Under the pieces are notes generated by a model. The model made no database searches, was not told where the DNA came from, and saw only the letters and a list, made by a program, of their open reading frames with translations. 64,000 bases of DNA from an uncultured Prevotellaceae bacterium (GTDB lineage: Bacteria; Bacteroidota; Bacteroidia; Bacteroidales; Bacteroidaceae). Shown in pieces: positions 1 through 64,000 of this stretch (positions within the stretch are counted from its first letter, which is position 1; each line of letters opens with the position of its first letter). The position numbers and the translations under genes were made by a program. Where the stretch lies: the NCBI GenBank assembly GCA_900316685.1, contig ONDS01000010.1, positions 62,001-126,000 of the forward strand. The letters run 5' to 3'.

Positions 1-2058
1 CTTGGGCTTTCCCGTCGAACCGGAGGTATAGATGATATAAGCCAAGGCGTCATCCGTCACCATTTCATCCTCCAATCCGTCTAATCCGTGTAATTCATTG
101 TCGTCTGATTCGTTATAATCGTTATAATCGTTAAATCCGTTTGATCTATTGTCTTCTATTCCCTTGCTGTCTAATTCGTATAATCCGTGTAATTCGTAGT
201 CGTTTAATCCCTTGTTATGTAATCCGTTGTCGTCTTTTCCCCGTATCACCATCTTCGCGTGGCTGTCGGCTATAAGTTGTTGGAGTCGTAGGGCTGGATG
301 ACTGACGTCCAAAGGCAGGTATGCAGCGCCACTGTGCATCACGCCCAAGGCGGCGACGACGAAACGGCGGTCGCGGGGGAGAAGAAGCGCCACGATGTCT
401 CCCTGTCCTATCCCTCTGCTACGTAAAGCTGTCGACAACTCTTCCACTTGGTGTCCCAGCTCCTCATAGCTCATCGTGCCATACTTGTCATGGATGGCAG
501 TCCTCCCCCCTTTTTCAAAGGAAACTAACTCCTCCCCTCCTTTTCCAAAGGAGGGGCAGGGGTGGTTTGTCAAAAGATGTCCCATCCCTATTCCCTCACC
601 CTCCCTTTGGGAGGGCTGGGGTGGGTTTTGGGGGTGGTTTGTCAAAAAATGTCCCATCCCTATTTCCTCACCCTCCCTTTGGGAGGGCCGGGGTGGGTTT
701 TTGGGGTGGTTTGATCCCTCGAAAATCAAGTCCACGACGGTCTTATCTTCCGGCCATGGCATGGACTCACCCTCCGACAACTCCTCCAACTTTCGACGTT
801 CCTCGTCACATACCATCGACAATTGGTCGAGGGGGGTGTCCTTGGGCAAACTCACCATCTGCTCCGTCACATGACGCATTGCCTTGGCAAAACTCAGCAA
901 AAAGGACTCGTCGTACCAAGCCTCACTGGCGTCTACACGTATTTCGTACTCCTCGGCATGCACATAGATCGTACAGTTCAGCTCGTTGCGGCATTCTGGG
1001 AATGACAACTGCTTGCCTTCATAAAGTCTGCCGTCCATGGGCACCTGTTCGGGTATCATCGCACTCTGGTAACCGAAGGTGATGCCGGTGCCGCGATGCA
1101 GGTCGTCGCAGAATCGGGGCAGCGGATAGCTGCTATGGCGCAGGCCATTATACTGCTCTCGGCGTTGATGGGCGAACAGGTCGGCGAGGGTGTCGCCTTC
1201 GTTATGCGGGATGCGTTGGGGCAGCGTCTGAACGAACATGCCATAGGCGCTGCGCAAACGGCGGTCGCCACGGCCATGAGACAGACTGAGATATGATACG
1301 TCGCGCTCGCCACTGAAACGGGAGAGCGCCAGACTGAAAGCGGAGGCGAACAAGGTGCTGCTGGCAACTTCCATCAGCTCACACCATACATCGATGGCGT
1401 GTCGCTCAACCATTGTACTTGTTCGCAGGTACCGACCCCAGGGATGGGCGGGAATTATGCCTAAATGGGTGAAAGGGTGGGTCTTGAAACGATCGATATG
1501 GTAGGTGCGGTCGGAGGCGTAGCGTGACGACTCCCTCTGCTGCTCTTCTACGATGGCTTGTTCCAATATGCCGTAATGTTGCTCATCCAAAGGCTGGCCG
1601 ATGTATGCCCTGGGGAGGTCGGTGCCAAGGAAAAGATGCGAGATGGTCAGCCCGTCGGCGATGAGGTGGTGGAAGTCCAGCAACAGGTAGTGGTGCTCGG
1701 GGGTCTCAATCAGTTCGAAACGGCAGAGTGGACCTTCAGATGGATGGAAAGGGCGAACGAAATGATGGTGGATATACTCATGGGTGGCGTCTTCTGGAAG
1801 GATTCGTCGTGTGATGGGTATGACAATGCTTTCATCGATGAACTGGAAGGGCTTACCCCGTTCATCCGTTCCTATGCGGATACGACTCTCCCTGCGCATC
1901 TTCAACACCTTGCGAAGGGCTGATTCCAATCGGTCGGCATCTATCTCAAGACCGTAGGCGATGCACACGGGCAAGTTCCAGCATGTGGCATCGGACTTCG
2001 ACATCCATGCGTAATAGATACCTTCCTGTGAAGGGAGCAGGGGATAGCGCTTTTCCAT
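1..2058 (-). CDS. Non-ribosomal peptide synthetase, N-terminal part (condensation + start of adenylation domain)
   Basis: Seen by translating the minus strand: the frame opens with ATG at 2058 and stays open for 686 codons to the window edge. Residues 1 to about 430 form a condensation domain with the catalytic HHLIADG (HHxxxDG) motif at residues 130-136. An adenylation domain follows; its A3 core motif YTSGSTGKPK is the last thing in the window, so the rest (substrate pocket, carrier protein, later modules) lies outside. Condensation domains join aminoacyl groups loaded on carrier proteins; one at the very N-terminus suggests the enzyme acylates its first amino acid or receives a substrate from a partner protein. 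The product cannot be predicted. Odd: two stretches, residues about 450-519 and 607-666, are encoded by intergenic-type repeats in frame. Base composition is like the neighbours. Start chosen because a promoter lies about 95 bases upstream. Confidence 0.9.
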   Translation of the reverse strand, partial: MEKRYPLLPSQEGIYYAWMSKSDATCWNLPVCIAYGLEIDADRLESALRKVLKMRRESRIRIGTDERGKPFQFIDESIVIPITRRILPEDATHEYIHHHFVRPFHPSEGPLCRFELIETPEHHYLLLDFHHLIADGLTISHLFLGTDLPRAYIGQPLDEQHYGILEQAIVEEQQRESSRYASDRTYHIDRFKTHPFTHLGIIPAHPWGRYLRTSTMVERHAIDVWCELMEVASSTLFASAFSLALSRFSGERDVSYLSLSHGRGDRRLRSAYGMFVQTLPQRIPHNEGDTLADLFAHQRREQYNGLRHSSYPLPRFCDDLHRGTGITFGYQSAMIPEQVPMDGRLYEGKQLSFPECRNELNCTIYVHAEEYEIRVDASEAWYDESFLLSFAKAMRHVTEQMVSLPKDTPLDQLSMVCDEERRKLEELSEGESMPWPEDKTVVDLIFEGSNHPKNPPRPSQREGEEIGMGHFLTNHPQNPPQPSQREGEGIGMGHLLTNHPCPSFGKGGEELVSFEKGGRTAIHDKYGTMSYEELGHQVEELSTALRSRGIGQGDIVALLLPRDRRFVVAALGVMHSGAAYLPLDVSHPALRLQQLIADSHAKMVIRGKDDNGLHNKGLNDYELHGLYELDSKGIEDNRSNGFNDYNDYNESDDNELHGLDGLEDEMVTDDALAYIIYTSGSTGKPK
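61..240. repeat. Short-word repeat (aatccgt / aattcgt) inside the synthetase reading frame
   Basis: The stretch is built from degenerate words such as taatccgt, taattcgt and cgttataatc, repeated about a dozen times. Read on the minus strand it stays in frame and encodes a 60-residue acidic, Asn/Asp/Leu/Gly-rich segment (residues 607-666) with recurring NGLN, ELHGL and NDYN words, placed between the adenylation-domain start and the A3 motif. Similar word-type repeats occur between genes elsewhere in the window (for example 26940-27060). Confidence 0.75.
500..713. repeat. Family A hairpin repeat cluster inserted in frame in the synthetase gene
   Basis: One copy of the cccctccttttccaaaggag hairpin module and two copies of the ccctccctttgggaggg module followed by ggggtgggt are present, the same units found between genes at about 4.1, 14.4, 26.0, 27.1, 30.7, 39.3 and 41.4 kb. 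Here they lie inside the synthetase and keep its frame open, encoding a Pro/Gly-rich 70-residue insert with repeated LTNHP and PSQREGE words at residues 450-519, exactly where the condensation-adenylation linker should pass into the first strand of the adenylation domain. Confidence 0.9.
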
Positions 2059-2411
2059 CTCTTTGTTTATAGTAATGGTTTGTGGTAGGGGAGGAGCCTT
2101 GTGCCCGCCCGTAAAATAGTGTCCTAATAGATGTCGCTATTTGGATGATTTTACAAAGATAGTGCAAGACGAGCGAAAAAACAAATTTATTTGAATTTTT
2201 ACTTTCCCTTTCTTCGAAAACAGTGACCTTCGGTTCCAAGCCGCCTCTTATATCTTAAAAACAACTGTCACAAACTGCTACATCCTTTTTTCAGCCATCC
2301 TCACTGTTGTTTGTTGTTGTTTTTGTTGTTTCCAAATAATATCTTTGCAAAAAAATCCTTTGTCTTTGTCGCCATTCACATTTTTTTATATAAATTTGCA
2401 TCGTCATAAAT
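2059..2411. other. Divergent intergenic region between the synthetase and the zinc-ribbon genes
   Basis: It holds the synthetase promoter (2154-2185, minus). For the plus-strand gene there are two candidate -7 boxes, TATCTTTG at 2340-2347 with a TTG 20 bases upstream, and TAAATTTG at 2391-2398. A fragment of a GTAGGGG..GCCCGCC repeat lies at about 2090-2118 and recurs at 3983-4010 and 47662-47727. No further gene is seen. Confidence 0.6.
2154..2185 (-). promoter_or_regulatory. Bacteroidetes-type promoter for the synthetase
   Basis: On the minus strand TTTG (2182-2185) is followed after 20 bases by TATCTTTG (2154-2161), matching the TTTG / TAnnTTTG consensus. It lies about 95 bases upstream of the chosen start. 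Confidence 0.6.
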
Positions 2412-3077
2412 ATGATCACGATGAAATGTCCTATTTGTCAAGCAGAGATTTCCGATGGGGCACAGTTCTGTCCCAAATGCGGAACGAAAATCAGTCAAGA
2501 TAATTGGCAACAAACTCCACAACCGGCCCAGGAGAATGTCAGGGTAGTCTACACGCAGACTCCTCAGCAGAGCAGCTCCAATAGTGCGCTCTACGCCATA
2601 GTGGGGTTCCTCGTGGCAGCGGTCATCGGACTGGGGATATGGATGTTCGTGCGCTCCTCCGGCGATAAGAAAGAACAACCGACCCAAATAGCCCAACCTG
2701 CTCAATCTGCTCAATCTGCTCAATCTGCTCAATCTGCCCAACCGGCTGCTGCTCCAGTGTCGGCTCCCCAACGCACGTATACCATACAGGGCAACCACCG
2801 CATGAGGGGATCCATCTCTAATTATCCCATCACGCTGGAATTTTATGTGTCGGGCACCCAGGTGAGCGGTACCTATTACTATCATTCGCAGGGGAGCTCT
2901 CATCGCATGACGGTAAGCGGATATATCGACGGGCAATACATGGTGCTTGAGGAATATGCACCCGATGGATTGAATACTGGCTATTTCAGTGGCAGTTTCA
3001 ATGGGTATCGCTACGCTGGCTCGTTTACCAATTACCAAAAACAAAAAACGCACTCCTTCTCCGTCAACGAGATATAA
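2412..3077 (+). CDS. Zinc-ribbon membrane protein with Gln/Ser/Ala repeat linker
   Basis: The N-terminus carries a zinc ribbon with two CxxC knuckles (CPIC and CPKC). One transmembrane helix follows at about residues 57-79, then a low-complexity linker in which a 9-bp unit (gctcaatct) is repeated four times to give QSA repeats, and a C-terminal domain of about 105 residues, rich in Tyr/Gly/Ser, that looks like beta structure. The start could equally be the ATG at 2421, which places the zinc ribbon at the extreme N-terminus. The function is not known. The layout (cytosolic zinc ribbon, helix, exported beta domain) is shared with the next gene, so the two are tandem paralogues of about the same age or older than their linker repeats. 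Confidence 0.8.
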   Translation: MITMKCPICQAEISDGAQFCPKCGTKISQDNWQQTPQPAQENVRVVYTQTPQQSSSNSALYAIVGFLVAAVIGLGIWMFVRSSGDKKEQPTQIAQPAQSAQSAQSAQSAQPAAAPVSAPQRTYTIQGNHRMRGSISNYPITLEFYVSGTQVSGTYYYHSQGSSHRMTVSGYIDGQYMVLEEYAPDGLNTGYFSGSFNGYRYAGSFTNYQKQKTHSFSVNEI

Positions 3078-3158
3078 TCACCTGGTTCTATCTAATTCAA
3101 AATAATTAAAGTGATGGTTCCCGACCATTGTCTTTAACTCCTTTAACTCCTCTAAAAT

Positions 3159-3944
3159 ATGCGTTGTATAAGATGTAATTCCCTGATCCCAGACGGATCG
3201 ACATTCTGTCCTGTCTGCGGCGCTCAAGTGTCCAACAATCCTCTCGGCGATGATGCCACGCGTATCGCATCACCCTCACAACCACCTCACCGACAGGCTG
3301 CACCGCCACCTCACGCCAACTATGGGGCACCCATGCAGCAGCAACAGTATTATGCGCCGGCCCCAAAACCGAAAAACAATACGGTCCTATGGGTCATCGT
3401 CGGCATCCTGGCGGCGGCATTATTAGGATTGGGAGGGTGGCTCCTCATGGATACGCTGAGCGATAAGGGCGACGCCAACCAACCTTCCAAAGATGCACAG
3501 GTGGTAAAGGCTTCATCCTCGGTGGATAAACAGGAATCACAAACTTCATCGCAACAGGCTGCTCAACCGGAGCAACAGACCTCTCAACCGGAGCAACAGA
3601 CCTCTCAACCGGAACCGCAACAGGTGGCTCCTGTTCCCCAGCAATCGAATCCGCAACGTGTCTCTTCCGACGGAACGGTTGTGCTCAAGGGAAAACTCAA
3701 TGGTGATAATGTCACGTTCACACTCTTCCCACAAGGCGCCAATTATTATGTGGGTTCTTTCCAGAACCATAAGATGGGTGTGACATGGGGCGTAGAGGGA
3801 TACCTCTACCCAGGTAGCATGGAGTTTAGAAGCACAGGCTTGAAGAAAAACTGGAGCTTTACTGCAGCAGGCGACCAAGAGGTGCTTTCCGGCACATCAT
3901 CCAACGGTACCGTCACCTACGACATGCGTCTATACTATCAATAA
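3159..3944 (+). CDS. Zinc-ribbon membrane protein, paralogue of the preceding gene
   Basis: Starts 81 bases after the preceding gene. The N-terminal zinc ribbon again has two CxxC pairs (CIRC, CPVC). A Gln/Pro/His-rich stretch leads into one transmembrane helix (about residues 72-95), then a Ser/Gln-rich linker containing two copies of a 21-bp unit encoding QPEQQTS plus a partial third, and a C-terminal beta-rich domain of about 95 residues. The C-terminal domain resembles that of the upstream gene only loosely (both have a GSF..Y/KMGV-type core). No enzymatic motif is seen. Because repeat units are multiples of three bases, copy-number change would alter linker length, not frame. Confidence 0.8.
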   Translation: MRCIRCNSLIPDGSTFCPVCGAQVSNNPLGDDATRIASPSQPPHRQAAPPPHANYGAPMQQQQYYAPAPKPKNNTVLWVIVGILAAALLGLGGWLLMDTLSDKGDANQPSKDAQVVKASSSVDKQESQTSSQQAAQPEQQTSQPEQQTSQPEPQQVAPVPQQSNPQRVSSDGTVVLKGKLNGDNVTFTLFPQGANYYVGSFQNHKMGVTWGVEGYLYPGSMEFRSTGLKKNWSFTAAGDQEVLSGTSSNGTVTYDMRLYYQ

Positions 3945-4042
3945 TTGTTCTATCTCCATACTATAATAAGTGTACTATTCCCGTAGGGGCGGTGCCTCGT
4001 GCCCGCCCGCTCTATAGCTACTATAACCCCTTTAAACAGACA

Positions 4043-4074
4043 CAGCCCCATCGGCGGAAAAGCCGATGGGGCTG
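4043..4074. terminator. Hairpin terminator between convergent genes
   Basis: A perfect 13-bp stem (CAGCCCCATCGGC / GCCGATGGGGCTG) closes a 6-base loop. It lies downstream of the second zinc-ribbon gene and, from the other side, of the membrane protein gene on the minus strand; T-rich tracts are weak on both sides. Confidence 0.65.
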
Positions 4075-4084
4075 TATTGATACC

Positions 4085-4168
4085 TCATTTCTCTCTCCCT
4101 CCCTTTGGGAGGTCCGGGGTGGGTTACCTCTGAGGTCCGGGGTGGGTTGCCTCTGAGGGCCGGGGTAG
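4085..4168. repeat. Family A repeat, partial tandem copies
   Basis: One ccctccctttgggagg module is followed by three tandem ggtccggggtgggtt-type units (period about 25 bases). The last unit ends at the stop codon of the minus-strand gene at 4170. Confidence 0.75.
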
Positions 4169-4169
4169 G

Positions 4170-4583
4170 TTACTTCCTCAGCGAAGAGTTGCCGCGGGCT
4201 TTCTCCTGCTCCTCCAGATGCTGCCTGGTGTTCTTGTTGGCCAAGTAGCTTAATCCCATGATCAGCAGGGTGGGCATCAGCAAGATGAAGTGTACCACAA
4301 ATGCCGTGGTCGTCTTCTCTGGCAGGAAACAACTGAACACAATGGCGACAACCACCTCCAAGACGAAGTTGATGACGGCTATCGATACCGTGGTCAGGTT
4401 CATCACACCGGCACGCTCCTTGTCGGAATAACTGCCCAAAACTATCAAACCATAACTCAACAAGACGAAGATCAGGCCGATGCGGGCGCAAACATTCGAC
4501 GACAGGTCGGAAAGCAGTAAAAACAATACCACGATGATGATCACGGGTATCAACCATAGTCCTATCTTGACAATCTTTTCCAT
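4170..4583 (-). CDS. Small four-helix membrane protein of unknown function
   Basis: 137 residues with four hydrophobic helices (about residues 5-24, 33-52, 62-85 and 92-113) and a charged, Glu/Lys/Arg-rich C-terminal tail. No family is recognised. The stop codon touches the family A repeat, so the last residues could have been affected by repeat insertion. It is transcribed towards the zinc-ribbon genes and has 172 bases to mscL, which is on the same strand but ends in its own terminator, so it is probably a separate unit. Confidence 0.7.
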   Translation of the reverse strand: MEKIVKIGLWLIPVIIIVVLFLLLSDLSSNVCARIGLIFVLLSYGLIVLGSYSDKERAGVMNLTTVSIAVINFVLEVVVAIVFSCFLPEKTTTAFVVHFILLMPTLLIMGLSYLANKNTRQHLEEQEKARGNSSLRK

Positions 4584-4697
4584 GTCGGCTTTCTTTTTAT
4601 TCTTCTATTTTTACAAAATTCGGTAGTTGTTGAAGTCCAAACATCGCCCATAGAAAAACTATTGGCTTAACTTCTTAACTCCCAAACTCCTCTAAAT

Positions 4698-4734
4698 TAA
4701 AAAACTTCCAACCGCAGGCTCTGTGGTTGGAAGT
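4698..4734 (-). terminator. Rho-independent terminator of mscL
   Basis: Read on the minus strand, a 10-bp stem (ACTTCCAACC / GGTTGGAAGT) with an 11-base loop is followed by a TTTTTAA tract, 22 bases beyond the mscL stop codon. Confidence 0.8.
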
Positions 4735-4755
4735 CCTTTATAAAGCGGTATACTA

Positions 4756-5178
4756 TTACTTGTTCTTCAGCAAGTCGCGAATCTCACCAAGCAACACCTC
4801 TTCCTTCGAGGGCTCGGGCTCGGGAGCAGGCTCTTCGGCCTTCTTCTTGGTCAACTTGTTCATACCCTTGATCATCAGGAAGATACACAGGGCGACAATC
4901 AGGAAGTCAACGACATTCTGAATGAACTGGCCATAAGCAAACACAGAACCAGCTTCTTTGGCAGCCTCAAGCGACAAACCTTCGGCTTGACCCGACAGAC
5001 CACAGTACAACTGCGTGAAATCGGCATTGCCCAATACCTTACCTACCAACGGCATGATGATGTCGTCTACCAACGAACTGACAATCTTGCCGAAAGCACC
5101 GCCGATGATCACACCGACAGCCATGTCCATCACGTTGCCCTTCATGGCAAACTCTTTGAATTCTTTAATAAATCCCAT
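4756..5178 (-). CDS. mscL: Large-conductance mechanosensitive channel MscL
   Basis: 140 residues, the usual length. The N-terminus has the family pattern (F.EF..F...[20 protein letters not shown]), with the first pore-lining helix at about 15-45 and the conserved GxxxG packing. The second helix is at about 86-107, followed by the cytoplasmic KKK segment and an acidic C-terminal amphipathic helix. MscL opens in the inner membrane under extreme tension and releases solutes during hypo-osmotic shock. The periplasmic loop between the helices is unremarkable for Bacteroidetes. Single-gene unit with its own terminator; its candidate -7 box overlaps the divergent promoter region of the glyceraldehyde-3-phosphate dehydrogenase gene. 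Confidence 0.97.
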
Positions 5179-5307
5179 AGTAATTGATATTTAAAATGTG
5201 TAAAATTGTAATGTTCATTTTGCAATCTCTTCCCGCGCTATGATTTTTTAAGCTTTCGGGATAGGATTCTTAAATCTTTTTAAACTATTTAATATTGAAA
5301 ACTGATG

Positions 5308-5335
5308 CAAATATAGAAATAATTTTGTAAATTTG
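5308..5335. promoter_or_regulatory. Back-to-back -7 boxes of mscL and the GAPDH gene
   Basis: TATATTTG on the minus strand (5308-5315) points to mscL and TAAATTTG on the plus strand (5328-5335) points to the dehydrogenase, only 12 bases apart. No clear TTTG box is found at 19 bases for either, so these are the weaker promoter calls in this window. Confidence 0.5.
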
Positions 5336-5462
5336 CACACGAAAAATGAAAAAAATGCCAAATAGGCTCACTTTTTTGATAATTCACATATCTATTGAGG
5401 GAGTTAATGGCAGGGTAACTGATGATTTATATTTTTAACCCTTAAATAAATTATTTAATAAA

Positions 5463-6491
5463 ATGACAAAAGTAGCAATTAACGGCTTTGGCCGTATCGG
5501 TCGTCTCGCATTCCGTCAGATGTTCGAGGCAGAAGGTTATGAAGTGATCGCTATCAACGACCTCACCAGCCCCAAAATGCTGGCTCACCTCCTCAAGTAT
5601 GATACCGCACAGGGTGGATTCGCTGGAAAATTCGGCGAGTGCAAACACACTGTTGAGGCTACTGACAACTCCATCATCGTCGATGGTAAGGAAATCACTA
5701 TCTATGCCAAACCCAATGCCGCTGAACTGCCCTGGGGCGAACTCGGAGTAGACGTGGTGCTCGAGTGCACTGGTTTCTATACCTCCAAAGAAAAGGCTTC
5801 TGCTCACATCCAGGCTGGTGCCAAGAAAGTGGTCATCTCCGCTCCCGCTGGCAAAGACCTGCCCACCATCGTTTACAACGTCAACCACAAAACCCTGACT
5901 CCCGCCGACACCGTTATCTCGGCTGCTTCTTGTACTACCAACTGCTTGGCTCCCATGGCCGACGCTCTTAACAAGTACGCTCCCATCTGCAGCGGTATCA
6001 TGTCGACCATCCACGCCTACACTGGCGACCAGATGATTCTCGACGGTCCCCAGCGCAAGGGTGACCTCCGTCGTAGCCGCGCTGGCGCTTGCAACATCGT
6101 GCCCAACTCCACAGGTGCTGCCAAGGCCATCGGTCTCGTGATCCCCGAACTCAACGGTAAACTCATCGGCTCCGCTCAGCGCGTTCCCACTCCTACAGGT
6201 TCCACCACTATCCTCATCGCCGTGGTGAAGGGTAAGGACGTCACCGTAGAGGGCATCAACGCTGCTATGAAGGCTGCCGGTTCAGAGAGCTTCGGTTACA
6301 CCGAGGACCAGATCGTTTCTTCCGACATCATCGGTATGAAGTACGGCTCGCTCTTCGACGCTACCCAGACCATGGTGAGCAAGATCGACGACGATACCTA
6401 TCAGGTGCAGGTCGTGAGCTGGTACGACAACGAGAACTCCTACACTTCTCAGATGGTTCGTACTATCAAATACCTCGCTGAACTCAAATAA
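5463..6491 (+). CDS. gapA: Glyceraldehyde-3-phosphate dehydrogenase, type I
   Basis: 342 residues, normal for the family. The NAD-binding motif NGFGRIGR is at residues 7-14, the catalytic Cys157 lies in SCTTNC, and the conserved [19 protein letters not shown] and WYDNENSY segments follow. The enzyme oxidises glyceraldehyde-3-phosphate to 1,3-bisphosphoglycerate in glycolysis. It is a single-gene unit: a roughly 125-base leader after the -7 box and a hairpin terminator 20 bases after the stop. Codon use is visibly biased (ctc, ggt, atc, aac), as expected of a highly expressed gene. Confidence 0.97.
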
Positions 6492-6511
6492 TATTCTTAT
6501 ACAGCAATATC

Positions 6512-6546
6512 AAGGAGCCGACACCATGCGTGCCGGCTCCTTTTCC
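6512..6546 (+). terminator. Rho-independent terminator of the GAPDH gene
   Basis: GGAGCCG (6514-6520) pairs with CGGCTCC (6534-6540), followed by TTTT. Confidence 0.8.
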
Positions 6547-6635
6547 GTTAATAATTATTATAAGATGATTATTCTGTCATGATAATCATGGTATGATATT
6601 TTTTTTTTCGTACATTTGCACTAAGCAAAAACCCA

Positions 6636-7559
6636 ATGACCAACAAACTAATCACCATACTCGGACCTACGGCCTGCGGAAAAACATCTCTCGCCGTCAA
6701 TCTCGCAGCAAGATGCCATGGAGAAATCATCAGCGGCGACAGCCGACAGGTGTACAGACACATGGATATCGGAACGGGAAAAGACCTGGGCGATTACACC
6801 GTCGAGGGACAGACCATACCTTATCATCTCATCGACATTTGCGAACCGGGCACGAAATACAACCTCTTCGAATACCAACGCGATTTCCTCACTGCATACC
6901 AAGATATCATCAACAGGGGAAAACAACCCATCCTCTGCGGGGGAACGGGACTGTATATCGAATCGGTCATCAGAGGTTACCAACTCTCTCCCGTGCCGCA
7001 GAACCAACCCCTGCGCGACCGACTGGAAGGGAAAACACTCGACGAACTCACGGTCATTCTCACCGAATTGAAACAGAAAGCGGGCACTAACCTGCACAAC
7101 ACCACCGATGTGGATTCTACACAACGGGCCATACGCGCCATAGAGATAGAGGAGTATAACATCCGGCATGCCACGGAGCGGAGAGCCTTCCCCGCCATAC
7201 CTTCACTCGTCATAGGGGTGGACATCGACAGGGAACTGCGGAGGGAGCGCATCACTAAGCGACTCAGGCAACGACTCGACGAGGGCATGGTCGACGAGAT
7301 AAAGACGCTCCTCCAACAGGGAGTCACCGCAGAACAACTCATGTACTACGGGTTGGAATACAAATTCGTCACGCAATATGTCATCGGCGAGATTTCTTAC
7401 GAGCAGATGTTCCACGGCCTCGAAATAGCCATACATCAGTTTGCAAAACGGCAGATGACGTGGTTCAGGGGCATGCAAAGGAGGGGTATCGACATTCATT
7501 GGATAGATGCCAAGCTACCTACTGAAAAACAAGTAGACGCAATCCTCTCCCTTCTATAA
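6636..7559 (+). CDS. miaA: tRNA dimethylallyltransferase MiaA
   Basis: 307 residues. The P-loop GPTACGKT is at residues 10-17, followed by the family motif DSRQVYRHMDIGTGK and by GGTGLYI. MiaA transfers a dimethylallyl group to adenosine 37 of tRNAs reading codons that begin with U. A TACATTTG -7 box at 6611-6618 lies just upstream of the start, giving a very short leader. The next gene follows after 84 bases of low-complexity ctataatccctat-type sequence on the same strand, so co-transcription is possible but not certain. Confidence 0.96.
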   Translation: MTNKLITILGPTACGKTSLAVNLAARCHGEIISGDSRQVYRHMDIGTGKDLGDYTVEGQTIPYHLIDICEPGTKYNLFEYQRDFLTAYQDIINRGKQPILCGGTGLYIESVIRGYQLSPVPQNQPLRDRLEGKTLDELTVILTELKQKAGTNLHNTTDVDSTQRAIRAIEIEEYNIRHATERRAFPAIPSLVIGVDIDRELRRERITKRLRQRLDEGMVDEIKTLLQQGVTAEQLMYYGLEYKFVTQYVIGEISYEQMFHGLEIAIHQFAKRQMTWFRGMQRRGIDIHWIDAKLPTEKQVDAILSLL

Positions 7560-7643
7560 ACCCTATATTAACTATCCCTCTATAATCCCTATATAAACTA
7601 TTGCTTCTTAATAACTATAACCTCTATAATAACCACAGATAGA

Positions 7644-8570
7644 ATGGACCAAAAAAAATGGGGCATCATCTATTGCCCGAAAAGCGGTAGCTTCCGACCC
7701 CAAAAAAGGTGGGAGAAGATAGAAAAAGCACTGCGACTCAATCATATCGACTATGATTTCGTCCAGAGCGAACAGTCCAACTCCGTCGACCGACTGGTCA
7801 CCATGATGATCAACAACGGATATAAGACCATCATCATGGTGGGGGGCGACTCGGCGCTCAACGATGCCGTCAACTGCCTCATGCTCGCTGACAAACAGAC
7901 ACGCGACGAGGTAAGGCTGGGGGTCATTCCCAATGGCAAGATGAACGATTTCGCGCATTTCTGGGGCATCAAGGACAATGATTATTATAATGTGGTGAAG
8001 ATGCTGAAAAACGGGCGCACAAGAAAAATCGACCTTGGTTGTATACGCTATACCAATGCCAAGGGCGAACGGTGCCACCGCTATTTCCACAACAGCCTCA
8101 ATATCGGACTTGTGGCATCGGTCATGGACATGAGAAGGAAATCGTCGGGATGGCTGGGGGCCAATTCGCTCACCATGATCCCTTCGTCGCTGAAAATGGT
8201 GTTCCAACGGCTGGAATATAAGATGCACCTCAAAATCAACGACGATGAGCTGAAACGCAAGGTGATGTCGGTGTCCATTGGCAATGCCTCGGGATATGGG
8301 TTCACACCCAATGCGGTGCCCTACAACGGCTTGCTCGACGTGTCGGTGGTTTATCACCCCGAAGTGGCGCAACTCTTCGAGGGATTCTATCTGCTCTATA
8401 GCGGGAAAATACTCAACCATCGTGATGTGCATCCATACCGCACGAAAACGGTAGAGGTGCTCAAGGCGGAAAGAGCGCAGATAGGTATCGACGGACGGTT
8501 GATGAACACCCCGGAAGGACCGTTCAAGGTCGAGGTGGAACAAGAGGTCGTCTCCTTCATCATACCCTGA
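7644..8570 (+). CDS. Diacylglycerol kinase family lipid kinase
   Basis: 308 residues, the usual size for the bacterial DgkB/YegS/LCB5 family that phosphorylates lipid hydroxyls with ATP. The nucleotide-binding loop usually reads GGDGTxNEVxN; here it is GGDSALNDAVN (67-77), and the later PxGTxNDFA motif reads PNGKMNDFAHFWGI (about 96-109). The C-terminal beta-sandwich contains GNASGYG and a typical GLLDV strand. The order and spacing of the motifs support the family, but the changed Gly/Thr positions make the substrate or even activity uncertain. No partner lipid genes are nearby. Confidence 0.8.
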   Translation: MDQKKWGIIYCPKSGSFRPQKRWEKIEKALRLNHIDYDFVQSEQSNSVDRLVTMMINNGYKTIIMVGGDSALNDAVNCLMLADKQTRDEVRLGVIPNGKMNDFAHFWGIKDNDYYNVVKMLKNGRTRKIDLGCIRYTNAKGERCHRYFHNSLNIGLVASVMDMRRKSSGWLGANSLTMIPSSLKMVFQRLEYKMHLKINDDELKRKVMSVSIGNASGYGFTPNAVPYNGLLDVSVVYHPEVAQLFEGFYLLYSGKILNHRDVHPYRTKTVEVLKAERAQIGIDGRLMNTPEGPFKVEVEQEVVSFIIP

Positions 8571-8581
8571 CTATCTTAGGA

Positions 8582-9280
8582 CTACTCATCCAACACTTTC
8601 TTCAACTTGGCCATATCGGGGATGAGAATCTTCTTGTTATTCGTTTCCAACAAACCTTCTTTCACAAACTGGGAGAGGGTGCGTATCACATTGCTCGTCG
8701 TGATATTGGCCAAATGGCCTAACTCGGCACGAGTGGGGGTGGCACAGAGGGTCATGCCGTCGGCCTCGAAACCGAATTTCCACTGCAGGTAGACCAGCGA
8801 TTGGGCTAACCTGCCGCGCACATGCATCTGGGTGAGCACTTCGTCGCGGGTGTCGGCGATACCCAACATCAGGGCAAGGGCCTTCGTGAAAAACAGTCCA
8901 AGACTGGGCGATTCCACGATAAGTTGGTCGATGATGTCAAAGGGCAAGGTGGCTATGATGCTGTCGTCATGGCAAAAGGCGGAGGTGTAATACCTACCGG
9001 AAGGGGTGAAGTGGGCGCGGTAACCGAAAAAATCACCGGGACCAATCAACGACAGGATGCGATGGTGCTTGCTCGTCTCGCGCAAGATATATCCGGCTCC
9101 CTCGACGCAAAAAAAGAGTGTGGTGGGCACCTTGCCGCATTCATAAACCATCTCCTTGCGCTTGTAGAGCCTGACCGTAAGGTGGTCGGAGATCAACTGC
9201 CGCTGACGGGCATCTATGGGATGCCATAACTCGCAAAGCTTGTCTACGATTGGTTTGCTGTTGGGTAAGTCCTTTTTCAT
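8582..9280 (-). CDS. Crp/Fnr-family transcription regulator
   Basis: 232 residues with an N-terminal cyclic-nucleotide-binding-like beta barrel (about 25-145, including the GPGDFFGYRAHF turn) and a C-terminal winged helix (about 160-225) whose recognition region includes TRAELGHLANITTSNVIRTLSQF. No cysteine cluster typical of Fnr is seen, so an oxygen-sensing Fe-S role is unlikely. Bacteroidetes have many such regulators with unknown ligands. It converges on the lipid kinase (11 bases between stop codons) and diverges from the glycogen operon, which may make that operon a target; this is inference from position only. Confidence 0.88.
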   Translation of the reverse strand: MKKDLPNSKPIVDKLCELWHPIDARQRQLISDHLTVRLYKRKEMVYECGKVPTTLFFCVEGAGYILRETSKHHRILSLIGPGDFFGYRAHFTPSGRYYTSAFCHDDSIIATLPFDIIDQLIVESPSLGLFFTKALALMLGIADTRDEVLTQMHVRGRLAQSLVYLQWKFGFEADGMTLCATPTRAELGHLANITTSNVIRTLSQFVKEGLLETNNKKILIPDMAKLKKVLDE

Positions 9281-9459
9281 GGATAGGTAATAGGTCGTTT
9301 CTTATTCTTGCTTGCTGGAGCAACGAAAATTCACGACAAAATTAATTCTTTTTCATATATCTGCAATTATTTTCCGCTTTTTTTTATGCAGAAAAACGAA
9401 AAAAACACAAAAACTTGAAAAAACTACGACAGGGATTGCGATAAAACGAAAAAAAGTAC

Positions 9460-9467
9460 TAACTTTG
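9460..9467 (+). promoter_or_regulatory. -7 box of the glycogen operon
   Basis: TAACTTTG, with an ATTG 21 bases upstream (9435-9438), lies about 80 bases before the first start codon. Confidence 0.5.
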
Positions 9468-9547
9468 AACAATCTTTTGACGTCGGCGGAGGAATATATC
9501 CGCCAATCATGAGAATGTATCATTTTTAAACCTTAATAAAACCTACA

Positions 9548-11497
9548 ATGAGTTATCTTCGATTAGAAAAAGCATTGATGACCAATCTGCAGGAATCTTT
9601 GCCGCGTGAACTGTTGCGCACCAACAGGTCGGGTGCTTATTCCTGCTCGACGATCGTCGACTGCAACACGAGAAAGTATCATGGATTGCTCGTCGTACCC
9701 ATACCGGAACTCGACGACGAAAACCATGTGCTCCTCTCGTCGCTCGATGTCACAGTGGTACAACATGGGGCCGAATTCAACCTCGGACTGCATAAGTACC
9801 AAGGAAACAACTTCAGTCCGAAAGGACATAAGTACATCAGGCAGTTCGACTGCGACAAAGTGCCTACCACCATCTATAGGGTGGGGGGAGTGATCCTAAA
9901 GAAAGAGGTGGTGTTCCAGCACTACGAGGACCGTATCCTCATACGCTATACGCTGGACGACGCTCACTCGGCCACTAAACTGCGCTTCAGACCGTTCCTG
10001 GCGTTCAGAAGCGTACGTCAGTTCACGCATGAGAACAATACCGCGTCTCGTGAATATCATCCCGTTGACAATGGCATCAAGACGTGTATGTATGCCGGAT
10101 ACCCCGACCTCTACATGCAGTTCTCAAAGAAAAACGAATTCATATTCCAACCCGATTGGTACCGCGGGGTGGAATATCCCAAAGAGCAGGAAAGGGGATA
10201 CGCCTCCAACGAAGACCTCTATGTACCGGGATATTTCGAAATGGATATCAAGAAGGGCGAAAGCATCGTCTTCTCGGCTTCCACTTCGGAAATAAAGAGC
10301 AGCACGCTCAAGCGACTGACAGAAAAGGAGATTGAGGAACGGGCTCCGCGCGACAATTTCTTCCACTGCCTCGTCAATGCGGCTCACCAGTTCCATAATC
10401 GCGAGAAAAACGACGACCGTTACCTCCTTGCTGGATACCCATGGTTCAAGTGCAGGGCAAGGGATACATTCATATCGCTGCCCGGACTCACCCTCGCCAT
10501 TGAGGAGCAGGACTATTTCGAGCTCGTCATGAAAACTGCCGAGAAAGGACTGCGCGAATTCATGGAGGGAAAACCGCTCTCGGTGAAAATCTATGAGATG
10601 GAACAACCCGACGTGCCCCTCTGGGCGGTATGGGCCATTCAGCAGTACTGCAAGGAATGCGGACGGAAGAAGGGATATGAGATGTACGGCAAACTGGTCG
10701 ACGATATCGTCGATTATATCCTCGAGGATGGACATCCCAACCTCTGGCTCGAAGAAAACGGACTTCTCCGTACCGAAGGCCGCGACAAGGCGGTCACATG
10801 GATGAACTCTACGGCCAATGGACGACCGGTGGTGCCGCGTTCGGGTTTCATCGTGGAATTCAATGCCCTGTGGTACAACGCGCTCAAGTTCAATGCCTCT
10901 CTCGCTCTGGAAAACGGAAAGAACGAAAGGGCGGAAAAACTCGAACAGGTGGCGGAAAAATGCAAAGAGGCGTTCGTCGACACCTTCCTCAATGAATATG
11001 GATACCTCTACGACTATGTGGATGGCAATATGATCGACTGGAGCGTCAGACCCAACATGATATTCGCTGTGGCGCTCGACTTCTCGCCGCTCAATGCGCA
11101 ACAGAAGAAAGGGGTGCTCGATGTCTGCACACGAGAACTGCTCACTCCTAAGGGACTGCGCTCGCTCTCGCCGAAGAGCGGTGGCTATAACCCCATGTAC
11201 GTAGGACCGCAAACACAGCGCGACTATGCTTACCATCAGGGTACGGCGTGGCCGTGGCTCGGTGGATTCTATATGGAGGCGTGCCTCAAGCTCTATAAAC
11301 GTACACGACTGAGCTTCATCGAACGACAGATGGTGGGATACGAGGAGGAGATGGATTACCATTGCCTTGGGACGATCAGCGAGCTCTTCGATGGAAATCC
11401 GCCTTTCCATGGCAGGGGCGCCATGTCTTTCGCCATGAACGTGGCGGAAATCCTACGCACGCTCAATCTGTTGGAATCATATAGTTATCAAAAATAA
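9548..11497 (+). CDS. Glycogen debranching enzyme (amylo-alpha-1,6-glucosidase type)
   Basis: 649 residues. An N-terminal beta-sandwich domain (about 1-260, with the NRSGAYSCSTIVDCNTRKYHGLLV start typical of the family) is followed by an (alpha/alpha)6 catalytic domain with RARDTFISLPGLTLAIEEQDYF, VVPRSGFIVEFNALWYNAL and YHQGTAWPWLGGFY. The enzyme removes alpha-1,6 branch stubs from glycogen or limit dextrins. It heads a tight operon with a glycosyltransferase (16-base gap) and a GH57 enzyme, the standard Bacteroidetes glycogen trio. Odd: the segments usually written GRDT and TWMDAK read ARDT and TWMNST here; this may be normal for the phylum, but it should be compared before activity is assumed. 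Confidence 0.9.
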   Translation: MSYLRLEKALMTNLQESLPRELLRTNRSGAYSCSTIVDCNTRKYHGLLVVPIPELDDENHVLLSSLDVTVVQHGAEFNLGLHKYQGNNFSPKGHKYIRQFDCDKVPTTIYRVGGVILKKEVVFQHYEDRILIRYTLDDAHSATKLRFRPFLAFRSVRQFTHENNTASREYHPVDNGIKTCMYAGYPDLYMQFSKKNEFIFQPDWYRGVEYPKEQERGYASNEDLYVPGYFEMDIKKGESIVFSASTSEIKSSTLKRLTEKEIEERAPRDNFFHCLVNAAHQFHNREKNDDRYLLAGYPWFKCRARDTFISLPGLTLAIEEQDYFELVMKTAEKGLREFMEGKPLSVKIYEMEQPDVPLWAVWAIQQYCKECGRKKGYEMYGKLVDDIVDYILEDGHPNLWLEENGLLRTEGRDKAVTWMNSTANGRPVVPRSGFIVEFNALWYNALKFNASLALENGKNERAEKLEQVAEKCKEAFVDTFLNEYGYLYDYVDGNMIDWSVRPNMIFAVALDFSPLNAQQKKGVLDVCTRELLTPKGLRSLSPKSGGYNPMYVGPQTQRDYAYHQGTAWPWLGGFYMEACLKLYKRTRLSFIERQMVGYEEEMDYHCLGTISELFDGNPPFHGRGAMSFAMNVAEILRTLNLLESYSYQK

Positions 11498-11513
11498 ATA
11501 GGAGGAGAAAACA

Positions 11514-12782
11514 ATGAAAGTATTGATGTTTGGATGGGAGTATCCTCCTCATGTGTTTGGTGGACTCGCAACAGCTAACTTTGGTATCTCCGAGGGATTA
11601 CACGCCCAAGGCGATATGGATATCACGCTCTGTCTGCCGCATCCCTTCGGCGACGAAGACCAGTCGGCTGCACGTATCGTAGCCATGAACGCCGTGCCTA
11701 TAGCTTGGCGCGATGTGGATAAGGACTATGTCCGGAATAGGGTGGGCGACATCATGGATCCTGACTACTATTTCCGACTGCGCGATCATATTTATGCTGA
11801 CTTCAACTATATGCATGTCAACGACCTCGGAGCAATGGAGTTCGCGGGGGGATACCCCCAAAACCTCCACGAGGAAATCAACAACTACTCCATCATTGCG
11901 GGAGTGGTGGCTCGTACCGAGGAATTCGATATCATCCATGCACACGACTGGCTCACCTACCCGGCGGGCATACATGCCAAGAGCGTGAGCGGAAAACCGC
12001 TGTGCATACATGTCCACGCCACTGACTTCGACCGCTCGCGTGGAAAGGTGAACCCCACCGTCTATTCCATAGAAAAGGATGGTATGGACAATGCCGACTG
12101 CATCATGTGTGTGTCGGAACTCACAAGGCAAACGGTCATCAACCATTATTTCCAAGACCCCAAAAAGGTGTTCACCGTCCATAATGCAGTGTATCCTCTC
12201 AAGCAGGAACTGCAGGACATTCCGCGTCCTGATCATACGGGCAAGGAGAAAGTGGTTACCTTCCTCGGACGTATCACCATGCAGAAAGGTCCCGAATATT
12301 TCGTCGAGGCGGCTACCATGGTGCTGCATCGTACACGCAACGTCAGATTCTGCATGGCGGGATCGGGCGATATGATGGATGCCATGATATCCTTGGCGGC
12401 CGAAAGGGGCATTGCCGATAGGTTCCACTTCCCGGGATTCATGAGGGGAAAACAGGTGTATGAGTGTCTCAAGGATTCGGATGTATATGTCATGCCCTCG
12501 GTCAGCGAACCGTTCGGAATATCTCCGCTCGAAGCCATGCAGTGCGGCACACCATCCATCATCTCGAAACAGAGTGGATGCGCCGAAATCCTCAACAACT
12601 GCATCAAGGTTGATTACTGGGATATACATGCGCTGGCTGACGCCATCTATTCCATCTGCCACAACGAGTCGCTGTTCAAATACTTACAGGAAGAGGGAAA
12701 ACGAGAAGTCGACCAGATAACCTGGGAAAAGGTGGGCGCTTGGATCGCCACACTATACCGGCGTACCCTCGGATGGGAATAA
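11514..12782 (+). CDS. Glycogen/starch synthase-type glycosyltransferase
   Basis: 422 residues with a GT-B fold. The N-terminus has the start typical of glycogen synthases and related retaining transferases (GWEYPPHVFGGL, then HAHDWLT), and the C-terminal half has the nucleotide-sugar site with the E-x7-E motif EPFGISPLE in SVSEPFGISPLEAM. It should elongate alpha-1,4-glucan from an activated glucose donor. Second gene of the operon, overlapping neither neighbour; a GGAGGAGAAA ribosome site lies just before the start. An assignment to family GT4 or GT5 cannot be settled by eye. Confidence 0.85.
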   Translation: MKVLMFGWEYPPHVFGGLATANFGISEGLHAQGDMDITLCLPHPFGDEDQSAARIVAMNAVPIAWRDVDKDYVRNRVGDIMDPDYYFRLRDHIYADFNYMHVNDLGAMEFAGGYPQNLHEEINNYSIIAGVVARTEEFDIIHAHDWLTYPAGIHAKSVSGKPLCIHVHATDFDRSRGKVNPTVYSIEKDGMDNADCIMCVSELTRQTVINHYFQDPKKVFTVHNAVYPLKQELQDIPRPDHTGKEKVVTFLGRITMQKGPEYFVEAATMVLHRTRNVRFCMAGSGDMMDAMISLAAERGIADRFHFPGFMRGKQVYECLKDSDVYVMPSVSEPFGISPLEAMQCGTPSIISKQSGCAEILNNCIKVDYWDIHALADAIYSICHNESLFKYLQEEGKREVDQITWEKVGAWIATLYRRTLGWE

Positions 12783-12847
12783 TATCCATCCTTCATTTCC
12801 TAATTTTTTAATTATTTAATTCTTAAATTATTTAATAGTTTAATCGT

Positions 12848-14278
12848 ATGAAGACCATTTGCTTATATTTTGAGATACATCAAATCATACATCTCAAACG
12901 CTACCGTTTCTTCGATATCGGTACCGACCATTACTATTATGACGACTATGAGAACGAACGCTCCATCACCGACATAGCCCAGCGCTCATATATGCCGGCA
13001 CTCAACACCTTGCTCGACATGATCAATGCCAACGGCAAGGACTTCAAGGTGGCGTTCTCGCTCTCGGGCGTAGGCATCGAACAACTGGAGATGCACGCTC
13101 CCCAGGTGCTCGAGAAACTGCAGGAACTCAACAACACGGGATGTGTGGAATTCCTCGCAGAACCGTATTCCCACGGACTGGCTTCACTCATCAATGAAGA
13201 GTCCTTCGCTGCCGAAGTGAAGAAGCAAGCCACAAAAATAGAGGAGTATTTCAACCAGAAACCGAAGGTGCTGCGCAACTCGTCGCTCATCTATAGCGAT
13301 GATATCGGCGGACAGGTGGCGGCCATGGGATTCAAGGGAATGCTCACCGAAGGGGCTAAGCATGTGCTCGGATGGAAATCGCCGCACTATGTCTACAACT
13401 GCGCCATCGCTCCCAACCTTAAACTGTTGTTGCGCGACGTGACGCTCTCCGACGACATCTCACTGCGATTCGGCAACACCGAATGGGAGGGCTACCCACT
13501 CTTCGCCGACACGTATATCAACCGTATCGCCGAACTGCCCGAAGAGGAGCAGATCATCAATATCTTCATGGAACTATCGGCGCTGGGCATAGCTCAGCCG
13601 CTGTCGAGCAATATCCTGGAGTTTATCAAGGCGCTGCCGGCATGTGCCAAGGAAAAAGGAATCACTTTCTCCACACCTACCGAGATCTGCATGAAGATGA
13701 AGAGTGTGGGCGCACTCGATGTGCCCGACACATTGTCGTGGGTCGACGAGGAGCGCGACGTGAGCTGCTGGCTCGGCAACCCCATGCAGCGTGAGGCGTT
13801 CAACAAGCTCTATTCCGTGGCCGACCGCGTGCGTATTGCTAACGACCCGCGCATCAACCAGGACTGGGACTACCTACAGGCTTCCAACAACTTCCGCTTC
13901 ATGACCACCAAACCGTCGAACGTGGGACTCGACCGTGGTATCTATCAGACTCCCTTCGATGCCTTCACCAACTATATGAACATCCTCGGCGACTTCATCA
14001 ACCGTGTCAACCAACTCTATCCCTTGGAGATTGAGAACGATGAGCTGGAGACGCTCCTCACCACCATCAAGAACCAGGGCGACGAGATTTCCATGAAGGA
14101 TAAGGAAATCGTCCGTCTGCAGGCAAAGGTGGCGAAGATGCAGGCCGAAGAGGATAAGCTGAAGGCAAAACTCGACAAGGTCGTAGGCAAGGAAAAGAAA
14201 CCGGCAGCCAAGAAGACAGCTGAGAAAAAACCGGCTGCCAAGAAAGCAAAGAAGGAAGAGGCTCCCAAAGCAGAATAA
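12848..14278 (+). CDS. Glycoside hydrolase family 57 alpha-glucan enzyme
   Basis: 476 residues. Begins directly with the GH57 catalytic (beta/alpha)7-type domain (ICLYFEIHQ, then FLAEPYSHGLASL, RNSSLIYSDDIG and GMLTEGAKHVLGW), so no signal peptide and a cytoplasmic place of action. GH57 enzymes in this context act as alpha-amylase or branching enzyme on glycogen. After about residue 395 comes a coiled coil of roughly 45 residues, and the C-terminus is a Lys/Ala/Pro-rich tail with AAKK words, which is unusual for GH57 and may bind acidic partners or the polymer. Last gene of the operon, followed by a long perfect hairpin. Confidence 0.88.
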   Translation: MKTICLYFEIHQIIHLKRYRFFDIGTDHYYYDDYENERSITDIAQRSYMPALNTLLDMINANGKDFKVAFSLSGVGIEQLEMHAPQVLEKLQELNNTGCVEFLAEPYSHGLASLINEESFAAEVKKQATKIEEYFNQKPKVLRNSSLIYSDDIGGQVAAMGFKGMLTEGAKHVLGWKSPHYVYNCAIAPNLKLLLRDVTLSDDISLRFGNTEWEGYPLFADTYINRIAELPEEEQIINIFMELSALGIAQPLSSNILEFIKALPACAKEKGITFSTPTEICMKMKSVGALDVPDTLSWVDEERDVSCWLGNPMQREAFNKLYSVADRVRIANDPRINQDWDYLQASNNFRFMTTKPSNVGLDRGIYQTPFDAFTNYMNILGDFINRVNQLYPLEIENDELETLLTTIKNQGDEISMKDKEIVRLQAKVAKMQAEEDKLKAKLDKVVGKEKKPAAKKTAEKKPAAKKAKKEEAPKAE

Positions 14279-14289
14279 CCCTTCTCGCT

Positions 14290-14340
14290 GACATACAATA
14301 TTAAAAGGCTCCCCTCAGGAGCCTTTTAATATTGTATGTC
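14290..14340. terminator. Long hairpin terminator of the glycogen operon
   Basis: A perfect 23-bp inverted repeat (outer arms GACATACAATATTAAAAGG.. and its complement) around a 5-base loop, 12 bases beyond the GH57 stop. A CCTTTT tract is inside the stem, so it can act in either direction. Confidence 0.8.
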
Positions 14341-14369
14341 GCTTCTCTCGCCTTCTATTGCTTCTATAG

Positions 14370-14515
14370 TCTCTTCATTCCCCTCCTTTTCCAAAGCAAG
14401 CTATCTTCTTCCCCTCCTTTTCCAAAGGAGGGGTAGGGGTGGTTTGTCAAGAACTGTCCCGACCTCTTACCCTTCTCCCTCCCTTTGGGAGGGTTGGGTG
14501 GGTGTCCGGGGTGTT
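14370..14515. repeat. Family A repeat cluster
   Basis: A partial cccctccttttccaaagc unit followed by the complete hairpin module, a ggtttgtcaa linker and the ccctccctttgggaggg / gggtgggt module. It ends 4 bases from the stop codon of the pectate lyase on the minus strand. Confidence 0.85.
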
Positions 14516-14519
14516 TTTT

Positions 14520-16610
14520 TCACCTCCCCACCTTCTTCCCATTGAATATATATATACCCTTCGGCAGCGAAGAAAGATCGCTCTCGCTCGCTCCGGCCTT
14601 CACCAACCGTCCGTCGATGGTGTAGAGGTTGGCATTGCCTGCCATCGGCGTCACCACCTCATGGATGCCTGTCGATGTCGGAGTGTAAAGGGTGATGTTC
14701 CACACCACCTGCTGACCGGCAATCCTAAAGTAGATGTCCTCGGTGGCAGGCTCAGGCAGGGTGATGCTGTGGGTGGCGGTCACCCCGCCGTCAACAGGAG
14801 GAAAGGGGTAGTCGCTCTCGCCGAAACTCTCGTCCTGCAGTTTGCTTAGGTAAGCGGTCGTTCCGTTCACATTGCTGTAGCCGGTAATATCCATCCTGTC
14901 GATAAGGATGCCCTCGGGAATGTTGATCCAATGGTCCACGTTGCGGGAATATTTGATACCGGTGATGCCGCAACCACTGCCCTCAGCATAATCCTTGGTG
15001 GTCAGGATGCTGAAACCGTCTTCGAAATTCCAGCCACTTTCATGGGTGGCGGGAGAAATCTCATAACTGGTCTTGGCTCCTTCTTCGCCTTCGATGATGC
15101 TGCCCATGGGTGTGCCTCCGGCATTCTGGGCCTCGGTGATGTCGGCGACCAGCGAATTGAGGTAGTGCTCTAAGTGGGTATAGCCGTCGGAGGTCACTAT
15201 GGCTCCGTCAGTACCGTCGGCGGGGTTGAGCCCTTGGGCTGTCTCCCAATTGTCGGGCATGCCGTCGCCATCACTGTCGATGGGGGCGGGCTCGCTGTTC
15301 AGTACGGGCCAGGCACTCCAGTCGTCGCCGGCGGTGGAGGGCTTCATGTCTTCCTGGCTGTCGATGATGCCCGGGGTGTTCAGCCTGCCTGTATAACTGG
15401 CATCCTCGTTCTCCACGTCATACACCATCGTGGCATCGTAACTGTCGCGGTGCAAACTGGCACCGGCATACTGCACCACCTTGGCGTAAGCCGCCTCGGC
15501 ACTATGGGTGGTGGTCGTGATGAAGTCTATCGGGGTGTCCAACTTAATCTGGGACTTGATCTCGTCGTTCCACAAACCGTCGTTGTCACTGGCCGACACT
15601 TGGTTGTATATACCGTAGGTCCAGTTGTCATTGGTCACGTCGCTGTACTTTGAGTTGACGTTGCCGTCAACGAAATAGGTGCCCCACATGTGCAGGGTGG
15701 GGGCGTAATCGGAATAGTTCTCGATATAACTGGTGGTGCGGATGCCCAAACAGGCGATGCGCTTGCGGATGTTCATATTGCGCTGTAAGGTGCGAGGACC
15801 GGGCTTGTAGTAGTTGTTCACGATGTTCACGTGCATGGCCTCACCGCCGTAGCAGCCGTTGCCGCCCCAGTTGTAGAACACGTTGTTCCTCATGTCCATG
15901 CGCTCGTCCAACTGGGTGGTGTAACGAGGACCCAAACGGGGCATGCGGCTCTCATGGTGAACCATCAGGTTGTGGTGATACGACGCGCCGCTGCCTCCCC
16001 AGTTGCCGCCGTAGCCGTGGGCACCCTTGGAGTGGCCGGCATCACGCAGACTCTGGGCGATCAGACACCACTGCACGGTGATGCCCTCACATCCTCCCAT
16101 GGATAAGCACTCGTCGATGCTCCAACTCACACTGCAATGGTCGATGATGATGTTCTTCTGGTCCAACGAACCGAAGCCGTCCCACCCATCGGCGCCGTTG
16201 ACGGTCACGTTGTTGTTGCCCAAACGGAAGCGCATATACCTCACTATCACATTGTTGGCCTGGATGCTTACAGGATAGTCGGCCACGCAGATACCGTCGC
16301 CGGGAGCGGTCTGGCCGGCTATCGTCACATTGCTGTTGCTGATATTCAGGGCGGAGGTCAGGTGGATGGTGCCACTCACGTCAAACACGATGGTGCGGGC
16401 ACCGCTCTGGTTGACAGCCCAACGCAGCGAACCGGTGCCGCTGTTGTTCAGGTTCGTCACGTGCAACACCTTGCCGCCACGGCCGCCTGTCACATATCTG
16501 CCGAAACCCTCGGCGCCGGGAAAGGCGGGGGTCTTCTCCTGGGCCAGGGATGTTACACTCATGATACTGCAGATGAATAACAGTATGCCTGAAATGATGG
16601 TCGTTTTCAT
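14520..16610 (-). CDS. Secreted pectate lyase, PL1 family, with C-terminal sorting-like cassette
   Basis: The start is taken at 16610, where an AGAGAAG ribosome site precedes MKTTI and a clean signal peptide (about residues 1-23); a longer frame adds 13 non-signal residues. The right-handed beta-helix of PL1 follows (PGAEGFGRYVTGGRGG, then IIIDHCSVSWSIDE and AHGYGGNWGG), about residues 27-430. It should cleave de-esterified homogalacturonan by beta-elimination. A calcium-binding-like DSDGDGMPDNWE segment comes next, then a beta domain and a short C-terminal cassette (LYTIDGRLVKAG..LPKGIYIFNGKKVGR) shared with other exported proteins here. It follows the SusD-lipoprotein unit but is separated from it by a terminator. 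Confidence 0.92.
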   Translation of the reverse strand: MKTTIISGILLFICSIMSVTSLAQEKTPAFPGAEGFGRYVTGGRGGKVLHVTNLNNSGTGSLRWAVNQSGARTIVFDVSGTIHLTSALNISNSNVTIAGQTAPGDGICVADYPVSIQANNVIVRYMRFRLGNNNVTVNGADGWDGFGSLDQKNIIIDHCSVSWSIDECLSMGGCEGITVQWCLIAQSLRDAGHSKGAHGYGGNWGGSGASYHHNLMVHHESRMPRLGPRYTTQLDERMDMRNNVFYNWGGNGCYGGEAMHVNIVNNYYKPGPRTLQRNMNIRKRIACLGIRTTSYIENYSDYAPTLHMWGTYFVDGNVNSKYSDVTNDNWTYGIYNQVSASDNDGLWNDEIKSQIKLDTPIDFITTTTHSAEAAYAKVVQYAGASLHRDSYDATMVYDVENEDASYTGRLNTPGIIDSQEDMKPSTAGDDWSAWPVLNSEPAPIDSDGDGMPDNWETAQGLNPADGTDGAIVTSDGYTHLEHYLNSLVADITEAQNAGGTPMGSIIEGEEGAKTSYEISPATHESGWNFEDGFSILTTKDYAEGSGCGITGIKYSRNVDHWINIPEGILIDRMDITGYSNVNGTTAYLSKLQDESFGESDYPFPPVDGGVTATHSITLPEPATEDIYFRIAGQQVVWNITLYTPTSTGIHEVVTPMAGNANLYTIDGRLVKAGASESDLSSLPKGIYIFNGKKVGR

Positions 16611-16631
16611 TCTTCTCTTTTGTTGATGTTG

Positions 16632-16666
16632 AAAAATAGCGTTTGGCACTTACATGCCAAACGCTA
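16632..16666 (-). terminator. Terminator between the lipoprotein gene and the first pectate lyase
   Basis: A perfect 12-bp stem (TAGCGTTTGGCA / TGCCAAACGCTA) with a 6-base loop and a TTTTT tract on the minus strand, 22 bases beyond the lipoprotein stop. Readthrough may tune lyase expression relative to susC/susD. Confidence 0.85.
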
Positions 16667-16688
16667 TGATGATAAAAACAATCGTAGG

Positions 16689-18431
16689 TTAGTTGTTCCA
16701 GCGGGCGTCGCCAACGCCGTCTTCACCTATATTGCCCATGATACGGAACTCTCCCTTCGAAGGCTTGCTCCAAAGTTCGGTCTCGTCCATGCTCAATTCG
16801 TTCAGACCGTCCAATGGATAGGTGGTGAGGTTCGCACCTACCTCCGTCCATTTGAAGTTGGTCTTGAAACTCTTAGATACATTGGCTCCGAAAGCGGTGC
16901 CGTTCACGAAGATCGAACCTGCTTCACCAGCCTTGTAGGTGGTCACGGAACTGCCACTACCGCCTGTGAACATCGACGGCCCAAATAGGGTCTTCGATAC
17001 GTTCAACGTCACTTCGTTGTCGCCTAAACGGAACAGCGGGGTGTTGGCGTTGGCAGTGGTCTCCATCGGGGCGTAGCAGAACGTACAGTTCTCAATGTTC
17101 ATCGTCAGGGCGGGAATGCTCGCGTCGTCCATGTGGGCTGTCTGACGGAAGTCGCAAAGCATCACGATGTTCGTAACGGTGGTGTTGCGCATGGTGATCT
17201 TATGCCAATCGCCGAGTTTGTTGGTCGAGGTGAACACGCCTTGGTCGCCGATGCCATTGATTACGCAGTTCTCAATGAGCACTTCATTGAATCCATCGTA
17301 GTCCTGCTGTGTACGGAGGAAGGCGCGATAACCTTGGATGGTACAACCCTTGAAGCTCAACTTCTTGATCGAGGAGGCAACACCATTCAGGTTGATTACC
17401 TGACGACCGCCAAAGCCCTTGTCGGTGTTCTTTTCTATCTCGTTGCCACCGTCGGGAAGGGCCTTGTCGCTGATGAAGTCCACATCGATGAACTCTACCC
17501 AGTCGATGTCTTGGCTGATGCTCATACCACCGGAACTCACGAAGCGGGCGTTGCTGCCAAGGGTCGATGCGGTAACAAAACGTACGGAACGATCCAAGAT
17601 CACCTCGTTGTTCACTTTGTAATCGAAGTCACCACGGAGAATCACGGTGTAACCGTCGCCCACCAAACTCCAGAAATCACTGGTCTTCAGCGTGTCCTTG
17701 GCCATCTTCTCATCAAAGTCACGGATGTCAATCCATTTGCCTGCACCATACTCGGTGTCGAAATCGATCACCTTGGTGGTCGTACCGGTCAACTTGCCGG
17801 CATAAGTGCTGTTATCGTATACCTCACTGTCGCTGTAAGCATAGAACGTGTACTTCGTGGTGGGTTCAAGACCCATGATGTCGATATAACCGGTTAGGTA
17901 TTGACTCGGCGATATGGTATTAACAATCTCATTGCCGGCAGCGTCAACAACCTTGATGGCGTAGATCTTCTGCTCTTCTTTGTCAACCTCCCACGATACA
18001 CGGGCGGCATTCTCTATCGTCTTCACGGCCTTCAGGGTGGTCGGATAACTCAAACTCACATCGGAGGTGGTGTAAGTTAACGAACTCTTCGTCTCACCCA
18101 CACAACTGATGTCTACCTTGTACTTCTCATCCCAGGTGAGATTGTCGAAACGATAAGGCGACTCGTTGCAGGTCACGGTGCGGATCGGGGTGTAGATGTT
18201 GTCACCGTTGTCATCGGTGCCTGTCACCTGGTAAAGGGTCAGCGTATAGGTCGTCGCGCCCTTGATGTTGTCCCAACTGGCGATGATGTTGTTGTTGCTC
18301 GTCTCCAAGGAGGCGACAGGACGGAACAGACGTGGGGCATCGCCGTCTTTGGGGTCATCGGAACAACTGCTCACGAAAGCGGTGGCGCAGAGAGCGATAA
18401 ACGGTAAAATGAAATATTTAATCGGTTTCAT
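16689..18431 (-). CDS. Surface lipoprotein with fibronectin-III and beta-helix-like domains (pectin locus)
   Basis: 580 residues. A signal peptide ends in a lipobox with Cys23 (SSC). Two fibronectin type III-like repeats follow (about 35-215; each has a WD/WE..Y.I.V core and ends ..TTKVIDF), then a domain of about 350 residues with repeated short turns (VEFIDVDF, KLSFKGCTIQGY, VLIENCVINGIG) that looks like a right-handed beta-helix, of the kind found next to SusC/SusD in pectin loci. It likely sits on the outer surface and binds or trims pectic glycan. No catalytic residues are identified, so a binding role is the safer reading. It is 16 bases downstream of the susD-like gene, in the same operon. 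Confidence 0.85.
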   Translation of the reverse strand: MKPIKYFILPFIALCATAFVSSCSDDPKDGDAPRLFRPVASLETSNNNIIASWDNIKGATTYTLTLYQVTGTDDNGDNIYTPIRTVTCNESPYRFDNLTWDEKYKVDISCVGETKSSLTYTTSDVSLSYPTTLKAVKTIENAARVSWEVDKEEQKIYAIKVVDAAGNEIVNTISPSQYLTGYIDIMGLEPTTKYTFYAYSDSEVYDNSTYAGKLTGTTTKVIDFDTEYGAGKWIDIRDFDEKMAKDTLKTSDFWSLVGDGYTVILRGDFDYKVNNEVILDRSVRFVTASTLGSNARFVSSGGMSISQDIDWVEFIDVDFISDKALPDGGNEIEKNTDKGFGGRQVINLNGVASSIKKLSFKGCTIQGYRAFLRTQQDYDGFNEVLIENCVINGIGDQGVFTSTNKLGDWHKITMRNTTVTNIVMLCDFRQTAHMDDASIPALTMNIENCTFCYAPMETTANANTPLFRLGDNEVTLNVSKTLFGPSMFTGGSGSSVTTYKAGEAGSIFVNGTAFGANVSKSFKTNFKWTEVGANLTTYPLDGLNELSMDETELWSKPSKGEFRIMGNIGEDGVGDARWNN

Positions 18432-18447
18432 AATCTTTTAGCCTTTA

Positions 18448-20520
18448 TTATTTGTTACGTATAGCATAACCTTCGTTGGAAAGAACGCCGTTACTCGACA
18501 TGATACGCTCCGAGGGGATGGGAAGCACGTAAGGTGCTACTCGTGTGCGAAGAGAAGTGAGGTCTTCGGTGCCGGTGTCAAGCCCACCCTCGGTAATGCC
18601 TATCCAGGAATAACGGATACGCTCGCTGAGAATACCTTTCTTGATGGTGTTGCCGTTCTCGTCGGTTCCATACTTGGTCTTTTTCTCGGGATCGGTGTCG
18701 CTCACCGACATCAGGGCCTCCAAGAAGTTCATGTACTTCAGACCGTCATACGTGGCACTGGCTTCCTTGATGTCTTCGTCGGCCAAACGCTCGGCGGTGC
18801 TGTATGGACTGGCGGTCTTGTCGTGATACTCAAGATAGTAGGCCTTGTCGAGGAACTTCACGGTACCCTGGCTGTAGTTGTAATAAATACGACCGGCATA
18901 ACCGCGGTCTTCCACCTGCTTGTTCTTGTCGTAGATGAACTCATTGCCTACGATCACCGTCTGGCTGAAGTTCATGGCTTGGTCGCGGATCCATTCAATA
19001 CAGTCTACCACCTTGTCGGCGTAGTTGTTCCAACGTACAAGGTCGAACTTGCGGATGTTTTCGCCGCCAAACTCCCACGCACGCTCCTGGATAAGGGCTT
19101 CCTTGAAACTGTCGTAACCCTGCGATACGGTGTTGATGTAACCATCTACCAAAGCAAAACGGAATTCACTTCCAGCATTGATGAAGGCACGGTCGCGAAC
19201 GCGCTTCAACATCTCCTTGGCCAAGGATGTAGGACCATGGTTGATCTCGTTGTCGGCCTCGGCCAAGAGAAGCAATACGTCAGCATAACGAAGCACTGGC
19301 CAGTTGATGCCGGTTCCCTTGCTCTCCACATTCGTCACACTCAAATCCATACGACACCACTTGGCGGGCTGGATGCCCAAAGCATCGCAGGCTCCTTGCT
19401 TATTGTCGTACAACCAACGGTAGTTCACACAAGTGACGGGAAGACGCTGGTCCAAAGAGTCAAACGAACAGGCATAATACGGGGTGAGGTTGGTATAAGT
19501 GGTGCCAGAACCCTTGGAACTGGAAACGACACTCAGACCATGACACCATCCAACATCTCCTCCGGAATTGGGAACAAAGCCCATCTCAAACAATACATCG
19601 CCGTTGGCGGGGTTGCAACCGTTGATCTCATTGTCGAAAATCTCCTTGAAGTTGGCATTCAACGCGCGGTCACGAAGGCTGATCAACTTCAGGGCATAAG
19701 CCTTGGCCACTTTGTAGTAGTCGTCGGCGCTTGAGGCGGTGGAGGCATTGCCGTTCTCGTCAACATAGTTCACGGTGTATTCCTCGCCGGTTTGCGAACA
19801 ACGTGCCATCGTACCGTCGGCCTGCATCGAATAACCGGCACGGAACATGGCCAACTTCACGATGAAACCAAGGGCGAACTCTCGGTTCATGCGCTCCACA
19901 GTGGTCTCGCTGCTCCATTGCATGTCTTCCTCCACATTGATAAGGTCCTGGATCAAATGGGTATAGATGATGTTCTTGTCTGTGCGGGGGTCGTTGTGCA
20001 TTTCCGACTTCGTCGACGGAGTTGTGGCAAAGGGTACGTCTGCCCAGAAATTGCACATCAGCCAATACCAATAGGCTCGCAGACAGAAGGCCTCACCACG
20101 CAAATTCTTCATCTCCCTGTCGCCGTTCAGGTATAACGCGGATTTCTCCACACCTTCTATACACTGGTTGGCAAAGTCAATGGCTTTCAATGAGTTGTCC
20201 CAACAGTTGCGGATGTCGCTGAACTGTGATGGGTTCAATGCCCAGATACCACGACGGGTGGCTTCCGACGTGTTGTCCTTAGTGAGGAACCCCACTTCAA
20301 CATCGGTGTTCTGCATCCAGTTCGTACTCATACGAGAGGTGTAGGTGTCTTCGCAGAAATACGAATACACATGGTCGAGCATCTTGCGCAAGTCGGTGGG
20401 GTTGGAGGTCAGATACTCCAAATTGTCGGTCGACAGCGATTCGGTGTCGAGCATATCTTCGCACGAACTTACACCGATGGTCAGGGCGAAGGCTGCAATA
20501 TAAATATATAGTTTTTTCAT
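18448..20520 (-). CDS. SusD/RagB-family outer-membrane lipoprotein
   Basis: 690 residues. The signal peptide ends in a lipobox with Cys20 (SSCED). The helical TPR-like SusD fold is supported by the N-terminal DNLEYLTSNPTDLRKMLD start, the R.EAFCLRAYWYW helix, and the C-terminal RVRDRAFI / ERAWEFGGENIRKFDLVRW signature near residues 430-505. SusD proteins are the lids of SusC transporters and bind the incoming oligosaccharide. It lies 13 bases downstream of the SusC-like gene. At 690 residues it is longer than the commonest SusD proteins (about 500-600), which is often seen in pectin loci. Confidence 0.96.
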   Translation of the reverse strand: MKKLYIYIAAFALTIGVSSCEDMLDTESLSTDNLEYLTSNPTDLRKMLDHVYSYFCEDTYTSRMSTNWMQNTDVEVGFLTKDNTSEATRRGIWALNPSQFSDIRNCWDNSLKAIDFANQCIEGVEKSALYLNGDREMKNLRGEAFCLRAYWYWLMCNFWADVPFATTPSTKSEMHNDPRTDKNIIYTHLIQDLINVEEDMQWSSETTVERMNREFALGFIVKLAMFRAGYSMQADGTMARCSQTGEEYTVNYVDENGNASTASSADDYYKVAKAYALKLISLRDRALNANFKEIFDNEINGCNPANGDVLFEMGFVPNSGGDVGWCHGLSVVSSSKGSGTTYTNLTPYYACSFDSLDQRLPVTCVNYRWLYDNKQGACDALGIQPAKWCRMDLSVTNVESKGTGINWPVLRYADVLLLLAEADNEINHGPTSLAKEMLKRVRDRAFINAGSEFRFALVDGYINTVSQGYDSFKEALIQERAWEFGGENIRKFDLVRWNNYADKVVDCIEWIRDQAMNFSQTVIVGNEFIYDKNKQVEDRGYAGRIYYNYSQGTVKFLDKAYYLEYHDKTASPYSTAERLADEDIKEASATYDGLKYMNFLEALMSVSDTDPEKKTKYGTDENGNTIKKGILSERIRYSWIGITEGGLDTGTEDLTSLRTRVAPYVLPIPSERIMSSNGVLSNEGYAIRNK

Positions 20521-20533
20521 GTCTTTTTCTTAC

Positions 20534-23500
20534 TTAAAATGTGATGTTGGCACCTACTGTCCAGGAGAACGACTTCGGATAGGCCGAGAAATCGGCACCG
20601 GGAGTCAAACCGCTGGTCTTGCTGTTACGGATGGCGGAGTTCACCTCGGGGTCGTAACCGCTGTAACTGGTCAGACAGAACACGTTGTTCAGCGTGCAGT
20701 AGAGACGGAATTGCTGGCATGCGAACTTGCTGATCCATTCCTGGGGAAGAGAGAATCCCAAGGTCAGGTTCTGCAAACGAAGGAACGAACCATCCTCGAT
20801 GAAGGCACTTGAGGGCACGGGGTTGTTGCCCGACATGGTCGTCGCGGCCCAACGGGTGGCGTTGGCGTTCATACTCTTCAACGTGTTGTAGTCGGTGATG
20901 ATCTCGCCGGTCTGCTGGTCCATATATGTCCAGGCCTCACCGCCAAGGGTCACCGGGGTCATTTCCTGACGAAGGGCGGCCCACTCATTGCGGTAGTACT
21001 GCGAACTGACCATACGGTCCATATTGTAAACATCGTTGCCTACCACGAAGTTGAAGTTGGCACTCAGGTCAAACCACTTATACGTGGCGTTCAGACCGAA
21101 ACCACCGGTGAACTTGGGCTGGGTCTTGCCGATGATCGTACGGTCGTTGTCAGCGTCAATCTTGCCGTCGCGGTTGCGGTCTTTCACCTTCATGGCACCA
21201 GGACGCAATCCGGCACGCGAACCAGTGGTGATATAAGAGCAGTCTACCACGCCGTCCTTCAGGATATAATTGCCGGAGGAATCGAACTGGAACTGGGTCT
21301 GACCGTTGTCATCCACGTAGGTCACGAAATCATCCACTCCGTATACTCCGTCGTATTCCAACCCCCAAACCAAACCAAGGGGCTCGCCTACAATTACGCG
21401 GTAATCGTCAGCGCCACGCATGTCGGTGGAGAAAGCACCGGAATTGTACGACATCTCGGTCACACCGTCACTCAATTTCTCTACTTTGTTCTGGTTGAAA
21501 CCGATGTTGAAGTTCATGTTCAAGGAGTAGTCCTTGTGCTGCAAGATCACGCCGTTCAGGGTCAACTCGATACCTTTGTTCGAGGTCTCACCGATATTAC
21601 GCTGCATCGAGGTATAACCGATACTCGTGATGGGCACTTCCACCAACAGGTCTTTCACCGTGTTCCAGTAGAAGTCTAAACTACCCGTCAGACGCTCATG
21701 GAAGAAACCGAAGTCCAAACCAAGGTTACGGGTGATGGTGGTCTCCCACTTCAGGTCGGGATTGGCCAACTGCACGTTGTTCAATGTATAGTGGGGGTTC
21801 TGTTGATTGCCGGCACCATAATACTTGCTGCTCGAGTATGCCTTGTAGGTGGTCACAAACATGGCACTGCCAATGCGGTTGTTACCGGCGGTACCGTAAG
21901 AGAGACGCAACTTCAAGTTGCTCAGCCAATCACGGGTGCTCTCCATCCAAGGCTCCTCGGCGATACGCCAACCAAAAGCGGCGGCGGGGAAGAAACCCCA
22001 ACGGTTACCGCGCGTAAACTTCGACGAACCGTCCTCACGGAGGGTCACGGTCAGAAGGTAACGGTCCATAAGACTGTAAATCACACGACCGAAGAAGGAA
22101 ATGGTGCGGTCTTCCTGACCGGAGGTCGACGAGATGGTCTGCGCACCGGTGCTGTGGGAGTTGTTCTGCATCGAAGCAAACATCTTCTCAGGGGTGATCT
22201 CCGTCTGGAAGTACTTGCCGATCATGCCCATCTGCTCGTAGTTGCTCGCCACGTATTCCTGACCCAACATTACGTTGAAGTCGTGGATGTCGTTGAACTT
22301 CTGCTTCCAGGTCAAAGTGTGGGTGCCACGAAGTTTCCAAGTGTCGCGCTTCGTCCATTCACCCATGGGCTGACGACCACCATCCTGGACGGCCTTGTTC
22401 GAACGAGGACCGTAGAAGTCTTTCTGCTGGTTGAACAAATACTCATAGCCACCCTCGGCACGGTAGGTGAAGTTCTTCGTGATCTTCCACGTCAAACCGA
22501 CGTTCAGGTTGTAACGGCGGTCGTTCTTCCTGCGCCAATAGTCGTTCACACGGTCTTTTAAGGTACGGGTACTATTAACATACTCCTCATAATCCTCTTC
22601 AGTCATCGTGCTCGGGTTTACGTCGATCTGGTCGTACAAACCAAACACGGGACCGGTCATGATGGCATCGTAACTGCGGATCTTGTAACTGCCACCGCCG
22701 GTGCCCACACCCTTCGTCTCGGTGTCGGCCAAACGGAAACCAAAGTCAAGGTCGAGGTTCTTGAACAACTCATGTTTCAACTTCGCCGACAGGTTGTAAC
22801 GCCGATAGCCGTTGCCTTCCATCAGACTGTTGTCATTGGCGTAACTGCCACTCAAGGTGAACTTGGTCTTCTCTGTACCTCCCGTCACACTCACATTGTG
22901 ACTCATGGAAATCTCATGGTTGCCGAACATCTCATCCTGCCAGTCATGACCAGCCTGGTATTCGTAGAGATCCAGGTCGCCGAAAGCGCCGTAACGCTTC
23001 TCAAACGAACTGATACCGGCACTGCCCTGCAAGGCGGATTTCTCATACAGCGTCTTTACATACTGATAGGGGGTCATCGTGTCGAGGGTCTTGCGGATGG
23101 TCTTTCCCTGGATGTACATGTTGTAACTCACTTGGGTCTTGCCTTCCTTGCCGCTCTTCGTGGTGATCAAGATCACACCGTTGGCACCCTGACTACCGTA
23201 GATGGCGGTCGAGGCGGCGTCCTTCAACACGGTGATGTCCTCAATGTCCGACGAGGAGATGTCGCTGATGCTTGATACGGGGAACCCGTCGACAATGTAC
23301 AAAGGACTGTTGTCGCCGGTGATCGAACCGCCACCACGTACCTTGATGATCATCTCGGCATCGGGACTACCGTCGGTGGTGGTAATTTGGACACCGGCCA
23401 ACTTACCGGTCAATGCCTCCGCCACATTCGTCACAGGCACCTTGGCCAAGTCTTGACCCTTCACCGTGCTCACAGCACCCGTCAGGTCCTTCTTGCGAAC

Positions 23501-23839
23501 CGTACCGTAACCAATCACCACCACATCGTTCAACGTGGTCGACTCGTCTTCCAAAACGATGTTTACGGTTGACTTACCGGCAATGTTCACATTCTGCGTC
23601 TTCATACCGATGTACGACACGGTGATCTCATTGCCTTTCACATTGCTCAAGGTAAAATTACCGTCCAAGTCGGTGATAGTGCCATTGCTGGTGCCTGTCT
23701 CCAAAATGGTGGCTCCAATGATTGGCTCGCCGCTCGAATCGGTCACATTACCTGTGATGTTCTGCGCTGACATGCCTCCCGCCACAAGGGCGAAGATGAA
23801 CATGAGCGCCATCCGAAAGATTTTAAAATTACCAGACAT
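20534..23839 (-). CDS. SusC/RagA-family TonB-dependent transporter
   Basis: 1101 residues. A signal peptide is followed by the carboxypeptidase-regulatory-like domain (about 28-105; GNVTDSSGEPIIGATI), the SusC linker (VVIGYGTVRKKDLTGAVSTV), the plug domain (VPVTNVAEALTGKLAGVQ; VRGGGSITGDNSPLYIVDGFPV) and a 22-strand beta-barrel ending in an aromatic residue, as required for outer-membrane insertion. It imports oligosaccharides using TonB energy. First gene of the pectin operon, with a leader of about 180 bases after a TATATTTG -7 box at 24023-24030. The substrate is inferred from neighbours: pectin or rhamnogalacturonan oligosaccharides. Confidence 0.97.
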   Translation of the reverse strand: MSGNFKIFRMALMFIFALVAGGMSAQNITGNVTDSSGEPIIGATILETGTSNGTITDLDGNFTLSNVKGNEITVSYIGMKTQNVNIAGKSTVNIVLEDESTTLNDVVVIGYGTVRKKDLTGAVSTVKGQDLAKVPVTNVAEALTGKLAGVQITTTDGSPDAEMIIKVRGGGSITGDNSPLYIVDGFPVSSISDISSSDIEDITVLKDAASTAIYGSQGANGVILITTKSGKEGKTQVSYNMYIQGKTIRKTLDTMTPYQYVKTLYEKSALQGSAGISSFEKRYGAFGDLDLYEYQAGHDWQDEMFGNHEISMSHNVSVTGGTEKTKFTLSGSYANDNSLMEGNGYRRYNLSAKLKHELFKNLDLDFGFRLADTETKGVGTGGGSYKIRSYDAIMTGPVFGLYDQIDVNPSTMTEEDYEEYVNSTRTLKDRVNDYWRRKNDRRYNLNVGLTWKITKNFTYRAEGGYEYLFNQQKDFYGPRSNKAVQDGGRQPMGEWTKRDTWKLRGTHTLTWKQKFNDIHDFNVMLGQEYVASNYEQMGMIGKYFQTEITPEKMFASMQNNSHSTGAQTISSTSGQEDRTISFFGRVIYSLMDRYLLTVTLREDGSSKFTRGNRWGFFPAAAFGWRIAEEPWMESTRDWLSNLKLRLSYGTAGNNRIGSAMFVTTYKAYSSSKYYGAGNQQNPHYTLNNVQLANPDLKWETTITRNLGLDFGFFHERLTGSLDFYWNTVKDLLVEVPITSIGYTSMQRNIGETSNKGIELTLNGVILQHKDYSLNMNFNIGFNQNKVEKLSDGVTEMSYNSGAFSTDMRGADDYRVIVGEPLGLVWGLEYDGVYGVDDFVTYVDDNGQTQFQFDSSGNYILKDGVVDCSYITTGSRAGLRPGAMKVKDRNRDGKIDADNDRTIIGKTQPKFTGGFGLNATYKWFDLSANFNFVVGNDVYNMDRMVSSQYYRNEWAALRQEMTPVTLGGEAWTYMDQQTGEIITDYNTLKSMNANATRWAATTMSGNNPVPSSAFIEDGSFLRLQNLTLGFSLPQEWISKFACQQFRLYCTLNNVFCLTSYSGYDPEVNSAIRNSKTSGLTPGADFSAYPKSFSWTVGANITF

Positions 23840-24102
23840 AAAATTTATTTTAGATTTAGTTAAAATTGTTTCTTAGGTTGTTCAACCGCTTGAAATTCAC
23901 AATGTTATGCGACTTCGTTTAAGTAGTTTGTTACCCTCGCGGGCTTGTTCGCTCTATTCCTTATATGCTGAAGCAAACCTCACCTTATTTATAAGGGGGT
24001 ACTTCGCACATGTTTTATTTTGCAAATATAAGCATTATTTTTCAATAATAAAGGATTTTTTCATTAAAAGTTGTTGAACAACGTAATTTTAACAAATTCA
24101 CC
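23840..24102 (-). promoter_or_regulatory. Leader and promoter region of the SusC operon
   Basis: A TATATTTG -7 box on the minus strand at 24023-24030 has no good TTTG partner. The leader between it and the SusC start includes a small hairpin (CCCCTTATAAATAAGGTGAG region, about 23975-24000). No regulator gene for the locus is present in the window. Confidence 0.45.
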
Positions 24103-24275
24103 CCCCCCCTTGCTCCGTGCTCCATGCCCCTTGCTCCATGCCCCTTGCTCCATGCCCCTTGCTCCTCGCTCCCTGCTCCCTGCTCCCTGCTCCCTGCCCC
24201 TTGCTCCCTGTCCCTTGACCCTTGCTCCCTGCTCCCAGCTCCTTGCTCCTTGCCCCTTGCTCCTTCTCAACTCAA
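24103..24275. repeat. Heptanucleotide tandem repeat (tgctccc / tgcccct)
   Basis: About 22 near-perfect 7-base units (tgctccc, tgcccct, tgctcca) run head to tail between the divergent SusC operon and the plus-strand secreted protein. Open frames appear on both strands because the unit length shifts frame cyclically, but they have only repeat composition and are not genes. Confidence 0.85.
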
Positions 24276-24313
24276 ACGTTTACGTAATTTCAAAATGTTT
24301 TTATTGGATTTTT

Positions 24314-24344
24314 TTTGATTTTTTCGCCTTTTTCCTTATCTTTG
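24314..24344 (+). promoter_or_regulatory. Consensus promoter of the secreted protein at 24393
   Basis: TTTG (24314-24317), 19 bases, then TATCTTTG (24337-24344); a full match to the Bacteroidetes consensus, 49 bases before the start codon. Confidence 0.8.
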
Positions 24345-24392
24345 CATGGAATTAATCTTTTTTCAAGTCTAACAATTAAAGCGTTTTAATCT

Positions 24393-25793
24393 ATGAAGAA
24401 AATTTTTACTCTTTTTGCGGCCGCATTATGTGTGGCCGGAGTACAAGCACAGGAGGAGATCGTTATGTTCCCTACTACTACGGTCAATGCCACCGATGGC
24501 TTTACACCTACCGAATATGTAGATGATGGGTATACCACTTCTACTGCCAACACCACGCTCACCCTTGGTGTGGACGGAGGAGCCAACGGTTATTATGATG
24601 TGAAGGCACAGAGCGTTAACCTCGCTCTTGCTGCGTTCGCACAGGAGGTGGAACTGGAAGGGGAGATGAAGCAACGCGTTGTCTATGTCTCCGGTAAGAA
24701 CAATCCTAAGGATGGTGACCCAGGTTCAAACGCGGGGAGTGGCTACAACCACTATGGCAGTTTTCATAATATTCCCCGCACGGGAACATTTTATGTGATC
24801 GAACCTGCTGTCAACGGCACCATCTCAGCGGGTGTCGTGATTAATGCTGATAAGACCTTCTATGTGCTTGACATCACCGAAACGGATACTGTCGAAGTGT
24901 CCTACGTGATTAAAGACGAGCGTAATGCTATTGATGGAGAGGGTAATCCTATCCTGGATGAGAACGATAAGAATGTGAAGGAACTGTATGAGGTACAGCC
25001 CTATCCTGCTGAGTACTTCGACCTGGCGGCTAAAGACAAGACCGCATGGAGGACTGCACATCCGGGTGCGTGGATGACGATCGACCCCGAAGGGAAAGGT
25101 GGCATCCAGGTGGGTCTCAAGGTCAATGGTACTGTGGAGTTCGAGGCACAGGCCGGTCATAAGTATTACTTATTTACCACAGGCTCAAAACTGGGCTTCT
25201 TCGGATATGTCTTCACTCCCTCCGGCGATACTCCTGAACCCGCCAGTTCCGTGATCTGGGAGAATCCCGATCCCGAAAGTGGACTTATCTCATGGGCTGG
25301 TACATACCGCTTCGGCCTTGAAGGTCATGACGGCGCCAACGAGTGCATCGCCACCTTCCCGCAGGAAACATGGGACAAACTCAAGACCCAACCGTTCTAT
25401 ATGCAGTTCAAAGGCGACAACTATCAGATCCGCGTAACCAATGGATGGTGGACTGTACAGTGGTTGGGCACTGATGAGGATATCGCATATTGGGGCACTC
25501 ACAGCGATCTGATTACCGACAATGGCGATGGTACTTACAACCTCAAGGTGGATTTCAGCATCGAGCCCATCGACCCGATTGTGGAGACTTTAGACGAGAA
25601 ACATCTCCTCTTCACCGGTAGCGGCTATACTCCGCTGAAGTTGTTCTTCGCCCCCGCAGAACCTACCGGCATCGATGCAGTGAAGACCACTCAGAATGAG
25701 AATGCTCCTATCTACAACCTCGCCGGACAGCGTGTCAGCGCTTCCTACAAGGGCGTGGTCATCCAGAACGGTCGCAAGTTCATCAATAAGTAA
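24393..25793 (+). CDS. Secreted protein of unknown function with C-terminal sorting-like cassette
   Basis: 466 residues. A signal peptide (about 1-19, ending AQA/Q) is followed by a beta-rich region without a recognised domain and by a second segment (about 285-410) that contains aromatic and Gly-rich strands (FYMQFKGDNYQIRVTNGWW). The last 30 residues (IYNLAGQRV..YKGVVIQNGRKF) match the end of the 1042-residue protein at 27226 almost word for word, which points to a shared export or anchoring signal. It stands alone between two minus-strand pectin genes with its own consensus promoter and terminator. Ligand or enzyme activity is not predictable from the sequence. Confidence 0.8.
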   Translation: MKKIFTLFAAALCVAGVQAQEEIVMFPTTTVNATDGFTPTEYVDDGYTTSTANTTLTLGVDGGANGYYDVKAQSVNLALAAFAQEVELEGEMKQRVVYVSGKNNPKDGDPGSNAGSGYNHYGSFHNIPRTGTFYVIEPAVNGTISAGVVINADKTFYVLDITETDTVEVSYVIKDERNAIDGEGNPILDENDKNVKELYEVQPYPAEYFDLAAKDKTAWRTAHPGAWMTIDPEGKGGIQVGLKVNGTVEFEAQAGHKYYLFTTGSKLGFFGYVFTPSGDTPEPASSVIWENPDPESGLISWAGTYRFGLEGHDGANECIATFPQETWDKLKTQPFYMQFKGDNYQIRVTNGWWTVQWLGTDEDIAYWGTHSDLITDNGDGTYNLKVDFSIEPIDPIVETLDEKHLLFTGSGYTPLKLFFAPAEPTGIDAVKTTQNENAPIYNLAGQRVSASYKGVVIQNGRKFINK

Positions 25794-25796
25794 TTA

Positions 25797-25905
25797 TTTT
25801 CCAAGCGAATTTTTATTCCAAGAGGATTATTTATTCCCAAGCGAATTATTTATTCCCAAGTGAATTTTTTATTCCAAGAGGATTATTTATTCGCAATTGA
25901 GTAAT
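25797..25905. repeat. Tandem repeat (ttattcccaagcgaatta-type units)
   Basis: Five to six degenerate units of about 18-20 bases, alternating 'ccaagcgaatt' and 'ccaagaggatt' versions, lie immediately after the stop codon and before the terminator. Confidence 0.75.
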
Positions 25906-25924
25906 TATTTATAATCCTAATATC

Positions 25925-25958
25925 AGCGTGCTCCATCAAAAGAGCACGCTTTTTTTTT
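25925..25958 (+). terminator. Rho-independent terminator of the secreted protein gene
   Basis: AGCGTGCTC (25925-25933) pairs with GAGCACGCT (25942-25950), followed by nine T. Confidence 0.9.
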
Positions 25959-25959
25959 C

Positions 25960-26125
25960 CTTCCTTTTCCAAAGCAAGCTATCTTTTTCCCCTCCTTTTC
26001 CAAAGGAGGGGCGGGGGTGGTTTGTCAAACGATGTCCTAACCTCTTTCCTATCTCCCTCCCTTTGGGAGGGGCAGGGGTGGGTGATTCCTTCGGGAGGGG
26101 TAGGGGTGGTTTGTAAGATAATGTC
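25960..26125. repeat. Family A repeat cluster, with flanking hairpins
   Basis: A partial unit, the complete cccctcc..ggagggg hairpin, the ccctccctttgggaggg module and a truncated last unit. Beyond it, at 26164-26187, GGGGCAAGCC / GGCTTGCCCC forms a separate 10-bp hairpin downstream of the PepSY-like gene on the minus strand. Confidence 0.85.
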
Positions 26126-26257
26126 CCCACCACTTCAACGTTCAACGTTCAATGTAATAGATCGGGGCAAGCCCAATGGCTTGCCCCGGAGTTCCAGCGG
26201 TTAGACCGTCCGCTGAATGTTTTGGCCTTTAATATATGGTTGTATGTTGGTTTTTTC

Positions 26258-26704
26258 TTAGTCGTCGTAGCCGATGATGGCACCCGCGTGGTTGAACTTC
26301 ATCTCCATGCCGTTGGACAGTTCCACATCGTAGCCGTAACGCTCCTTGTCGATCTTTGTCACTGTGGCACCGGCGCAGGTGGAGTTCACATACTGCTGGA
26401 TGGCGGCGGGAACGAGGGCGGCGGGCACGGTGACGAAGTCATGGCCATCAACCTTGTCCCAGTTGCCTTGACTGTCGAAGTCTACCTGGGTGCCGTCGTT
26501 GAGGTTCACCTCGTATTTCACCTTCATGAATTCGGTGTCTTTCTCTGCGTAGACGATGGTCTTGCCGGGGAAGTGCTGCTGGAGGAAGCTCTGGGCGGCT
26601 GCGGGCAGCTGTGCCGGTGGGATGGGATAGTCATGTGCACTGCAAACGGTGGCGGACACGAAAAGGCAAACAAGTGCTGCGAAGAAAAATTTTACGGTTT
26701 TCAT
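26258..26704 (-). CDS. Periplasmic PepSY-like domain protein
   Basis: 148 residues from the ATG at 26704, the start that gives a clean signal peptide (MKTVKFFFAALVCLFVSATV.CSA); a longer open frame upstream has no signal sequence. The mature part contains two PepSY-like repeats: each has the pattern P..I..Y....PG..V......KYEVNLNDG..VDFD..G with WDKVDGHD between them. Such proteins are common and abundant small periplasmic proteins in Bacteroidetes, possibly inhibitors or binding proteins; the function is not settled. A TACCTTTG -7 box on the minus strand at 26788-26795 supports the shorter start. It is a single-gene unit. Confidence 0.85.
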   Translation of the reverse strand: MKTVKFFFAALVCLFVSATVCSAHDYPIPPAQLPAAAQSFLQQHFPGKTIVYAEKDTEFMKVKYEVNLNDGTQVDFDSQGNWDKVDGHDFVTVPAALVPAAIQQYVNSTCAGATVTKIDKERYGYDVELSNGMEMKFNHAGAIIGYDD

Positions 26705-27170
26705 AATTGTAATGTTTTTGTTGTTTAATTGTTTTTTGTTGTTATTCTCTGTTTCTTTGTCGGCGAGGTTTTTCCCTTTCGACATTGCAAAGGTAATACG
26801 TCGAAAGGCCCAAGTCAAGAAAATAATCGAATTATTACTGAAAAGCATGCGACACCGCCTCATATTTGTGACAAATGCCGCCAACAGCCCTTTTTTTCTG
26901 TCGCATCAGCACCGAAAAATTCTTCACTAACAAAGAATCTCACGAATTATTCCTTTCCGAACACGAATAGCACCAATCGACACGAATTCCTTTCTATTAT
27001 TCTGATTATTCACATTTCTTTCTTAACTACAAATTTCACGAATTCCACGAATTTTTGAACAGCGGACTATTCTTACCCCTCCTTTTTAAAAGGAGGGGTA
27101 GGGGTGGTTTATAAAACAATGTCCTAACCGCTTTACCTTCTCCCTCCCTTCGGGAGTGCTGGGGTGGGTA
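26705..27170. repeat. Intergenic stretch with word repeats and a family A cluster
   Basis: The promoter of the PepSY-like gene lies at 26788-26795. From about 26940 to 27060 words such as cacgaattcc, cacgaatt and ttcttaacta recur. From 27073 to 27170 there is a family A cluster (complete hairpin module plus ccctcccttcgggagtg module). No gene is seen. Confidence 0.7.
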
Positions 27171-27171
27171 T

Positions 27172-27203
27172 AAAAAAGCGTGCCCCATGAATAATGGGGC
27201 ACG
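27172..27203 (-). terminator. Rho-independent terminator of the 1042-residue protein gene
   Basis: GCGTGCCCCAT / ATGGGGCACGC, an 11-bp stem with a 4-base loop, followed by six T on the minus strand. Confidence 0.9.
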
Positions 27204-27225
27204 CTCAAATATAAAACCTTAAGCC

Positions 27226-30200
27226 TTATTTCACAATGAATTTCTTGCCGTTCTGGATCACCACACCCTTGTAGCTGTGGCTCACCTTCTGGCCGGAGAG
27301 GTTGTATACGGGGGCGTTCACATCAAGAACACCAGCGGTGACAGCCTCGATGCCTGTGGCGGCACTCTCCTTGATCTCCATCGGGTAAACTTCGTAGATG
27401 GGCTCGGTCATCGACTTGCTCTGGTAAGCGACGATCACACCGGTCACATCATACTTCTTACCATCGGCGAAGTTCTCCAATTGGTCGAAGGCGGTGTCGT
27501 GGAAGCCGTTGTAGATCTGCACCCGGTTGCCGGCCTCGTCAGTAGCATAGTACTTCGTGCTGGTGGCACTCGATGTGCCCTCTTCAGCCACCACGGTCAC
27601 GCCACTGAAGGTCACCAGGTCGTTCACGTTCTCGGCGGCGGCATCAACACCCACGGCCTTCGGCTCGCAAGCGGCCTGACCCTTGGTGATGATCAGCTCG
27701 TCGGCATTGGTCTCGCCGGCAACGGCCACAGCCTCAGGCTCGCCGTTGTATACCTTGTACTGCAACACGACGGTGCCGTTCACTAAGTCGCCGGTCTCCA
27801 AACCCAGACCGCAGTTGTAGAACTGGATGGCGCCACTGGCGTCGCGAACGAACGTGTTGTTGTTGCCGTTGTTAGAAGTCCAGCTCTTCACAACCTCGGC
27901 ATTGGTCAAGGTCAGCTTGGCCTTCGTGCCTTCTGCCAAAGCGGTGAACTCGGCGATGGTGCTTACCTCGGTAATCTCAACAGGCTGGGGAGCACTGCCG
28001 TTCTCGGTAATCTCCAAAGGCAGGATCTCATAGATGGCCTCGTTCATAGAATTGCTCTTATAGGCTTCTATGATACCAGTCACATCGTAAGTGCTGCCAT
28101 TGGCATATACGGAGAAGTCGTTGAAGTCTGCATTGTGGAAACCGTTGTACAGCTGCACCTGGGCGCCGCTGGCATCGGTGGCGTAGAACTTAGGATTGTC
28201 TTTGCCGTCGGAAACAACGGTCACGGCCACGAACTTCACAAGGTCGTTCACGTTGGCGGAAGCGGCGTCAACACCCACGGTCTTAGGCTCGCAAGCGGCC
28301 TGACCCTTGGTGATGATCAACTCGTCGGCATTGGTCTCGTCAACGGCCACAGCCTGAGGATTGCCGTTGTAAGGACTATACTGAAGCACCACGGTGCCAT
28401 TCACCAGGTCTTTGGCGTCTAAGCCAAGGGCGGTCTTGTAGAACATGATGGCTCCTGTTGCGTCGCGCACGAAGGTGCTGTTGTTGCCGTTGTTCGAGGT
28501 CCAGCTGTAGAGCACCTCGGCGTTGGTCAGGTTCAACTTGGCTTTTGTACCAGTCGTCAGGGCGTTGAACTCGGCGATGGTGTTCACTTCCTTCATGGAG
28601 GGAACGGGAGTGGTGCCCTCACCGGCTATCTCGATAGGATAGATCTCATAGATGGGGGCATCCATCGTGCTGCTCTTGAAAGCTACCAGGATACCTGTCA
28701 CATCGAATGAATTGCCGTTGGCATAGATGGAGAGGTCGTCGAAAGCGCTGTCGTGGAATCCGTTGTACAGCTGCACTTGGGCACCTGTGGCATCGGTGGC
28801 GTAATATTTGCCTTCTGACTCCACTACGGTCACAGCGGCAAACTTCACCAAGTCGTTCACGTTCTGCGATGCGGCACTCACGTCAATCGACTTCGGTGTG
28901 CAAGCGGCTTGTCCCTTGCTGATAATCAGGTTGTCGGCATTGGTGGCACCGGCAACGGCCACGGCCTCGGGCTCGCCGTTATAGATGTCGAACTTCAGCA
29001 CCACGGTGCCGTTGACCTTATCCTTGGCCTCCAAACCCAGACCGCAGTTGTAGAACTGCACGGCGCCACTGGCATCGCGAACGAAGGTCTGGTTGTTGCC
29101 GTTGTTCGAGGTCCAGCTGTAGAGCACCTCGGCGTTGGTCAACTTCAAGGTGACGGTGGTACCTTTCTCCAAGGCGGTGAAAGCGGCGATGTTCTCAATC
29201 GTCGACACTTCTTCTTTCACAAACTCTTTCTCGGCCGACAGACCGCTGCCATCGTCGTAAGCCTTCACCGTGCAACTCTCGGTGATGGTGAAAGGACCAG
29301 AGTAGGGCAGGGCGTTGTCATTGCTCTCGACGGAGGGGTCGCTGCCGTCAAGGGTATAGTACACGTCGCTGCCGCCAGTGATGGTCACCACGGTGCTGCC
29401 GGTGAACGGGGTCGTACCGCTGATCACTAACTCAGGCTGCGGCTCCTCGCCGTTGATGAATACCTCGATGGTGGTCATACGTACCTGATTGCTCGAGGCA
29501 ACCATGCTGATTTCAGTGGCGCTGCCGGTCCACGTGCCCACTTCGCCGGAGTAGGTGTAATTGCCCGGGGTCACGCCGGTGAAGCAACCCGGACCATATT
29601 TTTCCTCATCCTTGGCGGTGCAGGTCATCACTACCTTAGTGATGGTGCCGTGGGTGGTGGAAATCTTAAAGGTGGAGCCTTTGTAAACGCGGTAATTGTA
29701 ACCGTTGCCGAAAGAACCGGTGGGGTCGACGCTGATGGTGATACCGTTGACGGTCACTTGGTCTTTGCCTTGGCTGCTGCCTGCCTGCGTGCCTTTGTTC
29801 ACAGTGGCATCGAAGGTGGCTCCCTTGCTCTCGTCAATCACACCTGGGTCTGGATCGGGGTCTGGATCGGGATCCGGAGTGGGGTCAACGGGGTCGACCA
29901 CGGGGCTGTCGCCATCGGTGTAGACCACGACCTTGGTCATTCGCACCTGGGCTCCGGTGGCTACCATCGAAAACTCGCTGGCATTGCCGGTCCATGTGCC
30001 TGTCTCACCGCTATAGGTGAATGTTCCCGTCGTTACGCCGGTAAAGTTGCCTGGACCATATTTCTCCTGGTCGCTGGCGGTGCAGGTAATCACCACCGAG
30101 GTGATGTTGCCTGCCTCTGACTTCACCGTGAAGGTGGCGTCTTTGTAGACACGGTACTGCTGGCCGTTGCCAAACGATCCCGTAGGACCGACGGAAAGGG

Positions 30201-30354
30201 TGATACCACCCTTGCTCACCTGGTCAACTCCTTGGCTGCTGCCTGCCTGTGTGCCTTTGTCGACTGTAGGGTCGAACTCCACAGTGGCTGCCATAGCCGA
30301 ACCAAGGAACAAGCTCATCAGCAAGCATGTTGCATAACGTAAAAATTTGTTCAT
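27226..30354 (-). CDS. Large secreted multi-domain repeat protein
   Basis: 1042 residues. After a signal peptide (about 1-22) come two copies of a domain of about 130 residues (KGTQAGSSQG..., YGPG.FTGVT.G, about 23-155 and 176-305) joined by a PDPDPDPDPD linker, then a chitobiase C-terminal-like beta domain (ISGTTPFTGSTVVTITGGSDVYYTLDGSDPS, about 310-380), then three copies of a roughly 200-residue module (TLTNAEV..SWTSNNGNN.TFVRDASGA..FY; GFH...F..YANG..YDVTGI) that looks like paired OB-folds, and a C-terminal cassette (PVYNLSGQKVSHSYKGVVIQ). It has no recognised catalytic motif and is most likely a cell-surface or secreted binding protein. It sits inside the pectin locus but its role there is inference. 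A TAACTTTG -7 box is at 30458-30465 (minus). Confidence 0.85.
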   Translation of the reverse strand: MNKFLRYATCLLMSLFLGSAMAATVEFDPTVDKGTQAGSSQGVDQVSKGGITLSVGPTGSFGNGQQYRVYKDATFTVKSEAGNITSVVITCTASDQEKYGPGNFTGVTTGTFTYSGETGTWTGNASEFSMVATGAQVRMTKVVVYTDGDSPVVDPVDPTPDPDPDPDPDPGVIDESKGATFDATVNKGTQAGSSQGKDQVTVNGITISVDPTGSFGNGYNYRVYKGSTFKISTTHGTITKVVMTCTAKDEEKYGPGCFTGVTPGNYTYSGEVGTWTGSATEISMVASSNQVRMTTIEVFINGEEPQPELVISGTTPFTGSTVVTITGGSDVYYTLDGSDPSVESNDNALPYSGPFTITESCTVKAYDDGSGLSAEKEFVKEEVSTIENIAAFTALEKGTTVTLKLTNAEVLYSWTSNNGNNQTFVRDASGAVQFYNCGLGLEAKDKVNGTVVLKFDIYNGEPEAVAVAGATNADNLIISKGQAACTPKSIDVSAASQNVNDLVKFAAVTVVESEGKYYATDATGAQVQLYNGFHDSAFDDLSIYANGNSFDVTGILVAFKSSTMDAPIYEIYPIEIAGEGTTPVPSMKEVNTIAEFNALTTGTKAKLNLTNAEVLYSWTSNNGNNSTFVRDATGAIMFYKTALGLDAKDLVNGTVVLQYSPYNGNPQAVAVDETNADELIITKGQAACEPKTVGVDAASANVNDLVKFVAVTVVSDGKDNPKFYATDASGAQVQLYNGFHNADFNDFSVYANGSTYDVTGIIEAYKSNSMNEAIYEILPLEITENGSAPQPVEITEVSTIAEFTALAEGTKAKLTLTNAEVVKSWTSNNGNNNTFVRDASGAIQFYNCGLGLETGDLVNGTVVLQYKVYNGEPEAVAVAGETNADELIITKGQAACEPKAVGVDAAAENVNDLVTFSGVTVVAEEGTSSATSTKYYATDEAGNRVQIYNGFHDTAFDQLENFADGKKYDVTGVIVAYQSKSMTEPIYEVYPMEIKESAATGIEAVTAGVLDVNAPVYNLSGQKVSHSYKGVVIQNGKKFIVK

Positions 30355-30457
30355 TGATAGTTGTTTTAAGTTAATAATATGAATTGTTTGTGATTATTAT
30401 GTATACTATTGTAATTATTTGATTTAAGATGTAGGTTAAGGTTCACCTATTTGGCTA

Positions 30458-30465
30458 CAAAGTTA
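30458..30465 (-). promoter_or_regulatory. -7 box of the 1042-residue protein gene
   Basis: TAACTTTG on the minus strand; the element 19 bases upstream reads TTTC instead of TTTG. The leader would be about 100 bases. Confidence 0.5.
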
Positions 30466-30548
30466 CACTTTTTTATCGACACTTGAAAGACATGAAGTAT
30501 TAAAATAACAAAAATCTCCATCGTTAGGTTTGAAGTATAAAATAATTT

Positions 30549-30660
30549 AACTTCCGCATGATTAGAAGATAAAGGAAGATAAATGAAGATAGCCGCTTTT
30601 CGGCAGCGGAAGATAGAGGACATTACTCCGTTTGCAGTGTTTATGCAGCAAAACTAATGT
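30549..30660. repeat. 112-bp dispersed repeat, copy 1
   Basis: Matches 61528-61639 at all but about two positions (starting aacttccgcatg and ending aaactaatgt). It contains an inverted stretch around gccgcttttcggc. The copy at 61.5 kb belongs to a larger element with 14-bp terminal inverted repeats; this one lacks the second end. Confidence 0.9.
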
Positions 30661-30666
30661 TCGGCT

Positions 30667-30857
30667 AACCAATTCCCCTCCTTTTCCAACGAGCTAACTC
30701 TTTCCCCTCCTTTTCCAACGAGCTAACTCTTTCCCCTCCTTTTCCAGCGAGCTCACTCTCTCCCCTCCTTTTCCAAAGGAGGGGTTAGGGGTGGTTTGTC
30801 GAACAATGTCCCAACCTCTTTCCCATCTCCCTCCCTTGGGGAGGGCCGGGGTGGGTA
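30667..30857. repeat. Family A repeat cluster
   Basis: Three partial cccctccttttccaacgagct units (period about 33 bases), the complete hairpin module and the ccctcccttggggaggg module. It ends at the stop codon of the second pectate lyase (minus strand). Confidence 0.85.
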
Positions 30858-33092
30858 TCATCGTACAATCTCTTTCCGTGTCAGCGTCTTGCCGTTCTTC
30901 AGACGCTCCACACGTATCAGCATACCCTTATGTCCGGAAGGATTGCTCACCTCCACGCCCGACACGGTGTAATACTTCACACTCTCCACCTCGCTTGCCT
31001 CGGCCGTGGCCTGGGCGATGCCGGTGCTCACCTTCGTACCATTGAGTTTGATCACCCATACCACTTGCTTGCCCATGGGCGTGAACTGGATGGAGCCGCT
31101 TACGTTGTTCAGGGCGATGGTGTGGCTCACCACCTCGTATGCCCCGTCAACCTTCTGGGGGAATACGCAATCGGGGGTGCCGCTCCAACCGGTCATGCTG
31201 CCTAGGTAGGCATCCACGTCGGCATAGTTGTCATAGCCGGTAATCGTAGCCTCGTTGATGGTCACGCCGGTAGGCAGGCTGATGGTGTAGGTCACGCCGG
31301 CACTGTACTTGATGCCGTCTTCAAAACCTATAGAATAGCTCTTGTCGTTGGCATTGCTCACACGGATGCCGTCGGCGAACTGCCATTCGGTTTTGCTCAC
31401 ATCGTTCTGATAGGTGCTCTGGGCGATGGTGTAGCTCACCGCTGTACCGTCACCGGGTCCGGGAGTGATATCGTCGGGCATGGTGCCGTAGTAGGGCACG
31501 CCGTCAACATAGGCCACCTCGGGGAAATACTCGTCCACCGTGCTCTCGGCATCGGCGTTCTGCGCTTTCACCTGCTCTTCCACCAAGGCGTTGCAGTATA
31601 CCTCGATATTGGTGTACCATCCCTTGGGGTCGAGGGTGTAGCCGTTGGCGTCGCTGCCATCGTTGGGGTTCAGGCCGTTGGCTTCTTCCCAGATGTCGGC
31701 CATGCCGTCGCCGTCGCTGTCGAAGTCGGAGGCCACGGTCCTGCTCTCGAAATTGGCCTCGGTATAGCCGTTCACATCGCTCACCAAGTCGATGCGGCCC
31801 CATTTGTTGGTCTTGCTGCCCTTGTAGGTGCAGGTGCCGGAGCGTGTTTCCGTGGCGTAACGCTCATCCACCTCGTCGCGGTAGAACGAGGCTCCGCAGT
31901 GGTCGAGCACCTTGTCAAAGGCGGTCACGGCACTGTGCGTGGTCACCTCGCCGGTGGGGGCGGGGCTGTCCATCTTGATGCGCACGCAGTCCACACCGTT
32001 GCTGTTCTGGTAATAGGTCACACCCTCGCCGTTGTAGTGGTTGGGGTCGGGGCTGCAACGCTCACCATCTATCAGATAGGTGCCGCTGTCGTATTTCACA
32101 CCGTTCCAGTCGTAGTTGGCGTTGTTGTTCAACTGGTTGCCGTTGATGTAATAACGGCTGGTCATCGTCCAATAGATGGGATTGTCCTCGGAATTGTCTG
32201 AGTTGGCCACACTCACTTGGGTCAGACGGCTTGTGGTGCCGGCGGGCCCCGTCTTGTAGTAGTTGTTCACCATGTTGATCTGGCCGCCGCCGGGACCGCC
32301 GTAGCAGCCGTTGCCACAGTTGTAAACCACACAGTTGCGCATGTCCACGTTCTCGGCCTGAACGGCATTGGCCCACTGGTATTGGCTGTACAACTTGTTG
32401 TTGGTATAGCCGGTCCAGTTGTAGCGGGCACCGCAGAATCGGGGCGAACGGTTGCCCACATGCACGATCATGTTATGGTGGAACGAGGCCAACTTGCCAC
32501 CCCAGATGCCGCCGTAGCCGTGGGCACCCTTGCCGTGGCCGGCATTGTTCAGACTCTCACCCAGCGAACACCACTGTAGGGTGAAGTTGTTGTTGTCGTA
32601 GAACGAGGCCACCTCGTCGATCGACCACGAGAAGGAGCAGTGGTCGATGATGATGCTGTTTTTCTCGCGCTGCCACATGGCATCGGCTCCGTCGTTCACG
32701 TCTTTCTCCTGACCGCGGCGGAAGCGCATGTAGCGGATGATGTTGTTGCCGCCGGGGCGTACGGTGAAGTAACGTACCGTAACACCGGGGTAGGGTGCTG
32801 TCTGGCCCTCGATGGTGGTGTTGTCGCCAATCACGAGCTCCCTGGTCAGAGCGATCACGCCACTCACATCGAACACGACGATCTTTTTCGCCGAACCGCT
32901 CACGGCCCAACGGAATGAACCGGTACCTGAATCGCTTAGGTTGGTCACGTGTCTCACTTCGCCACCTCGACCACCGGTCACATACCTGCCGTGACCCTCG
33001 GCACCGGGAAAGGCGGGGGCCTGCGACTGAGCACTTATACCAAGGCTCACCACAACTCCCACCAACATGGAAAATAATTTCTTGATACTCAT
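30858..33092 (-). CDS. Secreted pectate lyase, PL1 family, second copy
   Basis: 744 residues. Signal peptide about 1-21. The PL1 right-handed beta-helix follows (PGAEGHGRYVTGGRGG; IIIDHCSFSWSIDE; GAHGYGGIWGG; NMVNNYY), then a DSDGDGMADIWEEANGLNP segment at about residues 455-475 that looks like a calcium-binding linker, and a beta domain towards the C-terminus. The last residues differ from the shared sorting-like cassette (VKYYTVSGVEVSNP.GHKGMLIRVERLKNGK) but have the same order of elements. It is clearly related to the lyase at 14520 yet quite diverged, suggesting different pectin substitution preferences. It lies 97 bases downstream of the GH28-GH105 gene, probably in one unit with it. Confidence 0.92.
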   Translation of the reverse strand: MSIKKLFSMLVGVVVSLGISAQSQAPAFPGAEGHGRYVTGGRGGEVRHVTNLSDSGTGSFRWAVSGSAKKIVVFDVSGVIALTRELVIGDNTTIEGQTAPYPGVTVRYFTVRPGGNNIIRYMRFRRGQEKDVNDGADAMWQREKNSIIIDHCSFSWSIDEVASFYDNNNFTLQWCSLGESLNNAGHGKGAHGYGGIWGGKLASFHHNMIVHVGNRSPRFCGARYNWTGYTNNKLYSQYQWANAVQAENVDMRNCVVYNCGNGCYGGPGGGQINMVNNYYKTGPAGTTSRLTQVSVANSDNSEDNPIYWTMTSRYYINGNQLNNNANYDWNGVKYDSGTYLIDGERCSPDPNHYNGEGVTYYQNSNGVDCVRIKMDSPAPTGEVTTHSAVTAFDKVLDHCGASFYRDEVDERYATETRSGTCTYKGSKTNKWGRIDLVSDVNGYTEANFESRTVASDFDSDGDGMADIWEEANGLNPNDGSDANGYTLDPKGWYTNIEVYCNALVEEQVKAQNADAESTVDEYFPEVAYVDGVPYYGTMPDDITPGPGDGTAVSYTIAQSTYQNDVSKTEWQFADGIRVSNANDKSYSIGFEDGIKYSAGVTYTISLPTGVTINEATITGYDNYADVDAYLGSMTGWSGTPDCVFPQKVDGAYEVVSHTIALNNVSGSIQFTPMGKQVVWVIKLNGTKVSTGIAQATAEASEVESVKYYTVSGVEVSNPSGHKGMLIRVERLKNGKTLTRKEIVR

Positions 33093-33096
33093 ATTT

Positions 33097-33189
33097 TCTT
33101 AATTCTTAACTCTTAATTCTTAACTCTTAACTCTTAATTCTTAACTCTTAACTCTTAATTCTTAATTCTTAATTCTTAACTCTTAATTC
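33097..33189. repeat. Tandem repeat (ttcttaactcttaa)
   Basis: About 12 units of 7-8 bases (ttaattc, ttaactc) fill the spacer between the GH28-GH105 gene and the second pectate lyase. Confidence 0.85.
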
Positions 33190-35769
33190 TTAACCTTGGA
33201 AATCGCCACTGGCGTCATATTCGCCACTGCCCCAAAGATCCACCTTGTAACCGTTCAGCTCCATCTCAAGCGAGGCCCAGACGAAAGGACCCACACCCTT
33301 GGCGTCGTTGTCGCGGATGGGCTCGCTCATGTAGTACTCAAACGAACCGTCGCGCTTGGGGTTGCTCTCCGGACCTAAGCCGCTCACCGAGCAGCAGTGG
33401 GTCAGCGAGATGGTCTTGTCGGCATTCACGCGGATGAATTTTTTCAATATCCCCTGATAGGCTTTCTCGCCGGCGGTCTTGAAACTGGCATCGAGATAAC
33501 CCAAACGGGCACCTTTCAGCAGACAATAGGCGAACATCGACGAACAGGTAGACTCTAAGTAGTTGCGCTCATCCTTCACATCGAGCACATCATACCATAC
33601 GCCGCTGTCCTTGTCCTGGTATCTCACCACGGCGGTCATCGCCTTGCGGAACAGGTCGATCACCTCGCCCCTGCGGGCATAGTCCTCGGGCAGGGCGTCC
33701 AGCACTTCGATCATCGCCATCACATACCAACCCAAGGCGCGGCCCCAGGTGTGACGCGACAGACCGGTTTCGGCATTGGCCCAGAACATGCTGTGGGTCT
33801 CATCCCAAGCGTGTTTCCACAAACCGGTGGCGGCATCGTAGGTGCGCTTGTCGGTCTTTGTAATCTGGTCCACGGCGTCGTCGTAATATTTCTTGGCTTT
33901 CTTGGCTCCCTTCAACTTGGCGGCGGCCAAAGTATAATAAGGTAAACCCATGTAGATGCCGTCGAGCCATACCTGGTTGGCATAGATGGCCTTGTGCCAC
34001 CATACACCTTCCTTCGTGCGCGGCTGTTTCTCCAACTGCTTGAATAACGTCTTGAGCGCCTTCAGGTTTTTCTCCTGCGGGTCAATGCCATACATACGAT
34101 AGATGAAACGGGCGGTGCGCACGTTGTCCAGATTGAAGTCTTCGTATTTGTAGCCGGTGATATTGCCTTTCTCATCGATCATCTCGGCGGGATACTCTTT
34201 CAGGTAGCTCAGGATGGCGGGATCCTGGTAGCGCAGGTAGGTGTCGAGCATGGCCTCTTGTTCGATGCCCATCACATAGCTCCAACGGGGCTTCTTGGCG
34301 AAGTCCAACAGATAGGGATGGGCCACGCGCTGCATCTCCGAACGTACCAACCACTCGCTCCAGTGCTGATAAGGGGCGCTGGTGAGCATCAACGAACCGT
34401 TCACGGTGAAATTGTCGAAATAGATGTCATGGCTCTTGCCGCTACGGTCGATGGGACGGTCCCACACGCCGTTGAACTGACAGTTCTTCACATGGATATT
34501 GTAGATGTTGTCGGCTTCCTCGATACCGTTCAGACGAATGGCGTAACGGCTCTTCTGGCAGGTCACGTTCTCCATATATACGTTGCGCACGGTGGGAACG
34601 AATCCACGGCAACAGGCTTCCTTGGGCTCGTAGTTCAGGTTGATGCGCATCACGCTTTCCTTGCACTGGCCTACCTCGACATTGCGGAAGAATATGTTCT
34701 CGATGATACCACCACGGCAGGTGTTGGTCTTGATACGCAACACGCGGTCCAAGTTGGGAGAGTCCATCTTGCAGTTCTCGACGAACACATTCTTGCAACC
34801 GCCGCTGATCTCACTGCCGATGACCACACCGCCATGGCCGTCTTCCATCGTACAACCTCTGACGATGATATTCTCACTGGGCACGTTCCATTTCCGACCG
34901 TCGGCATTGCGACCGCTCTTGATGGCGATGCAGTCGTCGCCGGTGTGGAACACGCAGTTCTCTATCAGCACGCGGTCGCACGACTCGGGGTCGCAACCGT
35001 CGCCGTTGGGACCTTCGTTCCAGATCTTCACGCCACGGACGGTCACATCATGGCTCAACAGGGGATGGATCACCCAGAAGGGCGAACGCAACAGGGTGAC
35101 GCCTTCTATCAGGATGCCTTCACACTTGTAGAGGTTGATCAACTGAGGACGGAGACCATGACCCTGACCGAAACGACGCTCACTGACGTCGACGCCGTCC
35201 TCGGCCATCTTCAACAGCTGCGGACGACTGGTCTTCTGACTCTCGGGGGTCTGCTCGGTCCAACCGAAACGGTCCTTGCCGCACATCGGCCACCACGTCT
35301 CGTTGCTGCCGTTGCCGTCGATGGTGCCTTCGCCGGTGATGGCTACGTCGCGTTCATCGTAGGCATAGATGCAGGGTGAATAGTTCCAAAGGTCCAAACC
35401 TTCCCAACGGGTCAGCACCAAGGGATAGAGCTTGGTGTCGAAGGCGAAGAGCAGGGTGGCGTCTTTCTCCACCACTAAGTTCACATGACTCTTCAGACGG
35501 ATGGCACCGGTGTTCCATGTGCCCGAGGGAACCACCACCTTGCCGCCGCCGGCCTTCGAACACGCTTCGATGGCTTTGTTGATGGCTTGTTGGTTCTTGG
35601 CGGCCGTGGCCTTCGGCGAGGCCCCGTAGCGGGTGATGTCGAAACTGCGGTCGGGGAATGTCAACTGGCGGATGCTCCCGGAGAGGGACGCATAGTCGGA
35701 TTCCCAGCCTTGACCGAATGCCAGCAGGGGCGACAATAAGCACATAAGTGCGGTAAGGATTTTCTTCAT
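33190..35769 (-). CDS. GH28 polygalacturonase fused to GH105 unsaturated glycuronyl hydrolase
   Basis: 859 residues. Signal peptide about 1-20. The GH28 beta-helix spans about 40-460 with its catalytic signatures: NGDGCD (255-260), GDD (277-279), HG (312-313) and RIK (345-347). From about 470 to 850 an (alpha/alpha)6 domain of the GH105 type follows, with WWHKAIYANQVWLDGIYMGLPYY, KHAWDETHSMFW and the HTWGRALGWYVMAM loop. GH28 hydrolyses galacturonan backbone, while GH105 removes the 4,5-unsaturated uronic acid left by lyases such as the two PL1 enzymes here, so the fusion couples chain cleavage and end trimming. A TATATTTG -7 box is at 35841-35848 (minus). Likely periplasmic. Confidence 0.93.
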   Translation of the reverse strand: MKKILTALMCLLSPLLAFGQGWESDYASLSGSIRQLTFPDRSFDITRYGASPKATAAKNQQAINKAIEACSKAGGGKVVVPSGTWNTGAIRLKSHVNLVVEKDATLLFAFDTKLYPLVLTRWEGLDLWNYSPCIYAYDERDVAITGEGTIDGNGSNETWWPMCGKDRFGWTEQTPESQKTSRPQLLKMAEDGVDVSERRFGQGHGLRPQLINLYKCEGILIEGVTLLRSPFWVIHPLLSHDVTVRGVKIWNEGPNGDGCDPESCDRVLIENCVFHTGDDCIAIKSGRNADGRKWNVPSENIIVRGCTMEDGHGGVVIGSEISGGCKNVFVENCKMDSPNLDRVLRIKTNTCRGGIIENIFFRNVEVGQCKESVMRINLNYEPKEACCRGFVPTVRNVYMENVTCQKSRYAIRLNGIEEADNIYNIHVKNCQFNGVWDRPIDRSGKSHDIYFDNFTVNGSLMLTSAPYQHWSEWLVRSEMQRVAHPYLLDFAKKPRWSYVMGIEQEAMLDTYLRYQDPAILSYLKEYPAEMIDEKGNITGYKYEDFNLDNVRTARFIYRMYGIDPQEKNLKALKTLFKQLEKQPRTKEGVWWHKAIYANQVWLDGIYMGLPYYTLAAAKLKGAKKAKKYYDDAVDQITKTDKRTYDAATGLWKHAWDETHSMFWANAETGLSRHTWGRALGWYVMAMIEVLDALPEDYARRGEVIDLFRKAMTAVVRYQDKDSGVWYDVLDVKDERNYLESTCSSMFAYCLLKGARLGYLDASFKTAGEKAYQGILKKFIRVNADKTISLTHCCSVSGLGPESNPKRDGSFEYYMSEPIRDNDAKGVGPFVWASLEMELNGYKVDLWGSGEYDASGDFQG

Positions 35770-35840
35770 TTTTTGGTATGTTGTAGTAGGTTGGGCGTTT
35801 TTAAGTATACTTCAAGAAACCTCTTTCCTGAATTTTGCCA

Positions 35841-35848
35841 CAAATATA
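35841..35848 (-). promoter_or_regulatory. -7 box of the GH28-GH105 gene
   Basis: TATATTTG on the minus strand, about 70 bases upstream of the start codon; no convincing TTTG box upstream. Confidence 0.45.
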
Positions 35849-35949
35849 CTAATAAAATCTATAATAAAAGATAAACAACAAAATAAAAAATGTTATAATC
35901 CCCGAAATCGTTTACAGAAGAACTATCTACAAACCTGCTTTTGTCGATT

Positions 35950-36582
35950 TTAGTCAAAGTGTATGTTGGGATGCCTTTGTGCCGGAGAGAGCCAATGTAG
36001 GTGGAAGATATATAATAGAATGAGTTTCTTCATCTCCCATTCACTATGGCATATTCCAAGCAGGTGTTCCGATGGCTTCATAACGAAGTCTATGTAATCG
36101 TCAACCTTTGCCATGATTTCTTCTGGGATAAAGTCTGAACGATTCTCTTTAAAATCATTATTGTCAAATGTATTGAAAGAATTATATTCTATTTGCTGAA
36201 TATTTTCAGGGAAAGGGAAATTGGGAAAATCTATCTCAACCTTTGCATTAGGGTCGATTAAGAGAACGAAACGCTCGATGGCTAATTTGGCGTAGGCCAG
36301 CACCTCGTTGAATGGAGGGATAATCCTATAGCCTGTAGCCAGGACTACTTTTCTCTTTTCAGGTGGTAATCCTTCCAGTTTGTGAGCATTACTTGGAATC
36401 TTCTCTCTGACGGCAACGATGATGTCTGTGTCTTTACCCACCTTTGTTACACGCATGTTTAACCAATAAAGCGTTTTCAACAACAGTTTTATTCTCCGGT
36501 TTCCATCATCATGCAGCAAACCACCGTCCTTGATCCTTATTAATGCTTCCATTCTGAGCATCTCTTTGTCTTCTTTTTTCAT
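35950..36582 (-). CDS. Cytoplasmic protein of unknown function
   Basis: 210 residues, no signal peptide or membrane segment. A Lys/Arg-rich N-terminus is followed by an alpha/beta stretch (about 55-125; IIVAVREKIPSNAHKLEGLPPEKRKVVLATGYRI) and an acidic middle part rich in Asn/Phe/Asp (about 130-160). No recognised family. It is lower in GC than the pectin genes (for example long runs of a and t codons), which may mark transfer. The neighbouring gene at 36630 ends 47 bases upstream on the same strand. Confidence 0.65.
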   Translation of the reverse strand: MKKEDKEMLRMEALIRIKDGGLLHDDGNRRIKLLLKTLYWLNMRVTKVGKDTDIIVAVREKIPSNAHKLEGLPPEKRKVVLATGYRIIPPFNEVLAYAKLAIERFVLLIDPNAKVEIDFPNFPFPENIQQIEYNSFNTFDNNDFKENRSDFIPEEIMAKVDDYIDFVMKPSEHLLGICHSEWEMKKLILLYIFHLHWLSPAQRHPNIHFD

Positions 36583-36629
36583 CTTTGTTTTTTTTTACGA
36601 ATTTGACGAAATATTATTTGTATCTTCCT

Positions 36630-37292
36630 TTATTCAACTTCCGCAAGCTCCACCCCGACACTGTCGGCATTGACGTCCGGTTCGTTTCTTTCCGTCTCAG
36701 TCATGGTTTCCCAATTGTATTCTTTCTTGTCGTCCCGGATTCTTTTCCCGTCGCGGCTGTAATAGCGGAAATGCCATACCCATGACTCTTCGGCGGTACA
36801 CGTCGCCTCGTCTTCATTGGTGAGCCTGCATTTGGCGATTCTGAACCCGTCTGTGTCAAAATGAATTCTTGCTCCTTCATCAACGAAACGCATCTTCAAC
36901 GTTTTTCCGTCAATCAGATATACAGGATATCGTATGGTCCATCCGTTGCTGTTAGGGATAAAATCTCCAACAACATATACATTGTCATCATAATTGTAAT
37001 AGTACATGATGGGAAAGCCGTCTTCACCATACGTATGATGGAATACCACTTTTTGTGGAGTGCCGTCACCGTCCTTCGTGTAACATCTCACCAGGTCGCT
37101 GTCTTTGGAAAGATAAATATACCTGCCGTCTTTCTCATATATAACGATTCGCTCCGACGAGGCGCTGTCCGTCTTCGACGTGTCAAAATACCCACGTGTG
37201 TCATCACTCGTTATCCCGCCTTTCTTTCCACAGGCAAGTCCCACGTTTGCTATGATGACTATCGCAATAATGCCCTTAATTACATCCTTCAT
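36630..37292 (-). CDS. Putative lipoprotein of unknown function
   Basis: 220 residues. A short signal sequence ends in LAC, with Cys21 as likely lipidated residue. The mature part is beta-rich (YIYLSKDSDLVRCYTKDGDG, HHTYGEDGFPIMYYYNYDDN). No domain is recognised. Odd: the final coding bases, which give VELAEVE and the stop, are identical for 20 bases to the end of the inverted-repeat element found at 61.5-61.75 kb, so the C-terminus may have been created by an element end. Confidence 0.65.
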   Translation of the reverse strand: MKDVIKGIIAIVIIANVGLACGKKGGITSDDTRGYFDTSKTDSASSERIVIYEKDGRYIYLSKDSDLVRCYTKDGDGTPQKVVFHHTYGEDGFPIMYYYNYDDNVYVVGDFIPNSNGWTIRYPVYLIDGKTLKMRFVDEGARIHFDTDGFRIAKCRLTNEDEATCTAEESWVWHFRYYSRDGKRIRDDKKEYNWETMTETERNEPDVNADSVGVELAEVE

Positions 37293-37770
37293 ATTTCTGT
37301 GGTGTATTATCTTTTTTATATTGATGCTGCAAATTTACTAAGTTATTATTTTTTCGTTCGCAAATATATGACTTATTGTTGAATTTTGCAAGCAAATAGC
37401 AATCACAAACCTTGTGAACATTGCATTTTCATTAAGTCGTGTCCAAAATCTTAATACGCTTGCAAATCAGCATGGGCAAAATTGAGGCGTATGTGGATGT
37501 TAAAAGGCAACATTTTACATTCTCCGCCTAAACTTCGTATAATCATGTCGCTTAAAACACCTTGAAATGTTAAAACTTTACTTTTTTTTGTGGAATATTT
37601 GCAAGTTATAACATAAAAACATATATTTGCAGCATGTTTTTCAGATTTCAATTTTGAAATCATTTCTTGAGGTTGGTAGCGTCCTGCACCAACCTCTTTT
37701 GTTTTCACCACTTGCGACCACACTCCTTCACTTCTGGCAACGGGAACTTTAGACCGTAGAATTATTCAAA
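37293..37770. other. Intergenic region without convincing genes
   Basis: Low GC. An open frame of 90 codons at 37451-37723 (minus) has no promoter, no signal sequence and unbalanced composition, and is not called. No repeat family of the window is present until 37773. Confidence 0.5.
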
Positions 37771-37772
37771 TT

Positions 37773-37820
37773 ATGCTAATTTCTTTCCGAGAAAATCATG
37801 CTAATTTCTTTCCGAGAAAA
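37773..37820. repeat. 23-bp direct repeat (two copies)
   Basis: atgctaatttctttccgaga with its following aaa occurs at 37773-37795 and 37798-37820. The second copy touches the terminator of the riboswitch transcript. Confidence 0.85.
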
Positions 37821-37821
37821 C

Positions 37822-37853
37822 AAAAAGGCAAAACCTCCCGGTCTCGCCTTTTT
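37822..37853 (-). terminator. Rho-independent terminator of the riboswitch transcript
   Basis: On the minus strand AAAAAGGCGAGACC pairs with GGTTTTGCCTTTTT around a GGGA loop (14 bp with G-T pairs), ending in a T tract. It can also work on the plus strand. Confidence 0.85.
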
Positions 37854-37866
37854 TGCAGATAACTTA

Positions 37867-37962
37867 TTATAATACACGTACTATTTGGTATCCTTGTCCT
37901 AAATCTATTTGCTTTATCTTTCGAATAAAAATGATGAAATAATGCCTAAAGTCAATCAACAT
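37867..37962 (-). CDS. Possible 31-codon ORF in the riboswitch transcript
   Basis: ATG at 37962, nine bases after a GGGAGG stretch that looks like a ribosome site, and a stop at 37867. The peptide is hydrophobic then basic (MLIDFRHYFIIFIRKIKQ...). It is the best-placed ORF between the riboswitch and its terminator, but there is no proof that it is translated; a 22-codon ORF precedes it (ATG at about 38036). Confidence 0.25.
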   Translation of the reverse strand: MLIDFRHYFIIFIRKIKQIDLGQGYQIVRVL

Positions 37963-38090
37963 ATATTATCCCTCCCGACAGGAGAAGATATATACAAATG
38001 CTGAACCCCCACATAGAGAGGATCTCGTCTTCATTCTTTTTCCGTACTCCGAACAGGCTTACATCGAGCCCGAAGGATCATTCACTAACA

Positions 38091-38268
38091 AGGCAGGTCT
38101 TCTGACTTCGTTCCCCTTCATGCGCCTTCCCGGATAACCAGTGGCTCTGCATGAAAGTATAATGGAACTCACAGCTGCGGGACAGTTGGAGACTCACACT
38201 CCATTCCCTTTTTGATCGCGGCGAGCGAACCTTGTCTTGCGCAATGAAACATTGTTATTTTCATTGTG
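38091..38268 (-). ncRNA. Cobalamin (B12) riboswitch
   Basis: On the minus strand the hallmark B12 box AGTCAGAAGACCTGCC ends the element (38091-38107), the conserved GCCACTG core is at 38139-38145, and a GGGAATGGAGTGTGAGTCTC / CTGTCCCGCAGCTGTGA-type section lies upstream (about 38160-38215). The order and spacing match the cobalamin aptamer. It is preceded by a perfect promoter and followed about 240 bases later by a terminator, but by no B12 transport or synthesis gene. Confidence 0.9.
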
Positions 38269-38273
38269 CACTG

Positions 38274-38304
38274 CAAAGATAAGGAAAAAAAACAATACTG
38301 CAAA
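38274..38304 (-). promoter_or_regulatory. Consensus promoter of the riboswitch transcript
   Basis: TTTG (38301-38304), exactly 19 bases, then TATCTTTG (38274-38281) on the minus strand; transcription should start a few bases before the aptamer. Confidence 0.9.
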
Positions 38305-38439
38305 TGAATTCGCCTTTTTTTAGATAATCTTCTTATAATTTAAGCTTCTATTGTCTTCACTCCTCCTCTCATTCATTCCCCCAACTTGACGGAAAATGAT
38401 ACATTATTATAACAAAACCAACTTTTTTTCACAAAAAAT

Positions 38440-38470
38440 TTTGGTAAAACGACAAAAGTGTTTAACTTTG
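38440..38470 (+). promoter_or_regulatory. Consensus promoter of the ECF sigma factor
   Basis: TTTG (38440-38443), 19 bases, TAACTTTG (38463-38470). The leader is about 100 bases. Confidence 0.85.
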
Positions 38471-38578
38471 CCACGATTTACGGGTTAATTGTAACCTAAA
38501 CTGAGATTTTTAACTATAATAATAACCAAAATTTGCGCCTATTGCACATCATTACTTAAATTTTAAACACTTTAAGGA

Positions 38579-39175
38579 ATGAACTACCTCGAAGAAATGT
38601 CAGACGAACAACTGGCATTAGCTTATGTCGATGGAAACAATAGGGCCTTCGATTTGTTGCTGCAACGTAACCAATCGAAATTGTTCTCCTATATCGTCTT
38701 TGTAGTAAGGGACCAGGAAACGGCTAACGACATTTTCCAGGAAACCTTCGTAAAGGTGATCACCAAACTGCACCAGAAGAAATACACCACTTCCGGTAAG
38801 TTCGGCGCATGGATAATGAGGATAGCTCACAACGTCATCATGGACTGGTACCGTGAACAGAAAGCCGAACGAATCATCGAACCTACCGAGGATAACGACC
38901 TGTCAAATCTCAGCGGAAAAGATCTGCTCGATGGAAGCGTCGAAAACCAATTCGTGCGCGAACAAGTGATGTGTGATGTCAAGAAAATGATGAACATGTT
39001 GCCGGCCACACAGCGTGAGGTGGTCTTCATGCGCTTCTACCAACAGCTGTCATTCAAGGAGATAGCCGAAACGACCAATGTGAGCATCAATACAGCGCTC
39101 GGAAGGATGAGGTATGCCATACTCAACCTAAGACGCATGGCAAAGGAACACGACCTCGTCCTGCAATTCGATTGA
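38579..39175 (+). CDS. ECF-family RNA polymerase sigma factor
   Basis: 198 residues. Region 2 (about 10-80; FQETFVKVITKLH, then FGAWIMRIAHNVIMDWYREQ) and region 4 (about 130-185; LPATQREVVFMRFYQQLSFKEIAETTNVSINTALGRMRYA) are complete, with the usual acidic linker between them. ECF sigma factors redirect polymerase to a small regulon. No anti-sigma gene follows; downstream there is only a large repeat cluster and the convergent rpe gene, so it is one of the many stand-alone ECF factors of Bacteroidetes and its signal is unknown. Confidence 0.92.
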   Translation: MNYLEEMSDEQLALAYVDGNNRAFDLLLQRNQSKLFSYIVFVVRDQETANDIFQETFVKVITKLHQKKYTTSGKFGAWIMRIAHNVIMDWYREQKAERIIEPTEDNDLSNLSGKDLLDGSVENQFVREQVMCDVKKMMNMLPATQREVVFMRFYQQLSFKEIAETTNVSINTALGRMRYAILNLRRMAKEHDLVLQFD

Positions 39176-39179
39176 ACAC

Positions 39180-39585
39180 CGTTCCCTCCCTTTCCAAACC
39201 GAGCAAATCTTTCCCCTCCTTTTTTCAAAGGTAATCTCTTATCCCCTCCTTATTCAAAGGTAATCTCTTATCCCCTCCTTTTCCAAAGCAAGCTATCTTT
39301 TTCCCCTCCTTTTTCAAAGGAGGGGTAGGGGTGGTTTGTCAAATACGATCCTAACCTCTTTCCCTACTCCCTCCCTTCGGGAGGGCCGGGGTGGGTATTC
39401 CCCTCCTTATTCAAAGGTAATCTCTTATCCCCCTCCTTTTCCAAAGCAAGCTATCTTTTCCCCTCCTTTTTCAAAGGAGGGGTAGGGGTGGTTTGTCAAA
39501 TACGATCCTAACCTCTTTCCTTTCTCCCTCCCTTCGGGAGGGCCGGGGTGGGTTATCCCTTCGTGAGGGCCAGGGGTGGGTATTT
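39180..39585. repeat. Largest family A repeat cluster, itself tandemly duplicated
   Basis: Two near-identical blocks (about 39240-39400 and 39405-39555) each consist of a partial cccctccttattcaaaggta unit, a ccaaagcaagctatctt unit, the complete hairpin module with a tttgtcaaatacgatccta linker, and the ccctcccttcgggaggg / ggggtgggt module. The cluster fills the space between the convergent sigma factor and rpe genes and ends at the rpe stop codon. Confidence 0.9.
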
Positions 39586-39586
39586 C

Positions 39587-40243
39587 TTACTTCCTCAACC
39601 GTTCTATCGCCTCTATTGGGTCGGAAGCCTTGAACACAAAACTGCCGCTCACCAACACATCGGCACCACTGGCTATCAACCGCGGGGCGGTATCGGCCTG
39701 CACTCCTCCGTCCACTTCTATCAGGGCATGACTGCCACTGGATAATATCATCTCACGCAGACGACTCACCTTCCTGAGCGTGTTCTCGATGAAACGCTGA
39801 CCACCAAAACCGGGGTTCACACTCATCAGCAATACCATGTCCACATCGCGGATGATATCTTCCAGCAAACTCACCGGACTGCTCGGATTGAGCGTCACAC
39901 CGGCTTTCATGCCGGCTTGGTGTATCTCCTCGACGGTGCGGTGAAGATGGGTACACGCTTCGTAGTGGATATTCATCATCATGGCTCCCAATTTTGCGGT
40001 GCGCTCCACATAACGCTCGGGCTTCACCACCATATAGTGTACGTCTAAGGGCTTCTTGCATATCTTCGCTACACTCTCCAACACGGGGAAACCGAAACTG
40101 ATGTTGGGAACAAACACACCGTCCATCACATCCAAGTGCAACCAGTCGGCTCCACTGCTGTTGATCATTTCTATATCGTCCGATAGGTGGGCGAAGTCGG
40201 CGGCTAACAGTGAGGGTGATATCAATATCTTTCTTTCTTCCAT
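39587..40243 (-). CDS. rpe: Ribulose-phosphate 3-epimerase
   Basis: 218 residues, normal length. The TIM-barrel metal and catalytic residues are in place: SPSLLAADF at the N-terminus, HLDVMDG (Asp38, Asp41 region), DVHYMV, MSVNPGFGGQ and EVDGGV. The enzyme interconverts ribulose-5-phosphate and xylulose-5-phosphate in the pentose phosphate pathway. It seems to be co-transcribed with a 41-codon gene 86 bases upstream, because the only good promoter (40532-40562) lies before that ORF. Confidence 0.96.
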   Translation of the reverse strand: MEERKILISPSLLAADFAHLSDDIEMINSSGADWLHLDVMDGVFVPNISFGFPVLESVAKICKKPLDVHYMVVKPERYVERTAKLGAMMMNIHYEACTHLHRTVEEIHQAGMKAGVTLNPSSPVSLLEDIIRDVDMVLLMSVNPGFGGQRFIENTLRKVSRLREMILSSGSHALIEVDGGVQADTAPRLIASGADVLVSGSFVFKASDPIEAIERLRK

Positions 40244-40329
40244 GGCAATACTTCAGTTAATTTGTTTCTAACAACACATTCACGCCCCTATCTAAGGGAC
40301 GTGGATGGTGATGGTTCTTGCGCTTGCAA

Positions 40330-40455
40330 TTAGTTTAAGCAGTAAAAGCTCTCTTCCCCACAGAAATGCAGCGAACGGTACGTGTACGCTATCTGACGGA
40401 TAATGTTAAGGGTCTTTTCAGTGGGTTGAAGTTCTTCATGTGTAGAAAAAATCAT
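40330..40455 (-). CDS. Small 41-residue protein upstream of rpe
   Basis: Found by reading the long leader of rpe: ATG at 40455, stop at 40330. The peptide contains THEELQPTEKTLNIIRQIAY followed by TYR, a compact helix-like, well-balanced composition, and ends YCLN. I have the impression of similar short proteins in other Bacteroidetes genomes but cannot confirm it. A perfect promoter lies about 77 bases upstream. It was overlooked because it is short. The function is unknown. Confidence 0.6.
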   Translation of the reverse strand: MIFSTHEELQPTEKTLNIIRQIAYTYRSLHFCGEESFYCLN

Positions 40456-40531
40456 AGGCAAACTGTTTTGGGTTTAAAAATTGACTTACACTATCTAAAC
40501 GCTCACCATTTCTTTTTATTATATCTTCCCG

Positions 40532-40562
40532 CAAATTTAAGGTTTATTTACAAAAAAACAAA
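40532..40562 (-). promoter_or_regulatory. Consensus promoter of the small ORF and rpe
   Basis: TTTG (40559-40562), exactly 19 bases, TAAATTTG (40532-40539) on the minus strand. Confidence 0.85.
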
Positions 40563-40618
40563 TACACTCCTCCTTATAATAAATGAACCTCCTTTCCGTT
40601 ATTATAATAAACATTGTC

Positions 40619-41311
40619 ATGATAGTAAAAGTTTGCGGTATGCGCGACCCGGAAAATATTCGCGCACTTCAACAGCTCGACGTCGATTGGATGGGATTTA
40701 TCTTCTGGCCACAAAGTCCCCGCTTCGTGCAGATGGTATCTTCTCGGGCTGGCATCATACCCGATTATTCGTCGCTCAAGGAGGATCGCCCAACGGCAAA
40801 AGAACAGACCATTACTTCCAACATCAAGAGGGTGGGGGTCTTCGTCGACGAGATGCCGCAAAGCATCGTCACCAGGGTTTACAACTACCACCTCGATATC
40901 GTACAACTGCATGGTTCCGAGAGCAGGGCGATGATCGAAAACCTGAGGAGAACGCTGGTGCCCGATATCCAGCCTGACATAAAAATCATGAAGGCCATCA
41001 GCATCGAGACGGCCGATGATTTCAAGAAGACAGCTGATTACGAGGGGGCGGTGGATTATTTCCTCTTCGATACGAAATGCCAGGAAGTGGGTGGGTCAGG
41101 ACAACGGTTCAATTGGGCGTTGCTCGACGAATATAAGGGCGACAAGCCCTTCATCCTCAGCGGGGGGATAGCTCCCGACATGGCGGAGGAGATCATGCAA
41201 ATCAAGCATCCTCAGTTCCTCGGCATCGATCTCAACTCACGTTTTGAAACGGAACCGGGCGTCAAGGACATCGAAAAAATCAAATCTTTCGTCTCCCTCC
41301 TCCGCAAATAA
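40619..41311 (+). CDS. trpF: Phosphoribosylanthranilate isomerase
   Basis: 230 residues from the ATG at 40619, which directly precedes the family start MIVKVCGMR; the open frame extends 12 codons further upstream without homology. Conserved features are KVCGMR.PENI (catalytic Cys), GFIFWPQSPR, KRVGVFVDE, VQLHG and the phosphate-binding FILSGGI and GIDLNSRFE with the catalytic Asp. It catalyses the third step of tryptophan synthesis. It is 8 kb away from the other trp genes, with an accessory region in between, and has no attenuator of its own; only a short A/T-rich leader precedes it. Confidence 0.95.
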   Translation: MIVKVCGMRDPENIRALQQLDVDWMGFIFWPQSPRFVQMVSSRAGIIPDYSSLKEDRPTAKEQTITSNIKRVGVFVDEMPQSIVTRVYNYHLDIVQLHGSESRAMIENLRRTLVPDIQPDIKIMKAISIETADDFKKTADYEGAVDYFLFDTKCQEVGGSGQRFNWALLDEYKGDKPFILSGGIAPDMAEEIMQIKHPQFLGIDLNSRFETEPGVKDIEKIKSFVSLLRK

Positions 41312-41324
41312 TGTCAGCTATCAT

Positions 41325-41525
41325 CCTCCCCTCCTTTTCCAAAGCAAGCTATCTATTTCCCCTCCTTGTCCAAAGCAAGCTATCTTTTCCCCTCCTTGTC
41401 CAAAGCAAGCTATCTATTTCCCCTCCTTGTCCAAAGCAAGCTATTTTTTCCCCTCCTTTTCCAAAGCAAGCTATCTATTTCCCCTCCTTTTCCAAAGGAG
41501 GGGCAGGGGTGGTTTGTCAAACAAT
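41325..41525. repeat. Family A repeat, tandem array of half-units
   Basis: Five tandem 30-31 bp units (cccctccttgtccaaagcaa + gctatctattt) followed by a complete hairpin module and ggtttgtcaaacaatgtccc. The array begins directly after the trpF stop codon. Confidence 0.9.
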
Positions 41526-41539
41526 GTCCCAACCTTTCT

Positions 41540-41777
41540 CCATTCATCATTCGAAATTCAACAATCGCCGTAGGCGACAATTCAAAATTCAAAATTCAAA
41601 ACTCAAAACTCAAAATTCTCCATTCATCATTGAATAATTCCCCATCGCCGCAGGCGACAATTCAAAAGTCAACATTCAAAACTCAAAACTCAAAATTCTC
41701 CATTCATCATTGAATAATTCCCCATCGCCGTAGGCGACAATTCAAAATTCAAAATTCAAAATTCAACATTCAAAACA
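41540..41777. repeat. Tandem repeat with gccgtaggc hairpin (period about 75-85 bp)
   Basis: Three units, each with tcgccgtaggcgacaattca (or cgcaggcg) followed by aaaattcaaaactcaaa words and ctccattcatcattgaata. The small palindrome tcgcc-gta-ggcga recurs in each unit. The array ends at the start codon of the thioesterase. Confidence 0.85.
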
Positions 41778-42179
41778 ATGTCCCTTCTTAATTTCCTCAA
41801 CGAAAACGACCGCTTCGCCGCCGCCACGGGCGCACAACTCACCGAGATGCGCGAGGGCTATGCCAAAGCGGTCATGACAGTGAAACAACACCACCTCAAC
41901 GGAGGCAATGTGTGCCAAGGTGGAGCCCTCTTCACCTTGGCCGACCTGGCGATGGCGGCTGTCATGAACAGCCATGGAAAGCTCTCCTTCGGCATCAACA
42001 ACAGCATCTCGTTCCTCAAGTCGGCCAAAGAAGGTGACATCCTCACTGCCGAGGCTGTCGAGGTGTGCAACCATCATCGCATACCCTATGCCGAGGTAAG
42101 GGTCACCAACCAAGACGGCGACCTCATCTGTGTGCTCACAGGCTCATCCTATCGAAAGGATGTGCCCATCGGCGGGTAG
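41778..42179 (+). CDS. PaaI-type hotdog-fold thioesterase
   Basis: 133 residues, one hotdog domain. The conserved N-terminal EMREGYAKAVMTVKQHHLNGGNVCQGGALFTLADLA includes the HLNGGNVCQGG stretch at the active site (Asn/Gly-rich loop then helix) typical of the PaaI family, followed by the SFLKSAKEGDILTAEAV strands. It should hydrolyse aromatic or phenylacetyl-type CoA esters. It is alone on the plus strand, preceded directly by repeats. Its last 28 bases of coding sequence (giving SYRKDVPIGG) recur almost exactly at 46754-46781. Confidence 0.9.
   Translation: MSLLNFLNENDRFAAATGAQLTEMREGYAKAVMTVKQHHLNGGNVCQGGALFTLADLAMAAVMNSHGKLSFGINNSISFLKSAKEGDILTAEAVEVCNHHRIPYAEVRVTNQDGDLICVLTGSSYRKDVPIGG
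42145..42172. repeat. 28-bp direct repeat, copy 1 (3' end of thioesterase gene)
   Basis: catcctatcgaaaggatgtg followed by cccatcgg. The same sequence with one substitution is at 46754-46781. The unit contains an imperfect inverted repeat (catcc..ggatg). Confidence 0.9.
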
Positions 42180-42320
42180 AACCTAAGTGGTTTGACCACA
42201 TCTTGCCTTTGTTATTAAATCAATAGCTACGGCTGGTGTGATGGGGTGGTTCCGACTACCTTTTTCCGTTTTTACAAGTCGTTTTGTCGTTTTTGGCAGT
42301 TCTGAACTTCCTGGTAATGG

Positions 42321-42328
42321 TATCTTTG
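42321..42328 (+). promoter_or_regulatory. -7 box of the kelch-AraC regulator
   Basis: TATCTTTG, 30 bases before the ATG at 42358; it lies inside the longer open frame and so favours the shorter start. Confidence 0.5.
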
Positions 42329-42357
42329 TAGCTTGTTTATACAGTTTGTTGTTCGAT

Positions 42358-44046
42358 ATGTTTCGTGGAATAATTCTGCTCGCTGGTTTCTTGTTGGTTG
42401 AAACGCCTTCGCTGGCAACTGTCGCCGACTCGTTGCCGCTTTGTCCTATGGCCAAGTTGAAGGTGGAGAGACTGCCCGACCTCCATCTGCCGCGCGGTGG
42501 TCATAGCTTGTTTTGTGCAGGCAATGAGATGGTGGCTGTCGGGGGACACACCACGGGCTTCATACCTACTGCCACAGCAGAATATTTCAGCGACGGACAA
42601 TGGCATCTCGTCAATACATTATATCCGCACGACGATGCGTTGGCTGTCGTCCTTCTCTCGGGCAAAGTATTGCTGGCTGGAGGGCATGATAAGTCGATTG
42701 GCATCGGACAGACTTTTCCTGTCGAATTATACGATCCTGACTCTCACTCCTTTGAAGGGATTGGCAGCTTGGACCAAAAACGGACTCTTTGCCAGGGGGT
42801 GGAGATTGACAGTGGGCGTGTGGTGATTTCTGGCAATTGGTATGGGGATGACGGTATTGAGATGTTCGATGGGAAAAGAAGTTTCACGCATGTCAAGGAG
42901 GTGGCCGTACCACGGGCCTCACCCCACATATTTCGCATCGCACCCGACGACGTGCTGATCGTGGGGGCGCTAGATACAAGGGGAGAACGCATCAACGGTG
43001 CGATGGTCGACCGGTTGAGGGGTGAATCGTATGTCGATTCTCTCCTGCTCTCTTGGCATCCGCTTCAACTGCTTTATAACAACCCTCCCAATGGTTTTAT
43101 AGGTGATACGGCAAAAGGGGTGTATGCGCATCGCGTGGCCTTGCAAAACGACAAGGGGCAAGTGGCGTTGGCTATGGTCTCTAAAGCGGGCTTCGAATTA
43201 TTGCCTACGGACTGCCCTGTTCCCTCTCGCAGTAAATGGGGCGATATATCTTATTTCTCTCCCATCATCGTCGACAGCCTTGCAAGGAAAGCGTATCTTG
43301 TGGGCAACGACGAGGAACGGCGGCTTTACGTGCTCTCCATAGATTACAAACCCTATGTGGAAACGGACAAAACGGGGCTTCGCCAGCCGATGGCATTGAA
43401 ACTCTTCTATACCGATCCTATGAAGGAATGTGGTTTCGGTCAGCCTTCGCTCACTCCGGAAGGCAACCTGATGATGGCTGGCGGTATATACGACAATAAT
43501 TTCATGCCTTACAATACTGCTTTCTTGCTCATGGTGGGCAATGAGCTTCCACAAGGGCATGGCCCGGCTGTCCTGTTCTGGGCGATGGGGGGCATGATAC
43601 TGGCTCTGGTCTTGCTCGTTTTCTTCCTTCGCTTGCGTAAGAAATCGGTTTCCGTAGCGCCTGCTCCTTCCCCTAATATCAGGCATGATGGACTGCTGCC
43701 GCGTATACATGAATTGATGAATAGGGAGAAACTTTACCTCAAAAGCGACTTGAAGGTGAGCGAGGTGGCTACTCTTCTCGGCTCCAATAGCCGCTATGTG
43801 AGCGACTGTATAAAACAGTATGAAGGGGTTTCATTCACTCTTTTTGTCAACCGACTGCGTATAGAACATGCCAAACAACTGATGAGGGATAACCCTGACG
43901 CTAAGATCATGAGCGTTTATATGGAGGCGGGGTTCGCCTCGGAATCGTCCTTCTTCCGGACTTTCAAAAGCATTACAGGCATGACGCCCCGGGAATGGTT
44001 GGAGCAGAATGGGGATGGCTTGGCACAAACGACTGACGAAAACTGA
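42358..44046 (+). CDS. Membrane-spanning regulator: kelch beta-propeller, one TM helix, AraC DNA-binding domain
   Basis: 562 residues from the ATG at 42358, which starts a signal-anchor or signal peptide (MFRGIILLAGFLLVETPSLA) and has a -7 box 30 bases upstream. An exported sensor of about 400 residues shows kelch-type repeats (MVAVGGHTTG..AEYF, LLAGGHDKS..VELYDP, VVISGNWYG..IEMFDG). A transmembrane helix follows at about residues 440-462, then a cytosolic AraC/XylS double helix-turn-helix (about 480-590 of the longer frame; LKVSEVATLLGSNSRYVSDCI and AGFASESSFFRTFKSITGMTP). It would sense a ligand in the periplasm and act on transcription directly, like other one-piece Bacteroidetes regulators. 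The two secreted proteins immediately downstream are its likely targets. Confidence 0.88.
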   Translation: MFRGIILLAGFLLVETPSLATVADSLPLCPMAKLKVERLPDLHLPRGGHSLFCAGNEMVAVGGHTTGFIPTATAEYFSDGQWHLVNTLYPHDDALAVVLLSGKVLLAGGHDKSIGIGQTFPVELYDPDSHSFEGIGSLDQKRTLCQGVEIDSGRVVISGNWYGDDGIEMFDGKRSFTHVKEVAVPRASPHIFRIAPDDVLIVGALDTRGERINGAMVDRLRGESYVDSLLLSWHPLQLLYNNPPNGFIGDTAKGVYAHRVALQNDKGQVALAMVSKAGFELLPTDCPVPSRSKWGDISYFSPIIVDSLARKAYLVGNDEERRLYVLSIDYKPYVETDKTGLRQPMALKLFYTDPMKECGFGQPSLTPEGNLMMAGGIYDNNFMPYNTAFLLMVGNELPQGHGPAVLFWAMGGMILALVLLVFFLRLRKKSVSVAPAPSPNIRHDGLLPRIHELMNREKLYLKSDLKVSEVATLLGSNSRYVSDCIKQYEGVSFTLFVNRLRIEHAKQLMRDNPDAKIMSVYMEAGFASESSFFRTFKSITGMTPREWLEQNGDGLAQTTDEN

Positions 44047-44148
44047 TTCCGTCAGTCGTTTTTCTGTTATTGGCAGCTTATATGGGTCGTTTCCTCGTTA
44101 TTTTTGCAAATATTTTTGCAAATAATCTGGAAATAATCAATATTAAGT

Positions 44149-45168
44149 ATGAAAAAAATCTTCTTTTCTTTGTTGGTGTTTGGCTGTGTCGTCGCTGCCA
44201 ATGCACAGAGTGATGTGATGACTGCCACTCTCATGCACGATGGTGTGGTGAGTGTCTTTTCCGGAGCCAATGCTTTCGTTCAGGCTCACGATGCCGCAAC
44301 CGACGGCGATGTGATATCTCTTTCCTCTGGGTCATTCACTTCCCTGACAATCACTAAGTCGGTGACTGTCTACGGGGCGGGATTCGAGAAAGATCAGGCT
44401 ACGGCAACGGATGTGACGCAGTTGAGGAGCGACCTGATAATTGGGGCTGCCGACCAAACGGTCAGCAACGTGCATATAGAGGGACTTTATATCAATGGGG
44501 GCATCATGCTTAATAATAGTTCGGCAAGGGTGGAGGGCCTATTCATCGGCAAATGTTTCCTTCTCAAGGGAATGACCTTCAATAATGGTGCAACGGCCAA
44601 GAACATGCTGGTTCAGGATTGTGTGATGGATGCGGGAATAACGGCTAATAATACATCTTTGGTGGAAAATGCGTACTTTGGTAATTGTTATATCAAAGGC
44701 AACCTGAAAGACTTTCCTGCCGGTAGCTCGATATTGGTCAACCATTGTATCGTTACTGGTGTGGCAGGGCCTTATACTTGGAAAAACAGTATATTTACCC
44801 ATTATTGGAACCTTTATAATTATGGTGCTTTTGACCAAACTACAGGTGCTACCGTCTATAACTGTGTCATTCGGATGGTTTTTAGTTCAGCTTCCGCGAC
44901 AAATAATTCTTTTGTCGACTGCTATTACAGGGTGGGCATAAGGTTGGATCAGATATTTAGCGATGTGACAGGCACGGACTATAATTATTCGCCCTCTCGT
45001 ACTTTCGAACTTGTCAATCCTGAATGGTTAGGCGACGATGGCACCGAAGTGGGCATCCGAGGCGGCGATGGATGGAGCAAGGCTCCGGCCATTCCCGTGG
45101 TGAAAAGCTTAAGCCTCGATGTGGAGGGCAATGAACTGAAAGTGACCTACGAGGCGGAAGTAAGGTAA
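44149..45168 (+). CDS. Secreted right-handed beta-helix-like protein
   Basis: 339 residues. Signal peptide about 1-19 (VVAANA/Q). A repeat of short turns (VHIEGLYINGGIML, VEGLFIGKCFLLKG, MLVQDCVMDAGI, NAYFGNCYIKGN, VYNCVIRMVF) indicates a right-handed beta-helix of about 9 coils, here without pectinase catalytic residues. It ends in KVTYEAEVR, without the shared C-terminal cassette. TATTTTTG -7 boxes lie at 44099-44106 and 44111-44118. The next gene begins 6 bases after the stop, so the two are co-expressed. Confidence 0.8.
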   Translation: MKKIFFSLLVFGCVVAANAQSDVMTATLMHDGVVSVFSGANAFVQAHDAATDGDVISLSSGSFTSLTITKSVTVYGAGFEKDQATATDVTQLRSDLIIGAADQTVSNVHIEGLYINGGIMLNNSSARVEGLFIGKCFLLKGMTFNNGATAKNMLVQDCVMDAGITANNTSLVENAYFGNCYIKGNLKDFPAGSSILVNHCIVTGVAGPYTWKNSIFTHYWNLYNYGAFDQTTGATVYNCVIRMVFSSASATNNSFVDCYYRVGIRLDQIFSDVTGTDYNYSPSRTFELVNPEWLGDDGTEVGIRGGDGWSKAPAIPVVKSLSLDVEGNELKVTYEAEVR

Positions 45169-45174
45169 AAGAGA

Positions 45175-46434
45175 ATGAAAATGAGACATATCAGGTTTTT
45201 GTTGATGACAATGGCGGTCGTGGCCGTAAATGGGGCGGCGGGACAGCCCTCGTTGACGGAGCGCGTCGGCTGGTTCGACAACGATGTGAGCACGCTGACC
45301 GACATCGGACCGTCGGTGGCTGGCATTGATGTGTCGGGGCTGGCGGCTGGCATGCACTCGCTCACCATGCAGGTGAAGGATTCCCAGGGGAAATGGAGCG
45401 TGCCCGTCACGAAATTCTTCGTCGTAAAACCGGCTAAGGTGGATGCCACGGATATCGTGACGCGTAAGTATTGGATAGACAACGACGTGGACAACCGTAC
45501 CGACCTCCAACCGTCTGTGGCTTCGGTTGACATTTCGGCGCTTCCGGTGGGACTTCATTCGCTGACCATGCACGTGCAGGACAATGCGGGAACGTGGAGC
45601 CTCCCTGCCACGAAATTCTTCATCAAGACGGCCTACTCTCAAAATGATAACGATATAGAGCGATGCATGTACTGGTTTGACGATGACGTGCAAAATGCAC
45701 GGGTCGTAGAACCGGCGGAGGCTTCGGGCATTGTCGATGTCGAGGTGACGGGCCTTGATGCGGGAAAACATATCCTCTACTGGCGAGTGGGCGACTTCAA
45801 AGGGGTGTGGAGTGAACATGTGTATAGTGGCCTCTTCAACTATGTAGTGCCTTCGTCGGGACTGGGTACTTTCAGCGCCGATATGAGTCTGGCTCTGCCG
45901 GAAGGACTGGACGCTTATTATACTTCCAGCGAACTGAACTACGCCAACGGAGGACGTCTCTTCGTAAAAGTGAGACCTCTTGACGCTAAGGTCATACCCG
46001 CACAGACGGGTGTCGTGCTCAACGGGACGGGCGGCGATACGTTCATCTTGGTGCAGACCGACGAACAGGCTGACCTCTACGAGGATAATACGCTCGTGCC
46101 GGTGGTCGAGCCTACGCATGTCGAACCCGTAGAGGGCGACTTCACCAACTTCATGCTCAAGAGTGGTAAGTTCATCAGGATTGCCGAAGCAAACCCGACT
46201 TCGACCATGCCTGCCAACAGGGCTTATCTGCAACTGCCAACGGATGCGCTGAACATGGAGGCGGCAGCTAATGGCATTTACATCCTGTGGGATTCGTCGC
46301 AAACCACCGGCATTGGCGACGATCCTTTCCAATTGTCCTCAGACAATGTGTATTACGATTTGCAGGGACGGCGTGTGGTATCTCCTAAGCATGGAGTGTA
46401 TATCACTCGTGGCAAGAAAGTGGTGGTGAAATGA
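45175..46434 (+). CDS. Secreted repeat protein with C-terminal sorting-like cassette
   Basis: 419 residues. Signal peptide about 1-23. Three repeats of about 75 residues follow, each starting with WF/WI-DNDV and running PSVA..D(V/I)S.LP.GLHSLTM.V.D..G.WS.P.TKFF (about 27-90, 95-163 and 170-240). A more compact beta domain of about 130 residues comes next, then the cassette VYYDLQGRRVVSPKHGVYIT. The repeats resemble surface or adhesion modules rather than an enzyme. It is in one operon with the beta-helix protein and probably under the kelch-AraC regulator upstream. Confidence 0.82.
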   Translation: MKMRHIRFLLMTMAVVAVNGAAGQPSLTERVGWFDNDVSTLTDIGPSVAGIDVSGLAAGMHSLTMQVKDSQGKWSVPVTKFFVVKPAKVDATDIVTRKYWIDNDVDNRTDLQPSVASVDISALPVGLHSLTMHVQDNAGTWSLPATKFFIKTAYSQNDNDIERCMYWFDDDVQNARVVEPAEASGIVDVEVTGLDAGKHILYWRVGDFKGVWSEHVYSGLFNYVVPSSGLGTFSADMSLALPEGLDAYYTSSELNYANGGRLFVKVRPLDAKVIPAQTGVVLNGTGGDTFILVQTDEQADLYEDNTLVPVVEPTHVEPVEGDFTNFMLKSGKFIRIAEANPTSTMPANRAYLQLPTDALNMEAAANGIYILWDSSQTTGIGDDPFQLSSDNVYYDLQGRRVVSPKHGVYITRGKKVVVK

Positions 46435-46839
46435 ATAATTACTCATGCTGCAAGCCCGCTTACCACCCCCTATGCCTAAAGAGGGCGGGTTTCATGAGAA
46501 TGCTTCGTAAAACGTGGAAAAATGAAACAGAAACAAGTATATATACGACCTTTGACGAAATACTGCCCCTTGATGGGGGAGGGACCTTTGCTCTACTTCA
46601 CCAGCATTGAAGTGAATACTGTTGAAGAGGGTAATCAGGAAGAGGCTGAAACCAATCAGGCCCTCTTCCAATTCGAAGATCAAGGCATTATTCTTCAATG
46701 GGATGACCCTTGGCGCAAACCATGGTGATGTCGCTATTGGGACGGTGTCAGCACATCCTATCGCAAGGATGTGCCCATCGGGAATAATGCCTGTCTCTAA
46801 GCCAGTCCTCTCCTTCTTGGGGAAGTTGGAAGTGGGCTC
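46435..46839. other. Intergenic remnant region
   Basis: A weak hairpin with arms AGCCCGC / GGCGGGTTT lies at 46450-46492. A 68-codon open frame at 46522-46728 has no promoter or recognised domain. The segment around 46730-46800 resembles the end of the thioesterase gene (28-bp repeat at 46754-46781, giving SYRKDVPIG in one frame), so it may be a remnant of a second thioesterase copy. Confidence 0.5.
46754..46781. repeat. 28-bp direct repeat, copy 2
   Basis: Identical to 42145-42172 except one base (cgaaagg / cgcaagg). The two copies bracket the regulator and the two secreted protein genes (4.6 kb). Confidence 0.9.
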
Positions 46840-47439
46840 TCAGCGACTGAACCGACGGCCGTTCCACTTCAGCGTCGTCTGCCGTTTCCCTCCGTTGTCA
46901 TCCCACTTCGTCTTGATGATGTCCTTGCCTTGGCGAGGCAACGTGTAGGTGGTGTTCATATATTCCACGTCAAAGCCGGGAGCATCACACATACGCATCT
47001 TCTTCGTGGCGTTGTTGTAGCGGAAGAAATCCAATCCGTCGTATTGGCCCATCAATGGCTTGCCGTTCTCATATGACCAGTGGCTGTAGGCGAACAGCTT
47101 GTGCTTGCCGTCGGACTCGTTCCAGTAGCACATCTCCACACGCAACACGAAGTTGTCGTAGGCCCATTCAAAGAGAATGTAGCCGTTCTTCTCGTCTACC
47201 GTGAGCGTCGCCCGTTCAACCTGTGGCTGTCCCTGGCGGTAGCGCAGCAGGGCATTGTATACACCGGAGAAAGCTTCTCTGTCGCACTCGTCCGCCTCCC
47301 TGTCTAACCAGGAGAGATAGGCCCAGGCGAAGTCCGTCACGGTGGGGCGCGCCCCTTGGTAACTCACGCGGATGTCTTCCTGCGCCGCAACGATCAGTGC
47401 GCAGCAGGCAAAGAGCAATGTCAATGTGATTCTTTTCAT
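46840..47439 (-). CDS. Secreted protein of unknown function
   Basis: 199 residues. Signal peptide about 1-20 (ALIVAAQ). The mature part is mixed alpha/beta with a Trp/Tyr-rich middle (ILFEWAYDNFVLRVEMCYWN) and a basic C-terminus (KTKWDDNGGKRQTTLKWNGR). No family is recognised. A TACCTTTG -7 box is present on the minus strand at 47473-47480. A single-gene unit in the accessory island. Confidence 0.7.
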   Translation of the reverse strand: MKRITLTLLFACCALIVAAQEDIRVSYQGARPTVTDFAWAYLSWLDREADECDREAFSGVYNALLRYRQGQPQVERATLTVDEKNGYILFEWAYDNFVLRVEMCYWNESDGKHKLFAYSHWSYENGKPLMGQYDGLDFFRYNNATKKMRMCDAPGFDVEYMNTTYTLPRQGKDIIKTKWDDNGGKRQTTLKWNGRRFSR

Positions 47440-47661
47440 ATCGATAGTTTTTTTATATAGTTAATCTTTTTGCAAAGGTAATACTTCCTTTCCGAATTTC
47501 CAAGATTTTCCCTTTTTTTCTCCCCCTTTTTCCGCCCTTTTTCCCGCCTTTTTCCCGAGGCTGTTAAACCGTTAGGCCAAAGAATATATAAAGATGCGTT
47601 TATCAGGAATGGGAAAGGAATATAATCCGGTTAAACCAAGACAGGACAGGAAACAATCTGT

Positions 47662-47727
47662 GTAGGGGCGGGCTTGTCCAGCCCGACAACGAGGTATATA
47701 AGACGGGCAAGACAAGCATGCCCCTAC
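47662..47727. repeat. 66-bp element with GTAGGGGC...GCCCCTAC inverted ends
   Basis: GTAGGGGCGGGCTTGTC and GACAAGCATGCCCCTAC match as inverted repeats at 15 of 17 positions. Half-elements occur at 2090-2118 and 3983-4010. Confidence 0.8.
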
Positions 47728-47906
47728 AGCGGTGGAAAACGGTGGGATGGAGGACAGACGCGGAGAGTGGCCTATAGGCCGCGTGGGCGGGCACGACGGC
47801 ACCACCCCTACGCTATTGAAGGGGCAGACATATAGTCAGCACCTCTACATGTGGTCGCTAGCAGGCAAACCCGTCCTCCCCCTACAGGGGGAGTTAGAGG
47901 GGGTCA

Positions 47907-47943
47907 TGTTTTAATCGACCTTTTTTTTGAGGCTGTTACCCCC
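47907..47943. repeat. Divergent copy of the 33-34 bp GTTTTAATCG repeat
   Basis: Shares GTTTTAATCG-CC and the long T run with the copies at 48559 and 48915; the right end differs (gaggctgttaccc). It lies 12 bases beyond the stop of the gene at 47955. Confidence 0.55.
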
Positions 47944-47954
47944 CTTTTTTAACC

Positions 47955-48464
47955 TTAATACCAACCACTATAAGAAACGCCGTTAACGGAAAAACTGAAT
48001 GGGTGTACATCTGCGTTGAACCTTTTTGGTCTGTTTGGGTTTCCCACCAACCCAACGGAATAACTGTTTTTATAGCCGTCTTTAACAAGGTGATAATTAC
48101 CATATGCCCAAAAGTCATATTCTTCAATGCCCTTGAGTTTTTTGGGCATTGACTTTTTTTTGCGCCATGTAAACAATACATTTAACATTGTATCTACTTC
48201 ACGACCTATTTCTACCACAACGTCAACCATTGAGTCATCAGTTATATTTTTGGCCTTTAGGTGTTTGTAAACCTCATTATATGGTGGTATGCCATATATT
48301 TTAACCACGGTAGTGTCATAGGTAACTTTAATATCGGTGTTATAGCCTATTTTTTGGACATACGCCCATGTTTTTTCAATACCTTCCTCAAATGGGGTGT
48401 TTTCCACTTGTGCCATAGCGAAAAGTGGAATCATTGCTATAATTATAGTAATTATTTTCTTCAT
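47955..48464 (-). CDS. Secreted protein of unknown function
   Basis: 169 residues. Signal peptide about 1-19 (MKKIITIIIAMIPLFAMAQ). The mature part is about 150 residues, charged, with a conserved-looking VVKIYGIPPYNEVYKHLKA segment and a basic C-terminus ending in VSYSGWY. The codon use is AT-rich, unlike the trp genes nearby. No family is recognised. It lies between two copies of the 33-34 bp repeat. Confidence 0.65.
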   Translation of the reverse strand: MKKIITIIIAMIPLFAMAQVENTPFEEGIEKTWAYVQKIGYNTDIKVTYDTTVVKIYGIPPYNEVYKHLKAKNITDDSMVDVVVEIGREVDTMLNVLFTWRKKKSMPKKLKGIEEYDFWAYGNYHLVKDGYKNSYSVGLVGNPNRPKRFNADVHPFSFSVNGVSYSGWY

Positions 48465-48558
48465 AAAGCATTCAGTATTAATTTCTTATTTCTTTTTCCA
48501 TTCGCAATTGTGGTGCGGTTTCCAAAAAGTCCCTGATTTTTGAGGTTTATTTCATTTT

Positions 48559-48591
48559 GTTTTAATCGCCCCTTTTTTAAGCAATTAAACC
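48559..48591. repeat. 33-34 bp imperfect palindrome, copy 1, at the break in cas12a
   Basis: Begins GTTTTAATCGCCCC, then six T, then AAGCAATTAAACC. The ends are near-complementary over 11 bases (one mismatch, one G-T). On the minus strand it begins at the base where the Cas12a homology stops and supplies the last four codons and stop of the fragment. Confidence 0.85.
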
Positions 48592-48756
48592 ATGGTAACG
48601 GTCTATTATTATTTTCATTATTATATAACTCTCTGCTCTCTGTTCATCTTGAACAATCAACCCTAATTGTTCTATAATATGCTTAGAGCGTTCATCAGGG
48701 ACAAGTTCGAAACGCAATGTCTTTGATAATTGGTATAGGTTAGTAAATCGTTTCAT
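48577..48756 (-). pseudogene. Truncated cas12a (N-terminal 55 residues only)
   Basis: The ATG at 48756 starts MKRFTNLYQLSKTLRFEL, followed by GLIVQDEQRAESY and IIIDRYH, which is the start of Cas12a (Cpf1) in Prevotella and related bacteria: F.NLY.LSKTLRFEL.P...T...I...GL...DE.RA.SY...K.IIDRYH. An intact Cas12a has about 1200-1300 residues; here the frame ends after 59 codons with GLIA encoded by a 33-bp repeat. RuvC and Nuc domains, cas4, cas1, cas2 and a CRISPR array are all absent from the window. A TATATTTG -7 box lies at 48817-48824 upstream, so the start still has a promoter-like site. I recognise this from family memory, not from a search. Confidence 0.8.
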
Positions 48757-49216
48757 TTTATATGACATTATTAATTGTAAATATATTAAATTCTTTATTC
48801 TGAGGATTATAATACGCAAATATAATCGCAGGATGTTCCAAATCATGGGACACCTACTTTTTTTTAAGATTTTTTCAGAAATAAGGAAAAGGGGAGAATA
48901 AAGCAATTTATATAGTTTTAATCGCCCCTTTTTTTAAGCAATTAAACCTTTTAGGTCGTATTGCATTGATGTAAAAGACAGTTATAATTGATTTGTTTCA
49001 AAAAAAAGAAGAACTTTTTCAGCTTTCTCTTGTTTCCTACCATTTTTATTCGTAATATGGAAACGGGGGATAAAGAGGACAACGCATTTCATAGTATGAA
49101 TAGAAAACGTTCAAAAAATGTGGTTTATGGAAAACGTGACGATGTGGAATTCTTCTGATGATAGATAGCTGAAATAATAATTTTTCAATCAAAACCGCAA
49201 AAAAACTTACAATTTA
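48757..49216. other. AT-rich intergenic region between the cas12a fragment and trp
   Basis: It holds the cas12a -7 box (48817-48824, minus), the second 34-bp repeat (48915-48948) and then a low-complexity region. No other gene is supported. Confidence 0.55.
48915..48948. repeat. 33-34 bp imperfect palindrome, copy 2
   Basis: Identical to the copy at 48559 except for one extra T in the T run. Both are in the same orientation and bracket the cas12a fragment as direct repeats 323 bases apart. Confidence 0.9.
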
Positions 49217-49247
49217 TTTGCAGATTCAAAAAATTGCTTTAACTTTG
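49217..49247 (+). promoter_or_regulatory. Consensus promoter of the trp operon
   Basis: TTTG (49217-49220), exactly 19 bases, TAACTTTG (49240-49247); the leader peptide starts 25 bases later. Confidence 0.9.
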
Positions 49248-49272
49248 CACCCAAACAATAAAATTCAAGGAA

Positions 49273-49332
49273 ATGAGAAAGAACAATAATGCATGGTGGT
49301 GGCGCTGCTCAAGATCCAAAAGTCGTGAGTAA
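49273..49332 (+). CDS. trpL: trp leader peptide
   Basis: 19 codons: MRKNNNAWWWRCSRSKSRE, with three consecutive Trp codons (49294-49302), stop at 49330-49332. It is followed 29 bases later by a terminator hairpin, and then by trpD. Ribosome stalling at the Trp codons when charged tRNA-Trp is scarce would signal the attenuator. Too short for gene finders; called from the Trp run and context. Confidence 0.92.
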   Translation: MRKNNNAWWWRCSRSKSRE

Positions 49333-49396
49333 CCTCGCCGTGTGCTATTGATTACACCATAAGGCCTGCCGTTCTTACGACAGGCCTGTTTTTTTG
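49322..49396 (+). promoter_or_regulatory. trp transcription attenuator
   Basis: Terminator: AGGCCTG (49362-49368) pairs with CAGGCCT (49381-49387), then a run of seven T (49389-49395). Antiterminator: GTCGTGAGTAAC (49322-49333) can pair with GTTCTTACGAC (49371-49381), 11 pairs with one bulge, and would occupy the terminator loop and the first base of its right arm. A ribosome at the leader stop codon (49330-49332) would cover the first partner and allow termination; one stalled at the Trp codons would leave it free. Confidence 0.85.
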
Positions 49397-49431
49397 AAAC
49401 CTGATTATATTATAAATTAAGGAGATCATTT

Positions 49432-50436
49432 ATGAAAATGAAAGACATTTTGGGCAGGATTCTCAACCAAGAGAAACTGCAACGGGAAGAGACAAGGGAA
49501 ATACTCCTCGCCATCACTAAAGGCGAGATTCCCGACGAACAAATCGCAGCACTGCTCACCGCCATACAGATGAGGGGCATCACCGTCGATGAGTTGCTGG
49601 GCTTCCGCGACGGCATACTCGAAACAGGAGTGCCGGCCATCCTCAGCGCCGACCGCTACATCGATGTGGTGGGCACGGGGGGGGACCGCAAAAACACCTT
49701 CAACATCTCTACCACATCGTGCTTCGTCATCGCCGGGGCGGGATACAAGGTGGCAAAACATGGCAATTATGCCGCCACGTCCACCAGTGGGGCTTCAAAC
49801 GTCATACAGCAGCATGGGGTGAAGTTCACGGCGGACATCGACCAATTGAACCGCTCGCTCGATGAGTGTGGCATCGTCTACCTGCATGCACAACTCTTCG
49901 CCAAGGCTATGAAGTTCGTGGGACACATCAGGAAGGCGTTGCAGTTCCCTACGTTCTTCAACTTGCTCGGTCCGCTGGTCAATCCAGCACAACCCAAATG
50001 CCAACTCCTCGGGGTGGCCAATCTCGACCAGATGCGTCTATATAATAATGTATACCAAAAAATCGGCATCGACTATGGCATCGTCAACAGCATCGATGGC
50101 TACGATGAGATTTCGCTGACGGGCGACTTCAAGGTCACGACAAATCATTATGAGAGGGTGTTCTCGCCTCAGCAACTGGGTTTCGACATCGCCAAACCTG
50201 AGGAACTGGTGGCCGGGGCCAACGAAGAACAGGCGGCGGCCATCTTCGACAGCGTGCTGGAAAACAGATGCCTGCCGGCGCAGAAAAACATCGTTCTCGC
50301 CAATGCGGCCTTCGCAATACAGGTGCTCGAAGGGGGTGAAAAACCGATAGAGGAATGTATCGACATCGCACGTATTTCCATCGAGAGTGGCAGCGCGCTC
50401 AATGTGTTCAGGAAATTTGTGGAAATAAATTCATGA
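49432..50436 (+). CDS. trpD: Anthranilate phosphoribosyltransferase
   Basis: 334 residues. The phosphoribosyl-diphosphate site GTGGD is at residues 81-85, followed by NISTTSCFVIAGAGYKVAKHGN and the conserved R.ALQFPTFFNLLGPLVNPA segment. It couples anthranilate with phosphoribosyl diphosphate (second step of tryptophan synthesis). First enzyme gene after the attenuator. It overlaps nothing; the next start codon follows 1 base after its stop, consistent with translational coupling. Confidence 0.96.
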   Translation: MKMKDILGRILNQEKLQREETREILLAITKGEIPDEQIAALLTAIQMRGITVDELLGFRDGILETGVPAILSADRYIDVVGTGGDRKNTFNISTTSCFVIAGAGYKVAKHGNYAATSTSGASNVIQQHGVKFTADIDQLNRSLDECGIVYLHAQLFAKAMKFVGHIRKALQFPTFFNLLGPLVNPAQPKCQLLGVANLDQMRLYNNVYQKIGIDYGIVNSIDGYDEISLTGDFKVTTNHYERVFSPQQLGFDIAKPEELVAGANEEQAAAIFDSVLENRCLPAQKNIVLANAAFAIQVLEGGEKPIEECIDIARISIESGSALNVFRKFVEINS

Positions 50437-50437
50437 T

Positions 50438-51235
50438 ATGGCTGACATTCTCAAACAAATAGTGGCTTGCAAACGAATCGAACTGAAACGTTTCAAGGAG
50501 CGTCGCCCCTTCTATGTCCTGCAGCGGATGGTGGAAAGCATGATGGATGATATTAGGGTGCCTTCCATGTGTCAGGCACTGCTCAATTCGCCTATGGGCA
50601 TCATCGCTGAATATAAAAGGCGCTCGCCTTCGAAAGGATGGATCAACGAACAGGCACAACCCGAGGTGGTGCCCTTGGCTTACCAAGACAACGGGGCGGC
50701 GGCCATCAGCATCCTCACCGATGAATATTTCTTCGGCGGGAAGGATGAGTTCATCGACAAGGCAAGGAAAGCTGGGGTCTCGGCGCCCATACTCTATAAA
50801 AATTTCGTCATTGACGAATACCAAATCTATCAGGCTCGGCTCTGTGGGGCTTCGGCGGTGCTGCTCATAGCCGCCGACCTCTCCTTGCGCCAATGTGCGC
50901 GTCTTATCAGGGTGGCGCACCAACTGCAACTGGAGGTGCTCCTGGAGATGCATGGAGAGAAAGAACTAAGATATGCGGAACTGGATGCTGACATGCTCGG
51001 CATCAACAACAGAAACCTGGGCTCATTCGTCACCGATGTGGAAAACTCGTTCCGTATGGCCCAAAAACTGCCGAAAGGGAAATGCTGGGTCAGCGAGAGT
51101 GGCATATCTAATCCCGAGGTGGTAAGTCAACTGCGGGAAGCGGGATTCCGCGGATTCCTCATCGGCGAGAATTTCATGAAAACGGACAACCCGGGCAAAG
51201 CCCTGTCCCAATTCATCCGGCAAATCGCCAAATAG
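50438..51235 (+). CDS. trpC: Indole-3-glycerol-phosphate synthase
   Basis: 265 residues, TIM barrel. The conserved IIAEYKRRSPSKGWI (catalytic Lys), ISILTDEYFFGGKDEFI, LYKNFVIDEYQIYQARLCGASAVLLI (catalytic Lys), LEMHGE and GINNRNLGSF / WVSESGI motifs are all present in order. It converts carboxyphenylaminodeoxyribulose-5-phosphate to indole-3-glycerol phosphate. The stop codon is followed by about 70 bases of ctataatccctat-type low-complexity sequence before trpA. Confidence 0.96.
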   Translation: MADILKQIVACKRIELKRFKERRPFYVLQRMVESMMDDIRVPSMCQALLNSPMGIIAEYKRRSPSKGWINEQAQPEVVPLAYQDNGAAAISILTDEYFFGGKDEFIDKARKAGVSAPILYKNFVIDEYQIYQARLCGASAVLLIAADLSLRQCARLIRVAHQLQLEVLLEMHGEKELRYAELDADMLGINNRNLGSFVTDVENSFRMAQKLPKGKCWVSESGISNPEVVSQLREAGFRGFLIGENFMKTDNPGKALSQFIRQIAK

Positions 51236-51304
51236 TTCCTATCCCCCTATAATATCTATATTCTCTATAGCTTCTATAAACCCCTATAAATCCCTATAAT
51301 CCCT

Positions 51305-52081
51305 ATGAACAGAATCAACCGACTCTTCCAGAATCGAGGCGACAGAAAATTGCTATCACTCTATTTTTGCGCAGGATGCCCGACACTCGATATGACGGGC
51401 GATGTCATCCTCACCATGCAGCAGAAGGGCATCGATATGATCGAGGTGGGCATACCGTTCAGCGACCCGTTGGCCGACGGACCGGTCATACAGGCGGCGG
51501 GAACCACGGCGCTGAAAAACGGCATGTCGCTCGAAACGCTCTTCCGCCAACTCGAGGAAATCAAACAGCAAGTAACCATACCTCTGGTGCTCATGGGATA
51601 CCTCAACGTCATCATGCACTATGGCTTCGAACGGTTCTTCATGCGCTGCGTGGAGTGTGGCGTCAGCGGCACCATCATTCCCGACCTTCCCTTCGACGAC
51701 TATCTGCAGGTGGTGAAGCCCATCGCTGACAAGTACAACATACGGGTCATCATGATGATCACTCCGGAAACATCCGAGGAGCGAATACGCTTCATAGACG
51801 AACATACCGATGGGTTCATCTACATGGTCTCCTCGGCAAGCATTACCGGTGCGCAGAAAGAGTTCGACGTGGCAAAACAAGAGTATTTCAAGCGTATCGA
51901 TGCCATGAAACTGCACAACCCGCGCATGATAGGATTCGGCATCTCAAACAGACAAACGCTCGAAAGTGCACAGACCAACGCCGCAGGGGCCATCATCGGC
52001 TCGAAGTTCGTAACGCTGCTCAATGAGCACCGAAAACCCGAGGCCGCCCTCGACGCGCTCTTCTCAGCCCTCAATCAATAA
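51305..52081 (+). CDS. trpA: Tryptophan synthase alpha chain
   Basis: 258 residues. The catalytic pair is in place: Glu47 (in EVGIPFSDPLADGP) and Asp58. The phosphate loop GFGISNRQTLESA and GAIIGSKFV follow. It cleaves indole-3-glycerol phosphate and channels indole to the beta chain. trpA precedes trpB here, the reverse of the enterobacterial order; the gap between them (87 bases) holds a family A repeat fragment at 52110-52152. Confidence 0.96.
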   Translation: MNRINRLFQNRGDRKLLSLYFCAGCPTLDMTGDVILTMQQKGIDMIEVGIPFSDPLADGPVIQAAGTTALKNGMSLETLFRQLEEIKQQVTIPLVLMGYLNVIMHYGFERFFMRCVECGVSGTIIPDLPFDDYLQVVKPIADKYNIRVIMMITPETSEERIRFIDEHTDGFIYMVSSASITGAQKEFDVAKQEYFKRIDAMKLHNPRMIGFGISNRQTLESAQTNAAGAIIGSKFVTLLNEHRKPEAALDALFSALNQ

Positions 52082-52109
52082 CTCATATCCAAAAACACCA
52101 CAACCCATC

Positions 52110-52152
52110 AAAACTACTCCGTCTCCCTCCCCCTCGGGAGGGCTGGGGCGAG
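52110..52152. repeat. Family A repeat fragment between trpA and trpB
   Basis: A degraded single module (ctccctccccctcgggaggg + ctggggcgagtt). It is the only family A copy inside an operon in this window. Confidence 0.75.
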
Positions 52153-52168
52153 TTAAATCCTAACATTA

Positions 52169-53371
52169 ATGGACTACCAAATCGACAAACGTGGCTTCTA
52201 CGGAAAGTTCGGAGGGGCCTACATACCGGAAATATTACATAAATGTGTGCACGACCTACAAGAGGCCTACATACCCATCATCGAAAGCGACGACTTCAGA
52301 CGCGAATACCGCGACCTCCTTCGTGACTATGTGGGACGGCCCTCACCGCTCTATTTCGCTCGAAGGCTGAGTGAGAAATACCAATGCCGTATCTTCCTCA
52401 AACGCGAAGACCTCAACCATACGGGAGCACATAAGATCAATAACACCGTTGGCCAGATCCTTATGGCGAAAAAGATGGGCAAGACCAGGATCATCGCCGA
52501 GACAGGAGCGGGACAGCATGGGGTGGCCACGGCTACTGTCTGCGCCCTCATGGATATGAAGTGCGAGGTGTTCATGGGAAAGACGGATGTGGAGCGACAG
52601 CATACCAATGTGGAACGGATGCGCATGCTCGGGGCTACGGTTCACCCTGTAACCACGGGCAACATGACGCTCAGCGACGCATGCTCGGAGGCCATACGCG
52701 ACTGGTGCTGCCATCCCGCCGACACGTTCTATATCGTGGGCTCGACCATGGGACCGCATCCTTATCCCGATATCGTGGCGAGGATGCAGAGCGTCATCTC
52801 CGAGGAACTGAAGGTGCAACTGATGGAGAAAATCGGACGCGACTATCCCGATACGCTCATGGCGTGCATCGGAGGGGGAAGCAACGCGGCGGGAACCATT
52901 TACCATTATATGAACGATGAACGGGTGCGCATCATCCTCGCCGAAGCGGGTGGGCATGGCGTGGATACCGACTTCACGGCGGCCACCATACACCGGGGCA
53001 CGGAAGGGATCATCCACGGGGCCCGTACGCTGGTCATGCAGACCGAGGACGGACAGATAGAGGAGGCCTTCACCATATCGGCGGGACTCGACTATCCGGG
53101 CATCGGACCCATGCATGCCAATATGGCGGAGAAAAAACGCACTAACGTGTTGGCGGTCAACGACGACGAGGCCATCGCGGCTGGTTATGAGCTGACCCGA
53201 CTTGAGGGCATCATACCTGCCATTGAGAGTGCTCATGCCTTGGCGGCGCTGAAAAAGGTGGAGTTCAAACCCGACGAGGTGGTAGTGCTCACCGTCAGCG
53301 GCAGAGGCGACAAGGATGTGCAGACCTATCTCAACAACAAGCACATGGCGGGCGAATACGGCAACTTCTGA
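52169..53371 (+). CDS. trpB: Tryptophan synthase beta chain
   Basis: 400 residues. The PLP-binding Lys89 lies in HTGAHKINN, and GAGQHGVATAT, the PLP phosphate loop GGGSNAAG and the C-terminal SGRGDKD are conserved. It condenses indole with serine. It is the normal TrpB1 type that pairs with TrpA. The spacer to trpE is about 70 bases of aaactcccaaactcc words. Confidence 0.97.
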   Translation: MDYQIDKRGFYGKFGGAYIPEILHKCVHDLQEAYIPIIESDDFRREYRDLLRDYVGRPSPLYFARRLSEKYQCRIFLKREDLNHTGAHKINNTVGQILMAKKMGKTRIIAETGAGQHGVATATVCALMDMKCEVFMGKTDVERQHTNVERMRMLGATVHPVTTGNMTLSDACSEAIRDWCCHPADTFYIVGSTMGPHPYPDIVARMQSVISEELKVQLMEKIGRDYPDTLMACIGGGSNAAGTIYHYMNDERVRIILAEAGGHGVDTDFTAATIHRGTEGIIHGARTLVMQTEDGQIEEAFTISAGLDYPGIGPMHANMAEKKRTNVLAVNDDEAIAAGYELTRLEGIIPAIESAHALAALKKVEFKPDEVVVLTVSGRGDKDVQTYLNNKHMAGEYGNF

Positions 53372-53443
53372 TGCCGACACCACCGAACCACAAGCAAATG
53401 TCTAAACTCCCAAACTCCTAAACTCCCAAACTCCCAAGTAAAT

Positions 53444-54868
53444 ATGTATAATTACAAAGCAATATCCCGTACAGTGCTCGCCGACTTGCATACGCCGGTG
53501 GGCATATACATGCGATTGCGTGATATCCATCCCCAGAGCGCGCTCATGGAAAGCTCCGACTATCATGGCAACGACAATTCCAAGTCCTTCATCTGTGTAC
53601 ATCCCATAGCGTCTATCTCTGTGGCCCATGGCGTGGCTCAGGAAACAATGCCCGATGGCTCCATAAGGAAAACGACCATCGACGACTCGGCCAAAGGGAA
53701 GGCGAAAGCGACGGTCATAGATGTGTTCAACCATTTCCTCACGCAGTTCAATGTCGAAGGTGAACACGCTGCATACTGTGGACTCAATGGCTTCACGTCG
53801 TTCAATGCGGTGCGTTACTTCGAGGATATTCCCGTCAAGGACTCTACCATGGATCGTAACGATGCCCCCGACATCTATTATATCCTCTTCCGCGATACCA
53901 TCGTCTTCGACCATTTCAACAATGTCATGACGCTGGTCACCATGGTGCCGGAGGGACAGGAGCAACTGGGAGAAAGCCAACTCGATGAGCTCGCCCAGCA
54001 GATCAACAAGGCGAATGTGGCGGCTTATCCCTTCCAACCCGTGGGTGAGGTGACATCGACACTCACAGACGAACAGCATAAGGCGAACATCCGGCAGTGC
54101 ATCCGGCATTGCATGAGGGGCGATGTGTTCCAGATAGTCATATCAAGGCGATTCATGCAGAGATACGAGGGCGATGACTTCAAACTCTACCGCACGCTGC
54201 GAAGCATCAATCCTTCGCCTTATCTCTTCTATTTCGATTTCGGCGGATTCCGTATCTTCGGGTCCTCGCCGGAGACGCATTGCGCCATCAAACAGCGCAA
54301 GGCGTTCATCGACCCCATAGCGGGTACGACACCAAGGACGGGCGACCAGGAGCAGGACCGTAAAAATGCGGAATACCTGCGCAAAGACCCCAAGGAAAAC
54401 GCCGAACATGTCATGCTCGTTGACCTCGCACGCAATGACCTCTCCAGAAACTGCGATGGGGTGGGGGTCGACTTCTACAAGGATATGCAGTTCTATTCGC
54501 ATGTCATTCATCTTGTCAGCAGGGTCAGTGGCACACTCCAGCCCCAGGCCAATCCCATTACCACCTTCGTCGACACCTTCCCCGCAGGTACGCTCAGCGG
54601 AGCTCCCAAGGTGAGGGCCATGCAGATCATCTCCGAACTCGAACCCCACAACCGAGGAGCGTATGGGGGGTGTATAGGCTCCATTGGCTTCGACGGCTCG
54701 CTCAGTCAAGCCATCGTCATACGTACCTTCATCGCACGCAATGGGGAACTGTGGTTCCAGGCGGGCAGTGGCATCGTGGCTAAAAGCAACGAACAATATG
54801 AGTTGGAAGAATGTAATCATAAACTGGGTGCGCTCGTCAAAGCCATCCATCAAGCGGAAAAATCATGA
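53444..54868 (+). CDS. trpE: Anthranilate synthase component I
   Basis: 474 residues. The N-terminal LMESS motif (34-38) corresponds to the tryptophan-binding feedback site of TrpE. The chorismate-binding domain follows (about 190-465; SPEQ-type GSSPETHCAIK, PIAGTTPR.G, DLARNDLSR, FPAGTLSGAPKVRAMQIISELE, GGCIGSIGFDG). It makes anthranilate from chorismate using ammonia supplied by TrpG. The stop codon TGA overlaps the ATG of a mini-ORF repeat that precedes trpG. Confidence 0.96.
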   Translation: MYNYKAISRTVLADLHTPVGIYMRLRDIHPQSALMESSDYHGNDNSKSFICVHPIASISVAHGVAQETMPDGSIRKTTIDDSAKGKAKATVIDVFNHFLTQFNVEGEHAAYCGLNGFTSFNAVRYFEDIPVKDSTMDRNDAPDIYYILFRDTIVFDHFNNVMTLVTMVPEGQEQLGESQLDELAQQINKANVAAYPFQPVGEVTSTLTDEQHKANIRQCIRHCMRGDVFQIVISRRFMQRYEGDDFKLYRTLRSINPSPYLFYFDFGGFRIFGSSPETHCAIKQRKAFIDPIAGTTPRTGDQEQDRKNAEYLRKDPKENAEHVMLVDLARNDLSRNCDGVGVDFYKDMQFYSHVIHLVSRVSGTLQPQANPITTFVDTFPAGTLSGAPKVRAMQIISELEPHNRGAYGGCIGSIGFDGSLSQAIVIRTFIARNGELWFQAGSGIVAKSNEQYELEECNHKLGALVKAIHQAEKS

Positions 54869-54922
54869 AAATAGCTGTTAAAACGGAATAATTATGAAAA
54901 TAGCTGTTAAAACGGAATAATT
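54865..54922 (+). repeat. Tandem 29-bp duplication forming two mini-ORFs before trpG
   Basis: ATGAAAATAGCTGTTAAAAC plus GGAATAATT occurs twice (54865-54893, 54894-54922), directly followed by the trpG start. Each copy is a complete 8-codon ORF MKIAVKTE with stop TAA. The first ATG overlaps the trpE stop, and the first five codons copy the trpG start (MKIA). Confidence 0.92.
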
Positions 54923-55486
54923 ATGAAAATAGCCATTATCGACAATTACGACTCTTTTACATATAATTTGGCGCATCTCGTCAGGAGCCTAGGCGCCGAG
55001 GTGTCGGTCTATAGAAACGACCAGTTCCAGCTGCCTCAGTTGCAGACGTTCCATAAAATCATCCTTTCGCCAGGTCCGGGCATTCCTTCCGAGGCGGGAT
55101 TGCTCCTGCAAGTGATTGCTCACTATGCAGGAAAGAAACCTATCCTGGGTGTGTGCCTTGGCCATCAGGCCATCGCCGAGGCGTTCGGGGGGACGTTGGT
55201 CAATCTCGACCATGTGTTTCACGGGGTGGCTACTCCTTGTCGGCGGACGGTCGACGACCCCCTCTTCCGCGATATGCCCAAATCGTTTCAAGTGGGGCGA
55301 TACCATAGCTGGGTGGTCTGTGATGAGAATTTGCCGGACTGCATCGAAGTGACGGCACGAAGCGACGAGGGACAAATCATGGCGCTGCGTCACCGCAATT
55401 TCGACATCCGCGGCATACAGTTCCATCCAGAGAGTGTGCTCACTCCCGAAGGACCGCGCATCCTCTCCAACTGGCTCAATCTTTGA
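54923..55486 (+). CDS. trpG: Anthranilate synthase component II (glutamine amidotransferase)
   Basis: 187 residues, class I amidotransferase. SPGPG is at 49-53, the nucleophile Cys78 in GVCLGHQ, and the catalytic His/Glu in FHPESVL. It releases ammonia from glutamine for TrpE. Start and reading context: its first codons are duplicated twice upstream, so ribosomes finishing trpE meet two false starts before the real one. Last gene of the operon; a 13-bp hairpin follows. Confidence 0.96.
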   Translation: MKIAIIDNYDSFTYNLAHLVRSLGAEVSVYRNDQFQLPQLQTFHKIILSPGPGIPSEAGLLLQVIAHYAGKKPILGVCLGHQAIAEAFGGTLVNLDHVFHGVATPCRRTVDDPLFRDMPKSFQVGRYHSWVVCDENLPDCIEVTARSDEGQIMALRHRNFDIRGIQFHPESVLTPEGPRILSNWLNL

Positions 55487-55498
55487 ACAATCTTCATC

Positions 55499-55531
55499 CA
55501 ATAGTGGCTATGGTTTCTATAGCCACTATTG
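55499..55531 (+). terminator. Hairpin after trpG
   Basis: CAATAGTGGCTAT pairs perfectly with ATAGCCACTATTG (13 bp, 7-base loop), 12 bases beyond the stop; the tail (gcttctataa) is poor in T, so termination may be weak. Confidence 0.6.
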
Positions 55532-55548
55532 CTTCTATAATCCCTATT

Positions 55549-55600
55549 CTCACCCCTCACCTCTCACCTCTCACCCCTCACCTCTCACCTCTCTTCTAAA
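55549..55600. repeat. Tandem repeat (tctcacccctcacc)
   Basis: About six units of 7-8 bases (tcacccc, tcacctc) between trpG and the transporter operon. Confidence 0.8.
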
Positions 55601-55615
55601 AAAATCTCAAAAAAA

Positions 55616-55646
55616 TTTGCACATTAAAAAAAATATATTACCTTTG
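55616..55646 (+). promoter_or_regulatory. Consensus promoter of the ABC transporter operon
   Basis: TTTG (55616-55619), exactly 19 bases, TACCTTTG (55639-55646). Confidence 0.85.
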
Positions 55647-55647
55647 C

Positions 55648-55671
55648 AGTGTACTATTTAAGTATTACACT
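55648..55671 (+). promoter_or_regulatory. Palindromic operator for the YtrA-type regulator
   Basis: AGTGTA (55648-55653) and TACACT (55666-55671) are inverted half-sites 12 bases apart, with a further near-symmetric TA..TTAA..TA core. Known YtrA-type sites, from memory, use the same half-sites. It begins 2 bases after the -7 box, so a bound protein would block transcription. The regulator gene is the last of this operon. Confidence 0.75.
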
Positions 55672-55700
55672 ATAACACGAACTTAAAATTCTGAGGTATT

Positions 55701-56534
55701 ATGTTGAATATTAGCAACTTAACTTACAAATACGGGGGCTCAAAGCAGGAGGTATTCCATGATTTCAACCTCTCGCTCTCGGAGAATTGTATCTACGGAC
55801 TGCTCGGAAAAAACGGTACGGGCAAATCGACACTGCTCTATCTTGTAGCGGGTTTGCTCCGGCCCACAAAAGGGGAGGTGCATGTCGATAGCTTCAAATC
55901 ATCGGACCGGAAACCGGAAATGCTGCGCGAGATGTTCATCGTGCCCGAGGAATTCAATCTCCCGGCCATGACGCTCTCTAAATATGTCAAACTTAACAGG
56001 GGATTCTATCCCAACTTCAGTCAGGAACTACTCGAACAGTGCCTGAGGGAGTTCGAACTGTCCACCGACCTAAAGCTCAACGCGCTCTCCATGGGACAGA
56101 AGAAAAAGGTGTTCATGAGCTTCGCCCTCGCGGCTAATACAAAATGGCTGCTCATGGATGAACCGACAAACGGGCTCGACATACCCTCGAAAACGCAATT
56201 CCGAAGGGTCATAGCGCAGTGTATGACTGAGGGGCGCACCATCATCATCTCCACGCACCAGGTACACGACGTGGAGGCGCTGCTCGACCATGTGGTCATC
56301 CTCGACCGTTCCAACTTGCTACTCGACGCGTCGATGGCGGATATCACGGAACGATTCTCTTTCTCTTATAGGCATCCATCGGAGATGACCGACGATGTGC
56401 TCTATGCCGAACCGTCCCTACAGGGCACGGCGGTGGTGGCACGTCGGCAAAAGGGGGAGGAGGAAACTACGGTCAACCTCGAATTGCTTTTCAATGCGGT
56501 AACACAGGGTAATCTTAATTTCCAGGAAAAATGA
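55701..56534 (+). CDS. ABC transporter ATP-binding protein
   Basis: 277 residues. Walker A GKNGTGKST (36-44), signature LSMGQKKK (about 129-136), Walker B WLLMDEPTNGLD and the STHQ switch His are all intact, so it should hydrolyse ATP. A C-terminal extension of about 60 residues follows the core. It is the first of four genes (stop and start overlap by 4 bases with the next), with two integral membrane partners and a GntR regulator, the layout of YtrA/Bcr-type stress or drug-responsive transporters. Substrate unknown. Confidence 0.93.
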   Translation: MLNISNLTYKYGGSKQEVFHDFNLSLSENCIYGLLGKNGTGKSTLLYLVAGLLRPTKGEVHVDSFKSSDRKPEMLREMFIVPEEFNLPAMTLSKYVKLNRGFYPNFSQELLEQCLREFELSTDLKLNALSMGQKKKVFMSFALAANTKWLLMDEPTNGLDIPSKTQFRRVIAQCMTEGRTIIISTHQVHDVEALLDHVVILDRSNLLLDASMADITERFSFSYRHPSEMTDDVLYAEPSLQGTAVVARRQKGEEETTVNLELLFNAVTQGNLNFQEK

Positions 56535-57328
56535 ACAGGTCTTTCTCTATAACTCGTACGGCTAAGGTCGTCAGCTGGCTCTTCGAGAACAACAAACGGC
56601 AGTTGGGAGTACTTGCCGGTGTCATGTTGGGCGTGATGGGCTTCGAGACGGTGGTCAACATGTTGGGCGATTATTACCAGTTTGCCTACCACCATGTGGT
56701 CATCCAGGCGGGAAATATGGCTTTGACCATGATCTTCCTTTTGCTCTTGCTCTCACCGGCGTTCATCATGCGTAAACTCAGCAAGACGGGACGGGCGGTC
56801 GAGTTCTTCGCGCTACCGGCCTCGCATTCGGAAAAATATGTGGCTTCTTGGCTCTTCGTGGTCATCGGGGGGGCACTGGCGTTCTTGGGGGGATTTCTGC
56901 TCTACGACGTGGTGCAGTTCCTGCTGGCTTCCGTGCTGCTCCCCGGACACGCCGAATGGGCGGTATCGTATCTGACTTATAGCTTCTCTTTCTATAATGT
57001 CGCGGATAATGGTGTGAAGTGCTGGGACGCGCTCAGTGGATTGGGCCTCTTCGTGTGGATACAGTCGGTATATGCCCTCGGGGGAACCTTCTTCCGTCGT
57101 TTCCAGTGGCTCTTCGTAACGCTCTTCTTGTTTGCTATGCTCATCCTCATGGCCATGATTGTCACGGAGCGGATAGAAGCGCAAACTATGGAACTCATCC
57201 TCAATGCCAAACAGTATCTCATGTTCCTCTGTGGGGTGTTCGCCATTTTTACCGTCCTCAACTATTGGTTGTCCTTCAGGTTCTTCAAACGCTCGCAGGT
57301 CATCAACAACAGGTGGGTTAACTTTTAA
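56531..57328 (+). CDS. ABC transporter membrane protein
   Basis: 265 residues with six hydrophobic helices (about 20-40, 57-77, 103-125, 148-170, 189-210, 222-245). The N-terminus lacks a signal peptide and the loops are Arg/Lys-rich on the predicted inside. Overlaps the ATPase gene by 4 bases and precedes a similar protein by 11 bases. Probably forms a heterodimeric permease with the next gene. The family is not recognised beyond the ABC-2-like layout. Confidence 0.85.
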   Translation: MNRSFSITRTAKVVSWLFENNKRQLGVLAGVMLGVMGFETVVNMLGDYYQFAYHHVVIQAGNMALTMIFLLLLLSPAFIMRKLSKTGRAVEFFALPASHSEKYVASWLFVVIGGALAFLGGFLLYDVVQFLLASVLLPGHAEWAVSYLTYSFSFYNVADNGVKCWDALSGLGLFVWIQSVYALGGTFFRRFQWLFVTLFLFAMLILMAMIVTERIEAQTMELILNAKQYLMFLCGVFAIFTVLNYWLSFRFFKRSQVINNRWVNF

Positions 57329-57339
57329 AAACGAATGTT

Positions 57340-58236
57340 ATGGAGTCTCGATTTATCGATATATTCAGATGGCAACTGTCCGTGGATGCGGGAAAGCTGC
57401 TCAAATGGTTCGCGGCCTCCTTTTTCATCAATCTGGTGCTGCTCTTCATAAGCCATAAGTTGTATACGGATGTCGATGCCTTGTTCGTTAAGGATATGTC
57501 CGATGTGGTGGCGTATTCGCTCAACTTCTCCATCTTGCAAATGGCATTGCTCTATCCGCTCACCAGGCTCCTGGCTCCTAAGGTGGATCCACAGTCAAGG
57601 GTGGCGTTCATGATGCTGCCGGCGTCACATGCACGGAAATTCTGGATGAGGACGATCTTCTTGGGCGTGGTTTGCGCAATGGTCTGGATAGTGGGTTTCA
57701 TCCTGGCTGATGCCGTGCAGGTGGTGATAGCGCAAATTACTTCGGCTTATGATACGCAATGGGCCACGCCGGCCATGGTGGACAATGCACAACGTACTTT
57801 CCTGCCTTCGCAAACACCGCGCGAGGCCATGGTGGCGGTATTCAATGCCATGGACCTTTCACAACATACGCGCCTCACCCCCGACAGTATACAGGCCTTA
57901 CAGGATTCGATGAAGGGGTTTGCCGACGAGGCATTGCAGCTGAGGTCCTTGACAGAGGCGGGGTGGGGAAGCTTGCTCTACGGATTGGCCAACTGGTTCT
58001 TTACTGTCACGATGTGCCTCTTCTGCGGGGCGATGTTCAGAAATGTGCCTTGGGTGTTCGCTCTCATCGCTTCCTTCGTCTTCGCTCCACTGATCATGGT
58101 CCTCGACTATGTCTTCAATCTCGGAATGGGCGGATTGGCGCTCTTCCTCTGGGTGCTGGGCGTGGTATTTCTTTGCTGCGCATACAATATTTTCAAGAAA
58201 ACTCAGGTTATTAATAATAAACTACTGAACGTATGA
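57340..58236 (+). CDS. ABC transporter membrane protein, second subunit
   Basis: 298 residues, six hydrophobic helices, with an extracytoplasmic loop of about 80 residues (about 140-220) rich in Asp/Gln/Thr. It resembles the preceding protein in having the LPASHARKF / LPASHSEKY motif after the second helix and a C-terminal FKKTQVINNK / FKRSQVINNR ending, so the two are tandem paralogues. Overlaps the GntR gene by 4 bases. Confidence 0.85.
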   Translation: MESRFIDIFRWQLSVDAGKLLKWFAASFFINLVLLFISHKLYTDVDALFVKDMSDVVAYSLNFSILQMALLYPLTRLLAPKVDPQSRVAFMMLPASHARKFWMRTIFLGVVCAMVWIVGFILADAVQVVIAQITSAYDTQWATPAMVDNAQRTFLPSQTPREAMVAVFNAMDLSQHTRLTPDSIQALQDSMKGFADEALQLRSLTEAGWGSLLYGLANWFFTVTMCLFCGAMFRNVPWVFALIASFVFAPLIMVLDYVFNLGMGGLALFLWVLGVVFLCCAYNIFKKTQVINNKLLNV

Positions 58237-58595
58237 TCTTTACCAACGACAAAGCTATCTACTTGCAAATGGCTGAACGAATGGCCGAGGAGATACTGGC
58301 CGGCAAATATGCCGACGACGAACGTATCCCGTCGGTCAGGGAATACGCGGTGCTGCTTCAAGTGAACATCAACACGGCGGTGAAAGCGTATGAACAACTG
58401 GCGCGCGATGGGGTGATCTACAACAAACGGGGATTGGGCTATTTCGTCACACCGGGGGCGAAACTGAATATCCTGCAGGCCAGGAAAATGGAGTTCCTAC
58501 AAGTGACCATCCCACAACTCACTCGGCAGATGAAACTCCTGGGCATCTCACCCGATGAGATGGCGGAGCATATACAAAAGGCTTTTAAGGCATGA
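58233..58595 (+). CDS. GntR-family transcriptional regulator, YtrA subfamily
   Basis: 120 residues: only the winged-helix domain (about 10-75; ERIPSVREYAVLLQVNINTAVKAYEQLARDGVIYNKRGLGYFV) and a short dimerisation tail of about 40 residues, which is the YtrA type without a large ligand domain. It is the last gene of the transporter operon (4-base overlap with the permease gene) and is expected to repress it through the palindrome at 55648-55671. Confidence 0.9.
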   Translation: MIFTNDKAIYLQMAERMAEEILAGKYADDERIPSVREYAVLLQVNINTAVKAYEQLARDGVIYNKRGLGYFVTPGAKLNILQARKMEFLQVTIPQLTRQMKLLGISPDEMAEHIQKAFKA

Positions 58596-58637
58596 ATTCA
58601 AAAACTTATTGTAAATTTCTTTAAATATCAAATTATC

Positions 58638-61457
58638 ATGAAATTAAAGACTTTCTTTGGTGCCGTCTTGATGCTGGCTTGCTCAACGGCAATGGCCCAA
58701 TCTCAAAACCTGCCCATCGACCCGGCAGTGAGAATCGGCCATCTCGACAATGGATTGACTTATTACATCCGTAACAACAACAATCCTGAACATGTGGCCA
58801 ACTTCTACATCGCACAGAAGGTGGGCTCCATCAACGAGAACGACGACCAGCGCGGTCTGGCTCACTTCCTCGAACACATGGCGTTCAATGGATCGGAACA
58901 TTTCCCGGGAAATGGAATCATTGAGTACACACGCTCGCTCGGCGTGGAGTTCGGACGCGACCTCAATGCTTACACCTCGCTCGACCAAACGGTCTACAAC
59001 ATCGACAATGTGCCCACTTACAGGCAAACGGCGGTTGACTCCTGCTTGCTCATCCTGAAGGATTGGTCCAATGGACTCTCGCTCGAGCCCGACGAGATCG
59101 ACAAGGAACGTGGAGTGGTCCATGGAGAATGGCGACTGGGCAGTGGACCGGGACAGCGTATCCAGGACAAGGCCTTCCCGCAAGTGCTCGCTGGAAGTAA
59201 ATATGGCAATCGACTGCCCATCGGACTCATGAGCATCATCGACAGCTTCAGACCGGCAACACTGCGCGCTTACTACGAGAAATGGTACCGACCCGACAAT
59301 CAGGGCATCATCGTGGTGGGTGATATCGATGTAGACCGTGTGGAGGCGAAAATCAAGGAACTGTGGGCTGGGGTGAAGGTAGATCCCAATGCAGAGAAGA
59401 TTCCTACGGAACTGGTGCCTGACAACAACCAGGCAATCATCGTGCTCGAAAAAGATAAGGAGCAGTCGCGCAACCAATACCAAATCATGATGAAGCATGA
59501 TGGAATGCCCGATGAGATGAAAACACAGATTCCTTATGTCATCATGAACTATGGCGAGGCGATGATGGCTTCAATGCTCAATACTCGTCTGCAGGATTTG
59601 GCGCAGAAACCCGAAAGCGCTATCACCATAGCAAGCGCCGATGACGACAATTTCATGTTTGTGAAGACAAAAGAGGCATTCTCTACAGTCATCATGCCTA
59701 AGGAGGGACGCGATATCGAGGCTATACAGCAGGTGATGCGCGAACTCATCAGGGCTCGACAGTTCGGATTCACTTCCACCGAATACGATAGGGCAAAGGC
59801 GGACTATATGGCGCAACTGGAGAAAAATTACGAAAACCGGGCCAAAATCAAGACCGATGTGTATGCAATGCAGTATATCGAGAATTTCCTGCACAACGAA
59901 CCCATGCCGTCGATAGAGGATGAATACCAACTAATGAACCAATTCGTGCCGATGCTGCCCGTCGACCTGGTCAATGAAATGGCGAAAGAATACATCACCG
60001 TTACGGATACCAACCTCGTGATCATGGGCTTCCTACAGGATAATGCTTCAGTGAAAAATCCCACGGCTGAGCAGGTGCTCGCCACCATCAACCAGGTGAG
60101 GGCGGAAAAACTCGAACCGTATGTCGACGAGGTGAACAACGAACCGCTCATCGCCGAAATGCCTAAGAAGGGGAAAGTCACAAAGGAGTCGACACTCGAT
60201 GCTTTTGGATTCAAAGTGTGGGAACTGTCGAACGGCGTGAAGGTGTACACACGAAAGACGGATTTCAAAGATGATGAGGTGCGCTTCATGGCCGATGCCA
60301 GGGGGGGCATATCGGTGTTCGGAAAGGAGGACCTACAAAACCAAAGGGCTATGAGCCTGGGACTGGGAGTGACGGGAAAAGGCAACTTCTCCAACAACGA
60401 CCTGGAAAAGAAACTCAAGGGCATCAATGCCAACCTCGACTATTCTATAGGTTCAACCGACCAAACCATCAATGGTACGGCTACACCGAAAGACCTGGAG
60501 ACCCTTATGCAACTTATCTACCTCCAGTTCACGGCACTCACTCCCGATAAGGCCATGCACGACCAAATGGCGGGTATGTATAAACAGCTCTTCCTCAATA
60601 GCTCGCTCAACCCGCAGATCGTCTTCGCCGACTCGCTGGCGTCTACATTGTCCAACCACTCGCCGCTGAGCAAATTGCCGGATGCAGAGATGTTCGACAA
60701 GATGGATTATGACCGCATGGTGCAGATGGTGAAGGAGAGATTCGCCAACCCGCGCGATTTTATCTTCATCTTCGTAGGCAACTTCGATGAGCAGAAACTT
60801 AAGGAACTGGTCGAACAGTACATCGCCTCACTGCCCACTAACGACAAAATGTCGCAACCTAAGGATATTCGTTCACTTTGGTCGGGACATGTCGAGAATC
60901 GCTTCAAACAGGAGATGAAGGATGGACAGACCATGATAGCACAGGTCTGGCGCTCCAACAATATGGAATACAACTTGCAGAACCGAACCATGCTGCAAGT
61001 GGTGGGCGACTTGCTCAGTAACATCTACCTCAAGACCATACGTGAGGAGAGCAGTGCTTCATACACAGTGCAGGCGTCTACTGATGTCGATAACGACGGA
61101 CCGGGTTGTATCTTCACTGTCACGGGTGTGTGCCCGTGCGACCCCGACAAGGCTGAACTGGCTGAACGCCTGCTCAAAGAGGGATTCCAACAGACCGCAC
61201 AGAATGTCGATGCTGACATGCTGGCAAAGGTGAAGGAGGCTCTTCTGAAAAATGCCGATACCAACCTGCGCGAAAACGCTTACTGGATGAACATGGTGTA
61301 TCGATGGAACAAGTTCGGCGTGGATTGCCATACGGGTTACAAGGAATTCGTACAGTCCATCACTCCGCAGATGGTTAGTGCCTTTGTTCGTGACAACTTC
61401 CTCGCTACCGGACACCATGCCGAGGTGGTCATGAACCCCATACCAAGGGCGGAATAA
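58638..61457 (+). CDS. M16 family zinc metalloprotease (two-domain)
   Basis: 939 residues. Signal peptide about 1-20 (AMAQ), so periplasmic. The inverted zinc motif HFLEH is at 76-80, with the third ligand Glu157 in DKERGVVHGEW. A second, inactive-type M16 half follows from about residue 500 (WELSNGVKVYTRKTDFKDDEV), as usual for pitrilysin-like enzymes that clamp short peptides between two halves. It degrades peptides in the periplasm. It begins 42 bases after the GntR gene with no clear promoter between, but has its own terminator. Confidence 0.95.
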   Translation: MKLKTFFGAVLMLACSTAMAQSQNLPIDPAVRIGHLDNGLTYYIRNNNNPEHVANFYIAQKVGSINENDDQRGLAHFLEHMAFNGSEHFPGNGIIEYTRSLGVEFGRDLNAYTSLDQTVYNIDNVPTYRQTAVDSCLLILKDWSNGLSLEPDEIDKERGVVHGEWRLGSGPGQRIQDKAFPQVLAGSKYGNRLPIGLMSIIDSFRPATLRAYYEKWYRPDNQGIIVVGDIDVDRVEAKIKELWAGVKVDPNAEKIPTELVPDNNQAIIVLEKDKEQSRNQYQIMMKHDGMPDEMKTQIPYVIMNYGEAMMASMLNTRLQDLAQKPESAITIASADDDNFMFVKTKEAFSTVIMPKEGRDIEAIQQVMRELIRARQFGFTSTEYDRAKADYMAQLEKNYENRAKIKTDVYAMQYIENFLHNEPMPSIEDEYQLMNQFVPMLPVDLVNEMAKEYITVTDTNLVIMGFLQDNASVKNPTAEQVLATINQVRAEKLEPYVDEVNNEPLIAEMPKKGKVTKESTLDAFGFKVWELSNGVKVYTRKTDFKDDEVRFMADARGGISVFGKEDLQNQRAMSLGLGVTGKGNFSNNDLEKKLKGINANLDYSIGSTDQTINGTATPKDLETLMQLIYLQFTALTPDKAMHDQMAGMYKQLFLNSSLNPQIVFADSLASTLSNHSPLSKLPDAEMFDKMDYDRMVQMVKERFANPRDFIFIFVGNFDEQKLKELVEQYIASLPTNDKMSQPKDIRSLWSGHVENRFKQEMKDGQTMIAQVWRSNNMEYNLQNRTMLQVVGDLLSNIYLKTIREESSASYTVQASTDVDNDGPGCIFTVTGVCPCDPDKAELAERLLKEGFQQTAQNVDADMLAKVKEALLKNADTNLRENAYWMNMVYRWNKFGVDCHTGYKEFVQSITPQMVSAFVRDNFLATGHHAEVVMNPIPRAE

Positions 61458-61475
61458 TCTGCCTATCTCAAAATA

Positions 61476-61513
61476 CAGCCCCGAACTCTTCATGAGTTCG
61501 GGGCTGATTTTTT
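61476..61513 (+). terminator. Rho-independent terminator of the M16 protease gene
   Basis: CAGCCCCGAACTC (61476-61488) pairs with GAGTTCGGGGCTG (61494-61506), then six T. Confidence 0.92.
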
Positions 61514-61523
61514 ATGATCACTT

Positions 61524-61748
61524 ATTCAACTTCCGCATGTTTAGAAGATAAAGGAAGATAAATGAAGATAGCCGCTTTTCGGCAGCGGAAGATAGAGGAC
61601 ATTACTCCGTTAGCAGTGTTTATGCAGCAAAACTAATGTCTTTTATCTTCCTCTGTCTTCTTCTAACTCCTTTTATCTACAAGGCAAGCGGAGCTTGCGG
61701 AAGTTGAATTTTTATCTACAAGGCAAGCGGAGCTTGCGGAAGTTGAAT
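61524..61748. mobile_element. Miniature inverted-repeat element (186 bp) with a duplicated end
   Basis: Left end ATTCAACTTCCGCA (61524-61537) and right end TGCGGAAGTTGAAT (61696-61709) are perfect 14-bp inverted repeats. The internal 112 bp (61528-61639) recur at 30549-30660. The right-hand 39 bp are duplicated in tandem, giving a second end at 61735-61748 that touches the uvrB stop codon. It encodes nothing. Confidence 0.75.
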
Positions 61749-63772
61749 CACTTACCAAGGCTATCCTTCAGCCTAATCAGTTCATCACGATACTGAGCCG
61801 CTTGCAGGAAGTCCATGTTTTTCGCGGCTTCCTTCATCAGACGCTCGGTATTGGCGATGCTCTTTTCCAATTGCTCGGCACTCATACGCTCGATAATCGG
61901 GTCGGCAACCATCGCTCCTGTCTGAGGACCGACATAGGCTTCGCCATAACTGTATGCCTTCGTCGATTCTATGCCTGTAGTGGGCGACAGGCTCTGGTGA
62001 AGGCTCTTGCGTATCTGGGTGGGGGTGATATGGTGCTCTTCGTTGTATTTCAACTGCTTGGAACGGCGATAATTAGTCTCGTCGATGGTCTGTTGCATAC
62101 TTCTCGTGATAGTGTCGGCATACATGATGGCCTTGCCGTTGACATTACGCGCCGCACGGCCCACCGTCTGGGTCAACGAACGGTGACTGCGTAAGAACCC
62201 TTCCTTGTCGGCATCCAAGATGGCTACCAACGACACCTCCGGCAAGTCCAGACCCTCACGAAGCAGGTTCACGCCTACCAACACGTCGATACGGCCGGCG
62301 CGAAGGTCGCCCAGGATGTTCACACGATCCAGGGTGCTCACATCGCTGTGGATGTAATTGGTGCGGATGCCGTGATTGAGGAAATATTCGGTCATCTCCT
62401 CGGCCATGCGCTTGGTCAGCGTGGTCACCAACACACGCTCGTCGCGCTCGGCACGGACAAGAATCTCTTCCATCAGGTCGTCTATCTGGTTCTCGCTCGG
62501 ACGAATCTCTATCTCGGGATCCAACAGACCGGTGGGACGGATCACTTGCTCTACATAGACGCCCTCACTCCTCGACAACTCGTAATCGGCGGGCGTGGCA
62601 GATACGTATATCACTTGGTTGATCTTCTCGTTGAACTCGTCGAAAGTCAAGGGGCGGTTGTCAAAAGCCGCGGGCAAACGGAAACCATATTCCACGAGGT
62701 TGGTCTTCCTCGCGCGGTCGCCACCGTACATGGCCTGGATCTGGGGGACACTCACATGGCTCTCGTCTATCATCAACAGGAAATCGTCGGGGAAGAAATC
62801 CAACAGGCAGTAGGGGCGCTGTCCGGCTTCACGGCCATCGAAATAGCGGGAATAGTTCTCTATGCCGCTGCAATGGCCCAACTCCTTGATCATCTCAACA
62901 TCGTATTCCACTCGCTCCTTGATACGATGGGCCTTGATGCTATCGCCTACCTCCTCGAAAAAGGCGATGCGCTCGGCTAAGTCTTCCTGTATCTGCTTGA
63001 TGGCGCGTTCCTGCTGCTCCTTAGTGGTGACGAACAGGTTGGCGGGGTATATCTGATATTCTTCGAAACTGGACAAACGGCGGAACGTGTCGGCATCCAA
63101 CTCCTCGATGGAGTCGATCTCGTCGTCCCAGAAGGTCACACGCAACACATGTTCGCTGTAAGCCATGAAGATGTCCACCGTATCGCCCTTCACACGGAAA
63201 TTGCCGCGCTCCAACGTCAGGTCGTTGCGCACGTACAACGCATCTACCAAACGGCGGAGGAACATGTTCCGGCTCAAGGTCTCTCCTCGGCGCAATGAAA
63301 TGATGCTGTTCTGCATGGCTACAGGACCGCCCATACCGTAGATGCAGGATACGGACGACACCACGACGACATCGCGACGACCACTAAGCAGGCTGCTTAC
63401 TGCTGCCAGACGCAGACGGTCTATCTCGTCGTTGATGGCAAGGTCTTTCTCTATGTAGGTGTCGGTATGGGGAAGATAGGCTTCGGGCTGGTAGTAGTCG
63501 TAGTAGGATACGTAATACTCCACGGCGTTCTCGGGAAAGAAACCGCGCATCTCTTCATACAACTGAGCGGCGAGGGTCTTGTTGTGACTCAATATCAAGG
63601 TCGGACGCTGCACGTTGGCTATCACGTTGGCCATCGTAAAGGTCTTGCCGCTGCCGGTGACACCCAACAAGACCTGTGATTCGTCGCCACGGAGCAAGCC
63701 TTCAGTCAACTCGCGGATGGCTTCGGGTTGGTCGCCTGTGGGCTTGTATTGTGAGGTCAATTTGAATTCCAT
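61748..63772 (-). CDS. uvrB: Excinuclease ABC subunit B
   Basis: 674 residues. P-loop GVTGSGKT (37-44), the beta-hairpin segment [15 protein letters not shown] used for damage verification, helicase motifs [14 protein letters not shown] and QTVGRAARN, and the C-terminal UVR motif (about 630-670; [34 protein letters not shown]) are all present. It verifies damage delivered by UvrA and recruits UvrC in nucleotide-excision repair. Its stop codon TGA shares a base with the end of the inverted-repeat element downstream. Confidence 0.98.
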
Positions 63773-63837
63773 GCTGCAAATTTAGATAAAAAATATAAAA
63801 AACAATCGCAATACTTGCTCAATTCTCGAATTATCAC

Positions 63838-63845
63838 TAATTTTG
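63838..63845 (+). promoter_or_regulatory. -7 box of bamD
   Basis: TAATTTTG with CTTG 20 bases upstream (63814-63817); 18 bases before the start codon. Confidence 0.5.
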
Positions 63846-63863
63846 CGGTTCAAAGTGAGTGAA

Positions 63864-64000
63864 ATGAAAAAAATAATTCTATTCACAGTCTGCTGCGCAT
63901 GTCTCATGGCGTCGTGCGCTTCCCAGTTCAATAGGGTGTATAAGTCGGATAACATCCCCTTCAAATACGAATATGCAAAAGAGCTGTATACCAAAGGACA
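63864..64000 (+). CDS. bamD: Outer-membrane assembly lipoprotein BamD, N-terminal part
   Basis: Runs off the window. The signal sequence ends in a lipobox with Cys18 (MASC). The mature N-terminus (QFNRVYKSDNIPFKYEYAKE) matches the Bacteroidetes BamD start, where the conserved pattern is YNKVLKS-D---KYE-AKE-Y. BamD is a TPR lipoprotein of the beta-barrel assembly complex. Only about 45 residues are visible, so this is a family call from the N-terminus alone. Confidence 0.7.
   Translation, partial: MKKIILFTVCCACLMASCASQFNRVYKSDNIPFKYEYAKELYTKG

Follow-up and report, generated by a model that had tools for sequence, protein, structure and literature searches.

The window analysed here is the whole stretch of 64,000 nucleotides read from the genome of an uncultured Prevotellaceae bacterium. 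At the locus under study, its minus strand carries a reading frame of 59 codons (ATG at 48756, stop at 48577-48579, 59 residues) whose first 55 codons are homologous to the start of Cas12a. Read from 48852 to 48577, this strand starts with a palindrome of 19 bp; a -7 box, some 60 nt of sequence, the ATG and the 55 Cas12a codons follow, and the last four codons and the stop of the frame are sequence of a repeat, R2. These elements and their neighbours are collected in Table 1.

Table 1. Coordinates in the window of the cas12a stub and of the elements around it
Feature	Position	Strand	Basis
Cas12a-homologous coding part, first 55 codons	48592..48756	-	profile, structure-database and protein matches
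-7 box TATATTTG of the cas12a-type promoter	48817..48824	-	only perfect TAnnTTTG on the minus strand, 48464-49000
19-bp palindromic operator-like element TGTCCCA-TGATT-TGGAACA, 9 nt before the -7 box	48834..48852	-	pattern search
Short repeat S, between R3 and the promoter	48871..48912	.	second own-genome copy at C18:121203-121244, 90% alike
34-bp repeat copy R3, oriented as R2 and with an additional T	48915..48948	.	repeat search, folding
Repeat copy R2, 33 bp, imperfect palindrome at whose edge the Cas12a homology ends	48559..48591	.	repeat search, folding
Intact 169-aa ORF downstream of the stub, possible beneficiary of its promoter	47955..48464	-	homologue in G216
Incomplete repeat copy R1, restricted to the left half of R	about 47908..47927	.	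repeat search

The 55 codons of Cas12a and their surroundings

The NCBIfam profile TIGR04330 aligns with the 59-residue product over profile positions 2-56 (E 2.2e-14), at 52.2 bits, a score which stays under the curated cut-off of 300 bits. The best E-values obtained with the PADLOC Cas12a models and with the Cas12a chains of the PDB are 3.5e-17 and 1.4e-11, respectively, and the conserved core SKTLRFEL...P is present in the first 55 residues; no Pfam family was matched, up to E 10. An earlier note, made from the letters of this DNA, had recognised the first 55 codons of Cas12a here and had proposed a profile comparison of the translation. The match proved significant and the claim is borne out, as is the start given for the peptide, with the correction that its strand is minus, a translation of the plus strand giving nothing.

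The end of the homology is equally sharp. In a search of the window with 73 fetched Cas12a proteins longer than 1000 residues (from 92 loci, duplicates included; E up to 1), 73 of the 87 matches fall on the 59-codon frame, and every one of these stops at 48592, the next base, 48591, being the edge of R2; the other 14 are scattered, with E-values of 0.11 or worse. The homology does stop, as the earlier note had it, at a 33-bp imperfect palindrome adjoining at 48559-48591. The genome of the bacterium itself was searched as an assembly of 42 contigs, 89.8% complete, to the assembled part of which the absences reported here apply. TIGR04330 found the stub (50.8 bits) and one match of 13.9 bits (E 0.01), and such matches below the cut-off also occur in one of 14 control genomes. 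The alignment to the stub extends through three stops to profile position 88, yet its 50.8 bits are fewer than the 52.2 bits of the peptide alone, which indicates that nothing recognisable follows the 55 codons. No other piece of Cas12a above chance level is present in this 90% complete assembly. The catalytic RuvC and Nuc parts are found neither in the window nor in the assembly, the frame covering profile positions up to 56 only; the earlier statement that the nuclease domains are missing agrees with this. Four neighbouring ORFs gave no Cas match against Pfam, and a search of the assembly for Cas12a-type repeats, also proposed in the earlier note, returned none: the type V-A repeat core has one place with three mismatches, against two for the reversed control.

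Matches to the peptide occur in 15 of the 398 genomes of the genus that were searched, its own included. The closest Cas12a found belongs to another species of the same genus (G355) and is 68% identical, on a contig that stops after 109 codons; at the DNA level, the coding part of the stub is 72% identical to this cas12a over 170 nt. The scan of genome contigs retained the best 80 of 205 relatives. Cas12a ORFs of less than 1000 residues are present at 19 of the fetched loci: nine run off the sequence, in seven the frame is broken and the remaining part of the gene follows downstream, and three (L039, L094 and L132) end without a further piece.

The interval that holds the stub, upstream of trpD, is variable, and its neighbourhood was compared in seven relatives. 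In the nearest of them by TrpD (G019, 90% amino acid identity), a thioesterase gene stands immediately before the trp leader and the interval is absent. The window has the same thioesterase gene at 41778-42179, and its homology to the trp region of G019 resumes at 49200; about 7 kb (42180-49200) between this gene and the trp promoter are missing from G019, and the stub lies inside. The place had been described as a trpF-trpD interval, which is wrong: the gene on the other side is the 169-aa ORF, without family, and trpD starts the operon behind the trp leader peptide. The names of the trp genes near the stub are presumed ones, recognised in the translations and not by profile. Before trpD, at 49273-49332, a short ORF with three tandem Trp codons is followed by a hairpin-like stretch and a T-run, an arrangement taken here, by recognition, to be the trp leader and attenuator; the leader Trp codons are visible by eye in all seven relatives. 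The window also contains an intergenic palindromic repeat, in the form of a 25-nt inverted repeat (TGTAGGGGC...GCCCCTACA, 47661-47728), and a cobalamin riboswitch on the minus strand (38076-38249, 100.8 bits).

The promoter signature and its class

According to PMC7366714, TAnnTTTG is the -7 consensus of Bacteroidota. A perfect box of this type stands at 48824-48817, and the earlier report of promoter-like upstream sequence with an intact -7 box was correct. The signature is conserved: the palindrome, followed by the -7 box at 9 nt, also precedes the cas12a gene of G355, in the same layout as at the stub, and palindrome plus TAnnTTTG at 9 nt is found again before a 127-aa ORF preceding cas12a on a Paludibacteraceae contig. 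When TGTCYCAYRATTTGRRACA was searched without the box in 200 genomes of the genus, seven sites were obtained in five genomes, against one for the reversed pattern. With these seven and two others, the -7 box lies exactly 9 nt behind the palindrome at nine sites out of nine, and at six out of six once the three sites that suggested the rule are set aside, for a background of 0.0007 per position. This class of promoters (palindrome TGTCYCA-N5-TGRRACA, TAnnTTTG 9 nt downstream) comprises the stub, L149, L157-L161, L124 and L025, and stands before accessory genes; the genes behind it include the stub of a C5-methyltransferase, those of an SPFH/GYF protein and of a DUF6794 protein, and others whose products match no family over the cut-off.

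The idea of a universal cas12a promoter was rejected, the class being present upstream of two of the 92 fetched cas12a loci and rare outside the genus. The scan of these loci covered up to 900 upstream bases where present and allowed 2 mismatches, several of the 92 being incomplete or duplicating another; the two do not include L026, despite a cas12a start almost identical to the one in L025. Across 393 genomes of the order, few of them of the genus, two exact sites were detected, both in the genome of the stub, and two one-mismatch sites in two others, the control giving none. The genome of the stub has two further palindromes with two mismatches, one on C42 with a -7 box at 9 nt and one on C18, inside a gene and without a box at this distance. 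The former (C42:58797-58815, L152) is the variant TGTACCA-N5-TGGTACA, whose two arms have changed in a matching way; it keeps the 9 nt to TATCTTTG and precedes a 180-aa ORF without family. Five places of a half-defined palindrome in viral contigs have no -7 box by eye, and a search of the literature on regulation and on the palindrome yielded nothing on this element.

Both exact class-promoter sites of this genome precede stubs of defence-type genes, one of cas12a and one of a C5-methyltransferase. The latter (C13:10332 onward; L153 5333-5870) has the class promoter before a truncated 72-aa ORF which corresponds, over its first ~70 residues, to the N-terminal end of a C5-cytosine methyltransferase (Pfam E 2.9e-8; PADLOC MTase_II 1.3e-18). 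Two phage-borne homologues of 429 and 403 residues give no piece of the rest with E <0.4 across 7.9 kb, and a 436-aa ORF without family follows. Since the cas12a stub was the starting point, the methyltransferase stub counts as one independent case, and the parallel is a lead only.

The 169-aa ORF downstream is a potential client of the stub promoter. It has no family above any cut-off and, in 398 genomes, one strong homologue (G216, 72% identical) plus two more weak matches (E 0.008). The cas12a promoter and its palindrome might have been kept by driving this ORF, the 55 codons serving as an untranslated or short leader cistron; this would be an addition to the reading of the stub as a fossil, not its opposite, and it is unlikely even if several observations are compatible with it. 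Both frames share a strand, and the -7 box is about 350 bp upstream of the start of the ORF. The G216 homologue has a box of its own (TATATTTG/TATATTTGC), with which the bases CACAATTG of the window are probably aligned, the ORF having apparently lost its -7 box. The box of G216 lies, however, about 8 bases past the end of the local BLAST match, the correspondence with CACAATTG resting on a global alignment of two sequences in non-coding DNA, and the odds were slightly lowered because of this position. Boxes with 0 or 1 mismatch are absent between R2 and the ORF start, but a perfect box arises by chance in 1.3% of shuffles of a stretch of this size, so that the absence says little by itself. 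The stub box is the sole perfect one upstream on the strand, up to 49000; two one-mismatch boxes occur upstream of the ORF as well, at 48785 and 48665, and other promoter types may operate. Behind R2 no U-run is found on the minus strand, and read-through from the stub promoter into the ORF would be plausible. The ORF is intact, with a long-term dN/dS against G216 of about 0.19/1.06, a figure that averages both lineages and comes from the one strong homologue among the 398 genomes. Pushed one step further, the argument would make of this locus an effector gene reduced to a regulated promoter and a stub, its promoter taken over by an unrelated gene downstream, in a class that precedes accessory genes of the genus. 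So complete a scenario is improbable; if true, it would mean that defence genes die by loss of their body while their control elements get recycled.

Repeats, decay and the origin of the breakpoint

R2 and R3 form a direct repeat flanking the stub and differ by one T. The imperfect palindrome of the earlier note thus occurs twice in direct orientation, and once more as a left half. On the minus strand, R2 and R3 each form a hairpin with 10 uninterrupted pairs and 2 more (-9.9 and -10.6 kcal/mol; z-scores of -4.4 and -5.2), while the folding is unremarkable for R1 (z -0.95) and for R2 on its plus strand (z -1.7). No U-run stands behind the minus-strand hairpin of R2, and R is therefore not a typical intrinsic terminator. 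In the genome of the stub, the left part of R with up to 2 mismatches is restricted to R1, R2, R3 and one two-mismatch place elsewhere. Outside the stub locus, the R core is covered by none of the BLAST matches listed for 60 genomes, own included, at most 6 candidates being scored in each, and neither half of it, with up to 4 mismatches, was found in the fetched loci, apart from one four-mismatch match of the left half in L075. Repeat S occurs at two sites in 36 genomes, both in the genome of the stub, and the BLAST matches listed contain one of 33 bases, 91% alike, in G024.

The state of the 55 codons was assessed against 86 other unique Cas12a N-termini, a set collected by similarity to the stub, some of whose genes are truncated at the end of a contig or have a broken frame. 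The stub has the second-lowest leave-one-out profile score of the 87 sequences. Five of its residues are found in none of the other 86 (the mean number of novel residues is 0.9, and one other sequence also has five), one of them being a serine in place of a threonine conserved in 86 of 86. At codon positions 1 and 2, it is on average more distant than 85 of the 86. The frame is open across all 55 codons, with no stop and no frameshift, and the differences from the G355 cas12a fall mostly at the third position (14, 7 and 28 by codon position), as under selection, which agrees with the earlier opinion that this is not a very old relic. Synonymous change between these two genes is saturated and no dN/dS is therefore available. 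Against G355 alone there is no excess at positions 1 and 2, 92% of the 875 pairs matched for third-position distance being as high or higher, so that the case for relaxed selection rests on the wider Cas12a set. Mild decay of the coding part is supported, not proved, by these comparisons, and an indecisive test suggests a gene whose selection ceased late in its history.

Taken together, the stub is most probably a fairly young 5' fossil, without function, of a type V-A effector gene, consisting of the promoter, leader and first 55 codons of cas12a. At the breakpoint at R2, a rearrangement would have removed, or never brought in, the remainder of the gene, presumably in a single deletion or partial insertion with R2 and R3 as edges. 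With the rest of cas12a gone, neither nuclease nor guide-binding function would be expected to remain, and the stub has presumably lost its function. The removal by recombination between repeats proposed earlier would need a copy of R inside cas12a at codon 56, and in this genome the R core was found only at the stub locus, apart from the one two-mismatch place. Excision via recombination between R2 and R3 is possible, and the two copies could equally mark the ends of an inserted piece.

An insertion, with R2 and R3 as a duplicated target or recombination site and the piece of cas12a placed between them in the manner of a cassette or repair patch, is a possible origin on which some doubt falls. 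The two copies are direct and alike save one T in 34, R2 bounds the homology exactly, and R is an imperfect palindrome with a partial third copy after the next ORF. Against this, no empty site with a single R was found, R is absent upstream of the homologous ORF in G216 (read by eye) and from the matches listed in relatives, and the exact 19-base R core is missing from the viral contigs searched; moreover the stretch from R3 to the promoter contains repeat S, hence the piece is not pure cas12a DNA. The exact end at a repeat in an assembly of 42 contigs, 90% complete, could also suggest a false join at R2 hiding an intact cas12a. This is very unlikely, since the same repeat would be needed inside cas12a at codon 56 and the halves of R, at up to 4 mismatches, are unseen elsewhere in the fetched loci bar the left-half match in L075; separately, a cas12a gene may lie in the missing part of the genome. 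Hardly credible is a functional micropeptide of 59 residues acting on a Cas12a or a guide RNA. It would account for the open frame, the conserved start region and the kept promoter signature, but the assembly has no other Cas12a and no V-A repeat, a residue conserved in 86 of 86 is changed, and the peptide is presumably not a complete domain of the Cas12a structure. The alternative raised in the earlier note, that a short N-terminal peptide is kept, is weakly disfavoured by the five novel residues, one of them at the invariant threonine, and by the distance at positions 1 and 2.

Other origins were considered and set aside. No plasmid matched the protein or the DNA 48400-49200. For a phage origin, one weak match lies at the end of a phage record (E 3e-4) and two viral contigs have 45% identical starts, in the absence of the exact R core from viral contigs. 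Whether R could stem from an integron cassette was judged by visual inspection.

Comparison with known systems

A clean loss of cas12a which leaves the start and the promoter signature helps to show how CRISPR-Cas systems disappear; reuse of the promoter, if real, would show in addition that the regulatory elements of a defence gene can survive it. For some cas12a genes of Bacteroidales, this class of promoters is also a concrete lead to a regulator. A search of the open-access literature found no paper on a natural relic or truncated cas12a, the papers listed being, to judge from their listing, on tools.

The stub resembles Cas12a (Cpf1), the type V-A effector, in its first 55 residues, in the core SKTLRFEL...P and in the promoter layout of G355; it differs by its length (55 residues out of roughly 1250), by the lack of catalytic domains and of any V-A repeat in the assembly, and by a serine in place of an invariant threonine. 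Degraded or solitary cas genes occur in bacterial genomes, and the stub is like them in that a truncated effector gene is present while the other parts of the system are missing; unlike them, it retains the 5' end of its gene up to a local direct repeat, together with the promoter signature. Its -7 box matches that of the Bacteroidota primary promoters (-7 TAnnTTTG, -33 TTTG; -7 consensus from PMC7366714), whereas its class differs by the 19-bp palindrome at a fixed 9 nt from the box in nine sites of nine. Type V-A cas promoters can be autoregulated by CreR-type RNAs, as reviewed in PMC12737573, a mechanism for which Cas12a and a crRNA-like RNA are required; the stub shares with it a regulated cas12a promoter and differs in that no Cas12a was found in its genome assembly, where the palindrome would point to a protein regulator instead. 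Overall, the locus holds a real and precise 5' stub of cas12a, without sign of Cas12a activity and best filed as a CRISPR-Cas relic, made unusual by its clean cut at a local direct repeat, its kept promoter signature and possibly a new client for that promoter.
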